DNA of 64,000 bases, from contig JABGRN010000006.1 in assembly GCA_018648265.1 (NCBI GenBank), positions 44,845 to 108,844 on the forward strand, read 5' to 3'. The position numbers and the translations under genes are program-made. Shown here piece after piece: positions 1 to 64,000 of this stretch (positions are counted from its first letter, which is position 1; the number at the start of each line of letters is the position of its first letter). A model generated the notes under the pieces. It did not search any database and was not told the DNA's origin. It worked only from the letters and a program-made list of their open reading frames with translations. The DNA is from Prolixibacteraceae bacterium (GTDB taxonomy: Bacteria > Bacteroidota > Bacteroidia > Bacteroidales > Prolixibacteraceae).

Positions 1-2172
1 ATTTTAAAGGAAATTATTTCGATGGATTCTGAATGGAGCGACCCAAGCAGGGTGCCTCATTTACCAGGGCTTTCGGATGCCGGGCATTGTCGTGAGTGGG
101 AAGCAGGAGTTCCAATAGACTTAGATGCAATTCGAGATAAAGATGAAGATTACTGGAATAAATGGCAGGGAACGCCTAAAGCATTTATTTCGCACGATAA
201 AGCATTGGAAATGTGGTCGAACCGGTTTGGAAATTATACCGCCGTTCGTTTTCGGGTAGATTCATTTAACGAAGATAAATACAATCAGATATTTGCTGAA
301 GAAATTGTTCCCGGCGATCTGGGAATGGCAATTGAACCCATTCGTGAACAAGGAATTCATGCTGCTCAAAATGGTACAGATTTTAGCGGATTATTCATCG
401 GATTGAGCTTTTTTATTTTGGTGGCATCCATTGTTTTAACGTCACTTTTATTTCGTTTAAACCTGGAAACACGTTCTGCTCAAGTGGGGTTGTTAGCAGC
501 GTTGGGATTTCAACAAAATATGGTACGCCGGTTTTATTTGTTTGAAGGACTGGCAATTTCTTTGGTGGGTGGAATAATTGGATTGCTTGCTTCTGTTTTT
601 TACACGCAATTGGTTTTCAAAATACTCAATTCTTTGTGGTTCGAGATTGTACGCACCAATGTTCTTGAAATTAATATTTTACCTGCAACTTTAATTACTG
701 GATTGCTAATTAGTATTTTGGTTTCGTTAGTAGCAATTTTCACTTCAATTCGACGCTACCAAAACCAACGGGCAGCCGATTTGCAAAAGCAAACTACTAC
801 AAACGGAAAATCGGTCTGGAATAAACTGAAGGATATTGTAATGTACGCTTCAATTGTAATTTCCGTTGTTATTTTTGTCAAGCAGGTTTTTCTTTCGGAA
901 CAATTAAATCCATCGCTTTTCTTTTTAACCGGAGGATTGTTACTCATCGGATTATTAATGATTTTTGGAAAAATTCTGGTGCGATTGGAACACAGAAAAC
1001 AAGCAGCTTTTGGGTTTGGAAAATTGGCACAACTAAATCTCACAAGAAATAAAGGGCGGTCGTTAACGGTAATTATTCTTTTTGCACTTGGAACATTTTT
1101 AGTGGTTTCAACCGGTTCAAATAAATTGGATTTAGTTGCCAATTCAAGTGATAAATCTAGTGGTACTGGCGGTTTTAACTTTTTTGCAGAAACTACAATC
1201 CCCGTTTTATTCAATATTAACGATGCCGACAAACGAGCGGAAGAAGGAATTTATACCGATTTTAATGCCGTTCAATTAAGAAAAGTGGAAGGCGACGATG
1301 CCAGTTGTTTGAACTTAAACCGAATTGCACAGCCAGCACTTTTAGGAGTTGATGCTGAACTTTTGCAAGGAAGATTTTCGTTTGCAACACAATTTAAGGA
1401 AATTGGCGATGAAGAACCCTGGGAAGTTTTGAATCAGAAATTTGATGATGGAACAATTCCTGCAATTGCCGACCAAACGGTTATTCAATGGGGACTGGGA
1501 ATGAAAGTGGGCGATATTTTAATGTATCAAAATGAATTGGGAGATACACTACGCTTAAAACTAATTGCGGGAACGACACCTTCTATTTTTCAAGGATTTG
1601 TAATTATTTCAAACCAACATTTTCTTGAGAATTATCCTACAAGCAGCGGTTCGAACATCTTTTTAGTAGAAGGAAGTTCCGAAGATACACAACAAATTAG
1701 CGACGAATTGCAATCTGTTTTCCGCGATTACGGTTGGGAAATGGAAACAACCGCCAAACGTTTGGTTGAATTTTATTCGGTAACCAATACATACCTTTCT
1801 ATATTTCTGGCACTTGGTGCACTTGGTTTAATTCTTGGAACAATTGGATTGGCTGTTATTCTGGCTAGAACTATTTTAGAGCGCCGCCGCGAAATCGCAG
1901 TTATGCAAGCAGTTGGTTTTTCAACCAATTCCATATTTAATATTCTGATAAAAGAATATCTAATATTATTATTCACTGGAGTGCTTATTGGTTTTGTAAC
2001 GGCTGTTGTTGCAACTATGCCCGCATTTATTTCAACCAATTCCGATGCGTCGTTTAGTACAGTTGCTTTGGTAGTTGGTGTTATTTTAATAAATGGTATT
2101 ATTTGGATTGTTGGATTGAGTTGGTTCTCACTTCATAAAAAGGTTTTAGTTGCTGGGTTGAGAGTGGAGTAA
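1..2172 (+). CDS. FtsX-family ABC transporter permease, 5'-truncated by window edge
   Basis: Inner-membrane permease of the MacB/FtsX type, probably moving lipids, lipoproteins or peptides with an ATPase encoded elsewhere. The frame is open to base 1 with no stop, so the listed ATG at 22 is probably internal and the N-terminal part lies outside the window. A soluble stretch (about residues 1-120) precedes a first FtsX membrane block (about 120-260, with the typical ALGF segment after TM1), two more helices near 275-320, an extracytoplasmic domain (about 390-590) and a second FtsX block (about 590-710, ending in a WFS segment). The architecture matches the 800-1100 residue permeases common in Bacteroidota. 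The substrate cannot be told. Confidence 0.85.
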   Translation: MLKEIISMDSEWSDPSRVPHLPGLSDAGHCREWEAGVPIDLDAIRDKDEDYWNKWQGTPKAFISHDKALEMWSNRFGNYTAVRFRVDSFNEDKYNQIFAEEIVPGDLGMAIEPIREQGIHAAQNGTDFSGLFIGLSFFILVASIVLTSLLFRLNLETRSAQVGLLAALGFQQNMVRRFYLFEGLAISLVGGIIGLLASVFYTQLVFKILNSLWFEIVRTNVLEINILPATLITGLLISILVSLVAIFTSIRRYQNQRAADLQKQTTTNGKSVWNKLKDIVMYASIVISVVIFVKQVFLSEQLNPSLFFLTGGLLLIGLLMIFGKILVRLEHRKQAAFGFGKLAQLNLTRNKGRSLTVIILFALGTFLVVSTGSNKLDLVANSSDKSSGTGGFNFFAETTIPVLFNINDADKRAEEGIYTDFNAVQLRKVEGDDASCLNLNRIAQPALLGVDAELLQGRFSFATQFKEIGDEEPWEVLNQKFDDGTIPAIADQTVIQWGLGMKVGDILMYQNELGDTLRLKLIAGTTPSIFQGFVIISNQHFLENYPTSSGSNIFLVEGSSEDTQQISDELQSVFRDYGWEMETTAKRLVEFYSVTNTYLSIFLALGALGLILGTIGLAVILARTILERRREIAVMQAVGFSTNSIFNILIKEYLILLFTGVLIGFVTAVVATMPAFISTNSDASFSTVALVVGVILINGIIWIVGLSWFSLHKKVLVAGLRVE

Positions 2173-2231
2173 TTGTTAGGTTTTTTTGTTCGAGTTTCTT
2201 AATATTGATGAATATTTAAAGATTTCTTGTA

Positions 2232-3218
2232 GTGAAAAACGTAATAAATAGTAATCAAGAAAGAATTCAGGAATTGGAAACCGAATTGTCTGATTTAAAA
2301 CTAGAATTTGAGAATCTTAAGTTTCAATGGTTAAAAGAATCAGAGAAACATCAGTTTTATCAATTAATTGCAGATTTTACTTATGGATGGGAGCTCTGGC
2401 TCGAACCTAAAGGTCAAATAAAATACTGCTCACCTTCGTGTTTTGATATTACAGGTTATAGTGCAAACCAAATTTTGAATTCGCTGAGTATTGCTGAGTT
2501 AATTTTGTATAATCCTGACCAAAGAAAATTTGAGGATTTTATTTCACGATCCTTAGATCAACTTTTAGTGAATCAATCGTTTGAATTCAGAATACTAACT
2601 CGTACAAAACAATTACGCTGGTGCTCAATAAATGTGCGTGGTGTTTATAATAAGCAAGGTAAATATCTTGGTGTACGTGCAGCTATTCAGGATATTACTC
2701 GCTTAAAAAGAGCAATGGGGCATATTAAAGAAATGGAGGCTGGGAAGGAATATGAGATCCGAATAAAACAAAGATTGCAAACTGAAATTGATTCAAAAGA
2801 TAGAGAGCTTGTTTCGTTTCTGTTGCAGCTATCCCAGAAAAATGAAATTATAACTAAGATTTCAAATCTGCTTGGAAGTAGTAACTCTAATTCTTTGAGA
2901 CTCACCCAAAAACAATTAAATCAGTTAATTGATGTGGTTAAATCATCGCCATTTGAGCCTGTTGATTGGAACAGTATTGACGCACAATTAGAGAAAATCC
3001 ATCCGGGTTTTATTTCCAGACTATCGTCTAGATATCCAACTATTACTGCAAAAGACAGAAAACTTTGTGCTTATATTCGATTGGGCCTGACAAGTAAGGA
3101 AATTTCGGGATTGCTGAATATTACGCCGAAAAGTGTCGAAATAGCTCGTGTCAGATTGCGAAAGAAGCTTAAGTTATCAAGCAAAATACGACTTGCTAAT
3201 TTCCTAATTCAATTGTAG
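2232..3218 (+). CDS. PAS-domain sensor with C-terminal LuxR-like HTH
   Basis: Probable cytoplasmic one-component transcription regulator. Residues 5-40 look like a coiled coil, residues about 45-155 form a PAS fold with its PAC tail (ending in an AIQDITRLK segment), a second charged helix follows, and residues about 262-326 carry a LuxR/GerE-like helix-turn-helix (LTSKEISGLLNI, then VEIARVRLRKKL). No membrane segment or receiver domain is visible. The start is GTG at 2232 because an in-frame stop lies 13 bases upstream and no ATG precedes the coiled coil. It is 59 bp behind the permease and may be co-transcribed. The ligand is unknown. Confidence 0.8.
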   Translation: MKNVINSNQERIQELETELSDLKLEFENLKFQWLKESEKHQFYQLIADFTYGWELWLEPKGQIKYCSPSCFDITGYSANQILNSLSIAELILYNPDQRKFEDFISRSLDQLLVNQSFEFRILTRTKQLRWCSINVRGVYNKQGKYLGVRAAIQDITRLKRAMGHIKEMEAGKEYEIRIKQRLQTEIDSKDRELVSFLLQLSQKNEIITKISNLLGSSNSNSLRLTQKQLNQLIDVVKSSPFEPVDWNSIDAQLEKIHPGFISRLSSRYPTITAKDRKLCAYIRLGLTSKEISGLLNITPKSVEIARVRLRKKLKLSSKIRLANFLIQL

Positions 3219-3404
3219 TATTAGGTTTTATGCATTTATGAAGAAATATATGTAAAGTATTTACCTATTGTAATAGACTATATATAAGTAGTATATTATT
3301 GAAGTGATAGGTTGAAACTAAATTTGTTTAGTATATTGTTAGGTTATTGATTTTTTGAACCAATGCATTTATGTATTTTTGAATATCAAACAATACCAAA
3401 GTAT

Positions 3405-5441
3405 ATGACACAAAACTCCAAATCTCATTATCGTAATTTATTTGACGAAGAAATAGGACAGTTAGTTCATCAAGGTTGTACATCATCCGATTGGAACCTT
3501 GTAAAAGTTTCACCAGAATTTATACCAGACAATATTGAAAACTGTAAGTTTACTGGTCATATTCGTTTAAGCAGTTTTACTACATCTGTAAAATTGGTGG
3601 GTGGAATTACATTTAAAACTGGTATTTATAATGCATGGCTGCACAATTGCGAAGTTGGGAGAAATGCGCTGATTCATAATGTTCGAAGTTACATTGCCAA
3701 CTACAGAATTGAAGAAAACGTTGTTATTCATAATATAACTACCCTTGCGGTAGATGGCAAAACTAGCTTTGGAAATGGTGTTCTGGTTGGTGCAATTAAC
3801 GAGGGCGGTGGCCGTGAAATACCAATTTATGATTACCTGTCTACTCATGTTGCATATATATTGGCTTTATACAGACATCGACCTAAACTAGTTGGTTCTC
3901 TTAAGGAAATGGTTTTAGATTATACCGGATTTGTAAAAAGCGATATAGGAATTATTGGTGCGAATTCAAAAATACTAAATTGTACTACTATACTTAATGT
4001 AAAAATGGGTCCGGTAACCATAATCGATGGTGCCAAAAAACTCAAAAACGGAAGTCTGAATAGCAGTTACGAAGCTCCTGTTGAAATTGGAGAAGGTGTG
4101 ATAATGGATGATTTTATCGTAAGCTCAGGCTCGAAAATAAAGGATGCTACTTTAGTTTCTAAATGTTTTATTGGGCAGGGTTGTATTCTCGATAAACATT
4201 ATTCTGCAGAGAATTCATTGTTTTTTGCAAACTGCCAGGGATTTCATGGAGAAGCTTGTTCTATATTTGCAGGGCCTTATACAGTTACTCACCATAAATC
4301 TACTTTACTTATAGCCGGAATGTTCTCGTTTTTGAATGCAGGCAGTGGTTCAAACCAAAGTAACCATTTGTATAAACTTGGTCCTATTCATCAAGGAATT
4401 ATGGAGCGAGGTGCAAAAACTACCAGCGATTCTTATTTGCTTTGGCCATCTAGAATTGGTGCTTTTACTTTGGTAATGGGGAGGCACTATAAACATTGCG
4501 ATACCGCAGATTTTCCTTTTTCGTATTTAATTGAAAGTAAAGATGAGAGTATTTTAGTGCCAGCGATAAACCTAAAAAGTATTGGTACTATACGCGATAC
4601 CCAAAAATGGCCAGGAAGAGACAATCGAGCAGATTCAAACCTTCTGGATTTTATAAATTTCAATTTGCTTAGTCCTTATACTATTCATAAAATGATGAAT
4701 GGTAGAAAAAAACTTCTTGCTATTCGCCAAACTTCTGGTAGTGAAGCGGAAAGTTATAGTTATGATAAAATGAAAATTGAAAAGCGTGCTTTGGATCGTG
4801 GAATTCGATTGTATGAAATGGCTATTTGGAAGTTTTTAGGAAATTCAATCATTACACGTCTTCAGAATTCATCTGTAAAAAGTAATAAGGATATTCAAAA
4901 TGTGCTGCATCCAGATACGTCTTTTGGCTCAGGTTATTGGGTTGATTTATCGGGAATGATTTGCCCATTTGAAGCATTGGATCAATTATTAACAAGTATA
5001 GAAAAAGGTGAAATTATTTCTTTGGAAGAGGTGAACTCAGGTTTAGCTGTTCTTCATAAAAACTATTACAATTACGAATGGACATGGGTAGTTGATGCTT
5101 TGAAGGAGTTTTACGGAAAAAGCATTGAAGAGTTTACAAGTGAAGATGTTATTTCGATAGTTGAGAAATGGAAAACAAGTGTGTTGGGAATTGACGACTA
5201 TTTGTACGAAGATGCTAAAAAGGAATTTTCTCTTGTAAAAATGACCGGTTTTGGTGTTGATGGACAAAATGGTGCACAACAGGAAGATTTTATACAAGTT
5301 CGTGGAGAATTTGAAAATAACACTACAGTAAAAGCCATCAAAATTCATAAAGAGAAAAAAGAAGCTTTAGGGAATGAGGTAATTGCTTTAATGAAAAAGA
5401 TTGCCAAACCCGAACTTTCAACATTAAGCTCAAAACTTTAA
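3405..5441 (+). CDS. DUF4954-family left-handed beta-helix protein
   Basis: A 678-residue protein with many hexapeptide-like turns (for example IGANSKI, IGEGVIM), as in acyltransferases and nucleotidyltransferases with a left-handed beta-helix. It resembles the DUF4954 family of Bacteroidota, whose function is not established. The track starts at 3363, but ATG 3405 gives a more natural start (MTQNSKSHYR) and drops an unlikely leader. The gene ends 10 bp before glmS, so both are probably one transcript; this suggests, without proving, a role in amino-sugar or nucleotide-sugar metabolism. The C-terminal 200 residues are mainly helical and not beta-helix. No signal peptide is seen. Confidence 0.75.
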   Translation: MTQNSKSHYRNLFDEEIGQLVHQGCTSSDWNLVKVSPEFIPDNIENCKFTGHIRLSSFTTSVKLVGGITFKTGIYNAWLHNCEVGRNALIHNVRSYIANYRIEENVVIHNITTLAVDGKTSFGNGVLVGAINEGGGREIPIYDYLSTHVAYILALYRHRPKLVGSLKEMVLDYTGFVKSDIGIIGANSKILNCTTILNVKMGPVTIIDGAKKLKNGSLNSSYEAPVEIGEGVIMDDFIVSSGSKIKDATLVSKCFIGQGCILDKHYSAENSLFFANCQGFHGEACSIFAGPYTVTHHKSTLLIAGMFSFLNAGSGSNQSNHLYKLGPIHQGIMERGAKTTSDSYLLWPSRIGAFTLVMGRHYKHCDTADFPFSYLIESKDESILVPAINLKSIGTIRDTQKWPGRDNRADSNLLDFINFNLLSPYTIHKMMNGRKKLLAIRQTSGSEAESYSYDKMKIEKRALDRGIRLYEMAIWKFLGNSIITRLQNSSVKSNKDIQNVLHPDTSFGSGYWVDLSGMICPFEALDQLLTSIEKGEIISLEEVNSGLAVLHKNYYNYEWTWVVDALKEFYGKSIEEFTSEDVISIVEKWKTSVLGIDDYLYEDAKKEFSLVKMTGFGVDGQNGAQQEDFIQVRGEFENNTTVKAIKIHKEKKEALGNEVIALMKKIAKPELSTLSSKL

Positions 5442-5451
5442 TCTGTTAATT

Positions 5452-7290
5452 ATGTGTGGAATAGTTGGATATATTGGAAAAAAAGAAGCCTTCCCAATTT
5501 TAATTAAAGGATTGAAATGGTTGGAATATCGAGGATATGATTCAGCCGGGGTTGCCTTGCTTAATGGTTCTTTGGAGGTTTATAAGAAAAAGGGGAAAGT
5601 GATTGAAATGGAACAATTTGCTTTGTCGAAAAACCACAGCGGTACTATTGGAATTGGTCATACTCGATGGGCAACGCATGGCGAGCCTAGCGATGAAAAT
5701 GCACATCCTCAAAACTCGATGAATAATGTTTTTACAGTTGTTCATAACGGAATAATTGAAAATTATGCCAAATTAAAAACAGACTTGGTAAAACATTCCT
5801 ATACTTTTAAAAGCGATACTGATACAGAAGTTTTGGCCAATCTTATTGATTTTTTTTATCATCAAGACGAGGGAATAAATTCGGAAATGGCGGTTCAGCT
5901 AGCTCTTTCTAAAGTGGTTGGTGCTTATGGAATTGCCGTACTTTGCAAAAATGAGAAGAATAAAATAGTGGTGGCCAGAAAAGGCAGCCCTTTGGTTGTC
6001 GGTCTGGGAGATGGCGAATATTTTATTGCCAGTGATGCTGCTCCAATTGCTGAATATACAGGTCAGGTAGTATATTTAAACGATGAAGATATTGCAATAC
6101 TTCAGAGAGATGGTTTTACACTTAAAAATGTAAGTAACAACCCTGTTTCGTTAAAAATAAGTAGTATCGATTTGGAAATAGGTGAGCTTGATAAAGGGGA
6201 TTTCGATTACTTTATGATGAAGGAGATTTACGAGCAACCAAAAACCATTGAAGAAACTTTTCGTGGACGGTTAAGAGCTGATCATTCGGAAATAGTTTTA
6301 GGAGGATTGTTGAATGTTTTTCCAAAAATAGAAGAGGCTCGACGTATAATAATTATAGGCTGTGGAACATCTTGGCATGCGGCACTTATTGGCGAATATA
6401 TGTTGGAAGAATATGCGCAAGTTCCTGTTGAAGTAGAATATGCTTCCGAATTCAGGTATCGAAAGCCGGTAATTAATTCGAAAGATGTGGTTATTTTAAT
6501 AAGTCAAAGTGGAGAAACTGCAGATACTTTAGCAGCTCTTCATTTAGCAAAAGCCAAAGGAGCAACAGTAATTGGAATTTGTAATGTAGTTGGTTCAACA
6601 TTGGCTCGTGAAACCGATGCTGGTGTTTATACTCATGCAGGCGTTGAAATTGGTGTTGCATCAACAAAGGCATTTACAGCGCAGGTTACTGTACTTACTA
6701 TGATTGCGTTAAAGTTGGCTAATACAAAAGGTACAATCGATATAAAAGAATACCAAACATTGGTTAAAGAACTTTCGGAGATTCCTGAAAAGGGAAGAAT
6801 TATATTACAGAGTAATGATAAAATAAAAGCAATTGCAGAGAAATATCATAAAGCAATAAATGCTCTTTATTTAGGAAGGGGATATCTTTTTCCTGTAGCT
6901 TTGGAAGGTGCTTTAAAGTTGAAAGAAATTTCTTATATACATGCCGAAGGATATGCAGCTGGTGAAATGAAACACGGACCAATCGCTTTAGTAGATGATA
7001 ACTTGCCAGTTGTTGTGGTAGCACCGCAAGACGATTATTATGAGAAAATTGTAAGCAATATTCAGGAAATTAAAGCAAGAAAAGGAAATGTAATTGCTAT
7101 CGTTACCGAAGGCGATACCGGGTTAAAAGAATTGGCAAATGATGTAATTGAAATCCCAAAGTCACATCCGGCTCTGGCAGTATTACTTTCTGTTATACCC
7201 TTACAATTATTAGCATATCACATTGCATTATTTAAAGGCTGTAATGTTGATCAACCAAGGAATTTGGCGAAGAGTGTCACTGTGGAGTAG
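5452..7290 (+). CDS. glmS: Glutamine--fructose-6-phosphate aminotransferase (isomerizing)
   Basis: Makes glucosamine-6-phosphate from fructose-6-phosphate and glutamine, the entry step to UDP-GlcNAc, peptidoglycan and LPS. The mature N-terminal nucleophile Cys2 is present (MCGIVGYIG), followed by the class II glutaminase motifs GHTRWATHGEP and HNGIIENY. Two SIS sugar-isomerase domains follow (about 285-430 and 455-600; GCGTSWHA, SQSGETADT), and the conserved end NLAKSVTVE is intact. The 612 residues match the family. It sits immediately after the DUF4954 gene and before fabD, a cell-envelope precursor context. Confidence 0.98.
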   Translation: MCGIVGYIGKKEAFPILIKGLKWLEYRGYDSAGVALLNGSLEVYKKKGKVIEMEQFALSKNHSGTIGIGHTRWATHGEPSDENAHPQNSMNNVFTVVHNGIIENYAKLKTDLVKHSYTFKSDTDTEVLANLIDFFYHQDEGINSEMAVQLALSKVVGAYGIAVLCKNEKNKIVVARKGSPLVVGLGDGEYFIASDAAPIAEYTGQVVYLNDEDIAILQRDGFTLKNVSNNPVSLKISSIDLEIGELDKGDFDYFMMKEIYEQPKTIEETFRGRLRADHSEIVLGGLLNVFPKIEEARRIIIIGCGTSWHAALIGEYMLEEYAQVPVEVEYASEFRYRKPVINSKDVVILISQSGETADTLAALHLAKAKGATVIGICNVVGSTLARETDAGVYTHAGVEIGVASTKAFTAQVTVLTMIALKLANTKGTIDIKEYQTLVKELSEIPEKGRIILQSNDKIKAIAEKYHKAINALYLGRGYLFPVALEGALKLKEISYIHAEGYAAGEMKHGPIALVDDNLPVVVVAPQDDYYEKIVSNIQEIKARKGNVIAIVTEGDTGLKELANDVIEIPKSHPALAVLLSVIPLQLLAYHIALFKGCNVDQPRNLAKSVTVE

Positions 7291-7344
7291 TTTCATTCGA
7301 ATGTTTATGTTTTTAATTTATCATCAAAAATTATCGTGAAAATT

Positions 7345-7382
7345 GATTTTATTATTGGTGCTATGAAAAATCCATATATTTG
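7345..7382 (+). promoter_or_regulatory. Candidate fabD promoter
   Basis: A TATATTTG box at 7375-7382 matches the Bacteroidota -7 consensus TAnnTTTG, 23 bases before the fabD ATG. A weaker upstream TTG element lies at 7355-7357 (spacing 17, slightly short). It would allow fabD to be transcribed separately from glmS. Confidence 0.45.
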
Positions 7383-7405
7383 CGCAGAATTTTAAAACAG
7401 AAATT

Positions 7406-8293
7406 ATGAAGGCATTTATTTTTCCCGGACAGGGAGCACAATACCCGGGAATGGGAAAAGATTTGTATGATAATTCAGCAGAAGCAAAAGATTTGTTTGA
7501 AAAAGCAAACGATATTTTAGGTTTCGATATCACTAGAATTATGTTCGAAGGTGAAGTAGAAGACCTGAAACAAACAAAAGTAACACAACCTGCAATTTTT
7601 TTGCATTCGGTTTTGTTGGCAAAAACATTAAAAAAGTATTCGCCCGATATGGTTGCCGGACACTCATTGGGTGAGTTTTCGGCGTTGGTTGCCAACGGAA
7701 CACTCTCCTTCGAAGATGGTTTAAACCTGGTTTACAAGCGTGCGATGGCCATGCAAAAGGCCTGCGAGATTGAACCTTCAACAATGGCTGCAATTGTTGG
7801 TTTAGACGACGATGTTGTGGAAGATGTGTGTAATTCAATAGACGACGTTGTTGTGCCCGCAAATTACAATTGTCCCGGACAGTTAGTTATTTCCGGTTCG
7901 GTTTCCGGTATTGATAAAGCATGCGAATTATTAACAGAAAAAGGCGCAAAACGTGCAATTAAATTAGTTGTTGGAGGTGCTTTTCATTCGCCTTTTATGG
8001 AACCAGCGAGAGAAGAATTAGAAGCCGCAATAGAATCTACAAAATTTAGTAATCCCAATTGCCCGATTTACCAAAATGTAAACGGAAAGCCTGTTTCAAA
8101 CCCAACAATAATTAAGGAAAACTTAATTGCGCAATTAACTGCTCCGGTAAAATGGGCACAAATTGTTAAGAATATGATTGCCGATGGTGCAACATCATTT
8201 ACCGAAATAGGTCCCGGTAAAGTATTACAGGGGTTGGTAAAAAAGGTAGATCGTAGTATGGAAACAAAAGGAATAAATGGTTATCAGTTATAA
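7406..8293 (+). CDS. fabD: Malonyl-CoA--ACP transacylase
   Basis: Transfers malonyl from CoA to acyl carrier protein to feed fatty-acid elongation in the cytoplasm. The N-terminal GQGAQYPGMG loop, the nucleophile elbow GHSLGEFSA (Ser87), the substrate Arg in YKRAMAMQ (about Arg112) and the partner His in GAFHSPFME (His194) are all present. The 295-residue length is normal for FabD. It stands alone here, with no other fab genes beside it, and is preceded by its own promoter-like sequence. Confidence 0.97.
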   Translation: MKAFIFPGQGAQYPGMGKDLYDNSAEAKDLFEKANDILGFDITRIMFEGEVEDLKQTKVTQPAIFLHSVLLAKTLKKYSPDMVAGHSLGEFSALVANGTLSFEDGLNLVYKRAMAMQKACEIEPSTMAAIVGLDDDVVEDVCNSIDDVVVPANYNCPGQLVISGSVSGIDKACELLTEKGAKRAIKLVVGGAFHSPFMEPAREELEAAIESTKFSNPNCPIYQNVNGKPVSNPTIIKENLIAQLTAPVKWAQIVKNMIADGATSFTEIGPGKVLQGLVKKVDRSMETKGINGYQL

Positions 8294-8309
8294 TTCTTAG
8301 AATTACTAT

Positions 8310-8456
8310 TGGCGAATTCTAATTCGCCATAATTGCGATTTGGAAATCGCAACACCCGTAATTCATTTCAAAATTCCATAACAACTGAGTAAAAACAAAA
8401 AACCTAGTTCAGGCCTCAATAACGTTGAACTTTGAACTCGAAACTTTGAACTTTTA
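8310..8456. repeat. Two short hairpins and a degenerate actttgaac repeat
   Basis: Between the convergent fabD and barrel-protein genes lie the palindromes tggcgaatt-ct-aattcgcca (8310-8329) and ttgcgattt-gg-aaatcgcaa (8333-8352). They are followed by a degenerate run of ttgaactttgaac units (about 8425-8456). They look like dispersed intergenic elements and may also end transcription. Confidence 0.55.
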
Positions 8457-9731
8457 AAGTCTGTTATTTACGATGTTATTGTAGATTGAACCAAACTGAA
8501 CGCGAACGCCAATCCCTGTGTAAAGTTCGAAAGAGGAAGGTAATTTAACCCTGTTTAATAAAATGTCTTCTAAACTGGCTTCGCTTTGTGGTAAATAAAT
8601 CTGATCGTGTATATTTTCGGCCCTGAAATTTAAATTAACCGAGAATCCACGTATTATCCTAACCGATAATTCAGAATCGAAAGTTATCCGGTTTTTACTG
8701 AAATCGTGCAAATAATTGCTTGCATTAAGCCCGGCTTCCACTTCTCCCCATGTATGAACAAGTTGCAAATCTACGCGCAAAGATTGTTCCCATAAACCTT
8801 CATCGAGTTTTCCATAAATGGTTTCTTCGTAATATTTTTTCCATTCCGGGCCAATGTCGTAAGCAATTGTAAATACTTTTCTGTCGGAAACATCCCATGG
8901 GAAAATGTTGTATTCAACAGCTGGTTTAAACGACACAGAATATACAATGTTACTGTAATTACTGTTGTGATAACTTGCAAAAGTACCCGCCGACCACCTT
9001 GGCGATAAACTTTTTACAACGCTTGAGGTGACGTAGTTTGTAATATTTTCAGAGCGGTATGTTTCTTCATCGTTTAAGTATTCTGTGGTACGCACCGACG
9101 TTCTCCCGAAATTTCTAAATTTCCAGTCTTCGGTTACTTTGTCGGCCCTTAAATTATAAAAGTAATTAAAAATCTTCCGACTCTCTTCCAGGTTAATATT
9201 ACCATTAAAATCGCCCCTGAATGTCCAGTGGTTCCATGGATCTTCAAGAGGTACTTTTTTTGTTTCTTCTTTCCCGCTGTAACGAATACTAAGTTTATTA
9301 ACTATTTCGGTTTGATTGGCGAAAGGCATCAAGCCCATCGAAATTGCATCGGTTATTGTTTTGCGTTGTTCTTCGTGAGTGTCACCCGGAGTTGTTGTGC
9401 AAGTGAGCGTAAAATCGCCAAAGTTTTCAAAAGTTTTTGTATTGTACATTAACGAATAAACCAATCCACCACCACCATTTACCCGCCGGTTGATTATGAC
9501 ATGAACATCGGCAACTGCGGGGTCGTTTACAAAATCGACAAATTTCATATTCCTCCGCATAAAATCGAAATCGAGCCAAATCCCTTCAATAAAAACTTTT
9601 GGCTTTCCTTCTTTTTTAGCATACGAAAGCCGGCCGGTAACTTGAGTATCAGAATCTAAATCGCCAGCAAAGGCAAATACATTTCCAAATAATAAAAAAA
9701 GGATTGTTAGTATATTAATTTTTTTAATCAT
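8454..9731 (-). CDS. Predicted outer-membrane beta-barrel protein, unknown function
   Basis: A 425-residue exported protein with an N-terminal signal peptide (cleavage expected near residue 22, after FAFAG). A periplasmic part of about 130 residues follows, then alternating polar/aromatic segments typical of a beta barrel from about residue 160 to the C-terminus. Charged turns such as WDVSDRKVF and an amphipathic last strand fit a barrel protein. The family was not recognised. It stands alone, convergent with fabD, and its stop codon lies inside the repeat-rich spacer. Confidence 0.65.
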   Translation of the reverse strand: MIKKINILTILFLLFGNVFAFAGDLDSDTQVTGRLSYAKKEGKPKVFIEGIWLDFDFMRRNMKFVDFVNDPAVADVHVIINRRVNGGGGLVYSLMYNTKTFENFGDFTLTCTTTPGDTHEEQRKTITDAISMGLMPFANQTEIVNKLSIRYSGKEETKKVPLEDPWNHWTFRGDFNGNINLEESRKIFNYFYNLRADKVTEDWKFRNFGRTSVRTTEYLNDEETYRSENITNYVTSSVVKSLSPRWSAGTFASYHNSNYSNIVYSVSFKPAVEYNIFPWDVSDRKVFTIAYDIGPEWKKYYEETIYGKLDEGLWEQSLRVDLQLVHTWGEVEAGLNASNYLHDFSKNRITFDSELSVRIIRGFSVNLNFRAENIHDQIYLPQSEASLEDILLNRVKLPSSFELYTGIGVRVQFGSIYNNIVNNRL

Positions 9732-9908
9732 TTCCCTTGATTTGTTTCATTTTTAATTGACAAGTTTGCAAAGTTGCTTAATTTTTCGGGCAATGGGTTT
9801 ACAAAAATCATGCAAAATATTAGATTTCATATTCAATTAATACTTGCAATTTTCTATTTTGCTGAAATTCATTTACATTCAGTTTTTATTCAGAATAATT
9901 ATTTTTAA

Positions 9909-10340
9909 ATGGCAAAACGCGAAAAGAAATCACGGAGTAAAGGATCGCTTGGAAATAATCGAAAAGCAGGTGAAGATTTTTTGTTTCGGAATGCACAAAA
10001 AGATAAAGTTGTTGAAACCGAAACTGGATTACAATATTTAATTGTTGACGGGGGAAAAGGGATAAAACCGACTCTTTTTGACAGGGTAAAAATACATCAA
10101 CGTGCACTGCTGTTAGACGGGAAGATTTTAGAAGATACTTATCGCGAGAACAAACCCGACGAAGTAAAGCTCGAAGAATTGATTGAAGGTTTGCAGGAGG
10201 GCTTGCAATTGATGGCGGTGGGTAACCGTTTTAAGTTTTGGATCCCCTCGGAATTAGGCTGGGGACGAAAAGGGACGGGCAACAAGATTCCACCAAATGC
10301 AGTTTTGACTTTCGATATACGTTTGCTAGAGATTTGTTGA
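9909..10340 (+). CDS. FKBP-type peptidyl-prolyl cis-trans isomerase, cytoplasmic
   Basis: A 143-residue protein with a basic, lysine/arginine-rich N-terminus (about 25 residues), no signal peptide, and an FKBP domain over about residues 40-142. Recognisable positions include TGLQYLIVDGG at the first strand, the GLQEGLQLMAVG helix, KFWIPSELGWG and the closing strand VLTFDIRLLEI. Unlike many Mip-like FKBPs of this phylum it is not a lipoprotein. It would help proline-limited folding, perhaps at the ribosome or on nucleic acid given the basic tail (inference). It converges with the PpiD-like gene and shares a bidirectional terminator. Confidence 0.85.
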   Translation: MAKREKKSRSKGSLGNNRKAGEDFLFRNAQKDKVVETETGLQYLIVDGGKGIKPTLFDRVKIHQRALLLDGKILEDTYRENKPDEVKLEELIEGLQEGLQLMAVGNRFKFWIPSELGWGRKGTGNKIPPNAVLTFDIRLLEIC

Positions 10341-10360
10341 ATTTGAAATACAGGTAAAAA

Positions 10361-10395
10361 AAAAGCTGTTCCGGTTTTCAGAACAGCTTTTTAAA
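10361..10395. terminator. Bidirectional intrinsic terminator
   Basis: Stem aaaagctgttc / gaacagctttt (10361-10371 with 10381-10391), flanked by A-rich sequence on the left and T on the right. It separates the converging FKBP and PpiD-like genes and would work in both directions. Confidence 0.85.
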
Positions 10396-10425
10396 TATTG
10401 ATTTCTATTAATCGAACTCAGATTA

Positions 10426-12549
10426 TTAATAGAATTTAGATCTTTTATCGGTTATTTCAACTGAATTGCGATGTGCTTCGAAGGCTTGCGAAGTGGCACG
10501 GAAATTCAGGCTTTGCGCCAAGCGGGTTTGTTCGCCGGTTATATCCTGGTCGATGCCCTGGTTAATTGAAGTGACTTTTACAATAAATACCCCATTGTTA
10601 CCAGCAATAGGGGTTGAGGTTTGGTCAACTTCAAGCGAACTAACAGTCCCAATTACTGCAGGTTCTACACCAACTCCCGGAATTTGAAATGCATTAAAAT
10701 TTATATTGGTGGCATTTTGAACTGTTGTCCCTAATTCGGAAGCTATTACAACTAAATCAGTATTTCCTTCTAAAACAGAGTTTGCTTTTTCGACAAGATA
10801 TTCAGCTTTTTTCTCTTTTAACACGCTAAGTTCGACTCTTTCCCTTACATCATCGAAAGGTGCAATTCCTTCGTCGGTTGCTTCAGCCAAAATGGCAATA
10901 ACAAAATTATCACCTAATTCAAAAATAGGGGATCCTTGCTGGCTCAAAATAATTTCGCCTTCCTTGCTTTCGTAAGCAGCCCTAATTAATATCCTTGCGT
11001 TTTCTATCCCAACAATCTGACGCTCGTTTTCGACTACCGATGCAACCCGCTTATTTAATTTTTGCTCTGTAACTGCTGCATTAAACTCATCCATCGATGT
11101 ATTTTCACCTGCAAATTTACTTGCCAGCGCATAAGTGTCCTGATACGTCCGGGTGCTTGGTACAACATTTCGAATCATAAAAGCAACCTGGGCCTGTTTT
11201 GTTTTGCTTCCGAGGTCGGTGGTTTGCACAATGTGAATTCCGAATTGAGATGTAACAATAGTAATTTCGTTAATAGCGTTGTTAAAAGCAGCATCTTCGA
11301 AAGGTTTTACCATTTGCCCACGGCCAAACAATCCTACATCGCCACCTTGTATTGCTGATCCCTGGTCGGTTGAAAAAGTAAGTGCCAGTGTCGCAAAATC
11401 GCTTCCACTTTCAATGGCAGCCTTTAAACTGTCGGCCAGAGTTTGTTGCATTACCAATTCCTCTTGTGTGTTTACCTGTAACAAAATGTGGCGTGCCTGA
11501 ACTGAATCGGGCATCATTTCAACTGCGTGCAACTTAGCCAGTTTATATGCCTCGTTTTCGAGGTAATATCCAAATACTGTATTTATTTCAGCACCTTCGT
11601 CGAAAACCCAGGCTCCTATATTTTCAGGTAAATCTTCTTTTTTGCTCCAAGTGTTTTCGAAACTTACATCAGAGTTCGAATTTACAAATTGAATATTATC
11701 CGTTGCAGTTTCAAATTCAGCTTTAATATCTGTAATCCAGTGTTCTGCCTCTTCGAAATCCTGAACGGATGGTCTAACATTGTAGGTAATAAATTCAATT
11801 CTTCTTATTTTTTCCTGAGTATATATATTTTCGTTGGCATTGTAATAATCTTTTAAATCTTTTTCTGAAATTACAACCAGGCTGTCTGCTACCGTGTTAT
11901 GGCTCACCGAAATATAATCGAAACTAATTTGATTGTTTTTTGATGTAAGGCTATTTTGTGCTTCTTCGCTGGTTACGTACAAACCTTTGCCAACCATATT
12001 GTTGTATTTGGTTTGAACACGTTCGTCAACAATTTGCTGTTCGAGGTAGAACCAATAATCGCGTTGTTCGGGGGCAACCCCGGTTTCCAGGTTTTTCAGA
12101 AAACGGACCACAGCTCCCCGATCTACCATTCCGGTATTTTGGTCGGTGAACAATTGCTGAACAATTGGGTGGAGGTTTGTACCTTGTAGCATATCGAAAA
12201 GTTCGTCTGAACTAATTTCAATACCAAGATTATTATACACACTGCCCATTACTATATCGCGTACCATATTTTGCCAGGTTTGTTCGCGAATCTGGACCCA
12301 GGTATTTTCGTCTAATTGGGTTTGCGGGCTATTCATTTTATAAATCTCACCCAGTTCTTCGAGCTTTTTCTGAAAATCGGGATATTGAATCGATTCGCCA
12401 TCTATTTCCCCAACTTCAAGTTGGTTTTTCTGGAAAAGCGAACTCCCCGAATTAAGCATGTCTCCAAGGATAAATGCGGCCAGTGAAATGCCAATTACAA
12501 TTGCGACCAACAATCCTGCTTTTGTTCTAATTTTTTGTAGCGTTGCCAT
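10426..12549 (-). CDS. PpiD/SurA-like membrane-anchored peptidyl-prolyl isomerase
   Basis: A periplasmic folding factor of 707 residues anchored by one N-terminal helix (about residues 12-31, LLVAIVIGISLAAFILGDML), as in PpiD. A SurA_N-like helical region covers about 35-250. A parvulin-type rotamase domain spans about 343-440 (ARHILLQV, then GGDVGLFGRGQMVKPFE and FGIHIVQT). The C-terminal third is a second chaperone-like region with weak parvulin resemblance. It is the last gene of the nadB-to-lptC run, 165 bp after the CNNM gene, and fits a role in delivering outer-membrane proteins. Confidence 0.88.
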   Translation of the reverse strand: MATLQKIRTKAGLLVAIVIGISLAAFILGDMLNSGSSLFQKNQLEVGEIDGESIQYPDFQKKLEELGEIYKMNSPQTQLDENTWVQIREQTWQNMVRDIVMGSVYNNLGIEISSDELFDMLQGTNLHPIVQQLFTDQNTGMVDRGAVVRFLKNLETGVAPEQRDYWFYLEQQIVDERVQTKYNNMVGKGLYVTSEEAQNSLTSKNNQISFDYISVSHNTVADSLVVISEKDLKDYYNANENIYTQEKIRRIEFITYNVRPSVQDFEEAEHWITDIKAEFETATDNIQFVNSNSDVSFENTWSKKEDLPENIGAWVFDEGAEINTVFGYYLENEAYKLAKLHAVEMMPDSVQARHILLQVNTQEELVMQQTLADSLKAAIESGSDFATLALTFSTDQGSAIQGGDVGLFGRGQMVKPFEDAAFNNAINEITIVTSQFGIHIVQTTDLGSKTKQAQVAFMIRNVVPSTRTYQDTYALASKFAGENTSMDEFNAAVTEQKLNKRVASVVENERQIVGIENARILIRAAYESKEGEIILSQQGSPIFELGDNFVIAILAEATDEGIAPFDDVRERVELSVLKEKKAEYLVEKANSVLEGNTDLVVIASELGTTVQNATNINFNAFQIPGVGVEPAVIGTVSSLEVDQTSTPIAGNNGVFIVKVTSINQGIDQDITGEQTRLAQSLNFRATSQAFEAHRNSVEITDKRSKFY

Positions 12550-12714
12550 TGAATTACAGTTATTTTAATGCAAATTTTACTTGATTTTTTCGAGCTACGA
12601 AGATAACAATTTTCAATATTATACCAGAACATTTATATTTTTTTTAAAGGAAGTGTGTTTGCCGGTATAAATAGCTGAATACTAATTGGTTTAGCAGGCA
12701 GGTTAAATCAAAAT

Positions 12715-13980
12715 TTAGTCGCTGTCGATACTTAGTTTCACCAATTCGATTTTTGTGTTGGTAGCTTTAAGTATTTTTAGTTGGAATTTGCCTATTTTAA
12801 TTTCAGTATTAATTTTAGGGATACTTTCGTAGTGGTAAAGTATTAATCCGGCCAATGTTTCAAATTCTTCTTTTTCTGGAAGATTAAAAAAGTACTTTTC
12901 ATTTAACAAATCAATTTCAGAACGGCCGGAAAAAATATATTCGGTTTCGCTAATTTTCTTTTCAATAATGTCGCTGGTGTCGTGTTCATCTTCAATTTCG
13001 CCAAAAATTTCTTCTAAAATATCTTCGCTGGTAACCATTCCCGATGTTCCCCCAAATTCGTCAACAACGATTGCAATGCTCCGGTGTTCCTTGATAAAGG
13101 TACTAAGCAATTTGTTGGCGGGCATGGTTTCTGGTGCAATTAGCACATTTTGCAGATATGGTTTTATCGATCGCGGATTTTGGAAAATAATGGATGATTG
13201 CACGTAACCGACAATATTGTCCACATTTTCTGTAAAAAAAAGAATTCTTGAATACCCTGTTTCTACAAATTTTTGTCTAAGATCGCTTATGTTCGAATTA
13301 ATATCCAACATCTCTATTTCTGTTCTCGGCACCATTATTTCCCTGAGTTTTACTTTCGAAAAATCGAGGGCATTTTTAAAAAGTTTAACTTCCTTTTCCA
13401 TATTGGATTTTTTTTCCAATCCAATTACATCGGGTTCGCGTACAAATTCGTCTAATTCAATACGGCCAAATACCGGGTTTTTTGATTTTGTTTTAACATC
13501 GGTATTTAGAAATAGTTTTAAAAGTGAATTTGTTATCCAGATGGTAACACGGGTTATAGGGTAAAAAACAAAATAGAACAAAGCCAGTGGGATTGCAAAA
13601 ATAGTAAGTAAGATGTTTGGGAAAATCCGGAATAATGTTTTTGGCATAAACTCGGCAAAAACCAATATTATTAGTGTAGAAACAATGGTTTGAAGAAAAA
13701 GAATTAATGATTCTGATTGAATATAATTTTGAAAAACAGGTTCGAGTAAACTCGCAAATGCAATACCGTAAATTACCAGCGCAATATTGTTTCCAACAAG
13801 CATTGTTGCAATGTAACGACCTGCGTCCCTGGTTACCAGTTTTAATATTTTTGAACTGAAAGGTTCGGATTGAATGTCGAGTTCAAGGCGTAATTTATTG
13901 GCTGAAACAAAGGCAATTTCCATTCCCGAAAAAAATGCGGACAACAAAATGGTTATTAAAATGATAAGTAACAGATTCAT
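12715..13980 (-). CDS. CNNM/CBS-domain hemolysin-like transporter protein
   Basis: Inner-membrane protein of the CorC/HlyC group, with a CNNM membrane domain (about residues 1-190, with the motifs FFSGMEIAFVSAN and FAEFMPKTLF), a CBS pair (about 205-330, including MVPRTEIEML and VVDEFGGTSGMVT) and a C-terminal CorC_HlyC domain (about 345-418). Relatives are linked to magnesium or cobalt export; older names call them hemolysins without good evidence. It lies 8 bp after lptC, in an envelope-assembly operon. The 421-residue length is normal. Confidence 0.92.
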   Translation of the reverse strand: MNLLLIILITILLSAFFSGMEIAFVSANKLRLELDIQSEPFSSKILKLVTRDAGRYIATMLVGNNIALVIYGIAFASLLEPVFQNYIQSESLILFLQTIVSTLIILVFAEFMPKTLFRIFPNILLTIFAIPLALFYFVFYPITRVTIWITNSLLKLFLNTDVKTKSKNPVFGRIELDEFVREPDVIGLEKKSNMEKEVKLFKNALDFSKVKLREIMVPRTEIEMLDINSNISDLRQKFVETGYSRILFFTENVDNIVGYVQSSIIFQNPRSIKPYLQNVLIAPETMPANKLLSTFIKEHRSIAIVVDEFGGTSGMVTSEDILEEIFGEIEDEHDTSDIIEKKISETEYIFSGRSEIDLLNEKYFFNLPEKEEFETLAGLILYHYESIPKINTEIKIGKFQLKILKATNTKIELVKLSIDSD

Positions 13981-13988
13981 TGTAATCT

Positions 13989-14672
13989 TTATTTCTGAAA
14001 CTTCAAAGGGTTTGTAAAAGGTTGGGCAACAGTTTTACTTGAATCGGGAAGGCTGTTTAAAGAATCTGTAGAATTATTATTTTCGTTTTCAACACTTATA
14101 TAAATTGTACCCTTCGGATTTTTTATTTTCCAGTTTTCAAGGTTTTGATCCGATTGAAACCCAATTCCTGTAATAATTTGATCGGCACGGATAATTTTAA
14201 CAAATTCATCGGTGTAAATTCTTTCTGTTTTTTCTTCCCAAATCAGGTGTTCGGTTTTAAGTGTATCGCCTTTTGCGTTGGTAGCAATTACATTGTTTTT
14301 AGCCTCCCATTTTTCTTCCTTAATAAACTGTTTTGCATAATCGGAAGATATGCCCGAAATAATTATTTTATTGGCATCGTATTTTATCAATTCCATTCCC
14401 TCAGGAAATTCCACATACGTGTTTCCATCGTTTTCGAAACGTAATAATTTGGGGGTTTTTAAAAAGAACCGGATTTTCCCGGAGTCCGTGAAAAGGGTTT
14501 CAAAGTTCCGGGCTTCAATTATTGGCAGGTCTTCGGGCGAACTAAAAGCTTTTATCTCCTGTATGTTGTTTTCGCAGCTATAGAAAATTATTGCAGCCCC
14601 TATTATAAGAGCTGCAATAATTATTTGTTTTGAATTTTGAATATTTTTAGAATCTGATTTTTGTGGTTTCAT
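13989..14672 (-). CDS. lptC: LPS export ABC transporter periplasmic protein LptC
   Basis: Periplasmic bridge component of the Lpt machine carrying LPS from the inner membrane toward LptA and LptD. The track ORF starts at 14834, but the Met at 14672 gives a natural N-terminus: a short basic stretch, a hydrophobic helix and a lipobox-like IFYSC. The longer form would bury 160 bases inside the upstream TPR gene. The body (about 227 residues) shows the LptC pattern of beta strands (KTPKLLRFEND, GDTLKTEHLIWEEK, DQIITGIGFQSD). It overlaps the upstream TPR gene by 26 bp, indicating translational coupling. Confidence 0.87.
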   Translation of the reverse strand: MKPQKSDSKNIQNSKQIIIAALIIGAAIIFYSCENNIQEIKAFSSPEDLPIIEARNFETLFTDSGKIRFFLKTPKLLRFENDGNTYVEFPEGMELIKYDANKIIISGISSDYAKQFIKEEKWEAKNNVIATNAKGDTLKTEHLIWEEKTERIYTDEFVKIIRADQIITGIGFQSDQNLENWKIKNPKGTIYISVENENNNSTDSLNSLPDSSKTVAQPFTNPLKFQK

Positions 14673-16281
14673 TAATCCAACCTTCCACTTTATAATTTTT
14701 TCCTTCCTCGGTAATTCCACGGAAGAAACCTTCTTCTTTATTAGGGAAATATTTTTTATAAGTTGATACTTTTTGAGCGGCATCAATTGCACATTCTTCT
14801 CCAGAACGTGCACGGTCAAAATAGTCAACAGCAACCCAAAAAACAGTTGCTTTCACAAAATCGTCGTCGCTAAACGACCGGCTTCCTGCAACATAAATAT
14901 CGCCAATTAAGATTAAAGCCTGGCAATAATTTGGATTTATGTCCAGTGCTTTGCGGGCGAAACTCCGTGCTTCTGAAAGTGCGTTTTCTTTGGCATAAAT
15001 AAAATAGGCATATTCGTAATAATAGCTTGAAAGCAATTCCTGATCAGTTTCCTGTTCCATGGCTTGAATGTAATACTCTTTGGCTTTTTCAGCATCATCC
15101 TGTTTTAAATACCTGTGTGCCATATTAAATGCTGCTTCTGCCGATGGTTCTAATTCGTACAGCCTTTCGGTTGCCTGCGCGAAAAGTTCCATTTCATCGC
15201 ATTTTGCCCTTCGTAAACGGCGTAACATTGATTTTACAAAATCAATATCGTCGCCTTTTTCCTGAAACTGGGGTGTAAAGATATTTACCAAAGCTTCGCA
15301 ATCGGCAGCACCCGATGCTCCAAAAATTCGCTCAATAACGGGTTGAATTTTTTTAATTTTTTCAACTTTTTCAGCGTCTGCGTTTTCTGCTATAACAGAA
15401 TTTATGATTGAATTACATTTTTCGTAATTGACAACAACCGTTTCTTTTGGCAATTCCCCCATTCTAAATAACTGTCCCGAAGTTTGCATGAACAAAACCA
15501 ACACAGGTGTTTCGGTTTCGTTTCCCATTTCTTTAACCGATTCGCTTAACCATTCGTAACTACTTTTTCCAACCTCTTTTAATTCCTCGCTTTCAAGGTT
15601 ATTTGTTGCATCCAGTTGGTATTTTAAATAAGCAGTTCCTTTCCTTCCCTGCACAAAACCCCTTTGACTGAAGTATTTCATTCTTTTATCAAAAATGTTC
15701 ATCAGTTCATTAAAAAATTGTTCTTTTTCTTCTTTAGTATTTGCGTTGTCGATAAAACTTTGGTACATTTTAACACCGTGGATGTATATATTCAGTGTAG
15801 ATTTTGGGAATTTATTGTAAACTTTTTTCCAGTGTGGCAATGCAGATTCATAGTCTTCTTGTTTAAAAAACTCGTTGTACAACGAAAGTTCATCTCTGAA
15901 TTCTGTATTTTGAGAACGGATAAGTTCTTCAGCCGTTTGCAAGTTTATATCCCCGCCTTCGTTTTTCCCATTGCTACTTGGAATGTTTCCGTCGAAAGCA
16001 AAATCAATTTCGTTGCTTGTGTTTCCCTCAATAGGCAATCTTTCTGAATCGTCGATAAAAGTGAACTTCAACCATTTCGATTTTGCATCTACTGTCACCT
16101 CGTATTTTCCATCGAAACTGGTCATCATTGTACTTCCTTTGTGCGCTTCAACGGTAACTCCTGCTGCCAGCTCACCGCCCCTATAAACAGTCCCGGTAAC
16201 TACCCTTTGTGCCAACGAACTCGTTGCTACAACAATTACAATGAAAGCCAATGAAAGTGTTTTGCGAATAAAAGTTTTCAT
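14647..16281 (-). CDS. Exported TPR protein with N-terminal Ig-like/CarboxypepD-type domain
   Basis: A 544-residue exported protein. A signal peptide (about 1-24, ending SSLAQ) is followed by a short regulatory-like beta domain (VVTGTVYRGGELAAGVTVE, about 26-95). A long helical region then holds several tetratricopeptide units, clearest at about 365-470 (YELEPSAEAAFNMAHRYLKQ, KALDINPNYCQALILIGDIY). It lies between an outer-membrane protein gene and lptC. Similar TPR proteins are found beside lptC in other Bacteroidota, so a structural or assembly role at the envelope is plausible, but no function is proven. Confidence 0.78.
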   Translation of the reverse strand: MKTFIRKTLSLAFIVIVVATSSLAQRVVTGTVYRGGELAAGVTVEAHKGSTMMTSFDGKYEVTVDAKSKWLKFTFIDDSERLPIEGNTSNEIDFAFDGNIPSSNGKNEGGDINLQTAEELIRSQNTEFRDELSLYNEFFKQEDYESALPHWKKVYNKFPKSTLNIYIHGVKMYQSFIDNANTKEEKEQFFNELMNIFDKRMKYFSQRGFVQGRKGTAYLKYQLDATNNLESEELKEVGKSSYEWLSESVKEMGNETETPVLVLFMQTSGQLFRMGELPKETVVVNYEKCNSIINSVIAENADAEKVEKIKKIQPVIERIFGASGAADCEALVNIFTPQFQEKGDDIDFVKSMLRRLRRAKCDEMELFAQATERLYELEPSAEAAFNMAHRYLKQDDAEKAKEYYIQAMEQETDQELLSSYYYEYAYFIYAKENALSEARSFARKALDINPNYCQALILIGDIYVAGSRSFSDDDFVKATVFWVAVDYFDRARSGEECAIDAAQKVSTYKKYFPNKEEGFFRGITEEGKNYKVEGWINETTKIRF

Positions 16282-16312
16282 AATATCAGTTTTTTATTTT
16301 TTTTTTTGATTT

Positions 16313-17593
16313 CTAATCAAATCTGCGTTTAATAAACCAAAAATCATGTAAATTTATACTAAGGTTTAATTTAGCGTAGTTTTCAACAATCAAATTATTT
16401 TGTTTAGTACCTTTTCTTCCAATTTCTGCACCTATGTTTATTGTTGAGTTAGAATGGTAAACTGGCAACCCAACACCAAAACTTATGCCAAAATCATTAA
16501 TTTGCTGGTCGTTAAGCATAAGATACGACTTTTCGTATTTTAATCCTGCACGATAAGCAATTTTATTTAAATAATTTCGAATTGAAAACCGATCAGGTAT
16601 CCATTCTGCACCAATTGCAAATTTATTTAAATCGGTTAAAACCGGGTTGGCAGAACCGAAAAAATTCGCTTTCGACCAAGCTTGATGATAATAATCTGCA
16701 TTTATTTCCAACGAATTTTCTTTAACATATGAGATTCCTACTCCATATGTAAACGGAAAAACAATCGAACTTAAATCATCGTTTTGATAATTTAAAGTGT
16801 CTTGTTCTGTTGCGATGTCTGAAGAAAGGTTCTTTTGTGTGATGTCGGAATAAAATGCAGAATATTCCGGTTTATTTTCCAAAATAGCAGCAAAAATAAA
16901 CCGCTGGCTATTTTTCATCGGTATTGTTGCCTGTAACCCAAAATTCAGCCCAAAATCGTTTAACCTGATTTTTTCGTATTTTTGGATGCTATAAAAATCG
17001 GATGTATTTAGAAAAAAGACTTCGGCATTCCGTGTTAAGTTCCCAAACAAATAATTCAGGTTGGCTCCAATTGAAATATTTTTAACGGGGTTAAGTGCAA
17101 GCCCAAAGTATGCTTTAGACAATGAACCTTCGCCAAAATACTGAGATAGTACATCACCTGTATTTTCAATTGTTTCAAAAACTTCAACGTTGTAACCAAT
17201 ATCAGAATATGGAGTTAATCCCATGCTTGTGGCCAGCCAGTTTGTTATTTGAAAATTCATAGCAAAGTACCTGAAATTAATATCGTTGGTATTCATGCTA
17301 GCAATGTCGTTGCTGTAGTTCGAAAACTTCCCATATACGCCAGATTCAAATAAAAAAGACAATGAATCGACTGCGGTGTACGATGCTGGGTTTAAAGTAT
17401 TAATTTGCTGTGAATTCCTGCTTGCAAGCGATGCGCCTCCCATTGCAAATGTCCTTCCAAAACTGTTTGTTTGAAGGTCGCCCAAACCAAACCGCGAATA
17501 CGGTGAGGTAGTATTATTATTAAACTGTGCGAATAACAATGCCGGAAACAACAATAAACCGACAAATAAACTAATTCTGTTAAATCTCCCCAT
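16313..17593 (-). CDS. Predicted outer-membrane protein of the coaX-lptC cluster
   Basis: A 426-residue protein with a signal peptide (about 1-22, ending LLFAQ) and a following TTSPYSRFGLGDL segment characteristic of a Bacteroidota outer-membrane family. Residues about 60-425 alternate polar and aromatic residues in short strands, as in a FadL/PorV-like barrel. The start codon overlaps the end of coaX by 14 bp, so translation is probably coupled. Its function is unknown; the position next to TPR and lptC genes points to outer-membrane assembly or maintenance. Confidence 0.75.
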   Translation of the reverse strand: MGRFNRISLFVGLLLFPALLFAQFNNNTTSPYSRFGLGDLQTNSFGRTFAMGGASLASRNSQQINTLNPASYTAVDSLSFLFESGVYGKFSNYSNDIASMNTNDINFRYFAMNFQITNWLATSMGLTPYSDIGYNVEVFETIENTGDVLSQYFGEGSLSKAYFGLALNPVKNISIGANLNYLFGNLTRNAEVFFLNTSDFYSIQKYEKIRLNDFGLNFGLQATIPMKNSQRFIFAAILENKPEYSAFYSDITQKNLSSDIATEQDTLNYQNDDLSSIVFPFTYGVGISYVKENSLEINADYYHQAWSKANFFGSANPVLTDLNKFAIGAEWIPDRFSIRNYLNKIAYRAGLKYEKSYLMLNDQQINDFGISFGVGLPVYHSNSTINIGAEIGRKGTKQNNLIVENYAKLNLSINLHDFWFIKRRFD

Positions 17594-18311
17594 TGTATTC
17601 TAATATGCGATTTAAGCCCATGGCTATTAAATTAAAGTGTACAAAGAAAGAATTTTTTAATTTCTTATCAAAAAATTCTGCATTGCCACCCGTAATAATA
17701 ACTTTTAAATTATTATAAAATTCCTTAAATGTATCTATGGCTTTATCTACCTCAAAAACAAGTCCATTCTGAACCCCTGCGAGAATCGCATTTTCTGTTG
17801 TGTTTCCATATAATTTATCGAATTTGTTTTGCTTTACCAACGGCAATTTACCTGTGAAGTGATGAAGTGCTTTAAAGCGCATTTCCAATCCCGGAGAAAT
17901 ATTTCCGCCGAGATATTGATTCTTTTCGTTTATGATATCGTATGTAATTGCCGTGCCTGCATCGATTATTAAAACATTTGAATCGGGGTATAAGTCAAAA
18001 GCCCCCACTGCGGCAGCAATCCTGTCTTTGCCCAGCGTTTCCTTCGAATCATAACAATTTTCAATGGGCAAAGGTGTGTTTGCATTCAATTCAATAAAAT
18101 ATTTAAAATTTTCTTGAAGAGCTTCTTTTAATTCCGGTGAATAGTCTTTAACCGATGAAAGAATTACCTTTTCCAATGAAGGATGTTCGTTTTTTAATAC
18201 ATCGATATGTTGAAGGAGGAATTCATTAAGCGGAACAGTAATTAATACTTCGCCTTTATTGAACACCGAGAATTTGGTCCGTGTATTTCCAATGTCGATT
18301 ACCAGGTTCAT
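17580..18311 (-). CDS. coaX: Type III pantothenate kinase
   Basis: Phosphorylates pantothenate as the first step of coenzyme A synthesis; type III enzymes belong to the ASKHA fold. The phosphate-1 loop DIGNTRTK (Asp6), the GKDRIAAAVGA motif, the second Asp loop DAGTAITYD, and GGNISPGLEMRFKALHHFT are all present. The length of 243 residues is normal. It sits 2 bp after nadC and overlaps the downstream outer-membrane gene, so it belongs to the same transcript as the NAD genes. Confidence 0.95.
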   Translation of the reverse strand: MNLVIDIGNTRTKFSVFNKGEVLITVPLNEFLLQHIDVLKNEHPSLEKVILSSVKDYSPELKEALQENFKYFIELNANTPLPIENCYDSKETLGKDRIAAAVGAFDLYPDSNVLIIDAGTAITYDIINEKNQYLGGNISPGLEMRFKALHHFTGKLPLVKQNKFDKLYGNTTENAILAGVQNGLVFEVDKAIDTFKEFYNNLKVIITGGNAEFFDKKLKNSFFVHFNLIAMGLNRILEYNGEI

Positions 18312-18313
18312 TT

Positions 18314-19153
18314 TTAATCGATAATTCTTTGACTGATATCGAGCGCTTTTACTGAATGTGTTAAAGCCCCAATCGAAATGTAATCGACACCAGTTGAAGC
18401 AACTTTATGAATTCTTTTGATGGTCATATTTCCCGAAGCTTCTATTTTGGTCCTTTTATTAATTAGTTTAACAGCTTCTGTCATCATTTTCGAACTCATA
18501 TTATCAAGCATAATAATGTCAACATCTGCATCCAGAGCTTCCTGCACCTGGTTCATATTGGTGGTTTCTACTTCAATTTTAATACTTTTTGGGACTTTCG
18601 ATCGAATTGAATTAACTGCATTTTTAATCCCCCCCGATACCTGGATATGATTGTCTTTAATCATAACCATATCGTACAAACCAAACCGGTGGTTTGATGC
18701 ACCACCCATTCGAACCGCATATTTATCTAAGTAGCGATAACCCGGTAAAGTTTTCCGTGTATCCAGGATTTCAACATTATGTCCTTCAATTTCTTTCATA
18801 CATTTATTAGCGTATGTCGCAATTCCGGATAAACGTTGTAAAAAATTTAATGCTTTTCGTTCGCCGGTAAGAAGTGCTCTGTAATTCCCAGTATATTGAA
18901 CTAAAATATCGCCGGGTTCAACTTTGCTTCCATCGGCCAATTTTACATTCCATTCAATATTTTTGTCGAATTTTTTGAAAACCATTTCCGCAACCTGCAG
19001 CCCCGCAATTACGCCTTTTTCCTTTGCAACTAAGATTGCCGTTTTATTTTCTCCCGGTATCAGGTTGTTTGTTGTTATATCGCCATCGCCAACATCTTCG
19101 GCGTAGGCCAGGTCAAACAAAACTTCAGCCGATTTTAATGTTTTTTCATCCAT
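18314..19153 (-). CDS. nadC: Nicotinate-nucleotide pyrophosphorylase (carboxylating)
   Basis: Converts quinolinate and PRPP to nicotinate mononucleotide in de novo NAD synthesis. Diagnostic motifs are DVGDGDITT near the N-terminus, GERKALNFLQRLSGIAT, the TRKTLPGYRYLDKYAV loop with GGASNHRFGLYD, KDNH and the C-terminal barrel IMLDNMS. The 279-residue length fits. It follows nadB with a 2-bp gap. nadA (quinolinate synthase) is not in the window, so the pathway is completed elsewhere. Confidence 0.97.
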   Translation of the reverse strand: MDEKTLKSAEVLFDLAYAEDVGDGDITTNNLIPGENKTAILVAKEKGVIAGLQVAEMVFKKFDKNIEWNVKLADGSKVEPGDILVQYTGNYRALLTGERKALNFLQRLSGIATYANKCMKEIEGHNVEILDTRKTLPGYRYLDKYAVRMGGASNHRFGLYDMVMIKDNHIQVSGGIKNAVNSIRSKVPKSIKIEVETTNMNQVQEALDADVDIIMLDNMSSKMMTEAVKLINKRTKIEASGNMTIKRIHKVASTGVDYISIGALTHSVKALDISQRIID

Positions 19154-19155
19154 TG

Positions 19156-20730
19156 CTATTGCTTTCTTATGGGTTCAAATTGAATATTTTTATCTTTTTG
19201 CTGAATAATATGAACTTTAAAATCGGGATTTTCTTTTTGAAAATCTTCTCGAATGTGGCCACCACGACTTTCTTCGCGTTTAAGTGCCGCCCTGGCAATC
19301 AGTAAACAAATGTCAGCATTGTTTTTAATTTTGCACAAGTTGTAATTATCTGTACAATTGTTAAATTCATTTTTGATTTTTTCAATTTCAGTAATTGCAT
19401 ATTCCAGCCCTTTTTTGTCGCGTACAATTCCCACATAATTATTCATAATTGTGGCAATCCGATTTTTCTTCTCCAGAAAAATCATCTCATTTTCAGTATC
19501 TAATTTGAATATTGGAGAATTGAAATCGAAATTTTTATCTTGTTTAATATTTCCGGCAGCAATTCCCGATCTTTTCCCGAAAACGAGACATTCAAGTAAG
19601 GAATTACTAGCTATTCGGTTAGCTCCCATCACACCTGTTGAAGCAACTTCTCCGGCTGCAAAAAGATTCTCCACACTTGTCTGGCCATGCAAATCGGTTT
19701 TAATTCCGCCAACAGTATAATGAGAAGCAGGTGCAACCGGAACATTATCTTTGGTGAGGTCAAAACCAAACTCTTGCAGTTTACTGTAAATATGAGAAAA
19801 ACGATGTTTTATAACTTCTGCATCCAAATGTTTGAGGCTGAGGAAAACATGTCCTGATTTGGATTTTTGTATCTCCTTGAAAATTGCAAACGAAACCACA
19901 TCGCGTGGAGCAAGCTCGGCAAGCGGATGTAATTTAGTCATAAAACGCTCACCCTCTTCGTTAATCAGGTAGGCTCCTTCGCCGCGTACCGCTTCTGAAA
20001 TAAGGAATGCATCTTTCTCCTCCAAATGTAAAGCGGTTGGGTGAAATTGTATAAATTCCATATCAGACATTTGGGTTCCGGCATGAAAACCCAGAGCATA
20101 ACCATCGCCGGTTGCTGTGTGAGGATTAGTTGTGCGTAAATAGATTCGTGCCAGCCCACCGGTTGCAATTACCGTAGCTTTTGCTTTGAAAATATAATTT
20201 TTTTGTGTTTTAAACTCCAGTGCCTGAACACCATAACATCTATTGTTTTTAACAAGAATGTCAACAACAGTCGTGTTTTCAAACGATACAATGTTACTTT
20301 TTTCCAATACCCTGTTTAAAACAAATTGTGTTAATACTTTCCCGGTTGCATCTCCTCCTGCATGTAAAATCCTGCGCTTTTTGTGCCCACCCTCCAGACC
20401 AAGAATAATTTCACCGTCTTTTCTATCGAAAGGCATTCCCTTTTTTATAAGATCAGAAACACATTCAATTCCTTCGTTAACCAAAATTTCGAGAGCATCG
20501 TAATCGCATAGGTCACGACCCGCTGTCATTGAATCTTCCATGTGCAGTTTTGGTGAGTCGCCTTCATCGATAGCAGCCGCAATTCCACCCTGGGCATTGT
20601 ACGAATTACTAATATCTAACCCTGATTTGGAAATTATTGCAACTTTACCGTACTCAGAGGCATGAAATGCAGTTATTAAACCGGCTAGCCCGCTACCAAT
20701 TACAACAGTGTCAAATTCAAGCACTTGCAT
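19156..20730 (-). CDS. nadB: L-aspartate oxidase
   Basis: FAD enzyme oxidising aspartate to iminoaspartate, the first step of de novo NAD synthesis. The N-terminal dinucleotide-binding motif VVIGSGLAGL, the NAQGGIAAAIDEGDS loop, GDGYALGFHAGTQMSDMEFIQFHPTA and the active-site region HYTVGGIKTD are present, as is the C-terminal helical domain (about 420-524). It is the first gene of the minus-strand run, behind a promoter-like element. The N-terminal Cys of some relatives is not seen here. Confidence 0.96.
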   Translation of the reverse strand: MQVLEFDTVVIGSGLAGLITAFHASEYGKVAIISKSGLDISNSYNAQGGIAAAIDEGDSPKLHMEDSMTAGRDLCDYDALEILVNEGIECVSDLIKKGMPFDRKDGEIILGLEGGHKKRRILHAGGDATGKVLTQFVLNRVLEKSNIVSFENTTVVDILVKNNRCYGVQALEFKTQKNYIFKAKATVIATGGLARIYLRTTNPHTATGDGYALGFHAGTQMSDMEFIQFHPTALHLEEKDAFLISEAVRGEGAYLINEEGERFMTKLHPLAELAPRDVVSFAIFKEIQKSKSGHVFLSLKHLDAEVIKHRFSHIYSKLQEFGFDLTKDNVPVAPASHYTVGGIKTDLHGQTSVENLFAAGEVASTGVMGANRIASNSLLECLVFGKRSGIAAGNIKQDKNFDFNSPIFKLDTENEMIFLEKKNRIATIMNNYVGIVRDKKGLEYAITEIEKIKNEFNNCTDNYNLCKIKNNADICLLIARAALKREESRGGHIREDFQKENPDFKVHIIQQKDKNIQFEPIRKQ

Positions 20731-20756
20731 GAAATCGTGATTTTATAAATGAACGG

Positions 20757-20785
20757 CAAAGTTAGTATTTCTTTTAAGCAATCAA
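20757..20785 (-). promoter_or_regulatory. Candidate promoter of the nadB-to-ppiD operon
   Basis: On the minus strand a TAACTTTG box (20757-20764) is preceded by TTG at 20783-20785 with an 18-base spacer, close to the Bacteroidota housekeeping consensus. The box lies 26 bases before the nadB start. Short intergenic gaps downstream suggest it serves at least seven genes. Confidence 0.6.
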
Positions 20786-20812
20786 TTGAATTATTTTACT
20801 TAAGCAATAATT

Positions 20813-21136
20813 TCAAGGAAGGTAATCTGGGCGGATGGGTGAAAACAATTCGATTAATACCGAATCTTCAATAATATCAACCTCGTGTTCAACATTTTCG
20901 GGAATGCTCCAACTGTCGCCGGCTTCTGCTAAATGCCATTTTTTATCAATTCTAAAATTTAATTTTCCTGAAATTAAATAACCGCTTTGTTCGTACGGGT
21001 GTTTATGAGCCGGTAGTTTGTAACCTCTTTGAAGTTTAAATTCGCAAAGAATTGTTTTTTCTTCGAACGCCAGAGGACGCATTTTAACACCCTCAATTAA
21101 TGGGCGGAAATTACGAGAGTCTTTTTTTGTAAACAT
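20813..21136 (-). CDS. Small cupin-domain protein
   Basis: A 107-residue single-domain cupin. The two metal-binding motifs are visible: KLPAHKHPYEQSGYLISGKLNFRI (His, His, Glu) and GDSWSIPENVEHEV (final His). Such proteins act as small metal-dependent isomerases, dioxygenases or sugar/effector-binding domains; the exact reaction is not known. It is monocistronic, divergent from the RND efflux operon, with 308 bp between them, so it could be regulated with or regulate that operon (inference only). Confidence 0.8.
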   Translation of the reverse strand: MFTKKDSRNFRPLIEGVKMRPLAFEEKTILCEFKLQRGYKLPAHKHPYEQSGYLISGKLNFRIDKKWHLAEAGDSWSIPENVEHEVDIIEDSVLIELFSPIRPDYLP

Positions 21137-21444
21137 GAGAAATTTAGATTTAAAAGTTATTCAAACGAATTAAAGAAAGAATATCGAAAATAGTAAAAAT
21201 AGTGCTGTTTAATAATGAAGTTTAAACCTTGTACCAATTTAATTGTCTTAAAGAAATCTTAAAATACTTGAATAATATTTGATTGATTATTATTTTAAGT
21301 TGAATTAATTTATTCATAATTATTGTGTTAGTGATAAAAATTGTTGATTTTTGCGCGGAAATTTTAGAATCAACTATTCATTCAATCATTTGTTGTTTAG
21401 TTATTAGAATAGAAATCATTTAAAAAATATAGAAAAAATTAACC
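21137..21444. other. AT-rich divergent intergenic region
   Basis: A 308-bp AT-rich spacer between the cupin gene and the RND operon. A TTG/TGATTTTTGC stretch (about 21341-21356) resembles a weak Bacteroidota promoter on the plus strand. No ORF, hairpin or repeat was recognised. Confidence 0.4.
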
Positions 21445-22659
21445 ATGAGTTGGAGAAAAATAACATTTATAATTGTAGCCCTTATTGTTTTATTGGGCGG
21501 CTCAGCAGCACTTTCGCTTTTGTTTGTATCGATGAAACCGGAACCTCCCCGCAAACCTAATGTTGAATTAAAAAGATTAGTAAAAGCTGAAACAGTAGAG
21601 TATAACGAAATTATTTCCTCGGTTGTCGGTGAAGGAGGACACGTTGTTTCAAGTAACGAAGTTACACTGGTTGCCGAAGCTTCAGGAAAAATTGAAAAAG
21701 GTGCTGTTACTTTAAGAAAAGGAACATCATTTAAAGAAGGTCAGTTAATTGCCGAAATTTACAAAGATGAGGTTGAGCTTGCATTAAAAGCAAGAAAAAG
21801 CCGGTTTTTAACCACAATTACAACTCTGTTGCCGGATATTAAAGTTGATTTTCCGGAACAATTAGAAGCTTACGAAATGTTTTTCAGAGCGATTGATATG
21901 GATGAGGAATTACCTCAATTACCAACCAATCAAAATGAAAAGCTAAAAATTTTTCTAGCTAGCCGTAATGTTTTGAGCGAATTTTATGGAATTCAACAAG
22001 ATGAAAAAAGATTGAGCAGGCATTCACTTTTTGCCCCTTTTAACGGAACATTTACTCAGGTAAATTTTGAAGTTGGAGGTTATGTAAACACCGGTGGACA
22101 AATTGCAAAAATGATTCGTACTGATAAATTAGAAGTTGAAGTTCCTGTACCAAATGAACAAAGTAAATGGATTAAAATTGGGGATAAAGTTCAGGTTTAT
22201 TCAAAAACTAATAATTCTGTTCAGCCCGGTGTTGTAATTCGAAAGGCCAATTATATTGATCCAAAATTCCAATCAAGAAGTATTTTCGTAAAAATCCAAA
22301 ATTCAACTGTAAATGAATTATTGACGGGTGAATACAAAAAAGTAATATTTCCCGGGCAAAAAATTAGTGCTGCAATGGAAATTCCCCGAAGTGCAGTTTT
22401 TAATTCAGTCGAAGTATTTGCAATCGTTGATGGGCGTTTGAAAAAGCAAGTAATAAATATTGTTAAAACGAACGAAACCACATTAATTTTTAATGGTTTG
22501 GAAGAAGGGATAAAAATTGTTGTTGAGCCGCTGATAAATGTTCAGGAAAATAGTCCGGTAGGAATTGTTGGAGAAGAGCAACCAAAGTCGGGACAAAAAA
22601 AAGGTGAAGGAAAACCGGGACAAGGAAATCCAAAATCTAAAGAAAAAGCCCAGGCATGA
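21445..22659 (+). CDS. RND efflux periplasmic adaptor (membrane fusion protein)
   Basis: A periplasmic adaptor of 404 residues linking the inner-membrane RND pump to a TolC-type channel. One N-terminal hydrophobic segment (about 7-28) anchors or exports it. The biotinyl-lipoyl-like halves are at about residues 60-105 and 190-215 (APFNGTFTQVNFEVGGYVNTGG), separated by a helical hairpin. A beta-barrel domain (about 215-330) follows. The C-terminal 25 residues are rich in Lys, Gly, Gln and Pro and are probably disordered. The stop overlaps the pump ATG by 4 bp. Confidence 0.92.
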   Translation: MSWRKITFIIVALIVLLGGSAALSLLFVSMKPEPPRKPNVELKRLVKAETVEYNEIISSVVGEGGHVVSSNEVTLVAEASGKIEKGAVTLRKGTSFKEGQLIAEIYKDEVELALKARKSRFLTTITTLLPDIKVDFPEQLEAYEMFFRAIDMDEELPQLPTNQNEKLKIFLASRNVLSEFYGIQQDEKRLSRHSLFAPFNGTFTQVNFEVGGYVNTGGQIAKMIRTDKLEVEVPVPNEQSKWIKIGDKVQVYSKTNNSVQPGVVIRKANYIDPKFQSRSIFVKIQNSTVNELLTGEYKKVIFPGQKISAAMEIPRSAVFNSVEVFAIVDGRLKKQVINIVKTNETTLIFNGLEEGIKIVVEPLINVQENSPVGIVGEEQPKSGQKKGEGKPGQGNPKSKEKAQA

Positions 22660-25600
22660 AGAAGCTAGTTGAAATATTTGTCAGGTTTCCATTTTATGCG
22701 AATCTGACCATTGTCTTTTTGTTGATCGTTGGCGGACTTAGCATGTACTCCATGAAAAAGTCCTTTTTCCCGGAAAGACCTTCACGAATGTTATTTGTAA
22801 GCGTTTCGTACCCGGGAGCTTCTCCTGTGGAAATGGAAGAAGGAGTTACATCCAGAATAGAAGAAGCTGTTCGCGCAATTCCAGGAATATATGAAATTAC
22901 TTCTACTTCGTCAGAAAATAGCTCGAGAGTTACAATTGAAATTATTCCCGGATACGATACCGACGAGGCGCTTATTGAAGTAAAAAATGCGGTGGATGGA
23001 ATTTCATCTTTCCCAACTGCAGCAGAACGACCACTGGTTTTCAAGTCGAGAACTACTTCGCCAGCAATGCGATTGCTTGTAACGGGCGACGTAGATTTAT
23101 TGACTTTAAAAGGATATGCTCAACGAATTGAAGAAGAATTTTTGTCATCTGGTGTTATTAGTCAGGTATCACTCTCCGGATTTCCGGCTCTTGAAATTTC
23201 GGTAGAAGCAAATGAAGAAGACCTGTTAAGATACGGAATTACATTTACGGAATTACAAAATGCCATATCGCAAAATAACCGAGATGTCTCCGGCGGACAA
23301 ATTCGTTCGATGGAAGAGGAGATGCTTATTCGTATGCGCTCTCGAAGTGCAGACCCCAATAAAATAGGAGATATAATTCTTCGGGCAAATCCAGATGGAA
23401 GTGTTATTCGAATTCGCGACATTGCTTTGGTTAAAAAGAAATTTTCCGACACGCCAAATAAAACACTTGAGAAAGGGAAACCATTAATCAGCATTTCGGT
23501 TTCTAAATTAATAACTGAAGATCTTGCAAAAATCGACAAATACGTAAAAGAATATGTAACTGATTTTAATAAAAAGAATCAAGGAATTGAACTGGTAATT
23601 TCCAGATCATATTTAGAGATTCTTGGTAGTCGTTTGGAATTACTTTACCGAAATGGTGGACAAGGTTTATTCCTTGTAGTTTTAATACTTGGATTAATGC
23701 TAAGCACGCGATTGTCGCTTTGGGTAGCCTGGGGAATTCCGGCATCGTTTCTGGCCATGTTTATTGTGGCAAACTGGATGGGGGTTACCATTAACTTAAT
23801 GTCGCTTTTCGGTATGATTCTGGTAATCGGAATTCTTGTTGACGATGGAATTGTTATCGGGGAAAATATTTTTCAGCATTTTGAACGAGGGAAAAGTCCC
23901 ATGCGGGCAGCAGTTGACGGAACAGTGGAAGTAATTCCCGCAGTTGTTACTTCAGTGGCAACTACAATTATTGCTTTCTCTCCACTTATTTTTATTACCG
24001 GCCGAATGGAGATGATGTATGAAATGGCGATAATAGTTATTCTGAGTTTAGCTTTTTCGTTATTCGAAGCCTTTTTTGTACTCCCGGCTCACCTTGGAAA
24101 TAAGCATGTATTGAACCGTAAAGTGCTTCGGGCTAAAGATAAAGGACTCAGAAAATATACCGAACGCTTTTTTACGTGGTTAAGAGATTATGCCTACGAT
24201 CGTGTTTTGCAACTCATTATAAAATGGCGCTACATTGTAATTGGAATTCCGGTAGCAATGATGGTTATAACCGGTGGATTAATTGGTGGACAATTAATAA
24301 AAACCACTTTCTTCCCAAGAATGGAGTTCGATTCGTTCGATATAAATATTGCTTTTACCCCGGGTTCGGGCGAAAGGCAAACAATGGCATACCTTGAACG
24401 ATTTGATAGCATTGTTTGGGTAGTGAATGAGGAACTAAAAGAAGAATACAACGATTCAATTGATATTATTGAGAATAGTACAATTCAACTGGGAACAGGT
24501 TTTGGAGGAGGAGAAAGAGGTGCTCATGCAGGAAGTGTAGGTATTTCGCCTCGCGATTCGGAAGAAACCGGAATTAGCTCTTTTGAAATTATTCAAAAAA
24601 TTAGACAAAAAACAGGACCACTTCCCGAAGCTGAAAAATTCACTATCGGTTCTGCACGAAGACGATTTGGGAACCCGGTTTCAATCGGATTACTCTCCAG
24701 AAACATTGAAGAGTTAGATTTGGGACGTGAATTTCTTTTTGGAAAATTACAGGAATTACCACAATTAAAAGATGTTGTAAATACAAACTCTTTGGGGAAA
24801 CAAGAGATACTTTTAAGTTTAAAACCAAAAGCTTATATGTTGGGCTTTACTGAATCTTCCATTGCAAATCAGGTGCGACAAGCTTTTTATGGCGGACAAG
24901 CGCAGCGCTTGCAGGAAGGGCGCGATGAACTGCGTATTTGGGTACGTTACCCTGCAGAAGGTCGCGAACGTTTGGGGCAAATGGAGAAAATGAAAATTCA
25001 AACTCCTCAAGGGGTTTATCCGCTTACCGAGTTGGTTGATTACGAATTAAAACGTGGCCCAGTTAATATTCAACGCTTTAACAGTAAACGAGAAATGCGT
25101 GTTGATGCTGACCTGATGGATCCGGATGCATCAGTTTCCGATATTTTAGACCAGATTAAAGAAGAGATTATTCCTGAATTAACCATGCTTTATCCGGGAA
25201 TTACTGTTCAGTTTCAAGGTCAGCAAAAGGAAAGTGAAAGAAATATGGCCGATTTAATGATACTTTTCCCAATGGCATTTTTGGCAATTATTTTTATTCT
25301 GATGATTAATTTCAAATCGTTTGAACAGCCCATACTTATTTTAATAATGATTCCGATAGCAATTTTAGGTTCTATTTGGGGACACGGAATTCATGGAAAA
25401 ACATTATCGATGTTGAGTTTGTGGGGAATTATTGCATTAACTGGAGTAATTGTAAATGATGCAGTGGTATTTCTGGCAAAATATAATTTACTGATTGAAA
25501 AAGGGGGGAAAGTTAAGGACTCCATTATTATAGCCGGAAAATCTCGATTACGCCCAATAATTTTAACAACTTTAACTACATCGTTCGGACTGTTTCCTCT

Positions 25601-25859
25601 TATTTTAGAAAAGAGTTTTCAGGCACAATTTTTAATCCCAATGGCAATTTCCTTAGTTTATGGTGTTGCATTTGGAACCATGTTTATTCTGCTTTTCTTC
25701 CCGGCACTTATTCTTGTATTGAATGATTTCAGGAAAGTAATTAGAGAATTATGGCACGGCAGAAAATTTGAGCGCGAAGAAGTCGAAATTGCGTGGATAC
25801 ATGCTCAGCGAAAAATTGATGATAGCATTCAATCAAAAGAAAAAGAATTAAAAAAATGA
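22656..25859 (+). CDS. RND-family efflux pump, inner-membrane permease
   Basis: A proton-driven tripartite efflux pump subunit of 1067 residues, near the standard AcrB/MexB size. TM1 lies near residues 12-30. The N-terminal porter domains (ASPVEMEEGVTSRIEEAV) and the central helices are recognisable, with the TM4 acidic pair in GILVDDGIVIGEN, expected to take part in proton relay. The second half repeats the layout, including GVIVNDAVVFLAKYN. Substrate class (drug or metal) cannot be read safely from the sequence, although the DD pair is more typical of organic-compound pumps. It is coupled to both neighbours by 4-bp overlaps. Confidence 0.94.
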   Translation: MKKLVEIFVRFPFYANLTIVFLLIVGGLSMYSMKKSFFPERPSRMLFVSVSYPGASPVEMEEGVTSRIEEAVRAIPGIYEITSTSSENSSRVTIEIIPGYDTDEALIEVKNAVDGISSFPTAAERPLVFKSRTTSPAMRLLVTGDVDLLTLKGYAQRIEEEFLSSGVISQVSLSGFPALEISVEANEEDLLRYGITFTELQNAISQNNRDVSGGQIRSMEEEMLIRMRSRSADPNKIGDIILRANPDGSVIRIRDIALVKKKFSDTPNKTLEKGKPLISISVSKLITEDLAKIDKYVKEYVTDFNKKNQGIELVISRSYLEILGSRLELLYRNGGQGLFLVVLILGLMLSTRLSLWVAWGIPASFLAMFIVANWMGVTINLMSLFGMILVIGILVDDGIVIGENIFQHFERGKSPMRAAVDGTVEVIPAVVTSVATTIIAFSPLIFITGRMEMMYEMAIIVILSLAFSLFEAFFVLPAHLGNKHVLNRKVLRAKDKGLRKYTERFFTWLRDYAYDRVLQLIIKWRYIVIGIPVAMMVITGGLIGGQLIKTTFFPRMEFDSFDINIAFTPGSGERQTMAYLERFDSIVWVVNEELKEEYNDSIDIIENSTIQLGTGFGGGERGAHAGSVGISPRDSEETGISSFEIIQKIRQKTGPLPEAEKFTIGSARRRFGNPVSIGLLSRNIEELDLGREFLFGKLQELPQLKDVVNTNSLGKQEILLSLKPKAYMLGFTESSIANQVRQAFYGGQAQRLQEGRDELRIWVRYPAEGRERLGQMEKMKIQTPQGVYPLTELVDYELKRGPVNIQRFNSKREMRVDADLMDPDASVSDILDQIKEEIIPELTMLYPGITVQFQGQQKESERNMADLMILFPMAFLAIIFILMINFKSFEQPILILIMIPIAILGSIWGHGIHGKTLSMLSLWGIIALTGVIVNDAVVFLAKYNLLIEKGGKVKDSIIIAGKSRLRPIILTTLTTSFGLFPLILEKSFQAQFLIPMAISLVYGVAFGTMFILLFFPALILVLNDFRKVIRELWHGRKFEREEVEIAWIHAQRKIDDSIQSKEKELKK

Positions 25860-27145
25860 AGACTCAAATAATAGTTTTAATACTACTTGTTTCTGGTTTT
25901 GCAATGCAGGCACAAACTCCTTTGTCGTTAAGCAATGCAATAACTATAGCACTGGAAAATAATTACGATATTCAAATTGTAAAAGAGAACCAGCGAATTT
26001 CCGAGATTAATAACAATTGGGGAACGGCTGGAAGATATCCGTATATAAATCTTTCGGCTGGCGACGATAATTCAGTTAATTTAAATGAACTGGAAAATTT
26101 TACATCCAACCGATTTTCGGCAGGAGCTTCGTTAAGCTGGACTTTGTTCGACGGTTATTCTGTTCGAATTAACAAACAACGATTCGAAGAATTGGAGCAG
26201 CTCTCGAAACAGAATACTGCAATAATGGTTGAAGGAACCATTCAATCGGTAATCTTAGCCTATTACAATGTTTTGCTTCAACAAGAAAAGCTGGAAACAT
26301 TTAAAGAAGTTATGTCGCTTTCTGAAGCTCGTTTCAGGCAGGCAGAAGACCGCAAAGAGTTTGGCACCTTTGTAACTTACGATGTTTTGCAAGCTCAAAA
26401 TGCGTATTTGTCAGACCGCTCGGGATATCTTTTGCAGGAAGTTTCGTATAAAAATTCATTACGCGACCTTACTTATTTAATGGCAGAAAAAGGTGAAGTT
26501 TCTTTTGAGTTAACTGAAAGCTTTGAAGCATTACCAGTTGATTACACTATTTCAGATCTGAAAACTCAGATGTTTGAAAATAATAAGGGATTGCAAAATC
26601 AATACGTAAATCAGCGATTATTAGAAAATGCAGTGGCTTCGGCAAAAAGTACTTTTTCGCCAACTATCGATTTTAGAGGTGGTTTAACCGGAACAAGTGC
26701 ACGAACCAATTTTGCAGAAATGGGTGAAAGCTGGGCAAACTCGGCAAATTTTTATGGTAATTTCACTTTAAGTTATAATCTTTTTAGCGGCGGGAATCGA
26801 AAACGTGCCAGTCAGATTGCGCAAATCGACGAAGAAATTGGGTTGGTTGAAATTGACGATATGAAACATGATTTAACAAACAGCCTGGCAAATTTATACG
26901 AATTTTATCTGGTTAGAAAAGAACTGTTAAATGTAGCCAACGAAAATCTTGAAGCTGCAAAACTCAACATGCAACTTTCGCGCGAAAAATTTGAGTCTGG
27001 TGCAATTAATTCGTTTAATTACAGGGATGTACAAAATATTTACCTAAATGCTGCCCAACGGGAATTAGAAGCCATTTATAATTTTATTGATACACACACC
27101 TCGCTGCTTCGAATGACCGGGGTTATTGTGCAGGAATTTGAGTAA
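25856..27145 (+). CDS. TolC-family outer-membrane efflux channel
   Basis: Outer-membrane channel of the efflux system, 429 residues with a signal peptide (about 1-19, ending MQAQ). Two outer-membrane efflux repeats (about 25-205 and 225-420) have the usual long helices and short barrel strands (SLSWTLFDGYSVR and TLSYNLFSGGNRK, the duplicated LF-GG hairpins). It starts inside the stop of the pump gene (ATGA overlap), completing a three-gene operon. A hairpin lies about 16 bp after its stop. Confidence 0.93.
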   Translation: MKTQIIVLILLVSGFAMQAQTPLSLSNAITIALENNYDIQIVKENQRISEINNNWGTAGRYPYINLSAGDDNSVNLNELENFTSNRFSAGASLSWTLFDGYSVRINKQRFEELEQLSKQNTAIMVEGTIQSVILAYYNVLLQQEKLETFKEVMSLSEARFRQAEDRKEFGTFVTYDVLQAQNAYLSDRSGYLLQEVSYKNSLRDLTYLMAEKGEVSFELTESFEALPVDYTISDLKTQMFENNKGLQNQYVNQRLLENAVASAKSTFSPTIDFRGGLTGTSARTNFAEMGESWANSANFYGNFTLSYNLFSGGNRKRASQIAQIDEEIGLVEIDDMKHDLTNSLANLYEFYLVRKELLNVANENLEAAKLNMQLSREKFESGAINSFNYRDVQNIYLNAAQRELEAIYNFIDTHTSLLRMTGVIVQEFE

Positions 27146-27160
27146 GAAAGAATATTCTTT

Positions 27161-27202
27161 AGGATTCCATCCCTATATATTTAAATATAAGGATGGAATC
27201 CT
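27161..27202. terminator. Hairpin between converging TolC and MBL genes
   Basis: Stem aggattccatcc (27161-27172) with ggatggaatcct (27191-27202), loop of about 18 bases. No long T tract follows on either side, so termination efficiency is uncertain. The stem resembles two other intergenic hairpins at 28768 and 30863. Confidence 0.5.
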
Positions 27203-27215
27203 TACTCAATGAGTA

Positions 27216-28121
27216 TTATTCAATCACCATTAAATCCCGTCCAACAATAACTTCACCGTCGTATTTTTCTGAAATTTCTTTGAGAAGATCTTCCTGTGAA
27301 GCACCCCAAAAAAGCAAGTGATAAAGTACAATTTTACCAGGGTTAGTTTTTGCTGCTAATTCTCCCAATTCATAAGTTGAAGTGTGATTTGCAGCATGGT
27401 ATTTTTTCCAGAATTCATTTTTTATATTCCAACCTGAATAGGAATAAACTTCATGAATTAATATATCTGCACCTTCAGAATATTTTTGAATATTTGCGCA
27501 AGGCCGGGTATCTCCCGAAATAACGATTGTTTTGTCTGGAGTGGTAAATCGAAAACCATAAGCATTTGGCCAACTTCCGTGAATTACTTTAAATGCTTCC
27601 ACTTTTACAAGTGAATCCTCATAAATTAAACCGTCTTCAAAAAACTCGTGGGTGTTAACACGCCAACCTTTATTATTTGCAGGTTCAAGTCCGTACAAAC
27701 GGTATTTTATATCGGCATCGTAGGCATTTAAAATATTATCAGTTAGATTTTTTGTTCCTTCCGGACCATAAACTTCCAGTGGCTCGTCGCGTCCCATTAC
27801 CCATGGAGTAAGCAGCAAATCGGGAAACCCAACAGTATGGTCGGAATGCAGATGTGTTAGAAAAGCAGTTTTTAAATTTTTTGTTGAAAGTGCTTCAATT
27901 TCTCCGCCATAACGCGGCGACATTTTTGCTGCCTGCCTAACCAAGCCCGGACCAAAATCAACAATATACGGAGTTGTACCAACTACAATTGCCACACTCC
28001 CGCCAGAATGTTCGGGATCAGGATTTGGTGTTCCGGTGCCGAGTAAAACAACTTTAGTTTGGGCGAACGAATTTGAGTTAACAAAAAATATTAATAAAAA
28101 ATACCAGGTTCCTAACTTCAT
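27216..28121 (-). CDS. Exported MBL-fold hydrolase (RNase Z/arylsulfatase-like)
   Basis: A metallo-beta-lactamase fold protein with a signal peptide (about 1-21, ending SFAQ), so probably periplasmic rather than a real tRNase Z. Zinc motifs are present: THLHSDHTVG, a later His in FKVIHGSWPN, SGDTRPC with its Asp, and a final His in VLYHLLFWG. The track start at 28151 is inside the antitoxin gene; ATG 28121 gives a clean signal peptide and places the gene 1 nt behind the antitoxin stop. It therefore looks like a third gene of the toxin-antitoxin operon. Substrate unknown. Confidence 0.82.
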   Translation of the reverse strand: MKLGTWYFLLIFFVNSNSFAQTKVVLLGTGTPNPDPEHSGGSVAIVVGTTPYIVDFGPGLVRQAAKMSPRYGGEIEALSTKNLKTAFLTHLHSDHTVGFPDLLLTPWVMGRDEPLEVYGPEGTKNLTDNILNAYDADIKYRLYGLEPANNKGWRVNTHEFFEDGLIYEDSLVKVEAFKVIHGSWPNAYGFRFTTPDKTIVISGDTRPCANIQKYSEGADILIHEVYSYSGWNIKNEFWKKYHAANHTSTYELGELAAKTNPGKIVLYHLLFWGASQEDLLKEISEKYDGEVIVGRDLMVIE

Positions 28122-28122
28122 A

Positions 28123-28401
28123 TTAATCTGCTTTATTAACCAGCCTGCCATTTAAAAATTTATGCAAAATACTTGAAATTAAAGTTTGATAAGGAATCCC
28201 TTCATGGACTGCTTTTCTTTTAATTTCGAGTAAGTCCCTGTTTGAAATTCGGATGTTTATTCTTTTGTCTTTTTTGAGCGTATTTTTTGCAATTTCCCGA
28301 TAAGAATCTATTTCCCCTTCAACATTGGGAATACTATTCCAATCTCCTTTTTCATACGATTCCAAAATTTCCTTTTCTTTTTTATCTAAATTGTCTTTCA
28401 T
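28123..28401 (-). CDS. Predicted antitoxin, CopG/BrnA-like ribbon-helix-helix
   Basis: A 92-residue protein. The N-terminal half is acidic (DNLDKKEKEILESYEKGDW) and probably covers the toxin. The C-terminal half reads like a ribbon-helix-helix DNA-binding domain (RINIRISNRDLLEIKRKAVHEG, then QTLISSILHKF). Overlap of 4 bp with the upstream toxin-like gene and the toxin-first order agree with brnT-brnA type systems. It is expected to neutralise the toxin and repress the shared promoter. The family name is a motif-level judgement. Confidence 0.78.
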   Translation of the reverse strand: MKDNLDKKEKEILESYEKGDWNSIPNVEGEIDSYREIAKNTLKKDKRINIRISNRDLLEIKRKAVHEGIPYQTLISSILHKFLNGRLVNKAD

Positions 28402-28676
28402 TTTGTACTTTCTCCTAAATATTTTTTTGTTGCTTTTCGACTCGGAATTATTGTTTTCAAGAAATATTCCGATCTATTTTTCACAAAAGGTACCAGGTAA
28501 ATGTAATCTTTAAAAAGTATTACAAATATTTGTTGGTTAGAGAAATTTGGACTTGGATTATTAATAATATCCAACAAATTACCTTCACTTACCAAATAAG
28601 TAATATCCTCAAAACAAATTCCTCTGTTCTTTTTTAACCATTCATTTTTTTCTGAATTCCAGTTAAAAACTATCAT
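28398..28676 (-). CDS. Predicted BrnT-like toxin
   Basis: A 92-residue protein with the layout of BrnT-type RNase toxins: a start of the type FNWNSEKNEWLKKNRGICFED, a central strand region, and the end FLKTIIPSRKATKKYL. The N-terminal F-W-D/N-x-x-K-N and C-terminal R-K positions are the visible family marks. The gene order (toxin first, antitoxin overlapping by 4 bp) supports a type II system. It starts only 4 bases after a -7 box, so the mRNA may lack a leader. Confidence 0.75.
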   Translation of the reverse strand: MIVFNWNSEKNEWLKKNRGICFEDITYLVSEGNLLDIINNPSPNFSNQQIFVILFKDYIYLVPFVKNRSEYFLKTIIPSRKATKKYLGESTK

Positions 28677-28680
28677 TCTG

Positions 28681-28711
28681 CAAAGTTAATACATTGTGTG
28701 CTTTTTGTCAA
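28681..28711 (-). promoter_or_regulatory. Toxin-antitoxin promoter, possibly leaderless
   Basis: On the minus strand, TTG (28709-28711), a 20-base spacer and TAACTTTG (28681-28688) match the Bacteroidota consensus. The toxin ATG begins 4 bases after the box, so transcription would start at or very near the start codon. Confidence 0.65.
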
Positions 28712-28767
28712 CAATGTTTAAGATAATTCAATAACTTTATTTTTAATAGACCCCGGAAATGTAGAAA

Positions 28768-28813
28768 GGATGCCATCTTTCTTTTCACAACACAGATAGA
28801 TGGCATCCCTTTT
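28768..28813. terminator. Hairpin after the Ldh-family gene
   Basis: Stem ggatgccatct (28768-28778) with agatggcatcc (28798-28808), loop of about 19 bases, followed by ctttttaac on the plus strand. It lies between the Ldh-type gene and the toxin promoter on the minus strand and would separate the two transcripts. Confidence 0.55.
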
Positions 28814-28844
28814 TAACTTTTGATTGTAATTGAAAATAACTAAA

Positions 28845-29849
28845 CTACAACTCCAATATTTCCTCCCAAACTTTTTTAATTACAGGAATTCCATCTTTTA
28901 AATTATCTGCTCTGGTTTGAACAACCCGTTCACCCGGATATCGAATTTCGGCTCCGGTTTCCGCAGGAGTAGATTCTTTTAGGTCGGTAATAATATCTGC
29001 AATGGTATTTTCAATTGCAGGAAAGTTACTTAGTTTCTTTATATCGATGGCAATAAAAACCTGAGAAACTCCATACTCAGCTTCCAATTCGCTGAGTTTG
29101 TGCGTGGATAAACCAGCAGATAAAATGGTTGCCAAAATATCGAGTAAAAGTGATAAACCCGCACCTTTCCAAAAACCTATGGGAAGTGGTCGCCGGGCTT
29201 CCAGTATTTCTCCCGGGTTAGTAGTTAATTCTCCATTATTATTAAATCCCCCGGCAAAAGGCAGTTTTTTCCCTTCCAATTCAACGGCCTCCATTTTTCC
29301 GTACGAAAACTGAGTCATTGCAAAATCCAGTACTATTGCTTCATCTCCAAAAGGCACTGCAAAAACCAGTGGGTTATTTCCGAGATGTCCATTTTTTGCT
29401 CCCCATGCCGGCATATTTTTTTCAGTGTTGGTCCAGCCAATAAAGACAAAACCTTTTTTTGCGGCCTGCCAACCATAAGTTCCGCCTCGCATCCAATGGT
29501 TAGTATTGCCAATTGCAACACATCCAATTCCGTTTTTTTCAGCTATTTCCATTGCACGGTTCCCACAAATTTCAGCGTTCAATGGGCCGGGCCCAAGATT
29601 GCCTTCCCATTGCTCCAAAGCACCAGCAGTGTGAACCAACTCCGGCTCAGCATCAACATTTATGTAACCCTTTTTCAGGTATTCCACAAAACGTGGGAAT
29701 CGGTAAACTCCGTGCGAATAAATTCCTTCGAGACTGTTTGTCGCAAATATTTCAGCACATTTATCTGCTTTTTCATTATTGAATTTATGGTTTAGTAAAA
29801 TCCTTTTAAATTCGGATTTCATCTCTGGGAAAGGTATTTTAATATTCAT
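28845..29849 (-). CDS. Ldh/YiaK-family oxidoreductase (2,3-diketo-L-gulonate reductase-like)
   Basis: An NAD(P)-dependent reductase of the malate/L-lactate dehydrogenase (YlbC/YiaK) superfamily, most like 2,3-diketo-L-gulonate reductase by its EGIYSHGVYRFPRF, NTNHWMRGGTYGWQAA and NMPAWGAKNGHLGNNP segments. A C-terminal GFWKGAGLSLLLD segment is also typical. Met at 29849 (MNIKIPFPEM) is preferred over the track start at 29891, giving 334 residues, close to YiaK. It would act in uronate or ascorbate-type sugar-acid breakdown; no other gene of that pathway is adjacent, so the substrate is tentative. Confidence 0.85.
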   Translation of the reverse strand: MNIKIPFPEMKSEFKRILLNHKFNNEKADKCAEIFATNSLEGIYSHGVYRFPRFVEYLKKGYINVDAEPELVHTAGALEQWEGNLGPGPLNAEICGNRAMEIAEKNGIGCVAIGNTNHWMRGGTYGWQAAKKGFVFIGWTNTEKNMPAWGAKNGHLGNNPLVFAVPFGDEAIVLDFAMTQFSYGKMEAVELEGKKLPFAGGFNNNGELTTNPGEILEARRPLPIGFWKGAGLSLLLDILATILSAGLSTHKLSELEAEYGVSQVFIAIDIKKLSNFPAIENTIADIITDLKESTPAETGAEIRYPGERVVQTRADNLKDGIPVIKKVWEEILEL

Positions 29850-29885
29850 ATTAAAATTGATTTTAACTTTGTTCGTATAATTGAA

Positions 29886-29960
29886 CGTCATTCTGAATTC
29901 ATTTCAGAATCTAAGAATTTTGTAACATTTAAAAGAAACTGAAACTAGTTCAGTTTGACG
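29886..29960. repeat. Intergenic palindromic repeat (cgtcattctga family)
   Basis: Two adjacent imperfect palindromes: cgtcattctgaattcatttcagaatc and gaaactagttcagtttgacg. The outer cgtca/tgacg ends pair, as in the other members at 39921, 43407, 50334 and 55086. Confidence 0.6.
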
Positions 29961-29987
29961 AAAGATCTATTTCACTGAAAACAATTT

Positions 29988-30312
29988 TTATTCTATTTTT
30001 TTCCAAATTCGTTGCTTATTTTTTTCTTCTTTTTCCCTAAAAGCACTTTCCAAATCAATGTTTTTACGGTTGGCAATGGCACAGAGATAAATAATAATAT
30101 CAGTAAGTTCATCACCAATTTCTGTAAAAGTAGAGTTGGAATCAATTGAAAGTCCTTCCGATTTACGTACCGCTTTAAAAAGTTCTCCGACCTCTTCGCC
30201 CATCAAAATAATTATCGATTGTGGTTTGGTCATTAAAATCACGTTCGTGTTCTAACTCAGTTACGTATTTTTGAAAATCGGAAAGGGTTGGACTTTGTTT
30301 TAATATTGGCAT
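29988..30312 (-). pseudogene. MazG-like nucleotide pyrophosphohydrolase, frameshifted
   Basis: The C-terminal part (track ORF at 29988-30242) holds the MazG helices, with GEEVGELFKAVRK and GDELTDIIIYL. The usual N-terminal helix is present in another frame: from ATG 30312 one reads MPILKQSPTLSDFQKYV, then ELEHERDFNDQTTIDN. The two parts join without overlap near 30205-30215, needing about a 2-base deletion or 1-base insertion to restore the frame. As it stands the gene encodes either a short dead peptide or, from GTG 30242, an 84-residue truncated protein lacking the first helix. A sequencing error in this AT-rich stretch is the main alternative. Confidence 0.7.
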
Positions 30313-30324
30313 TTATAATATTAT

Positions 30325-30831
30325 TTATAATTTAATTCCAAGATTTAATCCAAAATTGGGAATAATTCGAATTACGTAACCATTAATTATTCCTTTATTT
30401 ACTCTGTAAAAAAGGAGATATGAGGCTCCAAGTTTTGGCTCAATGAACATTCTTTTTGAATTAGGAATTTCCCTCGCAAAATATAGATTTACAAATCCAT
30501 TCACATTTTGGGAATTTCTTTCGTTTGTTAAACCAAGGAGGAATCCAGTATTAATACTCCAAAGTTTTTGGTTTTGTTTGGCGTTTAGCTTCCCAAAATA
30601 AATTGCATGATTTATTGAAAAGGAATTCCAATTATTATCCGCATCAAATGGCACTGAGTTTCCATAAAAAAAATCCAATCTTTTATCTATTTTATACTTG
30701 TACCTTATCCCCAAATTATAACCCTCTGGTATAGAAATTCCTGCAGAAACATTCCATTTTTCCTGAGTAAATGATTCAGCTGGAATAGTTAAAAATAGTA
30801 ATGTAGTTATTGGAAGTATTAATTTTTTCAT
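30325..30831 (-). CDS. Small exported barrel-like protein, unknown function
   Basis: A 168-residue protein with a signal peptide (about 1-22, ending SFTQ) and strand-rich sequence throughout (YNLGIRYKYKIDKRLDF, SINTGFLLGLTNE, FIEPKLGASYLLFYR), ending in an amphipathic IIPNFGLNLGIKL. This fits a small eight-stranded outer-membrane barrel. The family was not recognised. It lies just upstream of the broken mazG gene on the same strand. Confidence 0.6.
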   Translation of the reverse strand: MKKLILPITTLLFLTIPAESFTQEKWNVSAGISIPEGYNLGIRYKYKIDKRLDFFYGNSVPFDADNNWNSFSINHAIYFGKLNAKQNQKLWSINTGFLLGLTNERNSQNVNGFVNLYFAREIPNSKRMFIEPKLGASYLLFYRVNKGIINGYVIRIIPNFGLNLGIKL

Positions 30832-30862
30832 TTATTCTAAACCTGCAAAATGCTTTTTTTGA

Positions 30863-30896
30863 AAGGATGTCATCTCTCTTAAAAGATGACATCCTT
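30863..30896 (-). terminator. Intrinsic terminator after the sugar-isomerase gene
   Basis: Stem aaggatgtcatct (30863-30875) with agatgacatcctt (30884-30896). On the minus strand it is followed by ttcaaaaaaagc. The stem is related to those at 27161 and 28768. Confidence 0.65.
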
Positions 30897-30904
30897 CTTC
30901 CACT

Positions 30905-31825
30905 TTAAATTTTGTCCATTGCCTGATGAATTTTTTCAAGCATTACCGGAACTTTTTTATAAGGATCGCCGGCACCAAGGGTTTCAATTGGTAAATAACC
31001 TCGGTATCCACCTTTTTTGATTATTTTGAAAAGTTTAACAAGATCGGTCGGAGTCTCTTTTCCATCAATCCAAACATTCTCTTTTATTTGCCAGGTAACT
31101 GCGTATTTAATATTTTTTTCAATTTCTTTATAAGGATCGTGTTGCCGGTAACTACCAACATCCAGATTTAATCCCAACCATTCTGAATCAACCATTTCAA
31201 AAATGCGATCTACGTCAGCTGCAGTTTTCAAAAAATCGTTATGATTTTGAATTGCGATAATCACTCCATATTCTTTTCCAATGTCGCAGCAGGTTTTTAC
31301 ATCTTTTGCCATCCACTCAAAAACCTGATCGCGGGTAAATCCTTCGTGTTTAGTTTTTCCTGCAAAAACCCGGATATTTGGAATTCCCATTTTTGCCGCC
31401 GCAATAACCCACTGCCGAATCATTTCAATATCTGCTTTTCGTGAGGCAGCATCGGGAACTGTAAAGTCGTTTCTGATTCCTGTTCCGCTAATGTCAAGAC
31501 CTAATAAAAAAGCTTGCTTTTTAAATTTTCTTATAAAATCATCCGATGGAACTTCAGGGTAACCCGGAAAATAGTACCCGGTTGGATCGATGGCATCGAA
31601 GTTATATTCAGCACAAAAATCCAATACATCGAATAGATCTATTTTTCCTTCGCGCAAAAGTGAATTAAACGAATAAATATTCAAACTGGTTTTAAACTTG
31701 TGCGAAAAAGTGTTTTTTGCATTTACCGCACTTAAACTGAAAAAAGGTGATGTTGTTAAAGCTGCAACAGCCGGAGCAGCTACTAGAGTTTTTAAGAATT
31801 TTCTTCTTGATTTAGGTTTATTCAT
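30905..31825 (-). CDS. Tat-exported sugar phosphate isomerase/epimerase-like TIM barrel
   Basis: A 306-residue AP-endonuclease/xylose-isomerase-type TIM barrel. The N-terminus has a twin-arginine-like motif (KSRRKFLKTL) and a hydrophobic segment, so export by Tat is likely. Barrel features include FDAIDPTGYYFPGYP, GIPNIRVFAGKTKHE, AIQNHNDF (a metal-ligand-like His) and LGLNLDVGSYR, and the end is YLPIETLGAGDPYKKV. Members isomerise or epimerise exported or keto sugars. It is grouped with a small secreted protein and a terminator pair, with no obvious pathway partner nearby. Confidence 0.82.
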   Translation of the reverse strand: MNKPKSRRKFLKTLVAAPAVAALTTSPFFSLSAVNAKNTFSHKFKTSLNIYSFNSLLREGKIDLFDVLDFCAEYNFDAIDPTGYYFPGYPEVPSDDFIRKFKKQAFLLGLDISGTGIRNDFTVPDAASRKADIEMIRQWVIAAAKMGIPNIRVFAGKTKHEGFTRDQVFEWMAKDVKTCCDIGKEYGVIIAIQNHNDFLKTAADVDRIFEMVDSEWLGLNLDVGSYRQHDPYKEIEKNIKYAVTWQIKENVWIDGKETPTDLVKLFKIIKKGGYRGYLPIETLGAGDPYKKVPVMLEKIHQAMDKI

Positions 31826-31860
31826 ATCTTTAAATTTTTAGCAATTTATCAATAAAAAAC

Positions 31861-31893
31861 AAAAGGGAAAAATCAAATCGATTTTTCCCTTTT
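31861..31893 (-). terminator. Intrinsic terminator
   Basis: Stem aaaagggaaaaatc (31861-31874) with gatttttcccttt (31880-31892). It lies between the two minus-strand genes and would end the transcript of the 31917 gene. Confidence 0.7.
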
Positions 31894-31916
31894 GTTTAAG
31901 AAGATTAAACTAAATC

Positions 31917-32321
31917 TTAATCTTTTCCAGTCTTAACCGGAACAACCTCAATAACTTTTATATCCTGCGAACCCCAAAAATCTCCGATTGCCGATGTTCC
32001 AACTAAAGTCAGCGTATTCAATTCACCCATATTCATATCGAGTGCCTTTACTTCCGACATTAAAAATTTGGCTACAAAATTTCCCCGTAAATCCGATTTC
32101 CAACTATGAATTAGCACTCCATTTAAATAAACCGACGATGCTGAAACAAGGCCAAAAGCAATATCAGTATGAACGGTAACTACTTCCCCCTGATTGTTTA
32201 GATTTAAAACATTTGGGGCAACATCAATTGTAATTTCAAAAGCTTCACCAACATTCCCTGCCTGAACAAAAAGTGCGAGTAACAGAATTAATAATCCAAT
32301 GGTTGTTTTAATCTTTTTCAT
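31917..32321 (-). CDS. Small secreted Ig-like protein, unknown function
   Basis: A 134-residue protein with a signal peptide (about 1-22, ending LFVQAG). The rest is strand-rich, with short segments such as NVLNLNNQGEVVTVHTDI, SVYLNGVLI and VAKFLMSEVKAL resembling an Ig-like beta sandwich. No catalytic motif is visible. It is flanked by terminators, so it is transcribed alone. Confidence 0.6.
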   Translation of the reverse strand: MKKIKTTIGLLILLLALFVQAGNVGEAFEITIDVAPNVLNLNNQGEVVTVHTDIAFGLVSASSVYLNGVLIHSWKSDLRGNFVAKFLMSEVKALDMNMGELNTLTLVGTSAIGDFWGSQDIKVIEVVPVKTGKD

Positions 32322-32414
32322 TTTAACAATTTTTGATTTAACAGTTTAAAAGAACAATTGTATTATTACGCACAAATGTTCTTTTAGTTTCAAAATTGAG
32401 CGATAATTTTTGCG

Positions 32415-33371
32415 CTATTTAATAAAGACAATTGATTGTCTTTCTCGATTAATAATTAATTTTGTAACATCAGGACGCGAATAATGTCCTGCCAAATCGA
32501 AATTTTGTCGTTCTTGCCTAACTTGTCCAAAATCGATTTCGGCAGCAAAAATTCCCTCTGAATTTATTTGTGGTTCAATAATCCATTTGCCTGTTGGATT
32601 GGCAAGACATGATCCGCCATTTGCCAAAGTTTCTTTTGAATTTTCAAGAATAATATCGGCATGTGGGATGTAGTTTGGAACATCCGTTTTTCGCATTAAT
32701 CCGGAAACTGAGATTACAAACGAACGCGATTCCTGGGCGATAAACCGGGTAATATTCTCGGTATTGTGTTTACTCCCTGGCCAAAGTGCAATGTGTAAAT
32801 CTTCGCCTTGTCCGTATAAAGCAGCCCGCGAAAGTGGCATCCAATTTTCATAACAATTTAAAGCCCCGGTAGTAAAATTTTTTAAAGATTGAACCTGCAA
32901 ACCATTTCCGTCACCAATACTCCAAACCAAACGTTCTTCATAGGTAGGCATTAATTTTCTGTGGGTATGTTTAATTTGCCCGTCGTTGCCAATATACACC
33001 AAAGTGCAATACATACTATGTCCGCCGCGGTCGGGGGCACGTTCAACTATTCCAATAACAACAGTTATCTTTTTTTCTTTTGCTAATCGGCAAACATTGT
33101 TTAGATGCCCGGCTTCAATTTGTACGCCCTGTTTTAAATAATGTGCAAAAATTTCTTTTTGAAGTTCAGAATTAAAACGTGCGCCATCAGTGCGTTCTAC
33201 CCAAAACGGGTAGCCGGGAACCAGTGCTTCACCAAAAACTACAAGTTCGCAATTTTGTTCAGCTGCATTTTCAATAAATGCACTAACTTTTTCGAGTGTT
33301 TTATCGCGGTCGAGCCAAATGGGTGCCATTTGTGCCAGACCTACTTTTAGAATATCTTGATCTTTGTTCAT
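32415..33371 (-). CDS. Nitrilase-type carbon-nitrogen hydrolase
   Basis: A 318-residue cytoplasmic enzyme of the CN-hydrolase superfamily, branch 1 (aliphatic or aromatic nitrilases). The catalytic triad is visible: Glu48 in VFGEALVPGYPFW, Lys139 in HRKLMPTYEERLVW and Cys173 in GALNCYENWMPL. The proline- and tryptophan-rich EALVPGYP loop is typical of true nitrilases rather than amidases. It probably converts a nitrile to a carboxylate and ammonia; the substrate is unknown. It stands alone with no nitrile hydratase or amidase beside it. Confidence 0.88.
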   Translation of the reverse strand: MNKDQDILKVGLAQMAPIWLDRDKTLEKVSAFIENAAEQNCELVVFGEALVPGYPFWVERTDGARFNSELQKEIFAHYLKQGVQIEAGHLNNVCRLAKEKKITVVIGIVERAPDRGGHSMYCTLVYIGNDGQIKHTHRKLMPTYEERLVWSIGDGNGLQVQSLKNFTTGALNCYENWMPLSRAALYGQGEDLHIALWPGSKHNTENITRFIAQESRSFVISVSGLMRKTDVPNYIPHADIILENSKETLANGGSCLANPTGKWIIEPQINSEGIFAAEIDFGQVRQERQNFDLAGHYSRPDVTKLIINRERQSIVFIK

Positions 33372-33386
33372 ATGTTATGCATTTAT

Positions 33387-33447
33387 TGACCCCCTAAATC
33401 CCCCAAAGGGGGACATCTCCTCCCCTTTGGGGAGGTTGGGAGGGGTA
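33387..33447. repeat. G/C-rich dispersed repeat
   Basis: Inverted repeats ccccctaaatcccccaaagg and ctttggggaggttgggaggg face each other around catctcctcccc. The composition (runs of C and G) stands out in this AT-rich region. The form is common as a dispersed element in Bacteroidota intergenic regions; it separates the nitrilase and SDR genes. Confidence 0.65.
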
Positions 33448-33453
33448 ATTTTT

Positions 33454-34170
33454 CTAACTAATACTAAACGGCGTTTCCAAAACTACTTCTTTAACACATG
33501 CTCCCGGCGATAAACTTAACAACCATTGAATAGTTTTAAATAAATCTTCGGGTTGAATCATTTCTTCACCTTTTAATGTTGTTCCGGCTTCGAAAGCCAT
33601 TTTTGTATTTACCCAACCCGGACAAAGTGCTGTTACCGAAATTTCCAACGGAACCAGTTCACGATACAACGATTCGCTAAAACCAACCAAGCCGAATTTT
33701 GATGCAGAGTAAGCACCACTTCCCGAAAAACCAACCTTCCCAGAACGCGAAGCAACATTAAAAATATTACCCGAATTTTGTTGTTTCATAATTGGAACAA
33801 CTTCACTTAAAAAAACATATTGTGCGGTAAGATTTGTCTCAATCATTTTTGAGAAATCGGTTTCGGAAATATCTGATGAACCATCGAAATAAATACCGGC
33901 ATTATTTACTAAAATATCAATTCTGCCATATTTCCTATGAATTTCAGAAACAATGGTTTTAACACTTTCCGAATTTGTAATATCCAGTTGAATTGCAAGC
34001 GGTTTTTGTTCTGAGTTAACAGAAATTGATTGAACTACTTCATTTAAATCTTTTTTGTTTCTTCCAATTAAAACTGTTTGGTACTCCATTTTTGCCAACC
34101 CGATTGCAATGGCTTTTCCAATTCCTTTTGAAGCACCAGTTATAATCGCAACTTTGTTTTTCTCATTCAT
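33454..34170 (-). CDS. Short-chain dehydrogenase/reductase
   Basis: An NAD(P)-dependent Rossmann-fold reductase of about 238 residues. Cofactor motif TGASKGIG, the NNAG motif, the catalytic Ser in NVASRSGK and the YSASK pair (Tyr and Lys) are intact. Met at 34170 (MNEKNKVAIITG) fits better than the track start at 34200. The substrate, perhaps a 3-oxoacyl group or a sugar, cannot be told. It is single, with an AT-rich repeat upstream. Confidence 0.88.
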   Translation of the reverse strand: MNEKNKVAIITGASKGIGKAIAIGLAKMEYQTVLIGRNKKDLNEVVQSISVNSEQKPLAIQLDITNSESVKTIVSEIHRKYGRIDILVNNAGIYFDGSSDISETDFSKMIETNLTAQYVFLSEVVPIMKQQNSGNIFNVASRSGKVGFSGSGAYSASKFGLVGFSESLYRELVPLEISVTALCPGWVNTKMAFEAGTTLKGEEMIQPEDLFKTIQWLLSLSPGACVKEVVLETPFSIS

Positions 34171-34214
34171 AAAAATCGATTTGAATTTTAAAGATACCAA
34201 ATTTTTAAAGCATC

Positions 34215-34300
34215 AAATCCCAATTTCCCAATGACAAATAATGTCCATTTCTCAAAAATTACAATTTCCAATTCTATCCTCAAATTTGTAAATGACTGAT
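34215..34300. repeat. Remnant of the AT-rich inverted-repeat family
   Basis: The stretch caaatcccaatttcccaatg-acaaataatg-tccatttctcaaaaattac contains the caaatcccaa / ctcaaa words seen in the larger copies at 35183, 40128, 42786 and 51864. It appears fragmentary. Confidence 0.4.
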
Positions 34301-34432
34301 TTTATTGTCGTTTAGTTAAGAATCGAATTAAGAAAACCCGAATTAAACACCCTTCGAATTCGCTCAGGGTGACTGCCAGACTGGAGAGGTGACTTTTGAC
34401 AGCCCTCATTTTAAAATATTTTTCAAATGAAA

Positions 34433-35137
34433 TTAATTATCAGAGACATTTACATCCAACAAAAAGCCACTTCCATGAATATTTTTTATTTCGATGTTGG
34501 GGTCGTCTTTTAAATATTTGCGCAGTTTCGTAATAAATACATCCATGCTTCGTGCTGTGAAATAACCGTCCTCGCCCCAAATTTTACGCAGGGCAGTTTC
34601 GCGAGCAAGTAATTCGTTTTTATTCTGGCAGAGCAATTTTAATAAATCAGATTCTTTGGGTGACAACTTTTGTTTTACTCCTTCACGAATAATGGTTCTG
34701 AGTTTTGAGTCGAACTGGTAAGAACCAATTGTAAAATTTACTTCCGCGATTTCGGGCTGAGTAAATTGCCGCTTAATAATTGCCTGAATTTTACACAGCA
34801 ACACTTCGGTGTCAAATGGTTTTGTAATGTAATCGTCGGCACCTACGTTGTAACCTTTTAAAATATCCTCTTTCAAAGTTTTGGCGGTAAGAAAAACCAT
34901 CGGAATTTCTTTGTCGATTTTGCGTATTTCGGTACCAATTGTAAATCCATCAACATTTGGCAACATAACATCGAGAATACAAATCTGATATTCACCGTTT
35001 CGGAATTTTTCGATTGCCAGTTTCCCATCGTCAACCCAGGTAACTTCGTATTCGTTCAGTTCGAGATACGATTTTAAAACCGCCCCAAAACTCAGGTCGT
35101 CTTCAACAAGAAATATGTGATTCATGTTTTTCTCCAT
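34433..35137 (-). CDS. OmpR/PhoB-type response regulator
   Basis: A 234-residue DNA-binding response regulator. The receiver domain shows the acidic pair (VEDD), the phosphoacceptor Asp56 in ICILDVMLP and Lys106 in DDYITKPFD. A winged-helix OmpR domain (about 135-230) ends with an IHGSGFLLDV segment. It lies downstream of the kinase gene on the same strand (180-bp gap occupied by a repeat), and is therefore its likely partner. MNHIF (residue 5) is an alternative start. Confidence 0.93.
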   Translation of the reverse strand: MEKNMNHIFLVEDDLSFGAVLKSYLELNEYEVTWVDDGKLAIEKFRNGEYQICILDVMLPNVDGFTIGTEIRKIDKEIPMVFLTAKTLKEDILKGYNVGADDYITKPFDTEVLLCKIQAIIKRQFTQPEIAEVNFTIGSYQFDSKLRTIIREGVKQKLSPKESDLLKLLCQNKNELLARETALRKIWGEDGYFTARSMDVFITKLRKYLKDDPNIEIKNIHGSGFLLDVNVSDN

Positions 35138-35182
35138 TTTTTATTCCTTATTTCTTATTCGATGTTCCTTTTCAGACAAAGC

Positions 35183-35293
35183 TAAGCCCTAAAACACAAA
35201 AATCAAATCTCAAATAATTTTCAATAATCAAAACCCAAATTCCTAATAAAGAACGACAGTTTTGAAATTATTAGGAAATTTGATATTGGGACT
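35183..35293. repeat. AT-rich dispersed inverted repeat
   Basis: Contains the arms caaattcctaataa (35236-35249) and ttattaggaaatttg (35268-35282) within a longer imperfect palindrome (aaaatcaaatctcaaat on the left and tttgtgatttc on the right). It lies between the histidine kinase and response regulator genes. A further copy of the family lies at 42786-42925. Confidence 0.55.
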
Positions 35294-35317
35294 TATTTGT
35301 GATTTCTTTCATAAACT

Positions 35318-37045
35318 TTATTCTCTTACAAAAGGTAAAAATACTTCAAATTTACTTCCTTTTTCTGGTTCGCTTTGTACTGAAATGGTTCCACGGTTGG
35401 CCTCCAAAACTGCTTTTACATAACTAAGTCCCAAACCAAAACCTTTTACATTATGAACATTTCCGCTTGTTTGCCGATAAAAACGTTCAAATATTTTACT
35501 TTGCACTGTCTTGTTCATCCCAATTCCTTTGTCTTTAACCGACACTAAAACTCCCTTTGATTTATTTGTTGTTGTTATTTTAATTTCCGGCGATTCATCA
35601 GAATATTTTATCGCATTATCCAGCAAATTATAAATAATATTTGTGCAGTGCATTTTATCTGTTGAAATCACAGGATTGGTTGCTTCAAAATCGGAATCAA
35701 TTTTTCCGTTCCGTTTTTCAACCTGCAAAATAATTCCCTGCACAGCGTCTTTTATTAATTCATGAACATCAACTGCTTCCCAAACAAATTCGAAGTCTTT
35801 TCGGTCGAGCCGGGCAATGGTTAAAATATCCTCAACCTGACGGTTCATTCGTGTGTTTTCTTTTTTAATCATCCCGGCAAAATACCTTATTCGCTCGGGA
35901 TCTGAGACAACCTTTTCATTTGTAATCGAATCGGTTGCTACTGAAATAGTTGCAATTGGAGTTTTAAATTCGTGGGTCATGTTATTAATAAAATCCGACT
36001 TCATTTCCGAAATTTTCTTTTGCCTGAGAATATAAAAAATGCTCAAGCCAAATGTCATCAAAATAAAGATTGAAAACAGAAAAGATGCCACAAGCAACCA
36101 GTTTAACGAACGGTAAATAAAACTTTCGCGATCGGGGAAAAACAGTGCCAGTTTTATGTTTTTCTGAAAAATATCGTGTGGGTAAAGATTTACCTGATAT
36201 TCAGAATTTGTAAGTTTTATTGAGTCGGATATTTCCGAGGGGCTTTCAATAAAATTGCTGTCCCGTAAAATTCCAAATTCAAAATCAATAGGAATATCTT
36301 TATTTTTTAGTTCTTCGCTCAGAACATTTTGAAGTAAATTTTTATCTACTTCGCGAACATCCCACATAGAAATTTCTGATACAACCTGATTGGCCACTCT
36401 TTTTAACCGGGTTGCTTTTGTTTTTGCCCGCATCGAAATATCGGGTTGCACAATTGCAAAAGTATTGAGGCTGGTTAATAACGAATCAATTTTAACAACA
36501 CTAATTTCGTACAGCGAATCAACATCGGAACTAATGGTGTCTTTTTTAATAATAAAAACGTCATTCCCATGTAGATTTTTGTTTTCAAAAACTAACTGTT
36601 TGTTATGTTCCGAAGTTTCTGAGTCGAATTTATAACTAAATGTTCCTACTGAACTTTGGTGATTGGAATCCAATTTTATTTCAATTCGGGCATTTCCTCC
36701 TTTTGGGCTAAATTCACGGATAATCCGGACTGGGCGGGGTGGCTTTCTAATAGAATCGGGAGAATGAGTATTATCCGGATGAGGAAAAAATTCAATATTG
36801 AAGTCTTCGTCGAAATCATTTTCCCAATGCAGTGAATCACTGAAAATCATTTGGTTAACTACACCAAAATTATGAATGTCGTCGAGTTTATTTACCGTAC
36901 TGTTTAAAGCTTCGTTTACACTTCGGCTAAAAAGTTCGTTTTTTACCTGGAGCGCATTGTTCATCCAAACCAGTTGTACGGCAATTATCCCAAGAATGGA
37001 AATTCCCATTAAAACAATCAGTCCGCTTATAATTTTTTTATTCAC
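35318..37045 (-). CDS. Sensor histidine kinase, transmembrane
   Basis: A 575-residue kinase with TM1 at about 6-28, a large periplasmic sensor region (about 30-310) of unknown fold, TM2 at about 314-340 and a cytoplasmic HisKA/HATPase core. The H box contains the phosphoacceptor His358 (NMTHEFKTP). N, G1 and G2 boxes are LLDNAIKYS, DKGIGM and GFGLGLSYV. Its sensor region has no recognised fold. It runs divergent from the charged exported protein at 37187 and upstream of the response regulator, suggesting a three-gene signalling unit. Confidence 0.93.
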   Translation of the reverse strand: MNKKIISGLIVLMGISILGIIAVQLVWMNNALQVKNELFSRSVNEALNSTVNKLDDIHNFGVVNQMIFSDSLHWENDFDEDFNIEFFPHPDNTHSPDSIRKPPRPVRIIREFSPKGGNARIEIKLDSNHQSSVGTFSYKFDSETSEHNKQLVFENKNLHGNDVFIIKKDTISSDVDSLYEISVVKIDSLLTSLNTFAIVQPDISMRAKTKATRLKRVANQVVSEISMWDVREVDKNLLQNVLSEELKNKDIPIDFEFGILRDSNFIESPSEISDSIKLTNSEYQVNLYPHDIFQKNIKLALFFPDRESFIYRSLNWLLVASFLFSIFILMTFGLSIFYILRQKKISEMKSDFINNMTHEFKTPIATISVATDSITNEKVVSDPERIRYFAGMIKKENTRMNRQVEDILTIARLDRKDFEFVWEAVDVHELIKDAVQGIILQVEKRNGKIDSDFEATNPVISTDKMHCTNIIYNLLDNAIKYSDESPEIKITTTNKSKGVLVSVKDKGIGMNKTVQSKIFERFYRQTSGNVHNVKGFGLGLSYVKAVLEANRGTISVQSEPEKGSKFEVFLPFVRE

Positions 37046-37124
37046 GATTCAAATATAGAGATTTAAAAATGACGTTTTACGAGTTTAACTTTTCCTTAAC
37101 AGACTTTAACCATGTTTTAACTGA

Positions 37125-37152
37125 TTGGTTTCTTGAACTTAAGCTATATTTG
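37125..37152 (+). promoter_or_regulatory. Candidate promoter of the charged exported protein
   Basis: A TATATTTG box at 37145-37152 lies 34 bases before the ATG at 37187; TTGG at 37125-37128 is a weak -33 element with a spacing slightly shorter than usual. It faces away from the divergent kinase gene. Confidence 0.5.
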
Positions 37153-37186
37153 CCTTCAGAAATGAAATTAATTTAAAACAATAATT

Positions 37187-38155
37187 ATGAAACGTATTTT
37201 ATCGGTTACAGCAATTTTGACATTTGCCTTTCTTTTATTTTCAGCTTTTTCAATAAGAGAAAATCCGCAAGATCCGCCACGTGGGAAAAAAGTTGAGAAA
37301 CATATTAAAATGGTAAAAGTGGATGAAAACGGGAATAAAGTGGAACTGGATACTATTATTAAAGGAGGCGATGTTTTTGTTTGGAATGGCGATACAGTTG
37401 GAGGGGCAAAAGAATTAAAATGGATTACTAAAGATGATTTTGTTCTTGATTCGTTACACGAAAATATGGATTTTGATTTCGACTTCGATGTTGAGAAAGA
37501 TGGCGAGGGAAATGTTTTTATTATGAAATCGGGGAAGGGTGGAAAAACGATGGTGAAGGAATTTAAAATTGATGGCGATTCAGACCACAAATTTTTAATG
37601 GAGATTGATGAAGATGGTAAACATGGCGACAACGATGTTATGATGTGGCACGGCGATGAAGGGAATAATGAAATGATTTTTCGTGCACCAAAAGTAGCAG
37701 GAGTTCCGCATCCGCCGAACGCTCCAAATGTTGCATTTTTTGGTCAGAAAAAATCGGGAAATGTTATTGATTTAAGCGACCCCGGCATTATTTCGTACAA
37801 CAAAAAGAAAATGAAAAACGGGACTGAAAAAATTACAATTATCCGTAAAGAAGTTCCTGAAGAAAACATTGAGTTTAACGAAGAAATTATGATTCACGGT
37901 GCTGGCGAGAAATCGATGATTTGGCATGAAAGACAACCTAAAAAAGCAAAATCAATTAAAGTTATCAGAAGCGACGATGGAAAAGTTGAAATAATTGAAG
38001 ATGAGAATATTTTTCACATTAAAAAGGGAGATGCCAGAGTTAAAGTTATTGAAGAAGATGGAAAAATTATACGTATAAAAGAGATAAAAGAAGGCGGCGA
38101 AAAAAAGGTTGAAGTAAAAGTTGAGGTTGAAGAAGAAAAGAAAGAAAACAATTAA
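37187..38155 (+). CDS. Highly charged exported protein of unknown function
   Basis: A 322-residue protein with a signal peptide (about 1-21, ending LLFSAFS). The mature protein is extremely rich in Lys, Glu and Asp. It contains DxDxDG-like acidic stretches (DFDFDFDVEKDGEGN, DEDGKHGDND) that could bind calcium (speculative), and ends in a near-pure lysine/glutamate/valine tail (VEVKVEVEEEKKENN). No known domain was recognised. It is divergent from a kinase/regulator pair, so it may be a target or an accessory periplasmic sensor of that system. The low-complexity sequence makes homology searches unreliable. Confidence 0.7.
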   Translation: MKRILSVTAILTFAFLLFSAFSIRENPQDPPRGKKVEKHIKMVKVDENGNKVELDTIIKGGDVFVWNGDTVGGAKELKWITKDDFVLDSLHENMDFDFDFDVEKDGEGNVFIMKSGKGGKTMVKEFKIDGDSDHKFLMEIDEDGKHGDNDVMMWHGDEGNNEMIFRAPKVAGVPHPPNAPNVAFFGQKKSGNVIDLSDPGIISYNKKKMKNGTEKITIIRKEVPEENIEFNEEIMIHGAGEKSMIWHERQPKKAKSIKVIRSDDGKVEIIEDENIFHIKKGDARVKVIEEDGKIIRIKEIKEGGEKKVEVKVEVEEEKKENN

Positions 38156-38223
38156 GCAGCATGTTTTTAAACTAATCAAACAGATTTTTTACATTATTTC
38201 GAATTTCGTATTCGAGAATTAGA

Positions 38224-38250
38224 AACCGGTTTTATAACAAGCCGGTTTTT
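38224..38250 (+). terminator. Intrinsic terminator after the charged exported protein
   Basis: Stem aaccgg (38224-38229) with ccggtt (38242-38247) followed by a run of T. The plus-strand orientation fits the gene ending at 38155. Confidence 0.75.
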
Positions 38251-38260
38251 TTAATAAAAA

Positions 38261-38286
38261 AAGGTTTCATTTAAAAATGAAACCTT
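38261..38286. terminator. Intrinsic terminator before the Gfo/Idh/MocA gene
   Basis: Stem aaggtttcatt (38261-38271) with aatgaaacctt (38276-38286), with a long A tract on the left that becomes U on the minus-strand transcript. It ends the minus-strand gene at 38312. Confidence 0.75.
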
Positions 38287-38311
38287 CAGCTATTTTTGAG
38301 TTCGAAATATT

Positions 38312-39796
38312 TTAAATCTGTTCCCAACCCGACCGATAATTATGGCGAATCCATTCTTCTGCAGTTTCAAGGGCAGGAAGAGTTGAAAAATCTTTGTTGA
38401 ATTTTGGATCGCCATTAACTATTTCAAAGTCGTTTTTAGTAAGTGCTGTAATTTGGTCGCTGGGACTAATATTAGTAAAACGCATATTTGGACCATCCCA
38501 AATTAATTTACGATTTAAACTTTGCAAACGTACCGCCAAAACTCCCATTACCACCATTTCGTTTAAGGGTCCGGCGTAGTTAAAATTCGACGAAGCCTCT
38601 AAACGGGCACTTTTATCTTCTTTACATGCACGAATCCAATCTTGCTCATGTCCGCCATTCATGGCATTCGAAATTCGACGAATTGATTTTTTGGGTTTCT
38701 CGAAATGCGCCATTTCGTTTGTTGGAAGTAGTGTTGGGTTTTGTGCATAAGTTCCACACATTATTTTACCGCGTGTACCATAAAAAACACAACCACCGCC
38801 GTTGTCGCCCATTTGTTCGCCAGCTTTTAATTCATCGGGGCGGGGAGGCATTAATCCGCCATCGTACCAATGCACAGAAACTTTGGGCATGCCAACTTTT
38901 GGTAGATTGTCGCGGCGGGGAAATTCGTATTTTACAAATTCGGAGTTTGGTGCCGACTCTAAATTTACCGGCGACGAAGATCCCTGAACAGATGTAGGAT
39001 ATTCCAGTTTCAGAGCTTTAAAAACGGGATCGAGAATATGGTTAGCCATATCTCCAAGTGCACCAGTGCCAAAATCCCACCAGCCACGCCAGTTCCAAGG
39101 ATGGTAGATTTCGTTGTACGGTCTCATTTTTGCCGGCCCGATAAATAATTCCCAATCCAGTGTTTTCGGAATTCGTTGTTCTTTTTTTGGCCGGTCTAAT
39201 CCTTGCGGCCAAATTGGTCGGTTGGTCCAGGCATCAACATGTGTAATTTCTCCTATTGTACCTGCCCAAATCCACTCGCAAATTTGCCTGATTCCATCGT
39301 CTGAATTACCCTGGTTACCCATTTGTGTAGCAACACCATAATTATTTGCTGTTTCGCGTAAAACCCTCGATTCATAAACAGAATGTGTCAGCGGTTTTTG
39401 CACATAAACATGGTGTCCTTCGCGCATTGCCAAAACAGCAGGCAGGGCATGTGTATGATCAGGCGTTGCTATCATTACTGCATCAATGTCTTTTTGTTGT
39501 TCAAACATATCGCGGTAATCTTTATACTTTTTTGCCAGTGGCCAGCGTTTAAACGAATTTCTATCGGCATATTTCCAATCCACATCGCAAAGGGCAACAA
39601 TATTTTCGGTTTCCATGTTACGCAAATTATTGTGCCCCATTCCACCAACACCAATTCCTGCGATGTTTAATTTGTCGCTTGGAGGTTTGTGTCCCATTCC
39701 AGCAATAACTTTTGAAGGTAAAATTGATAATCCTGCAATTGTTGCAGCAGATGTTCCTATAAATTTTCGACGTGAAAGTTTGTTGTCCTTGCTCAT
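38312..39796 (-). CDS. Tat-exported Gfo/Idh/MocA-family oxidoreductase
   Basis: A 494-residue NAD(P)-dependent oxidoreductase of sugar derivatives. The N-terminus has a twin-arginine motif and hydrophobic stretch (LSRRKFIGTSAAT), so it is exported folded, probably with its bound cofactor. The Rossmann part begins IAGIGVGGMGHNN, and the dehydrogenase part has TPDHTHALPAV and YVQKPLTHSVYES. The middle (DWELFIGPAKMRPY, GTGALGDMANHILDP) is shared by a large Bacteroidota and Planctomycetota subfamily. It is a close paralogue of the 40404 gene; both are separately terminated. The sugar substrate is unknown. Confidence 0.92.
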   Translation of the reverse strand: MSKDNKLSRRKFIGTSAATIAGLSILPSKVIAGMGHKPPSDKLNIAGIGVGGMGHNNLRNMETENIVALCDVDWKYADRNSFKRWPLAKKYKDYRDMFEQQKDIDAVMIATPDHTHALPAVLAMREGHHVYVQKPLTHSVYESRVLRETANNYGVATQMGNQGNSDDGIRQICEWIWAGTIGEITHVDAWTNRPIWPQGLDRPKKEQRIPKTLDWELFIGPAKMRPYNEIYHPWNWRGWWDFGTGALGDMANHILDPVFKALKLEYPTSVQGSSSPVNLESAPNSEFVKYEFPRRDNLPKVGMPKVSVHWYDGGLMPPRPDELKAGEQMGDNGGGCVFYGTRGKIMCGTYAQNPTLLPTNEMAHFEKPKKSIRRISNAMNGGHEQDWIRACKEDKSARLEASSNFNYAGPLNEMVVMGVLAVRLQSLNRKLIWDGPNMRFTNISPSDQITALTKNDFEIVNGDPKFNKDFSTLPALETAEEWIRHNYRSGWEQI

Positions 39797-39920
39797 TTTA
39801 ATACATTATTCTTTTGAAGAAATTTTGGAGGTGCAAATTAGAAAAAATATCAGCGAAAACATACGTTTTAATATTTTTGAATAACTATTAACAAAGATTA
39901 AAGGAAGTAAGTGAAAGTTT

Positions 39921-40000
39921 GTCATTCTGAGTGGTCACCTATTTTTTGAATGGGCATAATAAGGTATTGACAGAGATGCTGAACCAAGTTCAGCATGACG
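39921..40000. repeat. REP-like palindrome pair
   Basis: Ends gtcattctga and gcatgacg enclose gatgctgaaccaagttcagc, which pairs with itself. It belongs to the same family as the elements at 29886, 43407, 50334 and 55086. Confidence 0.6.
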
Positions 40001-40036
40001 ACTAAACAATTAGTGCAAAAGTAAACTAAGAACATC

Positions 40037-40066
40037 ACCCTGTCCGTCAGCTGACGGATTCAGGGT
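40037..40066. repeat. Perfect-core palindrome
   Basis: The core accctgtccgtcagctgacgg folds on itself (ccgtcagctgacgg is self-complementary) and is flanked by ccctg / cagggt. It resembles other cgtcagctgacg hairpins at 50341 and 63863. Confidence 0.6.
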
Positions 40067-40127
40067 CTAAATAAAAAATCTGTCATTGGTAGAATTCACC
40101 TAATTTTACAAGTCATAATGAGATAAT

Positions 40128-40300
40128 GACAAAAATCCCAAAACACAATTATCAAATTTCAAATAAATCCCAATTTAATAAAATCCTAAATTTCAAATTC
40201 TTTAGAATCTATGTGTTTTGAAAGTTTGATTTTTTGAGATTTATCCGTCAGTAGCCGGACATGTTTATCATTTGTGTTTTGATGTTTGGTAATTCGTTAT
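40128..40300. repeat. AT-rich dispersed inverted repeat
   Basis: Left arm aaatcccaaaacacaattat-caaatttcaaat and right arm gttttgaaagtttgatttttt-gagattt-atc. Shares the end cgtcagtagccggac with the copy at 51864 (cctcagtagccgcac). It therefore represents one mobile-like family. Confidence 0.6.
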
Positions 40301-40358
40301 AAAACAATTTTTTACACAAATCTGTTAATAGTAAATTGTTTCATCATTTAAATGAAAA

Positions 40359-40382
40359 AAGGTGTTCCAATCGGAACACCTT
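40359..40382 (-). terminator. Intrinsic terminator of the second Gfo/Idh/MocA gene
   Basis: Stem ggtgttcc (40361-40368) with ggaacacc (40373-40380), with an A tract to the left that becomes U on the minus-strand transcript. It lies 20 bases after the stop at 40404. Confidence 0.8.
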
Positions 40383-40403
40383 CTCAATAATGTTATATTA
40401 ATA

Positions 40404-41906
40404 TTAAGCTGGCATATCTGGTAAACTCCAAGGTTTACGATATTCGTGCTTAATTAATTCAGCAGCAAATTCTTTTGCAGGAACAGGGTCTGTCCAGTCT
40501 TTACTGAAACTTGGATGACCATCTTTAATAGTGAAACCATCTTTAACAACAGTTCTGATTTTTTCGTCGTCGGTTAAGTTGGTAAATTCCATTTTTTCGC
40601 CATCCCAATCGAGTACTTTATTCAGCGATTGTAAACGCACACCTAAAACTCCCATAACAACCATTTCGTTAAATGGTCCGGCTTCAGCAAAATCAGAAGC
40701 GGTAGGAACGCGGTTTTCTGGAGATTCTTTACATGCACGAGCCCAGTCCATTTCGTGACCACCACGCATATTATTTTCAATTCTTCTTCTGAATTTTGGA
40801 GCTTCTGGTGTATTTCCTGATAATAACCAAGGATTAACACCGTAACAACCACAAACCAATGTATCTTTTGTTCCGTGGAAAAGTACACCACCGCCTGAGT
40901 CATTTGGATTTTTACCATCTGGCCATGCTTCTGGAAGCATTGGTTTAATTCCACCATCGTACCAATGAACATCAACTTCTGGAAGTTTCATTTTCATTTT
41001 CTTTTGTGCTTTCCTTTCAGGGAATGTGAGTTTTACCGACTGAGAAACCGGTGCACAATCCTGAAGTAACAAACTTGAATTTCCTTGTGCATGAGTTGGA
41101 TATCCCAATTCAAGACCAACAAATACCGGGTGTAAAATATGGCAAGCCATGTCGCCTAAAGCACCTGTACCATAATCCCACCAGCCGCGCCAGTTCCATG
41201 GGTGATAAATATGATTAAACGGGCGCATTTTTGCAGGTCCTGTAAAGAGATCCCAATCCAATGTATCGGGAGCCCAGTCACCTCTTTCCGGGGTATTTAA
41301 TCCTTGTGGCCAAATCGGACGGTCTGTGAAAGCTTCTACTTTAGTTACCTCACCAATCTCGCCGTTTGCAAGCCATTCAGTTGTCAGGTTAACACCTTCG
41401 CCAGAAGATCCCTGATTACCCATTTGCGTGGCCACTTGATATTTTTCAGCCAGTTTAGTTAACAAACGCGATTCATAAACTGTGTGTGTCAATGGTTTTT
41501 GTACATAAACATGTTTTCCCATTGTCATTGCCGTTGCTGCAATAATTGCATGAGTATGGTCGGCTGTTGCAACTACCACGGCGTCAATACTTTTACCCAT
41601 TTCGTCGTACATCTTGCGCCAGTCTTTATAATGTTTGGCGTCAGGATATTTATCGAATACTGGCTTACTGTATTTCCAGTCAACATCGCAAAGGCCAACG
41701 ATATTTTCAGAGGCGAGGTTTCTAAGGTTTGAATTCCCCATGCCACCAATACCAACTGCTGCAATGTTTAATTTGTCACTAGGGGCTTTGTGCCCCAAAC
41801 CTGCCACTGCATGGCTTGGAATTATTGTAATTCCTGCAGCTGCTGCGGCTGTTGTTCCAAGAAAAGCCCTCCTTGAAACGAAGTTTTTATTCGAATTCTT
41901 TTCCAT
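40404..41906 (-). CDS. Tat-exported Gfo/Idh/MocA-family oxidoreductase, paralogue
   Basis: A 500-residue paralogue of the 38312 gene, with a twin-arginine start (VSRRAFLGTTAAAAAG), Rossmann motif VGIGGMGNSN, ATADHTHAI and YVQKPLTHTVYES, and the central WDLFTGPAKMRPF block. The two paralogues lie side by side but are separated by 0.6 kb of repeats and by terminators, so they are probably regulated apart. Like the other copy it may act on a sugar or inositol derivative in the periplasm. Confidence 0.92.
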   Translation of the reverse strand: MEKNSNKNFVSRRAFLGTTAAAAAGITIIPSHAVAGLGHKAPSDKLNIAAVGIGGMGNSNLRNLASENIVGLCDVDWKYSKPVFDKYPDAKHYKDWRKMYDEMGKSIDAVVVATADHTHAIIAATAMTMGKHVYVQKPLTHTVYESRLLTKLAEKYQVATQMGNQGSSGEGVNLTTEWLANGEIGEVTKVEAFTDRPIWPQGLNTPERGDWAPDTLDWDLFTGPAKMRPFNHIYHPWNWRGWWDYGTGALGDMACHILHPVFVGLELGYPTHAQGNSSLLLQDCAPVSQSVKLTFPERKAQKKMKMKLPEVDVHWYDGGIKPMLPEAWPDGKNPNDSGGGVLFHGTKDTLVCGCYGVNPWLLSGNTPEAPKFRRRIENNMRGGHEMDWARACKESPENRVPTASDFAEAGPFNEMVVMGVLGVRLQSLNKVLDWDGEKMEFTNLTDDEKIRTVVKDGFTIKDGHPSFSKDWTDPVPAKEFAAELIKHEYRKPWSLPDMPA

Positions 41907-42228
41907 AGTAATTGAAAAATTTAATTGGATAATTATCTATCTTTTCACTCTCTATTTTAAAAAACCGTTAAATATAGCGATATTAAAAATTAGGTCAAAG
42001 ATTCTGGTTTTGATTATTAAACATTAAAGGTAAAAATTTCCTCGCGAATAAGGTTAATCTGTAAAACGTACAATTTGAAATTTGTTCAATCTCAATTAGT
42101 TAGTTTTTAAAAAATAGCTTTTTTCTATTCCTGTTAAAAAAAATCAATTTGATTTGAGCATTTGCATGCTTTATATTTGTGCTGTAATTTTAATTGAATC
42201 TAAATAATAACAATAAAAAATATAAATC
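41907..42228. other. Intergenic region upstream of the peroxiredoxin gene
   Basis: A 322-bp divergent AT-rich spacer. It contains the peroxiredoxin promoter candidate at 42148-42179; nothing else was recognised. Confidence 0.5.
42148..42179 (+). promoter_or_regulatory. Candidate peroxiredoxin promoter
   Basis: TTTG (42148-42151), a 20-base spacer and TATATTTG (42172-42179) match the Bacteroidota consensus. The ATG is 49 bases further on. A second TTTG at 42153-42156 gives a shorter spacing. Confidence 0.7.
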
Positions 42229-42753
42229 ATGTTAACAGTAGGAGACAAATTTCCAAAATTTAAAAAACCGGCCATTTTAGCCGACAAATCAGTAGGCGAC
42301 ATAAGTTCAAAAGATCATAAAGATGAAGGTAAATGGATGGTGATGTTTTGGTACCCGAAAGATTTTACTTTTGTGTGCCCGACAGAAATTATAGAATTCA
42401 ATAGCAACCACACTAAATTTGCTGAATTAAATACAGTTTTATACGGAGCATCAACTGACACCGAGGCAGTGCATTTGGCATGGAGGGAAAATGACCCGAA
42501 ATTGACAAATCTAACCTTCCCTTTAATTGCTGACACATCAAAATCGTTAAGCAAAAAACTGGGTATTTTACAGCCCGAAAAAGTGGCTTACCGAGTTACA
42601 TTTATTGTTGATCCTGAAGGAGTAATTCAATGGGTGAATGCCAACAACGACGCAACGGGTAGAAATATTGCTGAAGTTTTACGAGCTCTGGAAGCAACAC
42701 AAAATCCGGGATTAACAGCGTGCGACTGGGTTCCCGGAGAAGCAACGCTTTAA
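42229..42753 (+). CDS. AhpC/2-Cys-type peroxiredoxin
   Basis: A 174-residue thiol peroxidase reducing hydrogen peroxide and alkyl peroxides. The peroxidatic Cys50 lies in FTFVCPTEII, with the conserved Asp/Trp/Arg surroundings (FWYPKDFTF, WRENDPKL). The resolving Cys165 in TACDWVPGE is consistent with a 2-Cys enzyme. It precedes an OsmC-type gene on the same strand, 226 bp apart with an AT-rich repeat between them, so the two could be regulated together or separately. Confidence 0.92.
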   Translation: MLTVGDKFPKFKKPAILADKSVGDISSKDHKDEGKWMVMFWYPKDFTFVCPTEIIEFNSNHTKFAELNTVLYGASTDTEAVHLAWRENDPKLTNLTFPLIADTSKSLSKKLGILQPEKVAYRVTFIVDPEGVIQWVNANNDATGRNIAEVLRALEATQNPGLTACDWVPGEATL

Positions 42754-42785
42754 TTAAAAGAGTTTTTATATGTTGTCAGAATTCA

Positions 42786-42925
42786 GGAATTGACGTCAAA
42801 ATCTCAAATTACAATCACCAAAAAACAAATAAATTATAAAGTTCAAAATCTCAATATTCAAAACGGTTTCAAAAATTTAAACATTGATATTTGTGATTTA
42901 TGTTTTGTGATTTGGTGCTTCTTTT
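42786..42925. repeat. AT-rich dispersed inverted repeat
   Basis: Left words caaaatctcaaattacaatcacc and right words tgatatttgtgatttatgttttgtgatttggtg form a long imperfect palindrome. It lies between the peroxiredoxin and OsmC genes. Confidence 0.55.
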
Positions 42926-42979
42926 AAAATATATTCTTATCTTAAAAACTAAAAATTAATACAATAAATATTATACATC

Positions 42980-43405
42980 ATGACAGTAAGAAAAGTAAAA
43001 TCAGTTTGGAACGGAACCCTGAAAGAGGGAAAAGGAAATATGGATATTACGGGTTACAGTGGCCCTTTTACGTTTGCTTCGCGTTTCGAAAATGGTAAAG
43101 GAACAAATCCCGAAGAGTTAGTGGGAGCAGCACAATCAGGATGTTATTCAATGTTTTTATCGGCGTTAATTAGTGGCGAAGGTTTAAATCCGGCGAGCAT
43201 TGAAACAGAAGCTGCTGTAACACTTGGAGAAGTTGACGGAGGACCGGCAATTACGAATATTAAATTAAGTACAGTTGTTAAATGCGACGGACTCTCGCAG
43301 GAAAAATTTGATGAACTTTCGGTTGCTGCTAAAGAAAAATGCCCGATTTCGAGATTGTTTGCTGGTGGTACTGCAACTATTGAGCTGGATGCAAAATTAG
43401 TTTAA
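42980..43405 (+). CDS. OsmC/Ohr-family hydroperoxide reductase
   Basis: A 141-residue two-cysteine peroxidase for organic hydroperoxides. The first Cys55 lies in AAQSGCYSMFLSAL and the second Cys121 in KEKCPISRLFAGG, in the positions expected for OsmC. The length is normal. Combined with the upstream peroxiredoxin it forms a peroxide-defence pair. A palindromic repeat starts just after its stop. Confidence 0.92.
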   Translation: MTVRKVKSVWNGTLKEGKGNMDITGYSGPFTFASRFENGKGTNPEELVGAAQSGCYSMFLSALISGEGLNPASIETEAAVTLGEVDGGPAITNIKLSTVVKCDGLSQEKFDELSVAAKEKCPISRLFAGGTATIELDAKLV

Positions 43406-43406
43406 T

Positions 43407-43473
43407 CGTCATGCTGAATTTATTTCAGCATCTCTAAAACAATCAGATTCCGAAATAAATTCGGAATGACGTT
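43407..43473. repeat. REP-like palindrome pair
   Basis: Two adjacent hairpins: cgtcatgctgaattta-tttcagcat and gattccgaaataaattcgga-atgacg. The second half is nearly identical to the one at 50382-50404. Confidence 0.7.
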
Positions 43474-43580
43474 ACAAAATAACCCAATATAGTTTTGTTT
43501 AGAATTAGTTAGAATCGAAAGATTAAAATAGAGAAATGGGAAAAGGGAGCTGCGAGGCTCCTTTTTTTCTGTTTCTTTAG

Positions 43581-43668
43581 AACTCTTTGCGGATTTTTGT
43601 CTTTGCGAACTTTGCGAGAAATTTTTCACGCAAAGACGCAAAATTGAAACACGCAAAGAACGCAGAGT
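43581..43668. repeat. gcaaag-word palindrome
   Basis: Left half aactctttgcggatttttgt-ctttgcgaactttgcgag and right half acgcaaagacgcaaaattgaaacacgcaaagaacgcagag pair roughly around the centre. Related elements lie at 50784 and 54917. Confidence 0.55.
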
Positions 43669-43745
43669 AGTTAATCTTGCAAAACAAATTTTACGGTAAT
43701 TCCGATTATCTTTCCTTTGAATACAGGAATTAGGTAAGAGACAAT
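43665..43745 (-). pseudogene. Remnant tail of an M56-like gene (copy 1)
   Basis: Read on the minus strand the sequence gives a frame ending VFKGKIIGITVKFVLQD and a stop, matching the C-terminus of the 1357-residue M56 protein (EFKGKTVGITVKFVLQ). There is an in-frame stop about 27 codons upstream, so only the tail remains. It follows the TPR gene and shows that the M56 end was once present here. Confidence 0.6.
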
Positions 43746-43799
43746 AATTTTAGATCCCGTGTTATTTCTTCAGCAAAAAGTTATTAAATGGATTTTTTG

Positions 43800-44975
43800 T
43801 TATTTGGTTGAATTTTTTTGGATTGCATTATATTTATCCATCTGGTTAAGACGGTAATACAAGCTTTTAATTGATTCAACAGTGGCTGCATCTTCAGGAT
43901 TTAGTTCGTAACATTTTTCCATAAATGGCAGTGATTTTTCCCAATATTTATCAACTTCTTTTATTACTTTTTCATACGAGGCACTATCGTCGGATGGAAT
44001 ATTTTTCGCACTTTCAAATAATTGTACGCCTTCATTATAATAAATTACTCCAAGATTAAAATAGCCCATAAATAAATCAGTATCTAATTCAATTGCTTTT
44101 TCGTAAGATATTATTGCATTTTCATTGTCGTGATTTTTATCTAACAAATTTCCCATTGCCAAATAATATACCGCTTTATCGGGTTCGCGACTAATTGCAA
44201 GTTCTAAAAAATGCATTGCTTCTTCCTTTCGATCCATATTCAGATACAGCTGAATCATGTTGGACAAAAGTTCGTTATTTTCCGGGTATTTTTCAAATCC
44301 TTGTTTTAATGATTCCGATGCATTTATTGTGTCTTTTTTCTGTTCATAAGCCCTTGAAAGCCAAAGGTAAGTTGTTGCCCCATTGTAACCATGCCGGGCT
44401 GCCTCCCGGAAATACCTGACAGCCTTGTCTGAATCATCGGTTTTTAGAGCCATCATTCCGGCATTATAAATTATTGCCGTATCAATGCTCATCAGATTAT
44501 CGGTTTTAAACAACGGAAGATTGTTTATTTCCAGTATTTGTTCAAATGAAACAAGAGCTTTTGAGTAATTTTCTAAATTATATGCCTCAACAGCTTGATC
44601 CTGAAAATCGTTGTTTAGAAGTGTTAATTTGATTTTCACGCTTTTTGAGAATTTATTTTTTGTATCCAATTCCAAAGCTCTTTTGTAAGAATTTAGTGCT
44701 TCGGTTAGCGGATCGGTGCTTAATGCTTTGATCTTCTCATCTTTCGAATGAAAAACAGCCTGATAAATTTCTCCTCTCACTTCCCAGGTACGAGGCCAGT
44801 TGATACTTTTTGCTGATTTCTCATTGTTTTTATCAATCGTAGTTTGAATTGTTTTGAACGCCTGTTCCAATTTCCCTGCTTCTTTAAAGTTTAATGCACT
44901 TACGACTTTCCCTTTTTGTGCAAACGATGAGTTTAACATTAATAATGAAATCAGGACTAAAATTATTTTGTTCAT
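43800..44975 (-). CDS. Exported TPR-repeat protein
   Basis: A 391-residue exported protein with a signal peptide (about 1-19, ending NSSFAQ). It holds several tetratricopeptide units, clearest at about 150-345 (DSDKAVRYFREAARHGYNGAT, YLAMGNLLDKNHDNENAIISYEKAIELD). TPR arrays mediate protein binding. The first 53 codons and the upstream 135 bp are almost the same as in the chimeric gene at 45159, which shows a recent duplication. It sits downstream of the BlaI/M56 genes on the same strand, so it may be part of that operon or a secondary one. Confidence 0.85.
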   Translation of the reverse strand: MNKIILVLISLLMLNSSFAQKGKVVSALNFKEAGKLEQAFKTIQTTIDKNNEKSAKSINWPRTWEVRGEIYQAVFHSKDEKIKALSTDPLTEALNSYKRALELDTKNKFSKSVKIKLTLLNNDFQDQAVEAYNLENYSKALVSFEQILEINNLPLFKTDNLMSIDTAIIYNAGMMALKTDDSDKAVRYFREAARHGYNGATTYLWLSRAYEQKKDTINASESLKQGFEKYPENNELLSNMIQLYLNMDRKEEAMHFLELAISREPDKAVYYLAMGNLLDKNHDNENAIISYEKAIELDTDLFMGYFNLGVIYYNEGVQLFESAKNIPSDDSASYEKVIKEVDKYWEKSLPFMEKCYELNPEDAATVESIKSLYYRLNQMDKYNAIQKNSTK

Positions 44976-45110
44976 AGTTCGGATTATTTAATTGTTTAAA
45001 TCGTAGAATATTTGATTGTCTTTCTTTAAGTTGCATTTGTTTACAGAAGAAAGATTAGATTACTCAGAATATTTTTGTTAAAACTTGAAATTATTGCAAA
45101 ACAAATTTTA
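44821..45110. repeat. Direct duplication, copy A
   Basis: About 290 bp comprising the first codons of the TPR gene, the upstream spacer and an M56 tail. It is nearly identical, with only about seven differences, to 45574-45864 (offset about 753 bp). Confidence 0.85.
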
Positions 45111-45146
45111 CAGTTATTGCTATTGTTTTCCCTTTTATCGTCGATT
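45085..45146 (-). pseudogene. Remnant tail of an M56-like gene (copy 2)
   Basis: The minus-strand frame reads RFLIKSTIKGKTIAITVKFVLQ and a stop, closely matching the end of the M56 protein, but without any upstream reading frame. It lies between the TPR gene and the chimeric gene. Confidence 0.65.
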
Positions 45147-45158
45147 TAATCAAGAACC

Positions 45159-45728
45159 TTATTTAGACAGCATTAAATTTCCTGACCTCTTTTTTGTTGA
45201 ATCTTCATTAAATTCAATTATATAAGAATAAGTTCCTTTTTTAATATTATTCGTATTATCCTTCCCATTCCACCATTCAGGTTTAGAATTAGGATTTCCG
45301 TTATGTTTGTATTCCCATATTAAATCCCTATTACTATTGAATATTTTCATTTCAAAGTTAGGATATTGTTTTTCCAATCCTCTTACTTCAAAAACATCAT
45401 GCACTCCATCTCCATTTGGTGAAAATCCATTTGGAACAATAATATTCTTATTAGCCGAATTGCGCTTTGTAATTAGCTCATCCCCAACAATTGGTGAATC
45501 TGATTTATTAGAATTGTATTTGTTTTTTGTCTGAATTATTATTTTGTCTATTTCGGAAGTACTTTTTACTTTCTCATTGTTTTGATCAATCGTAGTTTGA
45601 ATTGTTTTGAACGCCTGTTCCAATTTCCCTGCTTCTTTAAAGTTTAATGCACTTACGACTTTCCCTTTTTGTGCAAACGATGAGTTTAACATTAATAATG
45701 AAATCAGGACTAAAATTATTTTGTTCAT
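45159..45728 (-). CDS. Chimeric exported protein with a T9SS type B sorting domain
   Basis: A 189-residue protein made of three unequal parts. Residues 1-53 equal the signal peptide and start of the TPR protein. Residues about 54-72 (KVKSTSEIDKIIIQTKNKYN) match two separate segments of the M56 protein. Residues about 95-189 form a gliding-motility-associated (TIGR04131-type) C-terminal domain (IIVPNGFSPNGDGVHDVFE, WWNGKDNTNN, GTYSYIIEF), which directs proteins to the Type IX secretion system. It is probably a recombination product, now exported to the surface if the gene is expressed. Function unknown. Confidence 0.75.
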   Translation of the reverse strand: MNKIILVLISLLMLNSSFAQKGKVVSALNFKEAGKLEQAFKTIQTTIDQNNEKVKSTSEIDKIIIQTKNKYNSNKSDSPIVGDELITKRNSANKNIIVPNGFSPNGDGVHDVFEVRGLEKQYPNFEMKIFNSNRDLIWEYKHNGNPNSKPEWWNGKDNTNNIKKGTYSYIIEFNEDSTKKRSGNLMLSK

Positions 45729-45864
45729 AGTTCGGATTATTTAATTGTTTAAATCGTAGAATATTTGATTGTCTTTCTTGAAGTTGCATTTGTTTACAGA
45801 AGAAAGATTAGATTACTCAGAACGCTTTTGTTAAAAACTTGAAATTATTGCAATACAAATTTTA
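45574..45864. repeat. Direct duplication, copy B
   Basis: Partner of 44821-45110. It spans the first codons of the chimeric gene, its upstream region and the last codons of the intact M56 gene, showing that the duplicated unit joined an M56 end to a TPR-gene start. Confidence 0.85.
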
Positions 45865-48800
45865 CAGTTATTCCAACCGTTTTTCCTTTAAATTCCGTGA
45901 TATCGATAATCGGCATTTTATTGATGACCCGTCTTGTTTCGTCAACCATAAGTTGCTCTTCAATTTTTCTTGCATTTTCCGCTTCCGCTTTTGTTCCGTA
46001 ACCGTTAACAACAACTTCTTTTGTTTTGTTACCCGCAACAACTACTTCACCAACTCTTATTTTAATATACCCGTCCTTCTCGTTAATCGAAGTAATATTT
46101 CCCTTTTTATCAATTTGCACCGATAATTTTACGACTTTTTCGCGATTTGCTTCTTGTGCCAAAACAGGATACCTGATTTCCTTTGCAATAAATTTTCGAA
46201 ACTTTAACTCAGTATCTATTTTATCGTTTTCGGAAGTACTTTTTACTTTCACTTTGTCGGTGTAAAGTTTTCGGCTTGAAACTTCGTAAACACCGTATTT
46301 CCCTAATTCACCATATTTTTTTACAGCTTCTTTTGGTTCAACTTTATTAATGTCCTTTATCAAGTCGCGGTCGAGTGTGTGTAAATTAAACTCTGTAGAT
46401 TTTCCGTTAAGTATTACGGGTAAAGTAATTTGGGCTGCATGAACACCTTTTATTGAAATTTCAATTACTCCGTTTTTTCCTCTGTCGCCATATTTAGAAA
46501 TAGCGGATTCATCTTTTAAAACACTAACCGATTGTATCGTTTCCGGATCGATGTCATCCATCGATTTATAACCTGTAATAATTCCATCGGTTACAATTAA
46601 TGGTTTTTTATTTTCGGTGTTGTACTTGGTTTTTGTCTGAATTATTATTTTGTCTATTTCGGGTCCTTTACCATCATAAATATTTGTGTCGGTTTGATTT
46701 TTTTTCACTTCCATACTGATAATATCTGTAACCGGAATATCATTTATATTGCCATAAAATTCCTTTCCGTCAACGATTAATGCCGGATTTCCAGGTAAAT
46801 TCTTTGAAGTGAATTTCACCGAATTTTTTGTAGTTACCAGAATCACCCCATTTTTCCCTTTTTCGCCATATTTAGAAATAGCAGATTCCTTTTTTAAAAC
46901 ACTAATCGATTGTATCGTTTCCGGATCGATGTCATCCATCGATTTATAACCGGTAATAATTCCATCGGTTATAATTAAAGGTTTGTCATCGTCTAATGTT
47001 GATAGGGAAACCCCTTTTTCGCTAATAATATGCCTTTTATCAGCAGGTTTAAAACTTAAGTTTTTCCAGGCAGTTCCCGATTTCCCATTCAGTTTTATTT
47101 GATCGTTTACTTTTTCAATTTCGAATAAAAATCCTGAAAGGGTTTGGTCGATTTCTGAAGAACTTATTCCTTTTTTATCTATTACAACTGGATTATTATT
47201 TTTTATAGAAAATGTTAATTCCTTAAAAGCACATCCAGACAGCCCCCGAAGTTTTATTTTGTTTTGGTGAACTTCAATTGAAATCAAAAAACTTTCTAAT
47301 TCTACTGTCTTCTTATTTAGTGCTTTCTTTTTAGTAGTTATATAAATAACTCCATTCTTCCCCTTTTCGCCATAAAGTTCAGTGGCTGTTTTGTTTTTTA
47401 AAACATCTATACTGGCAATATCTTCAACCGTAACATCGTTTATGTTCCCATCAAATTCCTTCCCGTCAACAATGATAAGTTTATCGCTTGTGTTAAAATC
47501 TTTTTTGAATTTTGTTTCAATACAAATTACCCCGTTTTTGCCTTTCTCTCCGTACAAATCAGTTGCCGATTTATCCTTTAAAACATCAATACTTTCAATG
47601 TTTTCAGGAGGCAAATAGGTAATATCTTCCACTTCTTTTCCATCAACAATATAAAGTGGTGGATTTTTCATATTTGGACTTATCCGAACAACCTCCGAAT
47701 CAAATTCCATGTTTGAGGAAGGATAGCCAACCGCAATTTTTGTAGCGTTTTTATTGTTTTCATTTCTTTTCTCAAGAGATTCGATTTCTAATCCAAGCTT
47801 ACTATATTTCCTAATCTGTTTTACTGTTGGGACAAAATTTATGGGAACGGTATAAGATACGTTTACAATTTTGCCATTTTGTTTGCCGGGCTTCCATTTA
47901 GGGAGTGTATTTACAACACGCAATGCTTCTTTGTTAAGTGACGGATCAACACCCCTTGAAATTTTCGGATCATTAACCTTTCCATTTTTATCAATAATAA
48001 ATGTTACATATACTTTTCCATGTATTCCCTTCTCCAATGCAATCTCCGGATATTTGATACTGTAATCAATGTATTTCTTCAAAGCTTTTTCGCCTCCTGG
48101 AAATTGTGGCATTTCTTCTACTTTATAAAAAACTTCATCACCCTGGCTTTTTTTGCCGGTTTGTTTCGATTTGTAAGTTGAAATTAGGATATCGTGCGAT
48201 TTTGCTTTTTCATTGGGAACTAACTCAACATCAATTTCTGATTGACCGGCAACAAGAATTTCTTCCATTTTATAATCAATCATCCAAAAAATTAAAGTCT
48301 CATTCTTTTCTTCTAATTTGATTTCGTAATTACCCATACGATCTGTAATTGTCCCGATGGTTTTACCTTTAATAAGAATTGATGCTCCTGAAATTGGGTC
48401 GCTATTTTGGTCGGTTACTTTTCCTTTGACAACATGTTTGTATTTTGTGTTGATTGTAACACTTTTTGTACCTACTGAAACACTTTTATCTGAATTCAAC
48501 TTTATATTAATTTCATTTTTATTATCTACTGGAATTTCCAATTTTTCGAAACCAACCATTATAAAAACCAGCGTTTCATTTTCATTATCGAGCCGGAGTT
48601 CGTAATTCCCATTTGCATCGGTAATTGTTCCAATTGTTTTACCTTTTACGATAATTGATGCCCCTGAAATTGGGTCGTCTTTTGGATCGGTTACCTTTCC
48701 CTTTACTATTATTTTCTCCTTATTTTCAATGCGTTTCATTAAAAGTTTATATTCCTCTGAATCGATTTCTGTATTAAAAGTCAGCACACCATTTTTACCT

Positions 48801-49918
48801 CTTTCGCCGTACAATTCAACGGCTTGGTTCGGTTTAATCGATTTGCCAAACTTTAAATCAGTTTCATTAAAAACAATTTTTTCGATTACTTCTTCCCCAT
48901 TAAAAAATAATAGAGGCGCATCTTCTCCATAATCTTGTAAAGTGAAAATCCCATCGTGATAAATCTTTGATAAAAATTCTTTATCCGTCATTTTTAAAAA
49001 ATCATTGTCAAATTGACTCAATTCAATTTTGTTTTCAGGCTGAATAATTTCAGTCCTCACTTCCCTGCTCGACAACCCCATCACTAAAATAGCGAGGAGC
49101 GGAAGAACCACCAATTGTTTTAAAACGGCGTACTTGCTTTCTGTTTTCTTTTTCATCATAATAATGCGGTTTTTAAGTTGAGAACCATTCAAAGCAGTCA
49201 GAAAAGGTGCAACCCCTTTTTTGTCGGCTAATCCAACCATGGCCAGTTGGTAAGCTTGCGGGTTGTGGTTTTCCGCAATTTGATGATCGGTTTTATATTC
49301 TAAATTGTTTTTTATGGCATCTTTTATTAACCAGGCAAAAGGATTAAACCACTGAGCAAGAAATAGCAGTTCAGCAAAAAGAATGTCTAGCGTGTGTTTT
49401 TCTTTTACATGAATGTTTTCGTGGCTGACAATTATTTCGAGGTTGGGGTGGGAAAGTGTTTTCTCGGAAAGAACTATTTTGTTGAAAAATGAAAAGGGAT
49501 GAATATCTTTATTTGTAACGTTAACTTTTACCTGAAAAAGGTTTTTAATCCAACTTCGTTTTACAATTGAAATGGCTTTTAAATGCCCGAGTAAAAGATG
49601 GAATAAAAAACCACACGAACCTAATATGTACAATCCAAATAAATAATGATACCATTGAAAAACAAATCCGATGGGTTGTACAATTTCTGTGGAGTTTGCT
49701 ATGTATGCGAAACTATTAGAATTAAAAGAAACGGGTTCAACAATTTTTACGGTTGTAAATGTAATTAACGGAATTAAAAAACTCAGTGCCAGCGAAACCG
49801 GCAAATAAAACCGGTTAAACATAAAGTGTTTTTGGTTCTGAAAAAGAACAAGATAAGCAAGATAGAATGCTCCGGTTGCAAGCGCCGATTTCCCGATGTA
49901 AAACAAATAGTTTTCCAT
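45845..49918 (-). CDS. BlaR1-like M56 metallopeptidase fused to TonB-C and plug-like repeats
   Basis: An unusually long (1357-residue) member of the BlaR1/MecR1 M56 family. The N-terminal part (about 1-285) has four hydrophobic segments, the zinc motif HENIH (166-170) and a downstream NLEYKTDHQIAE (about 205-216). Carboxypeptidase-regulatory-like domains are at about 402-475 and 496-570, a TonB C-terminal-like domain is at about 605-695, and a second is at about 1235-1357. Seven segments (about 329-385, 752-803, 813-863, 978-1032, 1044-1096, 1104-1158, 1166-1217) repeat the SusC plug signature (VLKDKSATDLYGEKGKNGV). Two further similar segments (about 876-975) lie between them. The start overlaps the blaI stop by 1 bp. 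It probably cleaves or inactivates BlaI on a periplasmic signal. Confidence 0.85.
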   Translation of the reverse strand: MENYLFYIGKSALATGAFYLAYLVLFQNQKHFMFNRFYLPVSLALSFLIPLITFTTVKIVEPVSFNSNSFAYIANSTEIVQPIGFVFQWYHYLFGLYILGSCGFLFHLLLGHLKAISIVKRSWIKNLFQVKVNVTNKDIHPFSFFNKIVLSEKTLSHPNLEIIVSHENIHVKEKHTLDILFAELLFLAQWFNPFAWLIKDAIKNNLEYKTDHQIAENHNPQAYQLAMVGLADKKGVAPFLTALNGSQLKNRIIMMKKKTESKYAVLKQLVVLPLLAILVMGLSSREVRTEIIQPENKIELSQFDNDFLKMTDKEFLSKIYHDGIFTLQDYGEDAPLLFFNGEEVIEKIVFNETDLKFGKSIKPNQAVELYGERGKNGVLTFNTEIDSEEYKLLMKRIENKEKIIVKGKVTDPKDDPISGASIIVKGKTIGTITDANGNYELRLDNENETLVFIMVGFEKLEIPVDNKNEINIKLNSDKSVSVGTKSVTINTKYKHVVKGKVTDQNSDPISGASILIKGKTIGTITDRMGNYEIKLEEKNETLIFWMIDYKMEEILVAGQSEIDVELVPNEKAKSHDILISTYKSKQTGKKSQGDEVFYKVEEMPQFPGGEKALKKYIDYSIKYPEIALEKGIHGKVYVTFIIDKNGKVNDPKISRGVDPSLNKEALRVVNTLPKWKPGKQNGKIVNVSYTVPINFVPTVKQIRKYSKLGLEIESLEKRNENNKNATKIAVGYPSSNMEFDSEVVRISPNMKNPPLYIVDGKEVEDITYLPPENIESIDVLKDKSATDLYGEKGKNGVICIETKFKKDFNTSDKLIIVDGKEFDGNINDVTVEDIASIDVLKNKTATELYGEKGKNGVIYITTKKKALNKKTVELESFLISIEVHQNKIKLRGLSGCAFKELTFSIKNNNPVVIDKKGISSSEIDQTLSGFLFEIEKVNDQIKLNGKSGTAWKNLSFKPADKRHIISEKGVSLSTLDDDKPLIITDGIITGYKSMDDIDPETIQSISVLKKESAISKYGEKGKNGVILVTTKNSVKFTSKNLPGNPALIVDGKEFYGNINDIPVTDIISMEVKKNQTDTNIYDGKGPEIDKIIIQTKTKYNTENKKPLIVTDGIITGYKSMDDIDPETIQSVSVLKDESAISKYGDRGKNGVIEISIKGVHAAQITLPVILNGKSTEFNLHTLDRDLIKDINKVEPKEAVKKYGELGKYGVYEVSSRKLYTDKVKVKSTSENDKIDTELKFRKFIAKEIRYPVLAQEANREKVVKLSVQIDKKGNITSINEKDGYIKIRVGEVVVAGNKTKEVVVNGYGTKAEAENARKIEEQLMVDETRRVINKMPIIDITEFKGKTVGITVKFVLQ
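46490..46985 (-). repeat. Internal near-identical DNA repeat in the M56 gene
   Basis: Two about 110-bp units (46499-46605 and 46867-46975) share almost all bases of atcgtttccggatcgatgtc and the neighbouring words. They encode the two TDGIITGYKSMDDIDPETIQS plug-like repeats, indicating recent internal duplication. Confidence 0.8.
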
Positions 49919-50277
49919 TAGTTTTCTTCTTTAATCATTTTAACCAATTCATCCAGTTCTTCATTTGTAAGCCCTTTTTCTTTTACAAAAAATGCCACTG
50001 CACTTTTGTACGAATTGTCGAAATAATCGCTTACCACTTGTTTCATAAATGTTTGCCGGTATTCTTCTTTCGAAATTATTGCAAAGTATTGGTAGGTATT
50101 TCCGTACTGTTTAAACCCAATAATTCCTTTGTCTTGCAACAACCTAACCAACGACGAAATAGTATTGTAATGTGGTTTTGGTTCGGGATATTTTTCAATG
50201 ATATCTTTTACAAAAGCTTTCTCAAGTTTCCAAAGGATTTTCATAAGTTCCTCTTCCTTTCGTGTTAATTTTTTCAT
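49918..50277 (-). CDS. BlaI/MecI/CopY-family transcriptional repressor
   Basis: A 119-residue repressor. The N-terminal winged helix (about 5-80: KEEELMKILWKLEKAFVKDI, HYNTISSLVRLLQDKGIIG) binds DNA, and the C-terminal helices (about 85-119, AVAFFVKEKGLTNEELDELV) form the dimer interface. It is translated just ahead of the M56 gene (1-bp overlap, TAATG). It is expected to bind the three palindromic sites at 50624-50679, and to be removed when the M56 peptidase is activated. Confidence 0.93.
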   Translation of the reverse strand: MKKLTRKEEELMKILWKLEKAFVKDIIEKYPEPKPHYNTISSLVRLLQDKGIIGFKQYGNTYQYFAIISKEEYRQTFMKQVVSDYFDNSYKSAVAFFVKEKGLTNEELDELVKMIKEEN

Positions 50278-50333
50278 TTTTTAAAATTAGATGTTAGAAC
50301 CAAGAATCAGTACTATACTTTTTACGATATGTT

Positions 50334-50404
50334 CGTCATGCTGTCCGTTAGCCGACGGATCGAGCATCTCTGGAAAAAGATTCCGAAATAAATTCGGAAT
50401 GACG
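50334..50404. repeat. REP-like palindrome pair in blaI leader
   Basis: First half cgtcatgctgtccgttagcc-gacggatcgagcat, second half gattccgaaataaattcgga-atgacg. It lies inside the transcribed leader between the BlaI promoter and the blaI ATG. Confidence 0.7.
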
Positions 50405-50411
50405 TTACTAA

Positions 50412-50585
50412 CCTGAACTATTCATAAATTTATCTATTCCTAAATCAAACTGCTTTGAATAAAGAGAATGCTCGATTCTCGCTTCTCAAAATAGCTAAGG
50501 CTATTTCTGCGAGGCTCAACTCTGCGCTTCCCTTTATTCTGTGCATTTTGAATTCTCATAACGAAAAACTCATGAATAATTCAGG
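50412..50585. repeat. MITE-like 174-bp palindromic element
   Basis: Terminal inverted repeats cctgaactattcat (50412-50425) and atgaataattcagg (50572-50585), with inner pairs gaataaagagaa / ttccctttattc. The whole element is an imperfect palindrome without an ORF. It lies in the blaI leader. Confidence 0.65.
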
Positions 50586-50614
50586 CTAAATGCATTTCTG
50601 TATAATAACGCAAA

Positions 50615-50645
50615 ACAAATATACAACTGATTTTTCAGTTATGCA
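50615..50645 (-). promoter_or_regulatory. blaI-M56 promoter
   Basis: On the minus strand TTG (50643-50645), a 20-base spacer and TATATTTG (50615-50622) match the Bacteroidota promoter consensus. The first operator (50624-50639) fills the spacer, so repressor binding would block RNA polymerase. Confidence 0.75.
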
Positions 50646-50679
50646 ACTATATTTTCAGTTTTTTAACTGGCTTTTCAGT
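50624..50679. promoter_or_regulatory. Three tandem BlaI operator-like palindromes
   Basis: Sites AACTGATTTTTCAGTT (50624-50639), AACTATATTTTCAGTT (50644-50659) and AACTGGCTTTTCAGTT (50664-50679) start exactly 20 bp apart, close to two helical turns. Each is a 6-4-6 inverted repeat (site 2 is degenerate in its left arm). They overlap the blaI promoter. Confidence 0.75.
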
Positions 50680-50783
50680 TAACGATTTTTTTTGCGAGCA
50701 GGATTTCATTTTTTGTTGGGGTGAAATATAAAAACGAATCACTCGTTCGTTTTATTAAGTTCCGAAGAATTAACTATTTTTTT

Positions 50784-50860
50784 CGTGCTTTGCGTTTTTA
50801 CTTTGTGCTTTTGCGTGAACCTTATTTTCCAAGCAAAGGCGCAAAGAATCCGCAAAGTTT
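50784..50860. repeat. gcaaag-word palindrome
   Basis: Left half cgtgctttgcgtttttactttg and right half caaaggcgcaaagaatccgcaaag pair with one another. It is the same family as 43581 and 54917. Confidence 0.5.
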
Positions 50861-51163
50861 TGAAATATATTCTGGATTTAATACAGGAGTATATTCTCAG
50901 GATAATTTCATCAAAAAAACAAAATGCCACCCGAAAGCGGCATTTTACAATATTTAAGATTTATGGAAAAAAGACCTCTGTCGTTTGATCCAGACTTAAT
51001 TGACTAAAGGAAAAAGTAATGGTTTAATGTAAAACCAAATAAATTTGTAATAAACTGGAAAAGAATATGGCAATTTTGTTTCATTTTAATAATTCAAGTT
51101 CTAAATTTGTTACGCTCGATTATAATTTTTACAACTACTTATTCTTTATTTAAACTAAAAAAC

Positions 51164-51457
51164 ATGAACGAACAACAAGTACAACAACCGCAATCACCTC
51201 CACCAAATTATTTGGTTTGGGCTATTCTCACAACTATTTTATGCTGTCTCCCTTTTGGTATTGTATCAATAATTTTTGCTGCACAGGTAAATTCTAAATG
51301 GGTGGCTGGCGATTTTACAGGAGCGCAAAATGCCAGTAAAAATGCCAAAGTTTGGGCGTGGGTTTCTTTTGCCGTGGGAATTTCGGTAGCGGTAATTTAC
51401 CTAATCGCAATTTTGGCTTTAGGTGTAACTGCATTTTGGGCTGATAGTTTTAGTTAA
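51164..51457 (+). CDS. CD225/dispanin-family membrane protein
   Basis: A 97-residue protein with a Gln/Pro-rich N-terminus (about 1-14) and two membrane helices (about 16-38 and 61-85). The sequence between them (FGIVSIIFAAQVNSKWVAGDFTGAQNASKNAKVW) carries the family-specific pattern of dispanin proteins. Members of this family are small membrane proteins of unclear bacterial function. Met at 51164 is better than 51107, since the first 19 track residues come from an AT-rich leader. It overlaps the next gene by 1 bp. Confidence 0.85.
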   Translation: MNEQQVQQPQSPPPNYLVWAILTTILCCLPFGIVSIIFAAQVNSKWVAGDFTGAQNASKNAKVWAWVSFAVGISVAVIYLIAILALGVTAFWADSFS

Positions 51458-51855
51458 TGAAAAAGATTTTAAACATTGGGCTGCTACTATTTTTTACAGG
51501 GTTGGCAGTCCTTTTTTTTGTGCTAAATCCCAGTGAGAACGAAATTTTCCCAAAATGTGTTTTTCATTCAATAACAGGATATTATTGTCCGGGTTGTGGT
51601 TCGCAGCGAGCAATTCACAGCTTGTTACATCTTAATTTTTATAGTGTAGTAAGTAATAACTTTTTGTTTCTTCCGGCAGTATTAGTTGTTATGTATCATT
51701 ATTTGTATTCTTTTATCAACCAAAGGTTTAACCTTAAACTGCCTAATATTTTTTATTTTAAAAGTACGCCCTGGATAATTCTTGTTGTGATTTTGATTTT
51801 TTGGATATTGCGGAATTTGCCCATTTATCCGTTTTCAGTTTTAGCCCCGAATTAA
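51457..51855 (+). CDS. DUF2752-family membrane protein
   Basis: A 132-residue membrane protein of the DUF2752 family, recognised by CPGCGSQRAIHSLLHL (here GYYCPGCGSQRAIHS) and three hydrophobic helices (about 5-24, 65-85 and 105-125). The two-Cys CPGCG motif may bind a metal or haem (inference). It begins inside the stop of the dispanin gene (TAATG), so they are one transcript. This pairing recurs in Bacteroidota, and its role is not known. Confidence 0.85.
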   Translation: MKKILNIGLLLFFTGLAVLFFVLNPSENEIFPKCVFHSITGYYCPGCGSQRAIHSLLHLNFYSVVSNNFLFLPAVLVVMYHYLYSFINQRFNLKLPNIFYFKSTPWIILVVILIFWILRNLPIYPFSVLAPN

Positions 51856-51863
51856 TAAAGAAA

Positions 51864-52010
51864 ATCAATTATCAATTTTCAAACTTATCCGGCGATTGAG
51901 GAATAGACTCCAATTTAATAAAAATCCAAATTCTTTGGAATGGTTTCGTTTTGAGAATTTGATTTTTTGAGATTTGTTTGTTATGCCTCAGTAGCCGCAC
52001 AGGTTTGTAA
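51864..52010. repeat. AT-rich dispersed inverted repeat
   Basis: Left words aatcaattatcaattttcaaac and right words gagaatttgattttttgag-attt, ending cctcagtagccgcac. Shares much of its 3' half with the copy at 40128. Confidence 0.6.
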
Positions 52011-52279
52011 TACCGATTTAACAACCAAATGTCGCATACTTTCGTTTTACTCAGCATACTACTTTGTTGTAGTATCGGCATTAACCATTATAAACTTCGA
52101 AATTGCCATGCGGCATTTCAAAGTACAATTGGTGTAATTTGTATTTTGCTAACTCAGCATCAACAATGTTTCACATAAATCCAACATTTGTAGTGAGGGT
52201 CGAAAACTAAAAATTTAGATTGAATGTAATTAGCGCTTCTAAAAAAACTATATATTTTTCAAGTGTTTTTTAGAAAATG

Positions 52280-52350
52280 TCAAGAATCCCGACAAATATC
52301 GGGACGAAATCTTGAAAATCAAGGAGTCCCGATAAAATCGGGATGACTGT
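52280..52350. repeat. Short palindrome pair
   Basis: Two hairpins: tcccgacaaatatcggga (52287-52304) and tcccgataaaatcggga (52327-52343), within imperfect flanks caaga / cttga. Likely the same class of dispersed repeat as the others. Confidence 0.55.
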
Positions 52351-52419
52351 TTTCAAGATGAGCATAACGTAGTTATTGGCGTTTTCTAAGAGACACTAAT
52401 TAAAAATAATATCAGTCTG

Positions 52420-53928
52420 TTACAATTTTATAAACACCGGTTTACTTAACTCGCTTTCATTATTTAAACGGTCGAGTACCGAAACCCGTACTTCGTATTT
52501 TCGTTTTTTCTTGTTGATTTTTACGAATTTGAATTTTTTATTGGAAATTATTTTATGGATTAATTTCCCATTTTCAGGATCGAATTGGGTTCCAACTTCA
52601 TTTAAATAAATAACAAACTGATTTGGTTTGTCCATTTCCAATTCGGTTTCGGCAATTCCCCATTTCACTTTTTTGCCCGACTTTTTAATTTTTTGCAGCG
52701 ATTGTGGAGGTATGCCGTCTAACCAATTCATTGATGGGATTATTGCCGGGTTTTGGTATAAATTCATTTTTAAACTGTCTTTAAATCCGAATAAATCGCG
52801 CTTAAAATGTTTGCTGCTAAAAAATGCCGATCCTTCGATTTCGGGAATTAAACGCAGTAGTTTTATCTGTTTTGGAATTTCCGCCGAAGTTGTCCATTCT
52901 TTAATTGAAGAAGATTTATCCATTTTATATGGTGCGTGGCCAATGTACATTCCCCGCTTGTAAGAATGGTTTTTCCACCAATTTGACAGTAATTCAAAAT
53001 CAACAAGCGGATGCCCAATTTGCCAATAAAGTTGAGGGAGCAAATAATCAATCCAACCCTTTTTTTGCCATTTAATTACATCGGCATATAAATGATCGTA
53101 GTTAGTTGCACCTGCTTTTGTATTCGAGCCGGCCGGGTCGTCGGCAATGTTCCGCCAAACGCCAAACGGGCTAATCCCAAATTTCACCCAGGGCTTAATC
53201 GACTTAATTGTGTCGTTTAGCATTTTAATTAAAATGTCAACATTTTCGCGGCGCCAATCGGCTTTATTTTCAATAAAAAATCCACGATTAAAAAGCGAAA
53301 ATGAAACACTGTCGGGGAATGATTCCTGTAATGGGTAAGGATAAAAATAGTCGTCGAAATGGATTGCATCAACATCGTAACGCATTACAATATCTTTTAC
53401 AACTTTCACAACAAATTCCCTGGTTTCCGGCAATCCGGGATCAAAATACAAACGTTCGCCATATTTTAAAATCCATCCGGGATGTTGAAAAGCAATGTGG
53501 TTTCCGGCAAGTGGTTCGTTAACATTTTGTGCCACCCTGAAAGGATTCAACCAGGCATGTAATTCCATTCCCCGTTTGTGGCATTCCTCTATCCAAAACT
53601 CCAGTGGGTCGTAAAAAGGATCGGGTGCTTTGCCAGGTGTACCGGATAAGTATCTCGACCAGGGTTCAAGTTCCGAAGGATAAAATGCATCGGCAGCCGG
53701 CCGGATTTGTAAAATAATGGTATTCATTCCCAGTGTTTGGTGAAGATCGAGAATAGCGGTTATTTCCTTTTTTTGTTCTTTGCTTGACAAACCAGGTTTC
53801 GAAGGCCAGTCGATGTTTGCAACAGTTGCAACCCAAACGGCGCGAAATTCGTGTTTTGGTGATTTTGTTTGTGCACTTAGAAAAAACACATTAAAAATCA
53901 ATAACAGTGAAAGGAAATTTTTCTTCAT
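52420..53928 (-). CDS. GHL10-type glycoside hydrolase (DUF187/YngK-like), exported
   Basis: A 502-residue secreted enzyme, signal peptide about 1-19 (ending FFLSAQ). The TIM-barrel domain (about 25-330) carries the family start EFRAVWVATVANIDWP, LQIRPAADAFYPSELEPWS, LHAWLNPFRV and VDAIHFDDYFYP; the two Asp of FDDY are the likely catalytic region. The C-terminal part (about 420-500) is a small beta domain. Members are linked to peptidoglycan or glycan cleavage. It is divergent from the amino-sugar kinase/murQ genes, which agrees with cell-wall recycling. Confidence 0.85.
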   Translation of the reverse strand: MKKNFLSLLLIFNVFFLSAQTKSPKHEFRAVWVATVANIDWPSKPGLSSKEQKKEITAILDLHQTLGMNTIILQIRPAADAFYPSELEPWSRYLSGTPGKAPDPFYDPLEFWIEECHKRGMELHAWLNPFRVAQNVNEPLAGNHIAFQHPGWILKYGERLYFDPGLPETREFVVKVVKDIVMRYDVDAIHFDDYFYPYPLQESFPDSVSFSLFNRGFFIENKADWRRENVDILIKMLNDTIKSIKPWVKFGISPFGVWRNIADDPAGSNTKAGATNYDHLYADVIKWQKKGWIDYLLPQLYWQIGHPLVDFELLSNWWKNHSYKRGMYIGHAPYKMDKSSSIKEWTTSAEIPKQIKLLRLIPEIEGSAFFSSKHFKRDLFGFKDSLKMNLYQNPAIIPSMNWLDGIPPQSLQKIKKSGKKVKWGIAETELEMDKPNQFVIYLNEVGTQFDPENGKLIHKIISNKKFKFVKINKKKRKYEVRVSVLDRLNNESELSKPVFIKL

Positions 53929-54018
53929 ACTAAAATATATAATGCAGCAAAGATATAATTGCTTTTAACCTATTTTGAAATGGATGAATAAAAAATTAAC
54001 ATGTCAATAGAAATTATC

Positions 54019-54026
54019 TAATTTTG
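54019..54026 (+). promoter_or_regulatory. Candidate -7 box of the amino-sugar kinase gene
   Basis: TAATTTTG ends 4 bases before the ATG at 54031, an arrangement like that of the toxin gene; transcription would begin near the start codon. The -33 element is not clear. Confidence 0.45.
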
Positions 54027-54030
54027 CAAA

Positions 54031-54870
54031 ATGATTTTAATAGCCGACAGTGGTTCAACAAAAACTACCTGGTTTTATTCTGGTGTAACAATAGGAAATG
54101 AACTTATAACTACACAAGGAATTAATCCATTTTTTCGAACCGCCGACAATATTATTTTGGAGTTGAAAGAAAGTTTAGTACCCCAATTAAAAGGACAAGT
54201 TGAGCAAATTTTTTTTTATGGCGCAGGAATAATAAATAAAGAAAAAGCAAATGTGGTGAGCTTGGCATTAAATAGATTGTTCCCTGATTCAGAAGTTGAG
54301 GTTCAAAGCGATTTAATTGCTGCCGCCCGTGCAACTTTGGGAAATGAACCCGGGATTGCATGTATTTTAGGGACGGGCTGTAATTCGGGATTATACAATG
54401 GAAGTGAGATAACTGCTCATGTTCCACCACTTGGTTTTATTTTGGGAGATGAGGGAAGCGGGGCCGTTTTAGGGCGTAAATTATTGGCAGATTTTCTAAA
54501 AGGAATTATGCCTGAAAATTTATCCCGACAATTTAAAAAACAGTATCCATTTGAATATCCTGATTTTCTTGAAAAAGTATATCGACAAGAAAAACCCAAC
54601 AAATTTCTGGCGCAATTTGTACCATTTATTAAAGAAAATATCAATGAAGAATATTGCAGGTTAATAGTTGAAAATTCTTTTGATGAATTTGTAACCCGAA
54701 ATATTTCGAGGTATTCGGATTTTGCGAAACAAAAAATTTGCTTTGTAGGATCGGTAGCATTTCATTTTCAGAAACAATTAAAAGATGTATTAATCAGAAA
54801 TAATTTGAAATTGGAATTTGTTTTAAAAGAGCCAATGGAAGGCTTGAAACGATTCCATACAAAATTTTAA
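54031..54870 (+). CDS. BadF/BadG-type N-acetylhexosamine kinase (MurK-like or GlcNAc kinase)
   Basis: A 279-residue ASKHA kinase of the BadF/BadG/BcrA group. Motifs are DSGSTKTTW (phosphate loop, residues 5-13), IACILGTGCNSGLYNG and the Gly-rich LGDEGSGAVLG. Such enzymes phosphorylate N-acetylglucosamine or N-acetylmuramic acid at C6. The murQ gene 0.5 kb downstream on the same strand favours a MurK-like role, as in the Tannerella MurTKQ cluster. A MurNAc transporter (MurT-like) is not nearby. Substrate remains unproven. Confidence 0.82.
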   Translation: MILIADSGSTKTTWFYSGVTIGNELITTQGINPFFRTADNIILELKESLVPQLKGQVEQIFFYGAGIINKEKANVVSLALNRLFPDSEVEVQSDLIAAARATLGNEPGIACILGTGCNSGLYNGSEITAHVPPLGFILGDEGSGAVLGRKLLADFLKGIMPENLSRQFKKQYPFEYPDFLEKVYRQEKPNKFLAQFVPFIKENINEEYCRLIVENSFDEFVTRNISRYSDFAKQKICFVGSVAFHFQKQLKDVLIRNNLKLEFVLKEPMEGLKRFHTKF

Positions 54871-54916
54871 AATTTGTAACTAATCAGTGCCCAAAAAGAA
54901 TATTAATAACTTCATC

Positions 54917-54995
54917 TCTGAGTAACTCAGTGTCTTCTTTGTGTGCCTCTGTGAAATAGCTATTACACAAAGTTACTCAAAGTAGCACAAAGTAA
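54917..54995. repeat. gcaaag-class palindrome
   Basis: Left half ctgagtaactcagtgtcttctttgtgtg and right half cacaaagttactcaaagtag pair with one another around gaaatagctattac. Confidence 0.5.
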
Positions 54996-55085
54996 AGTTT
55001 AAGTCTTTTATTAAACCTGGTCAATATTGATATTAAATACACTGGTTAGTTATAAAAATTGAGGCCACTCCGAAAAGTGATTTTT

Positions 55086-55260
55086 CGTCATTGCGAACGG
55101 AGTGAAGCAATCTCAACAAACACATTTACAGCGATTTAGGATTGCTTCGTGCCTCGCAATGACAAATCTATTTTTCAAGATCCTGAAACAAGTTCAGGAT
55201 GACGTTCTAATAAACAATGCTAATTAAAACGTCATGCCGAATTTATTTCGGCATCTCAGC
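55086..55260. repeat. REP-like palindrome cluster
   Basis: Palindromes cgtcattgcgaacggagtga...gcctcgcaatgac (55086-55163), gatcctgaaacaagttcagg-atgacg (55179-55204) and cgtcatgccgaatttatttc-ggcat (55230-55254). They are members of the same repeat family as 43407 and 50334. Confidence 0.7.
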
Positions 55261-55355
55261 TGTTATTTACTTATTATGCCCAATAATTTTGGGTGACCAC
55301 TCGCAATGACGGATATTTTGACTTTTTGGAGTAGGCTAAAAAAAAAATAAATTGA

Positions 55356-56171
55356 ATGAAAAACATTACTGAATCGAGTTCGAATTTTACCAACCTGGAT
55401 AAAATGAGTACGCTCGAATTATTAAAGGGTATTCATAGCGAAGACAAAAAGGTATTACCGGCTGTCGAAAATGTAATCCCTCAAATCGAAAAGCTGGTAA
55501 ACGAAATTGCACCACGGGTAAAAAAAGGTGGCCGCTTGTTTTATATTGGGGCCGGGACCAGTGGTCGCTTGGGAATTTTAGATGCTTCGGAAATACCACC
55601 AACTTACGGTGTAGGTTACGGTTTGGTAATTGGCTTAATTGCAGGGGGGGACCAGGCTATCAGAAAAGCTGTTGAATCGGCAGAAGATGATGAAGGACTT
55701 TCGTGGACGATTTTAAAAGAACACAATATTAATAAACTCGATACAGTTGTGGGAATTGCTGCGTCGGGCCGGACACCTTATGTAATTGGTGCTGTAAAAA
55801 ATGCACGCGAAAACGGGATACTAACTGCTTGCATTACGAGTAATCCGGAAACTTTGCTTGCACAAAATGTCGATATCCCGGTTGAAGCAATTGTTGGGCC
55901 GGAGTTTGTTACTGGAAGTACCCGGATGAAATCGGGGACTGCCCAAAAGTTAATCCTGAATATGATTACAACAACACTGATGATAAAGCTGGGCAGGGTA
56001 AAGGGCAATAAAATGGTTAACATGCAACTTACAAATAAAAAACTGATAGAACGAGGCACCAAAATGATAATGGAAGAATTGGGCTACACTGAAACGAAAT
56101 CAAAGAGATTGCTGATTTTGCATGGTTCGGTTCAAAAGGTGTTTGAGGAATTTAATAGCAATAATCTTTGA
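55356..56171 (+). CDS. murQ: N-acetylmuramic acid 6-phosphate etherase
   Basis: Cleaves the lactyl ether of MurNAc-6-phosphate to GlcNAc-6-phosphate and D-lactate in peptidoglycan recycling. The SIS motif IGAGTSGRLGILDASEIPPTYG contains Glu79, and Glu110 in AVESAEDDEG is in the position expected for the second catalytic acid. GIAASGRTPYVIGA and GSTRMKSGTAQKL are also diagnostic. The 271-residue length is normal to slightly short. It follows the amino-sugar kinase on the same strand, but repeats lie between them. Confidence 0.96.
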   Translation: MKNITESSSNFTNLDKMSTLELLKGIHSEDKKVLPAVENVIPQIEKLVNEIAPRVKKGGRLFYIGAGTSGRLGILDASEIPPTYGVGYGLVIGLIAGGDQAIRKAVESAEDDEGLSWTILKEHNINKLDTVVGIAASGRTPYVIGAVKNARENGILTACITSNPETLLAQNVDIPVEAIVGPEFVTGSTRMKSGTAQKLILNMITTTLMIKLGRVKGNKMVNMQLTNKKLIERGTKMIMEELGYTETKSKRLLILHGSVQKVFEEFNSNNL

Positions 56172-56189
56172 ACAATTCTCTTATTTGTT

Positions 56190-56222
56190 TGGTTATTCCA
56201 GTCAAAAAAATGATATATTTGT
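56190..56222 (+). promoter_or_regulatory. Promoter after murQ, reading toward the SusC gene
   Basis: TTGG (56190-56193), a 21-base spacer and TATATTTG (56215-56222) match the Bacteroidota consensus. No ORF of credible length begins in the next 180 bp, which end in an intrinsic terminator. Confidence 0.6.
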
Positions 56223-56227
56223 CACTT

Positions 56228-56410
56228 GAAAATCGTTCAAAAACATGCAATACTAAACAGGGAATAATTTGTTAGAAATTGTATTATAATATTTAAGATT
56301 AATCATCGGGCTTGTCGTTCTGGCAAGCTTGTGGTTTATTAGGTTTAGTTGGTTTAGGTTAGTTCCCTTGAATGGGGACAGAAAAGGCTGTCAGAGGACA
56401 GCCTTTTTGT
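56228..56410 (+). ncRNA. Candidate small RNA or attenuated leader
   Basis: An about 180-nt region bounded by a promoter-like element and a strong terminator. Two internal hairpins are visible: gcttgtcgttctggcaagc (56309-56327) and gttccc/ggggac (about 56362-56379). No protein ORF fits: the 76-codon track ORF at 56329 runs straight through the terminator. It could be an independent RNA or an attenuator ahead of the SusC gene. Confidence 0.4.
56382..56408 (+). terminator. Strong intrinsic terminator upstream of the SusC gene
   Basis: Stem aaaggctgtc (56383-56392) with gacagccttt (56397-56406), loop agag, followed by T. It lies 379 bp before the SusC start, so it ends the small RNA candidate or acts as an attenuator. 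Confidence 0.85.
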
Positions 56411-56786
56411 ATTTTTCAAGACCCTGTACATTAGCTCTTTATACGAACACACATCTTAAACATGTTCCAAAACATACGAAAAAATATGGTTTCGTAAAAT
56501 ATATTTTGCTTTTTTCGGTAACGTTAACGACCATTTTTTTAGAAGAAGAAATAAGTTGAAAAAAAACGAGAAATGGTGATTCATTAAACGCGGATTCCCA
56601 AAATATTTATTTAAAATTGAAACAAAAAGACTAATAACTAAATAAACTAATAAACTTAATGCCTATGTAAATATCTGTCGTTTCGAATTTAAAAAGGGAA
56701 TCGGTAAACAAATTCGAATATTCCCAAAATCAATTTTGAATTCTTTTTTGAATAATTACAATTTAATAATTAAACAAATCAAACCT
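56409..56786. other. Leader region of the SusC gene
   Basis: An AT-rich stretch between the terminator and the SusC ATG at 56787. A weak TATATTTTG-like box is present near 56500, but no gene, operator or repeat was recognised. No anti-sigma/ECF pair lies beside the genes. Confidence 0.4.
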
Positions 56787-59700
56787 ATGAAAAAAAACAC
56801 AACGCAAAGTTCTTTGCTAAGTAAACGATTTTCGTTACTGGCAAAGTTATTTTTGGTTGGGATTTTTCTTATTTCTCAACTTGGGGCAATGGCCCAGCAA
56901 AAAACAATTACCGGAACAGTGGTTGGCGATGATGGGGTACCAATCCCCGGAGTTACTGTTTTTGTAAAAGGAACAACATCGGGTACTGTATCCGATATTG
57001 ACGGAAATTTTTCACTGACAAATGTACCTGAAAGTGCAACTCTGGCATTCTCATTTGTTGGTATGAAAACACAGGAAATTGTTGTTGGAAATCAAACATC
57101 AATAAATGTAACTTTGGCGGTTGATGCCATCGGTCTCGATGAGGTGATTGCCATTGGTTATGGTACGGCTCGTAAAAGTGACTTAACCGGAGCTATTGTT
57201 AACGTTAAGGCCGAAGAGCTTATTAAGTACCAACCTGCCAACGTTCAGGAATTATTACGTTCTGCAGTACCTGGATTAAAAGTGGGTTACAGCACCAGTG
57301 CAAAAAACACACCTGATTTTGAGGTTCGTGGTGACAACACAATTAAATCAGATGATGATGACGAAACATCTGCAAACCGCCCTTTGATTGTACTGGATGG
57401 TACTATCTTTAATGGTGACATTGCAGAAATCAATGTTAATGACATTGAAACTGTTGACGTATTAAAAGATGCCAGTGCCGCATCTATTTACGGTTCGCGT
57501 GCATCAAACGGTGTTATTGTATTTACTACTAAAAAAGGTGCTTTCGGTAAACCTATGATTAGGGTTTCAGGGAAATATGGTATTGTAACAAAAGGTGTAA
57601 GAAACGAAACCATGAAAGGCGAAGAAATGCTGGGATGGCTGGTTGACTTGCAGGAATCGCTTACCAACAATATTGGTGAGCCATGGTCTGAATTTGATGA
57701 TCCCCGTAAATTATCGGGTGGCGACCTTGATGCATGGAAAACCGCAAGTGGTATTGCCGGTGAATCTAACCAAGACGTAATAAACGGAAGGTGGTTGGAA
57801 ACATTGGGATTGGATAGCGATGAAATAATGAATTTCCAGGCAGGCAGGGAATTTGACTGGCAGGATTTCTTATTCACTACCGGTGAAAGGCACGATTATG
57901 ACGTTAGTATTTCAGGTCGTACCGAAAGAGTGTCTTATTACTGGTCCGTAGGAATGATAGACAGTGAAAGCGTTCAACTTGATGAAAAATACTCATCCAT
58001 TACATCACGTTTAAACCTTGAAGTTGAAGTTACTGATTTTTTGAGTACTGGGATTTATGCGAATTTTACTTACATGAACGAAGGTAACAGAGCTATTGAT
58101 GGTGGTGGGTACCGTACAGCTTCACCCTACGATAGCCCATGGGAAGCCAGAGTTTGGGGTGACCCGGACATTGTGGATACCGGTGGAGTATTCCGATACC
58201 CAAACGAATATTTGAAACAAAATCTTTCAGGTTCAAACCGGAGTAATTCTTACCTCTCATCCGCATATTATGAAAGGAATTACGACGAATACCGTATATT
58301 TCCAACCATGTTTGTCAAAGCAACTTTGCCATTTGGCATTACCATCGAAACCAAAATGACAACCCGATTGAATTTCAGAAAAAGATTTGAATATGAAGAT
58401 AGCGGAAACCCGGAATGGGGACATGGAGGAGAAGTACGCAGGCGACATAATCAAACCTTCGAATGGCAATGGGATAATATTTTAAACTGGACCAAGGAGT
58501 TTGGAGAACATCGTTTTAATGCAACCGGACTTATAAATGCAGAACGTAGCCAAAGTTGGTACACCGATGCACAAAATTCGAATTTGCAACCAACAGAAGC
58601 TTTAGGATTTCATGGTATTGGATTTGGTATTAACCCAATTGTAGGTTCTGATGACCAGGCCGTAACCAGAACAGCTTTAATGGGACGTGTTAATTATGGA
58701 TTCAGCAATCGTTACAACTTTTCAGCATCTATACGCCAGGACGGTTATTCCCGTTTTGGAGAAAACTATGTTCATGCTACCTTCCCTTCGGTTTCGGCAG
58801 CCTGGACAATTACCAATGAAGCCTTTATGTCTGCCAGGCCCGATTGGATGGAATTCCTGAAAATTCGTGCCAGTTGGGGCGTAAACGGTAACTCCAGTGG
58901 TCTTTCTTCGTATGCAGCTTATTCTAACTTGGATCGAAGTAAATACCTGAACTGGTCAGGAGGTTATTTCCCGGCAAACCGCTTAACAGTTGGAAGAATA
59001 GCTAATCCAAACCTGGCATGGGAGAAAAACGATGCCTTTAACCTGGCTCTTGACTATGGCCTTTGGGACGGACGAGTGAGAGGTTCATTGGATGTATATT
59101 CAGCGAATACAACCGATTTGTTGTTAAACAAAAAACTCCCGGTTTTAACTGGTTTTAACGAGATTACAACCAACGTGGGTAATTTGAAAAACACAGGTTT
59201 TGACTTATCTGTTAATACCATGAATGTTGATAACAATGATTTCACATGGACAACCAGTTTTAATGTAAGTTATAACAAAAATGAAATTGTATCCTTAACC
59301 GGAGAAGAGGTTGAAATGACCGATGCGGATGGGAATACCTATATGGCTGAACCGGATGATTTTGACAACGGATGGTTTATTGGTCAAAATAAAGATGTAA
59401 TCTGGAATTTTGAAATGGGAGATGTTTACACTACAGATGAAGCTGCTGAAGCTGCTGAGTGGGGATTAAAGCCCGGTGATTTCAGGATTATAGATCAGAA
59501 TAACGATGGTGTACTTAACACTGATGATAAAGTATTCCAGGGTTTATCTAAAAATCCATGGTACCTTACTTTAAGAAACGATTTTACCTATAAAAACTTT
59601 GATATGGGTATTGTCTTTTTAAGCAAATTAGGTTATAACGCAGGAAGTTCGTTGCCATTTAACGAAGACCAAACCTACATTAAAAACCACAACTGGTGGG

Positions 59701-59996
59701 CCAGTATTGACTACTGGATGCCGGATAACCAACTTAGTGATTTCGCCAGGATAAATTCAAATCGACTAAACAGTGATATGAGGATTTATGTGCCAAAAGA
59801 CTACTTACGTTTACAAAATTTATCTATAGGCTACAACCTTCCTTCTGATTTATTGGAATCTGTTAAGATAAGCCGTGCTCGTGTTGCATTTAATGCTGAT
59901 AACGTACTTGTACTTACTAAATGGTACGAGGGAGATCCGGAATCAAATGTTGAGATGCCAAGAACATTCTCCTTTAGTGTTGACTTTTCTTTCTAA
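56787..59996 (+). CDS. SusC/RagA-type TonB-linked outer-membrane transporter
   Basis: A 1069-residue outer-membrane importer. A signal peptide (about 1-35, ending LGAMAQ) is followed by the carboxypeptidase-regulatory-like domain (about 38-112: ITGTVVGDDGVPIPGVTVFV), the plug with the SusC marker DVLKDASAASIYGSRASNGV (about 225-250), and a 22-stranded barrel. It ends with FSFSVDFSF, ending in an aromatic residue as expected. The Met at 56787 is preferred to the track start (56736) because it begins a normal signal peptide. With the SusD partner it would bind and import an oligosaccharide; the glycan is not known because no hydrolase is next to it. Confidence 0.95.
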   Translation: MKKNTTQSSLLSKRFSLLAKLFLVGIFLISQLGAMAQQKTITGTVVGDDGVPIPGVTVFVKGTTSGTVSDIDGNFSLTNVPESATLAFSFVGMKTQEIVVGNQTSINVTLAVDAIGLDEVIAIGYGTARKSDLTGAIVNVKAEELIKYQPANVQELLRSAVPGLKVGYSTSAKNTPDFEVRGDNTIKSDDDDETSANRPLIVLDGTIFNGDIAEINVNDIETVDVLKDASAASIYGSRASNGVIVFTTKKGAFGKPMIRVSGKYGIVTKGVRNETMKGEEMLGWLVDLQESLTNNIGEPWSEFDDPRKLSGGDLDAWKTASGIAGESNQDVINGRWLETLGLDSDEIMNFQAGREFDWQDFLFTTGERHDYDVSISGRTERVSYYWSVGMIDSESVQLDEKYSSITSRLNLEVEVTDFLSTGIYANFTYMNEGNRAIDGGGYRTASPYDSPWEARVWGDPDIVDTGGVFRYPNEYLKQNLSGSNRSNSYLSSAYYERNYDEYRIFPTMFVKATLPFGITIETKMTTRLNFRKRFEYEDSGNPEWGHGGEVRRRHNQTFEWQWDNILNWTKEFGEHRFNATGLINAERSQSWYTDAQNSNLQPTEALGFHGIGFGINPIVGSDDQAVTRTALMGRVNYGFSNRYNFSASIRQDGYSRFGENYVHATFPSVSAAWTITNEAFMSARPDWMEFLKIRASWGVNGNSSGLSSYAAYSNLDRSKYLNWSGGYFPANRLTVGRIANPNLAWEKNDAFNLALDYGLWDGRVRGSLDVYSANTTDLLLNKKLPVLTGFNEITTNVGNLKNTGFDLSVNTMNVDNNDFTWTTSFNVSYNKNEIVSLTGEEVEMTDADGNTYMAEPDDFDNGWFIGQNKDVIWNFEMGDVYTTDEAAEAAEWGLKPGDFRIIDQNNDGVLNTDDKVFQGLSKNPWYLTLRNDFTYKNFDMGIVFLSKLGYNAGSSLPFNEDQTYIKNHNWWASIDYWMPDNQLSDFARINSNRLNSDMRIYVPKDYLRLQNLSIGYNLPSDLLESVKISRARVAFNADNVLVLTKWYEGDPESNVEMPRTFSFSVDFSF

Positions 59997-60056
59997 ACCA
60001 ACATGAGGAAATTAAAGTTTAAATTAAAGAATTATTTAATGCTTAAAAATAAAGAG

Positions 60057-62129
60057 ATGAAAAAAATAAAAAATATCGCGGGATTGGTACTTGTCATACT
60101 GCTTACATTTACTATATCGTGCAACGAGGACTTTCTGGTGGAAGAACCAATGTCATTCCTTAGCCCGGAGAATACATTCAAGGATGCAGCTGGTTTGCAA
60201 TCTGCATTGGATGCAGCCATGTATCAAGTTTTTGACCAGGTGCAAGGTGATGGTAGGGAACTACAGTTCAATCACAATATGAGTGAAGTTACAGCTGTTA
60301 CTAAAACTGATGCCCAGGCTTCTTATGCCGACCTGGTAACTTATTTTACACCTTATAATGATAACCAGGCGCCAGCGGGTAGAAGTGTAGAATCCTACGA
60401 AAATGACTACAGAGGACTTAAAGCCGTTAATACGGTTATCGATTACATCGACCAACCTGAATGGGGAGGCGGAGATGCTGATCCTGAAAGGAATCACTTA
60501 TTAGGAAGTGCTTATTTTTTGCGTGGCTTCTTCTACATGCAGTTAACCATGCAATTCGGAAACGTTGCGTTCCCATTGAATGTTGTTTCTGAAGCACGCC
60601 AGGATTTTAAAGTGTTCAATATGCAGGGAATTTGGGATCAAATGATTACCGACCTGGAATATGCAGTAAAATGGGTAAAACCAATAAGTGAGTTGCCAAA
60701 AGGCCAAGCACCGAATGCTGCTGCAAGAATGTTGCTTGCCAAGTTTTATATCCTTAACGAAAGGTTTGCCGATGCCGAAGCACAAATGGACGCTGTTATC
60801 AACAGCGGCGAATCGCAACTGTTTACCGATGCGATGGTTGGTAGAGATTCGGTTATGGTTGGTAATCAGATAAATCCTTACCACGAAAAAGGTTGGGAAG
60901 GTAGTGGAAAAGCAGAGGAATTAATTCTTCCGGGAGCAAGTGCCATTGTAGCTGCCGATGCAATAAATGTTTTACATACAAATTATGATGGTGAACCTGA
61001 TCCATTCGGTGCAGAATTTGGTACTCAAAAATTAACAAATAAGGAGGGTATATGGTTGATGACAAATGCCCCTTTTCTAGATGGAAGAATAAGAGAGTCG
61101 GCCTCTGTTCGTAGCTGGGGGCCTAACTTTGGTACCAAAACATTCAGGGCTTTTACTCCCGATGGTAAAATTGGCTTTGAAGCCGACCAGGGTTATAAAG
61201 GTTTAATGATGCTGAAATGGGGCCGTGGCCAGGGTTTTTCCGGACCTACTAACTATGGTGAATATGAAATTTGGCAATATAATGGCGAAATGGATTATCA
61301 GGACTACCGCCATAAGCCGGGTAACTTCTTCTGGATGGAAGATTTGGTTTATGACTATGAACCGTTAAATGGTACTTCGCCTTATTACCGTAAAAATGCA
61401 CAGCTATGGGCTGACGACGGAACGCTTCTTTGCGAAGATACTCTTCGTTGCTGGTTTAGCTTCCCGCTGTATAAAAAGTGGGGGCAAAACTATGAAAGTA
61501 ATGTTAGAAGGCAGCATGGTGGAAGACAAAGCACTTATATTTTAAGAAAAGCTGAAGCTTATTTGATTCGTGCAGAAGCAAGATTCTGGCAAGGCGATTT
61601 GGCAGGGATGCTTGAAGATGTTAATATCATCCGCGAACGCGCCAATGCTAAAGTAACATTTACCATGGCAGATGCTCAGACAGCCGGCTTAAGTATGGTT
61701 ATGGACGAACGTGCCCGCGAATTGTATGGCGAGGAATTCAGGCACGATGAAATGGTGCGTTGGTCAGTAGCTTATGCCAAGACTGGAAAAAGTTGTTACA
61801 ACGGAAAAACTTATTCGATTTCCGGAAACGATATTGAAACATCATTATCGGCAAATAGTTTCTATTACGATAGGATGATGGAGAAAAATAATTACTTCAT
61901 CGAACAAACTCCATGGAAAACGTATCCGGATGTTAAATACAGAATAGAGCCAATGCACATTTGGTGGCCGGTTTACGAACCATTCCTTATTGGGAATGTT
62001 GGTGCCATTTTAAACCAAACAACAGGTTACGAAGGTTCTGCTGGGAATATTGAACCCTTAGTTCACGTTGTTCAACCAGCTGGTGTACCTAATGTAGATC
62101 CGCAATATGCCGTTGAACCACCAGAATAG
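60057..62129 (+). CDS. SusD/RagB-type glycan-binding lipoprotein
   Basis: A 690-residue surface lipoprotein partnering SusC. Met at 60057 (MKKIKNIAGL) gives a proper signal sequence with lipobox TISC-N; the track start (60003) would add 18 residues. The SusD start (FLVEEPMSFLSPENTFKD), the TPR-like helices with NHLLGSAYFLRGFFYMQL, and the C-terminal RARELYGEEFRHDEMVRW are typical. It is longer than the usual 500-600 residues, mostly through loops in the region 290-440 (EGIWLMTNAPFLDGRIRESA). It begins 60 bp after the SusC stop. Confidence 0.94.
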   Translation: MKKIKNIAGLVLVILLTFTISCNEDFLVEEPMSFLSPENTFKDAAGLQSALDAAMYQVFDQVQGDGRELQFNHNMSEVTAVTKTDAQASYADLVTYFTPYNDNQAPAGRSVESYENDYRGLKAVNTVIDYIDQPEWGGGDADPERNHLLGSAYFLRGFFYMQLTMQFGNVAFPLNVVSEARQDFKVFNMQGIWDQMITDLEYAVKWVKPISELPKGQAPNAAARMLLAKFYILNERFADAEAQMDAVINSGESQLFTDAMVGRDSVMVGNQINPYHEKGWEGSGKAEELILPGASAIVAADAINVLHTNYDGEPDPFGAEFGTQKLTNKEGIWLMTNAPFLDGRIRESASVRSWGPNFGTKTFRAFTPDGKIGFEADQGYKGLMMLKWGRGQGFSGPTNYGEYEIWQYNGEMDYQDYRHKPGNFFWMEDLVYDYEPLNGTSPYYRKNAQLWADDGTLLCEDTLRCWFSFPLYKKWGQNYESNVRRQHGGRQSTYILRKAEAYLIRAEARFWQGDLAGMLEDVNIIRERANAKVTFTMADAQTAGLSMVMDERARELYGEEFRHDEMVRWSVAYAKTGKSCYNGKTYSISGNDIETSLSANSFYYDRMMEKNNYFIEQTPWKTYPDVKYRIEPMHIWWPVYEPFLIGNVGAILNQTTGYEGSAGNIEPLVHVVQPAGVPNVDPQYAVEPPE

Positions 62130-62140
62130 GCTCTTATTTA

Positions 62141-62178
62141 TTAATTCATCTGTTGGCTTCAGCCATCAGATGAATTAA
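62141..62178 (+). terminator. Hairpin after the SusD gene
   Basis: Stem ttaattcatctg (62141-62152) with cagatgaattaa (62167-62178), no strong T tract. It may protect the mRNA end or terminate weakly. Confidence 0.5.
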
Positions 62179-62317
62179 AATCTATTTAAAATAAAGTACT
62201 TAACCAAATGAATGATGAATAAGGTAGTAATCAGGAAAGTCTTTATTATTTCCTGATTATTAGCAAGTTTTTTTCATAAGATTACCATAAATGGTAAATT
62301 TAGTTTGGTTATTTTGT

Positions 62318-62345
62318 AAGGGTGTCGATATTCGACACCCTTTCT
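62318..62345 (+). terminator. Intrinsic terminator after SusC/SusD
   Basis: Stem aagggtgtcga (62318-62328) with tcgacaccctt (62332-62342) followed by tct. Clear GC-rich hairpin. Confidence 0.75.
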
Positions 62346-62404
62346 AATTTTACTCAATCACTCAAACAATAAAACCTTGATTGTTCAAACTTTCACTTTT
62401 AAAG

Positions 62405-62433
62405 TTTGATTCTATTTAAAATAATTATTTTTG
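62405..62433 (+). promoter_or_regulatory. Candidate promoter of the serine-hydrolase-like gene
   Basis: TTTG (62405-62408), a 17-base spacer and TATTTTTG (62426-62433), with the ATG 37 bases further on. The gene is thus probably transcribed apart from SusC/SusD. Confidence 0.5.
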
Positions 62434-62470
62434 CGATTGCGTATTAAATAATATATCAAAATATTGGCAA

Positions 62471-63592
62471 ATGAAACAAATTTTTTCTCTATTAATTTTA
62501 GTCGCAATTTTATTGGCTTTTGGGGCTTGCGAAAAAAAACAAGCTAATATAATTTACGACAAATCGTACATCGATGAAATAAAACTGGCGCGAAAAGATA
62601 TTGCTCTTTATGTTGCAAGAAATTCTATTCCGGGTGCAACCTTTGCAATTGCAAAAGAAAATGAAATAATCTATTCCGAGGGAATGGGATATGCATCGAA
62701 AGAATTGGATGTACCAATGACACGTGAAAATAAACTTAGGATTGGTGATGTTTCACAATTATTTACTTGTGCGATTTATTTGAAATTGGTAGAAGAAGGA
62801 GTTTTACACCCTGATTCTACAGTTCAACATTATATCCCTAATTATCCGGCGACAGAATATAAACTCGCTATAAAACGTTTGCCATATCATACCTCAGGGA
62901 TCAGAAAGGAAAATCTCAGAGAAGGTGACTTGCCTGGACTAAATATTAGTATTCAAAAAGGGCTCGAAAGTTTCAAGAACCATGAACTAAATTCACCTCC
63001 GGGGTGGTACGAGGAAGTGAGTATGTTCAATACCAATCTTCTTGGGGCTGTAATGGAAAGAGCTACTAAGAAAAAATTCCCGGTATTGTTAAAAGAATAT
63101 ATTACGGACACTCTGCATTTGACTAATACAGTAGTTGATGACCCTTCTGCTACCATTAAAGGCCGGACAAATTTTTACGATCAAAATATGATGGGGCAAT
63201 GTATTAACGCACCTTTCAGAGATATGAGGTACAAGGCTCCTTACGAAGGTATTTTATCAAATGCCGAAGATTTAGTAAAATTTGGTATGGCTATTTTAGA
63301 ATCCGATTATTTTGGTGACGAATTTGAGGAAAAATATTTTGAACCGATTGATCTTTACGAAGGTCATAAATCGAATTTGGCCAATGGTTGGATGTTTAGG
63401 CTAGACAAACAGGGAAGATTAATGTACGGAAGTAGTGGTAGCGTTAACGGAGGTGGAGCTGCAATACTTATTTATCCGGAATACAAATTGGTTATCGCAT
63501 GTGCCATGAACCTAACAGTAGGCATCGATAATTTGCCTGTAGTTGATATTGCTAGCCATTTTTTACAAGATCATGGATCTGAGGGAAAGTAG
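62471..63592 (+). CDS. Serine-hydrolase-fold lipoprotein, likely inactive
   Basis: A 373-residue lipoprotein of the beta-lactamase/class C (PBP4*-like) family. Signal peptide with lipobox FGAC (Cys20). The order of family landmarks is kept, but the catalytic ones appear changed. The Ser-x-x-Lys position reads DVSQ (93-96 in RIGDVSQLFT). The Tyr-x-Asn position reads MFN in SMFNTNLLG. The His-x-Gly region reads YGSSGSVNGGG. HTSGI is kept. It is thus probably a binding protein or pseudoenzyme, not a hydrolase. It lies after a SusC/SusD pair, but with its own terminator and promoter in between. Confidence 0.82.
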   Translation: MKQIFSLLILVAILLAFGACEKKQANIIYDKSYIDEIKLARKDIALYVARNSIPGATFAIAKENEIIYSEGMGYASKELDVPMTRENKLRIGDVSQLFTCAIYLKLVEEGVLHPDSTVQHYIPNYPATEYKLAIKRLPYHTSGIRKENLREGDLPGLNISIQKGLESFKNHELNSPPGWYEEVSMFNTNLLGAVMERATKKKFPVLLKEYITDTLHLTNTVVDDPSATIKGRTNFYDQNMMGQCINAPFRDMRYKAPYEGILSNAEDLVKFGMAILESDYFGDEFEEKYFEPIDLYEGHKSNLANGWMFRLDKQGRLMYGSSGSVNGGGAAILIYPEYKLVIACAMNLTVGIDNLPVVDIASHFLQDHGSEGK

Positions 63593-63793
63593 AAATAGAA
63601 TTGCCATAGCAATTATTTAAATCCTTTGCTAAAACTGATATAAAAGGAATTCATAAAAAGTAATATTTTAGAATAGAAATTAGCTTTTTATAGAAACCGA
63701 CCTAACTTGATTTAAAATATTATTTTGATTCTTGTAATCGGGTGTACTTTTTTGGGTATTTGAAAAGGTAATGTGCAAATAATATCAAATAAA

Positions 63794-63825
63794 AATCTGG
63801 CTCACTACTGAGCCGGATTTTTTCG
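63794..63825 (+). terminator. Intrinsic terminator
   Basis: Stem aatctggctca (63794-63804) with tgagccggatt (63809-63819) followed by ttttt. It lies 200 bp after the serine-hydrolase-like gene. Confidence 0.75.
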
Positions 63826-63862
63826 TTTGGTGATTTAATTTATGTTTGGTTAGTTAGCAGTA

Positions 63863-63895
63863 AAGGGTGTCCGTCGGCAGACGGATACCCTTCTG
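63863..63895. repeat. Palindrome with gtccgtc-gacggata core
   Basis: Stem aagggtgtccgtc (63863-63875) with gacggatacccttc (63880-63893). It is similar to the hairpin cores at 40037 and 50341 and may end transcription. Confidence 0.6.
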
Positions 63896-64000
63896 TTTTT
63901 ATGGGTATTGGAACTCTTCACCGGTAAAAATTCCAATGTTCGATCCTTTCTTGTTTTAATTTTTGGGACACCTTAGATATACAGCGCATTGTAAGGCGCT

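Follow-up and report, generated by a model that had tools for sequence, protein, structure and literature searches.

The window analysed here, a 64,000-nucleotide stretch of Prolixibacteraceae DNA, encodes an M56 protein whose tail holds both partners of the TonB/TonB-box contact, as its domain matches, folds and motifs show: the C-terminal TonB_C domain itself carries the TonB-box motif of SusC transporters. The best explanation for this organization is that the protein is a BlaR1-family antirepressor in which TonB-SusC contact parts have replaced the beta-lactam sensor. We put the probability at roughly 40% that the tail reads the availability of TonB or TonB boxes through this contact and gates the cleavage of BlaI.

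Gene organization and the M56 domain

The open reading frame is intact, with coordinates and frame exactly as given in the preliminary description, and overlaps blaI by one base. The features of the locus are as follows.

50616-50681, reverse strand: predicted BlaI-type operator of three tandem dyads, AACTGA-N4-TCAGTT or variants of it, spaced by about 20 bp, adjoining a TAnnTTTG promoter element
49918-50277, reverse strand: blaI, 119-aa BlaI/MecI/CopY-type repressor (Penicillinase_R, 3.5e-30)
45845-49918, reverse strand: complete M56 antirepressor gene, 1357 aa (open reading frame and domain matches)
49064-49918, reverse strand: M56 membrane metalloprotease domain, residues 1-285 (Peptidase_M56, motifs, BlaR1 match)
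49409-49423, reverse strand: H166ENIH motif in the M56 domain
49286-49300, reverse strand: E207xxxD211 motif in the M56 domain
48782-48919, reverse strand: plug half 1, degenerate, residues 334-379 (family HMM, 34 bits)
48497-48706, reverse strand: SusC-type NTE domain 1 (CarbopepD_reg_2), residues 405-474 (Pfam, family HMM; Z 15.2 to the BT3090 NTE, 9hfj)
48221-48430, reverse strand: SusC-type NTE domain 2, residues 497-566 (Pfam, family HMM, AlphaFold2)
47819-48091, reverse strand: TonB_C domain 1, canonical, residues 610-700 (Pfam; Z 10.5 to TonB CTD)
47519-47662, reverse strand: plug half 2, residues 753-800 (family HMM, 85 bits)
47339-47482, reverse strand: plug half 3, residues 813-860 (family HMM, 73 bits)
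47087-47284, reverse strand: beta-rich module, residues 879-944 (AlphaFold2, low to middling confidence)
46835-46984, reverse strand: plug half 4, residues 979-1028 (family HMM, 74 bits)
46664-46789, reverse strand: plug half 5, degenerate, residues 1044-1085 (family HMM, 40 bits)
46457-46606, reverse strand: plug half 6, residues 1105-1154 (family HMM, 74 bits)
46280-46417, reverse strand: plug half 7, degenerate, residues 1168-1213 (family HMM, 35 bits)
45848-46222, reverse strand: TonB_C domain 2, residues 1233-1357, the conserved C-terminus of the family (116 bits; Z 7.4 to TonB CTD)
45989-46051, reverse strand: TonB-box-like insert within TonB_C domain 2, residues 1290-1310, GEVVVAGNKTKEVVVNGYGTK (motif matrix, alignment, models)

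The N-terminal M56 profile matches BlaR1 in the PDB across residues 5-282 (E 5e-7), and both H166E167xxH170 and E207xxxD211 are invariant among the 15 sequences compared. The spacing of these gluzincin motifs is that of Staphylococcus aureus BlaR1 (H201EXXH/E242xxxD), whose protease faces the cytosol and whose C-terminal sensor is on the outside (PMC9834060). By homology to BlaR1, the tail of the window protein would lie in the periplasm. The protein has HEXXH and ExxxD motifs in a BlaR1-like membrane domain, with a BlaI-type repressor alongside and a common predicted operator, as in M56/BlaR1-type proteins generally; the C-terminal penicillin-binding domain that marks the beta-lactam-sensing subset is absent. 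Neither Pfam nor NCBIfam detected a penicillin-binding/transpeptidase sensor domain, and the NCBIfam model blaR1_generic reached 34.7 bits, its cut-off being 400. The zinc motif HENIH at residues 166-170 and the M56/BlaI antirepressor anatomy that had been read from the sequence are both borne out (Peptidase_M56, 5e-10).

Tail modules derived from SusC and TonB

Pfam places two CarbopepD_reg_2 domains, two TonB_C domains and four Plug stretches in the protein, and NCBIfam adds four SusC_RagA signatures; the two carboxypeptidase-regulatory-like and two TonB-C-like domains described earlier were thus found, by Pfam as well as by the family HMM. A family-specific HMM resolves seven plug-like copies, four at 73-85 bits and three degenerate ones at 34-40 bits. 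The repeats are the C-terminal half of the SusC plug only; the best Pfam Plug stretch spans profile positions 56-107 of 107. The seven repeats of the preliminary description therefore stand in number, but not as whole plugs, and its near-identical repeat DNA holds for a single pair, plug halves 4 and 6 (91% identity over 144 nt), the remaining pairs being 61-80% identical. It had also staked its reading on a plug-like fold. By sequence the half plug matches SusC plugs strongly (7.7e-15), whereas by fold the match is weak (Z of 4.8 at most, 39% identity), and among the matches listed for the whole-tail fold comparison plug halves do not appear, the list being filled by NTE and TonB matches.

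In the AlphaFold2 model of the whole tail (mean pLDDT 67), the modules form separate beads joined by low-confidence linkers. The best fold match of NTE domain 1 was the solved NTE of the SusC protein BT3090, aligned over 80 of 80 residues, and TonB_C domain 1 matched TonB CTDs. The last two plug halves and TonB_C domain 2 were modelled together at a pLDDT of 79, and TonB CTDs ranked first for this C-terminal model in a second fold comparison; Foldseek with the same model returned nothing below E 0.001. These results uphold the presence of TonB_C and SusC-derived modules in a tail that is placed in the periplasm by BlaR1 homology. The protein has the NTE and TonB-box motif of SusC/RagA transporters, but only half plugs in place of a complete plug, and no domain corresponding to the 22-stranded barrel (TIGR04056, 311 bits; cut-off 368). 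Likewise, it has the C-terminal domain of TonB energy transducers, but an M56 N-terminus rather than a single N-terminal helix, and no proline-rich linker.

A TonB box inside the C-terminal TonB_C domain

The TonB box of SusC proteins comes after the NTE, and that of Bt1763, VDEVVV, is needed for function (PMC7782687). In the M56 family, the C-terminal TonB_C domain contains a SusC TonB-box motif (DEVVVVGY) as an insert that separates strand 2 from helix 2 (beta2/alpha2). With some divergence, the insert is present in 29/29 members that have this domain. Several relatives carry the motif in a second context, about 30 residues ahead of plug halves. A position matrix trained solely on 20 TonB boxes from SusCs in this genome picked the insert as the top-scoring segment in most family tails, consistently 57-81 residues before the end. 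The window protein's insert, TKEVVVNGYG, scored 15.1 bits, a value reached by none of 200 shuffles. Its upstream neighbour GEVVVAG, modelled as a strand in both structure models, is the copy that aligns with the relatives' boxes and is degenerate by comparison.

The insert is missing from L218, this genome's TonB candidate with a proline-rich linker, and a profile of the boxed domain matched only the window protein at full length in this genome. Among M56 proteins sampled across the class, a single further one, L222, carries an insert of similar sequence (NDVVVTAY) in the same place. Judged by these searches, a TonB box within TonB_C is typical of the Prolixibacteraceae family only, L222 aside. 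The SusC NTE fold, the TonB-box motifs and the constancy of the box lend support to the earlier suggestion of a tail sampling TonB or TonB-dependent receptors; the protein may sense transporters and release BlaI.

Variation and selection across the family

About 30 Prolixibacteraceae relatives reshuffle the same modules, with 0-5 plug halves, 0-3 NTE domains and usually one or two TonB_C domains per tail. In a more distant M56 clade the number of TonB_C domains rises to as many as four. Other M56 proteins sampled from Bacteroidia often have one or two plug halves, but rarely three or more. L128 and L054 are hardly more than M56 plus the C-terminal TonB_C, L128 being without plug halves, and L133 and L129 are without the C-terminal TonB_C, indicating that neither element is strictly required. 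The window protein, with the most plug halves, is the extreme of a copy-number distribution. The preliminary description had singled out the repeat count as unusual, and it is indeed the highest in the family; the idea of a unique special design was rejected because relatives share the architecture. To its question of whether such arrays are universal, the answer is that the modules are family-wide and their copy number is variable.

An unlikely but credible alternative is that the modules merely span the periplasm or hold on to peptidoglycan or the outer membrane, with the signal read elsewhere, for example in the helix 2-3 loop, and that the SusC parts were captured by recombination, SusC genes being abundant (more than 30 SusC loci in this genome). 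The free variation in module number and order fits such a spacer or anchor, as do L128 and L054, nearly tailless beyond the C-terminal TonB_C, and a tail dN/dS two to three times the M56 value (0.18-0.37 compared to about 0.1). The same dN/dS values nevertheless indicate purifying selection on the tail, and the TonB-box insert keeps a constant position and sequence, both of which argue against a passive spacer.

We also consider a role in monitoring outer-membrane biogenesis, which is rather improbable. Here the tail would mimic the unassembled periplasmic part of SusC (NTE, plug) and compete for chaperones, proteases or BAM, so that failed SusC assembly would draw these factors away from the tail and leave M56 active. 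The half plugs do look like incomplete SusC plugs, and deletion of the NTE in Bt1763 is dominant-negative, for which an effect on biogenesis or cell function has been suggested (PMC7782687). However, biogenesis monitoring leaves the TonB CTDs and the box inserted in 29/29 relatives without account.

Predicted BlaI operator and regulon

Dyads of the type AACTGA-N4-TCAGTT lie upstream of blaI in 18/18 relatives of the first set compared, and 22 of the 37 genomes of the genus have the strict tandem form, which occurs 0 times in the reversed control. Beside the predicted operator is TAnnTTTG, which we take to be the Bacteroidota promoter hexamer. With zero mismatches, the operator-plus-promoter pattern, a search that would not catch divergent sites, occurs once in this genome, at the blaI-M56 operon. 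Sites with at most one mismatch number 28 compared to 12 in the reversed control. No large BlaI regulon was found in this genome, which has this single full operator-promoter and a roughly twofold excess of sites with at most one mismatch, and BlaI here seems, as predicted from operator sites, to control only its own operon.

The M56/BlaI pair is kept in Prolixibacteraceae relatives and the genes downstream vary. Downstream TPR and CHU_C genes were considered as a conserved core output and rejected, a TPR neighbour being found in only two relatives. Three relatives have five operator sites besides that at the blaI promoter; four of these precede genes for DUF4934/six-bladed-propeller proteins, and the fifth, in one relative, precedes a gene for a CarbopepD_reg-plug-barrel outer-membrane protein. 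It is highly improbable that the protein, once induced, acts as an effector in its own right, soaking up TonB or TonB boxes and so throttling TonB-dependent transport with BlaI as feedback, as the sole clear operator-promoter at its own gene and the unconserved downstream genes might suggest, given the extra sites ahead of other genes in three relatives and the escape of divergent sites from the pattern search.

A possible mechanism for sensing TonB-dependent transport

Taken together, several lines of evidence favour the BlaR1-family antirepressor with TonB-SusC contact parts as the best explanation: the M56 catalytic signature and spacing are identical to those of BlaR1; blaI adjoins the M56 gene in relatives, with a tandem operator on its promoter that is absent from the reversed control; the NTE (Z 15.2) and TonB_C (Z 10.5) folds match, and the plug halves match SusC by sequence; a matrix trained only on this genome's SusC boxes finds the motif in 29/29 C-terminal TonB_C domains, and L218 is without the insert; experiments show that Bt1763 needs the box (PMC7782687); purifying selection acts on the tail; and one relative's operator precedes a CarbopepD_reg-plug-barrel gene. 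The explanation is weakened by the relatives without plug halves (L128) or without the C-terminal TonB_C (L133, L129), by a BlaI that seemingly controls only its own operon, and by the degenerate aligned box copy in the window protein.

If the tail does read TonB or TonB-box availability, then at rest the inserted box, or in relatives the boxes ahead of plug halves, would fill the TonB CTD in cis. TonB itself, or boxes bared by substrate-loaded SusC transporters, would compete for this contact, so that the conformation or tension of the tail would mirror the state of TonB-dependent transport. The change in the tail would then lift M56 autoinhibition and lead to BlaI cleavage, as in BlaR1. Cleavage would derepress the blaI-M56 operon, a target supported by the operator mapping, together with a small number of genes for propeller proteins or receptors in some relatives. 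The array of NTE domains and half plugs would set the reach and the number of binding sites, and its copy number, highest in the window protein, may drift through recombination. What this mechanism explains least is a regulon with a single operator. A more specific version, which we regard as doubtful, is a trans-envelope switch in which the TonB CTD is checked by the box in its own fold and working TonB-SusC contacts compete, open the switch and trigger BlaI proteolysis.

Bacteroidota rely on dozens of SusC transporters sharing few TonB proteins, and a regulator with both sides of the TonB-receptor contact provides a testable hypothesis both for the sensing of TonB demand and for the signals that M56/BlaI pairs receive. 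If true, the trans-envelope switch would provide Bacteroidota with a general way to sense the load on TonB-dependent transport. The boxed TonB_C may represent a naturally occurring TonB CTD that carries its ligand in cis, and both it and the transport-sensing hypothesis deserve follow-up.

Comparison with known systems

A literature search found no paper dealing with TonB, NTE or plug domains in M56 proteins, and in the literature searched neither TonB-demand sensing nor the signals for Bacteroidota M56/BlaI pairs are described. Two candidate sources were set aside: the text matches for M56/BlaI in PMC12578637 were to the catalogue number M5625 and words such as bamI, and PMC12611786 was off topic as well.

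The window protein shares with BlaR1/MecR1 and BlaI/MecI of Staphylococcus and Bacillus the M56 gluzincin, the H..EXXH/ExxxD spacing, a partner repressor of the BlaI family and an operator at its own promoter. In contrast with these, its tail is made of SusC and TonB parts in place of a penicillin-binding sensor, and the operon is without a beta-lactamase gene. With SusC/RagA transporters it shares the NTE domain, TonB-box motif and plug sequence, but it has a repeated C-terminal plug half, an inner-membrane anchor and no barrel. The TonB C-terminal domain fold is common to TonB energy transducers, from which it differs in having an M56 anchor instead of a single helix and proline-rich linker, and a box inserted in the C-terminal TonB_C.

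In FecAR-type and STN/anti-sigma signalling, periplasmic modules of a transporter report the transport state to an inner-membrane regulator. Here, it is the regulator that bears the transporter modules, and its output would be proteolysis of BlaI. The window protein yielded no match to the STN domain, whose role in transporter signalling has been described (PMC7782687). Among other M56 proteins of Bacteroidia, those that have plug halves and TonB_C draw on the same module set, mostly with one or two plug halves and up to five. All of the parts are already known, and M56 proteins carrying domains of these kinds occur widely in Bacteroidia; what is new here is the SusC TonB box inserted in the C-terminal TonB_C and the conserved tandem operator on the blaI promoter.

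Repeat-related sequences within and outside the M56 gene

Inside a beta-rich module in the tail of the M56 protein, one segment occurs twice (FLISIE...KLRGLSGCAFKELTFS / FLFEIE...KLNGKSGTAWKNLSFK). This module occurs in the locus L017 as well, and a Pfam search returned nothing matching it.

47087-47284 (-), beta-rich module, residues 879-944

A 320-bp duplication (44817-45135 versus 45570-45889 of the window, 96% identity) reaches across the M56 gene's 3' end and the TPR gene's 5' end.

45159-45728 and 43800-44975 (both -), ORFs at the duplication

A chimeric ORF arose from the upstream copy; it runs from the TPR-gene start through a 43-nt piece, with 95% identity to an M56 plug repeat, into a CHU_C type IX secretion domain.

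Elsewhere in this genome lie five ORFs in tandem, encoding proteins of 224-232 aa. All five have a start resembling a signal peptide, and both a CarbopepD_reg-like domain and a SusC plug with no barrel; most carry a GYG box. By domain content, these form an array of stand-alone plug proteins.

L216:4239-8045 (-), five-ORF array, contig 129

Operators of related BlaI circuits

Additional BlaI-type operators were found in three related genomes.

Near 1500 in each of loci L069, L070, L071 and L073, and one in L072, extra operator sites

The genes downstream of them are putative members of the BlaI regulon: the one in L072 encodes a CarbopepD_reg-plug-barrel protein, the others DUF4934/six-bladed-propeller proteins. 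The same genome as the window also holds a paralogous blaI-M56 operon (L002), with a dyad upstream of its blaI (AACTA...TAGTT) that is akin to, yet distinct from, the AACTGA-N4-TCAGTT type; this difference suggests that the paralogous circuits are insulated from each other.

Follow-up and report, generated by a model that had tools for sequence, protein, structure and literature searches.

A clade of LACTB-type lipoproteins in Prolixibacteraceae that lacks the catalytic residues of the S12 beta-lactamase fold

We describe an S12 beta-lactamase-fold lipoprotein, encoded in a 64,000-nucleotide stretch of Prolixibacteraceae DNA (the window), that belongs to a conserved clade in which the catalytic motifs of the fold are lost. 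The original prediction of a pseudoenzyme lipoprotein is strongly supported by the loss across the whole clade, by purifying selection and by the lack of a shifted site. Judged from its sequence, the window protein is very probably non-catalytic, and we put a role in binding or sensing at about even chances.

The reading frame lies exactly where it was originally placed, and the protein and its former motifs map as follows.

62471 to 63592, plus strand: gene for a PF00144/S12 beta-lactamase-fold lipoprotein without any catalytic motif (373 aa, ATG start)
62513 to 62530, plus strand: lipobox LAFGAC (Cys20), followed by EKKQA and without an acidic surface-export signal (from the sequence)
62747 to 62758, plus strand: former SxxK, now D93-V94-S95-Q96 (alignment to intact relatives)
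63017 to 63025, plus strand: former YxN, now V183-S184-M185 (alignment to intact relatives)
63431 to 63439, plus strand: former HxG, now S321-S322-G323 (alignment to intact relatives)

PF00144 (Beta-lactamase) is the single Pfam family found on the protein (146.1 bits against a curated cut-off of 27, E 1.9e-42, residues 44-351). Against the NCBIfam equivalog for class C beta-lactamases it scores 49.3 bits, far under the curated cut-off of 415, and it is therefore not a class C beta-lactamase proper. Among solved structures, human LACTB and S. aureus Flp are nearest in sequence. LACTB (SISK/YST/HTG) shares the motif order and has similar landmarks between the motifs, and members of its family keep SxxK, [SY]x[NT] and [KH][ST]G (PMC2266909), whereas the window protein lacks all three and is a bacterial lipoprotein. 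An AlphaFold2 model built from a 19-row alignment (pLDDT 81.6, pTM 0.84, low confidence at residues 230-248) bears out the S12 fold. Its top Foldseek matches are Flp, LACTB, ClbP and the R61 DD-peptidase, and the PDB entries for Flp, LACTB and R61 match at TM 0.68-0.80. The fold is thus shared with the Flp/FmtA-like protein of S. aureus, the R61 DD-peptidase and class C beta-lactamases, but these are active serine enzymes. By DSSP of the predicted model, residue 93 opens helix 92-108, residue 183 immediately precedes helix 185-199 and residue 321 lies in strand 317-325, which we take to be where the catalytic residues sit in the S12 fold.

Alignment with intact relatives confirms that all three catalytic motifs are absent from the window protein. 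The replacements are Ser93 to Asp, Lys96 to Gln, Tyr183 to Val and His321 to Ser, at positions where Lys96, Tyr183 and His321 are each present in 23 of 23 intact relatives. The original reading was right for motif 1 (DVSQ) and for motif 3 (GSSGS, within which S321-S322-G323 are the aligned residues). For motif 2 it was off by two columns, as MFN occupies residues 185-187 and YxN aligns to V183-S184-M185; this leaves the conclusion of motif loss unaffected. Fourteen PF00144 genes of the source genome reach E 1e-15, and twelve of them keep SxxK; it is missing from the window gene and from that gene's one close paralog, which is 50% identical and lies on contig C119. The retention of SxxK in the other twelve genes indicates that the loss is not due to chance.

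Nearly every searched genome of the window's genus holds a relative with 44-74% identity, and a scan of named genomes places such relatives in Draconibacterium, Maribellus, Mariniphaga and Tangfeifania. A profile search of 140 Prolixibacteraceae genomes gave matches in 76 genomes from 13 of 23 genera; a few of the matches are intact paralogs. The motifs were read at 63 loci in 61 Prolixibacteraceae genomes (58 non-redundant rows), none of which has an intact Ser-Lys pair, a motif-2 Tyr or a motif-3 His (0/58 for each among the rows), whereas intact relatives in the same set keep Ser, Lys, Tyr and His in 14/14. The motif-1 Lys position is held by Glu in 34/58 rows and by Gln in 16/58, and the motif-3 His position by Arg, Gln or Lys in 41/58 (Lys in 9/58); the motif-3 Gly is retained in 54/58. 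Three divergent members, L193 (GVSK), L194 (GVSK) and L223 (TASK), keep the motif-1 Lys and have lost the Ser, and may record the sequence of steps by which the site disappeared.

In trees built with the motif columns left out, 44 lost-motif rows fall on one side of a 100/100 branch, which requires one change of state. A wider tree of the 58 rows, made by a quick method, recovers the same single grouping (SH-aLRT 99). The lost-motif members thus form one clade, and one ancient loss accounts for all of them. The closest intact proteins are an Ancylomarina protein, which sits on a long branch and is unsurely placed, and the LACTB-like SISK/YSS/HGG proteins of the window's genus. Pairwise dN/dS (Nei-Gojobori, with one saturated-dS pair set aside) is 0.09-0.14 in the main group, 0.27-0.33 in the window's subgroup and 0.06-0.14 among intact relatives. 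The clade has therefore been retained under purifying selection since it lost its catalytic residues, and the window gene is not decayed. As the loss is common to relatives across the whole family, the protein was probably retained to do something else, for example to bind a fragment of the cell wall.

The usual order in most genomes of the window's genus is an SDF symporter, a His_kinase (PF06580) gene, a LytTR response regulator, a gap of 80-310 bp, the pseudoenzyme gene and a DUF4230 gene. This two-component (LytS/LytTR) linkage is confined to the one genus, and elsewhere an SDF symporter or unrelated genes adjoin; a sensor role is therefore not general. In Mariniphaga, the symporter lies directly 5' of the pseudoenzyme gene. 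Other genera have different upstream genes, often a set encoding 504, 169 and 511 aa that three genomes of the window's genus also have near the pseudoenzyme gene. In eight genomes of that genus, an EstB-like serine hydrolase gene with an intact SxxK lies just downstream of the pseudoenzyme gene and convergent to it (for example L048:11620-12933 and L055:12288-13505).

The window gene departs from this order. It belongs to a subgroup of four (SH-aLRT 100), made up of the window, G012, G001 and a second copy in G132 (Mariniphaga sediminis), and SusC and SusD precede the gene in all four, a secondary context for the family. The window neighbours are listed below.

54031 to 54870, plus strand: MurK-type MurNAc/GlcNAc kinase (match to 8ow9, E 2.2e-68; PMC10465942)
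55356 to 56171, plus strand: MurQ, N-acetylmuramic acid 6-phosphate etherase
56736 to 59996, plus strand: SusC/RagA-type TonB-dependent transporter
60003 to 62129, plus strand: SusD-like lipoprotein with an acidic C-NEDF start

The MurK and MurQ genes are homologues of those in the MurT-MurK-MurQ MurNAc salvage operon of Tannerella forsythia (PMC5388701, PMC10465942); unlike the window, the operon has no beta-lactamase-fold lipoprotein named in the accessible text of these accounts. GHL10, MurK and MurQ lie upstream of the pseudoenzyme gene in the window and in G012, and the G001 contig stops short of that region. Between 52420 and 62129 of the window, GHL10 (divergent), MurK, MurQ, SusC and SusD are consecutive, an order kept in L041 and one that may mark a MurNAc salvage locus. 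Homologous SusCD or SusD genes in other genomes adjoin unrelated genes, which argues against a dedicated muropeptide uptake locus and makes the MurK-MurQ linkage non-diagnostic. G011 has a homologous SusCD pair facing an oxidoreductase of the type seen in G012, with no pseudoenzyme gene between them, which is consistent with the gene having come to this place later. At L041:9516-9803, SusD and the pseudoenzyme gene are separated by a 95-aa ORF resembling an IS200/REP-associated transposase.

Two further loci of the window were noted by the way. The minus-strand frame at 45845-49918 encodes 1357 aa that appear, by eye, to be an M56/BlaR1-type peptidase fused to TonB-type ends and to numerous short repeats that recall plug segments of SusC (VDGKE...DVLK...YGEKGKNGVI). 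Two neighbouring minus-strand ORFs at 43800-45728 share an N-terminal stretch (MNKIILVLISLLMLNSSFAQKGKVVSALNFKEAGKLEQAFKTIQTTID), after which one continues as a TPR-like protein and the other as a gliding-type C-terminal domain; the pair looks like a partial tandem duplication.

Two candidate transcription signals separate susD from the window gene.

62318 to 62342, plus strand: terminator-like hairpin of 11 pairs
62405 to 62433, plus strand: Bacteroidetes-type promoter motif TTTG-N17-TATTTTTG

Hairpins were seen by eye at the same spot in L042 and L218, making three of the four subgroup members, and the -7 element of the promoter motif is kept upstream of most close relatives. The Bacteroidetes promoter consensus is TTTG/TAnnTTTG, and TAnnTTTG occurs at most 120 bp upstream in 36 of the 63 loci, compared with a mean of 4.6 in mononucleotide shuffles. 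As predicted elements, the hairpin and the gene's own promoter motif argue against co-transcription with susCD.

All 63 family members have a lipobox-like Cys. Residues +2 to +6 carry a mean charge of +1.2, and acidic export signals are rare among the 63. In Bacteroidetes, acidic residues after the +1 Cys are a surface-export signal (PMC5080379), and the mature starts of the neighbouring SusD proteins are of this type (C-NEDF, C-NDEF, C-NEEF and C-SEEF; C-NEDFL in the window). The window protein (C-EKKQA) lacks such an acidic signal, with the experimental basis for the signal lying outside these bacteria. The simplest reading would place SusD on the outside and the window protein facing the periplasm. 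The adjacency to SusC and SusD that was originally pointed out holds in four genomes, and the working partnership drawn from it fares poorly, given the secondary context, the hairpin, the promoter motif and the missing export signal. As a main role, it is also set aside by the placement of most of the family elsewhere. Together, the hairpin, the promoter motif and the absent acidic signal suggest that the protein is probably a periplasm-facing binding or sensing protein and not a surface partner of SusCD.

The strongest rival to a binding or sensing role is a structural one, in which the fold serves polymerisation or membrane organisation as in LACTB filaments and the pocket does nothing. Among solved proteins, LACTB gives the top sequence match and one of the closest fold matches; it forms membrane-bound filaments and binds membranes (PMC9815587). 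The former catalytic positions also drift freely across the clade, with 11 residue types at motif 1 and 13 at motif 2, while core fold residues are fixed. The bias to Glu or Gln at the Lys site (50/58) and to Arg, Gln or Lys at the His site nevertheless suggests that the pocket is under some constraint, and we consider the structural role possible but unlikely.

Residual catalysis in some other form is less credible. Several presumed pseudoenzymes elsewhere have turned out to be active, and the conservation of D267, S263, R90, D223 and K88 in the clade could mark an active site of a new kind that has gone unrecognised in this fold. S263, R90 and D267 look structural, however, because they are fixed in intact relatives as well, and no conserved His or Cys column, nor a conserved Ser-Lys arrangement, was found in the 58 rows; we hold a new active site to be rather improbable. 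An ordinary S12 hydrolase with a shifted but intact Ser/Lys/Tyr site might be suspected from Ser95, which is two residues from the nucleophile position and present in 49/58 rows. Intact relatives, too, have a serine here as the normal third residue of SxSK, and the window protein has no Lys at +3 from Ser95. A column-by-column search of the clade found no shifted site, the best alternative SxxK column being present in 10/58 rows, and such a site is very improbable. The reading that can be given the least credence is a decaying gene without function. It could appeal to the dN/dS of about 0.3 in the window's subgroup, above that of the rest of the family, but this value is still well below 1, the open frame, lipobox and promoter motif are intact, and conservation extends over the bacterial family; dN/dS and conservation together lead us to reject functionless decay.

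Returning to a binding or sensing role, we start from the Ser-Lys dyad, Tyr and His, which were lost in one LACTB-type clade of the Prolixibacteraceae, and propose the following. The protein would be anchored in the envelope facing the periplasm, with its substrate cleft presumably remodelled (Lys to Glu or Gln, His to Arg, Gln, Lys or Ser, and the GGG loop to SxG). This cleft may bind a ligand uncut, most likely a peptide or a peptidoglycan fragment, and the bound state could be passed on by protein contact, with the protein acting as a co-sensor or accessory protein. The window copy would be a duplicate, probably with its own transcript, downstream of the SusC/SusD pair and the MurNAc salvage pair. 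Taken as a whole, this picture of an ancient, family-wide clade of non-catalytic LACTB-type lipoproteins that face the periplasm, bind a ligand without cutting it and signal through protein contact is in our view evenly balanced. As for the ligand, the presence of the SDF symporter and the LytTR system suggests that a small acid or peptide may be sensed or taken up, and MurK-MurQ beside the duplicate copy points to peptidoglycan fragments. We infer a peptidoglycan-type ligand from the one pointer to it, the presence of MurK and MurQ nearby in two genomes. No single residue is fixed at the former catalytic positions, so that one conserved ligand does not follow from them. A family-wide periplasmic receptor for peptidoglycan fragments, with LytS/LytTR signalling in one genus and a tie to MurNAc salvage in the duplicate, would be an improbable extension.

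Non-catalytic members of enzyme families are an already known kind, and the open-licence literature searched yielded no description of a conserved non-catalytic clade, or of such members, within the S12 beta-lactamase fold. Genes of this fold are routinely annotated as beta-lactamase or serine hydrolase, a label that would mis-describe the whole clade. The intact LACTB-like proteins L060-L072 (SISK/YSS/HGG) of the same genus are 31-34% identical to the window protein, of similar length, and share genomes with other clade members; they differ from it in their intact catalytic residues and their genomic place. With a single well-supported loss and intact sisters in the same genus, the clade allows a direct comparison of ligand binding between proteins that have the catalytic residues and proteins that lack them. 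Should the ligand prove to be a fragment of the cell wall, the clade would give these bacteria a new means of sensing or handling the turnover of peptidoglycan.
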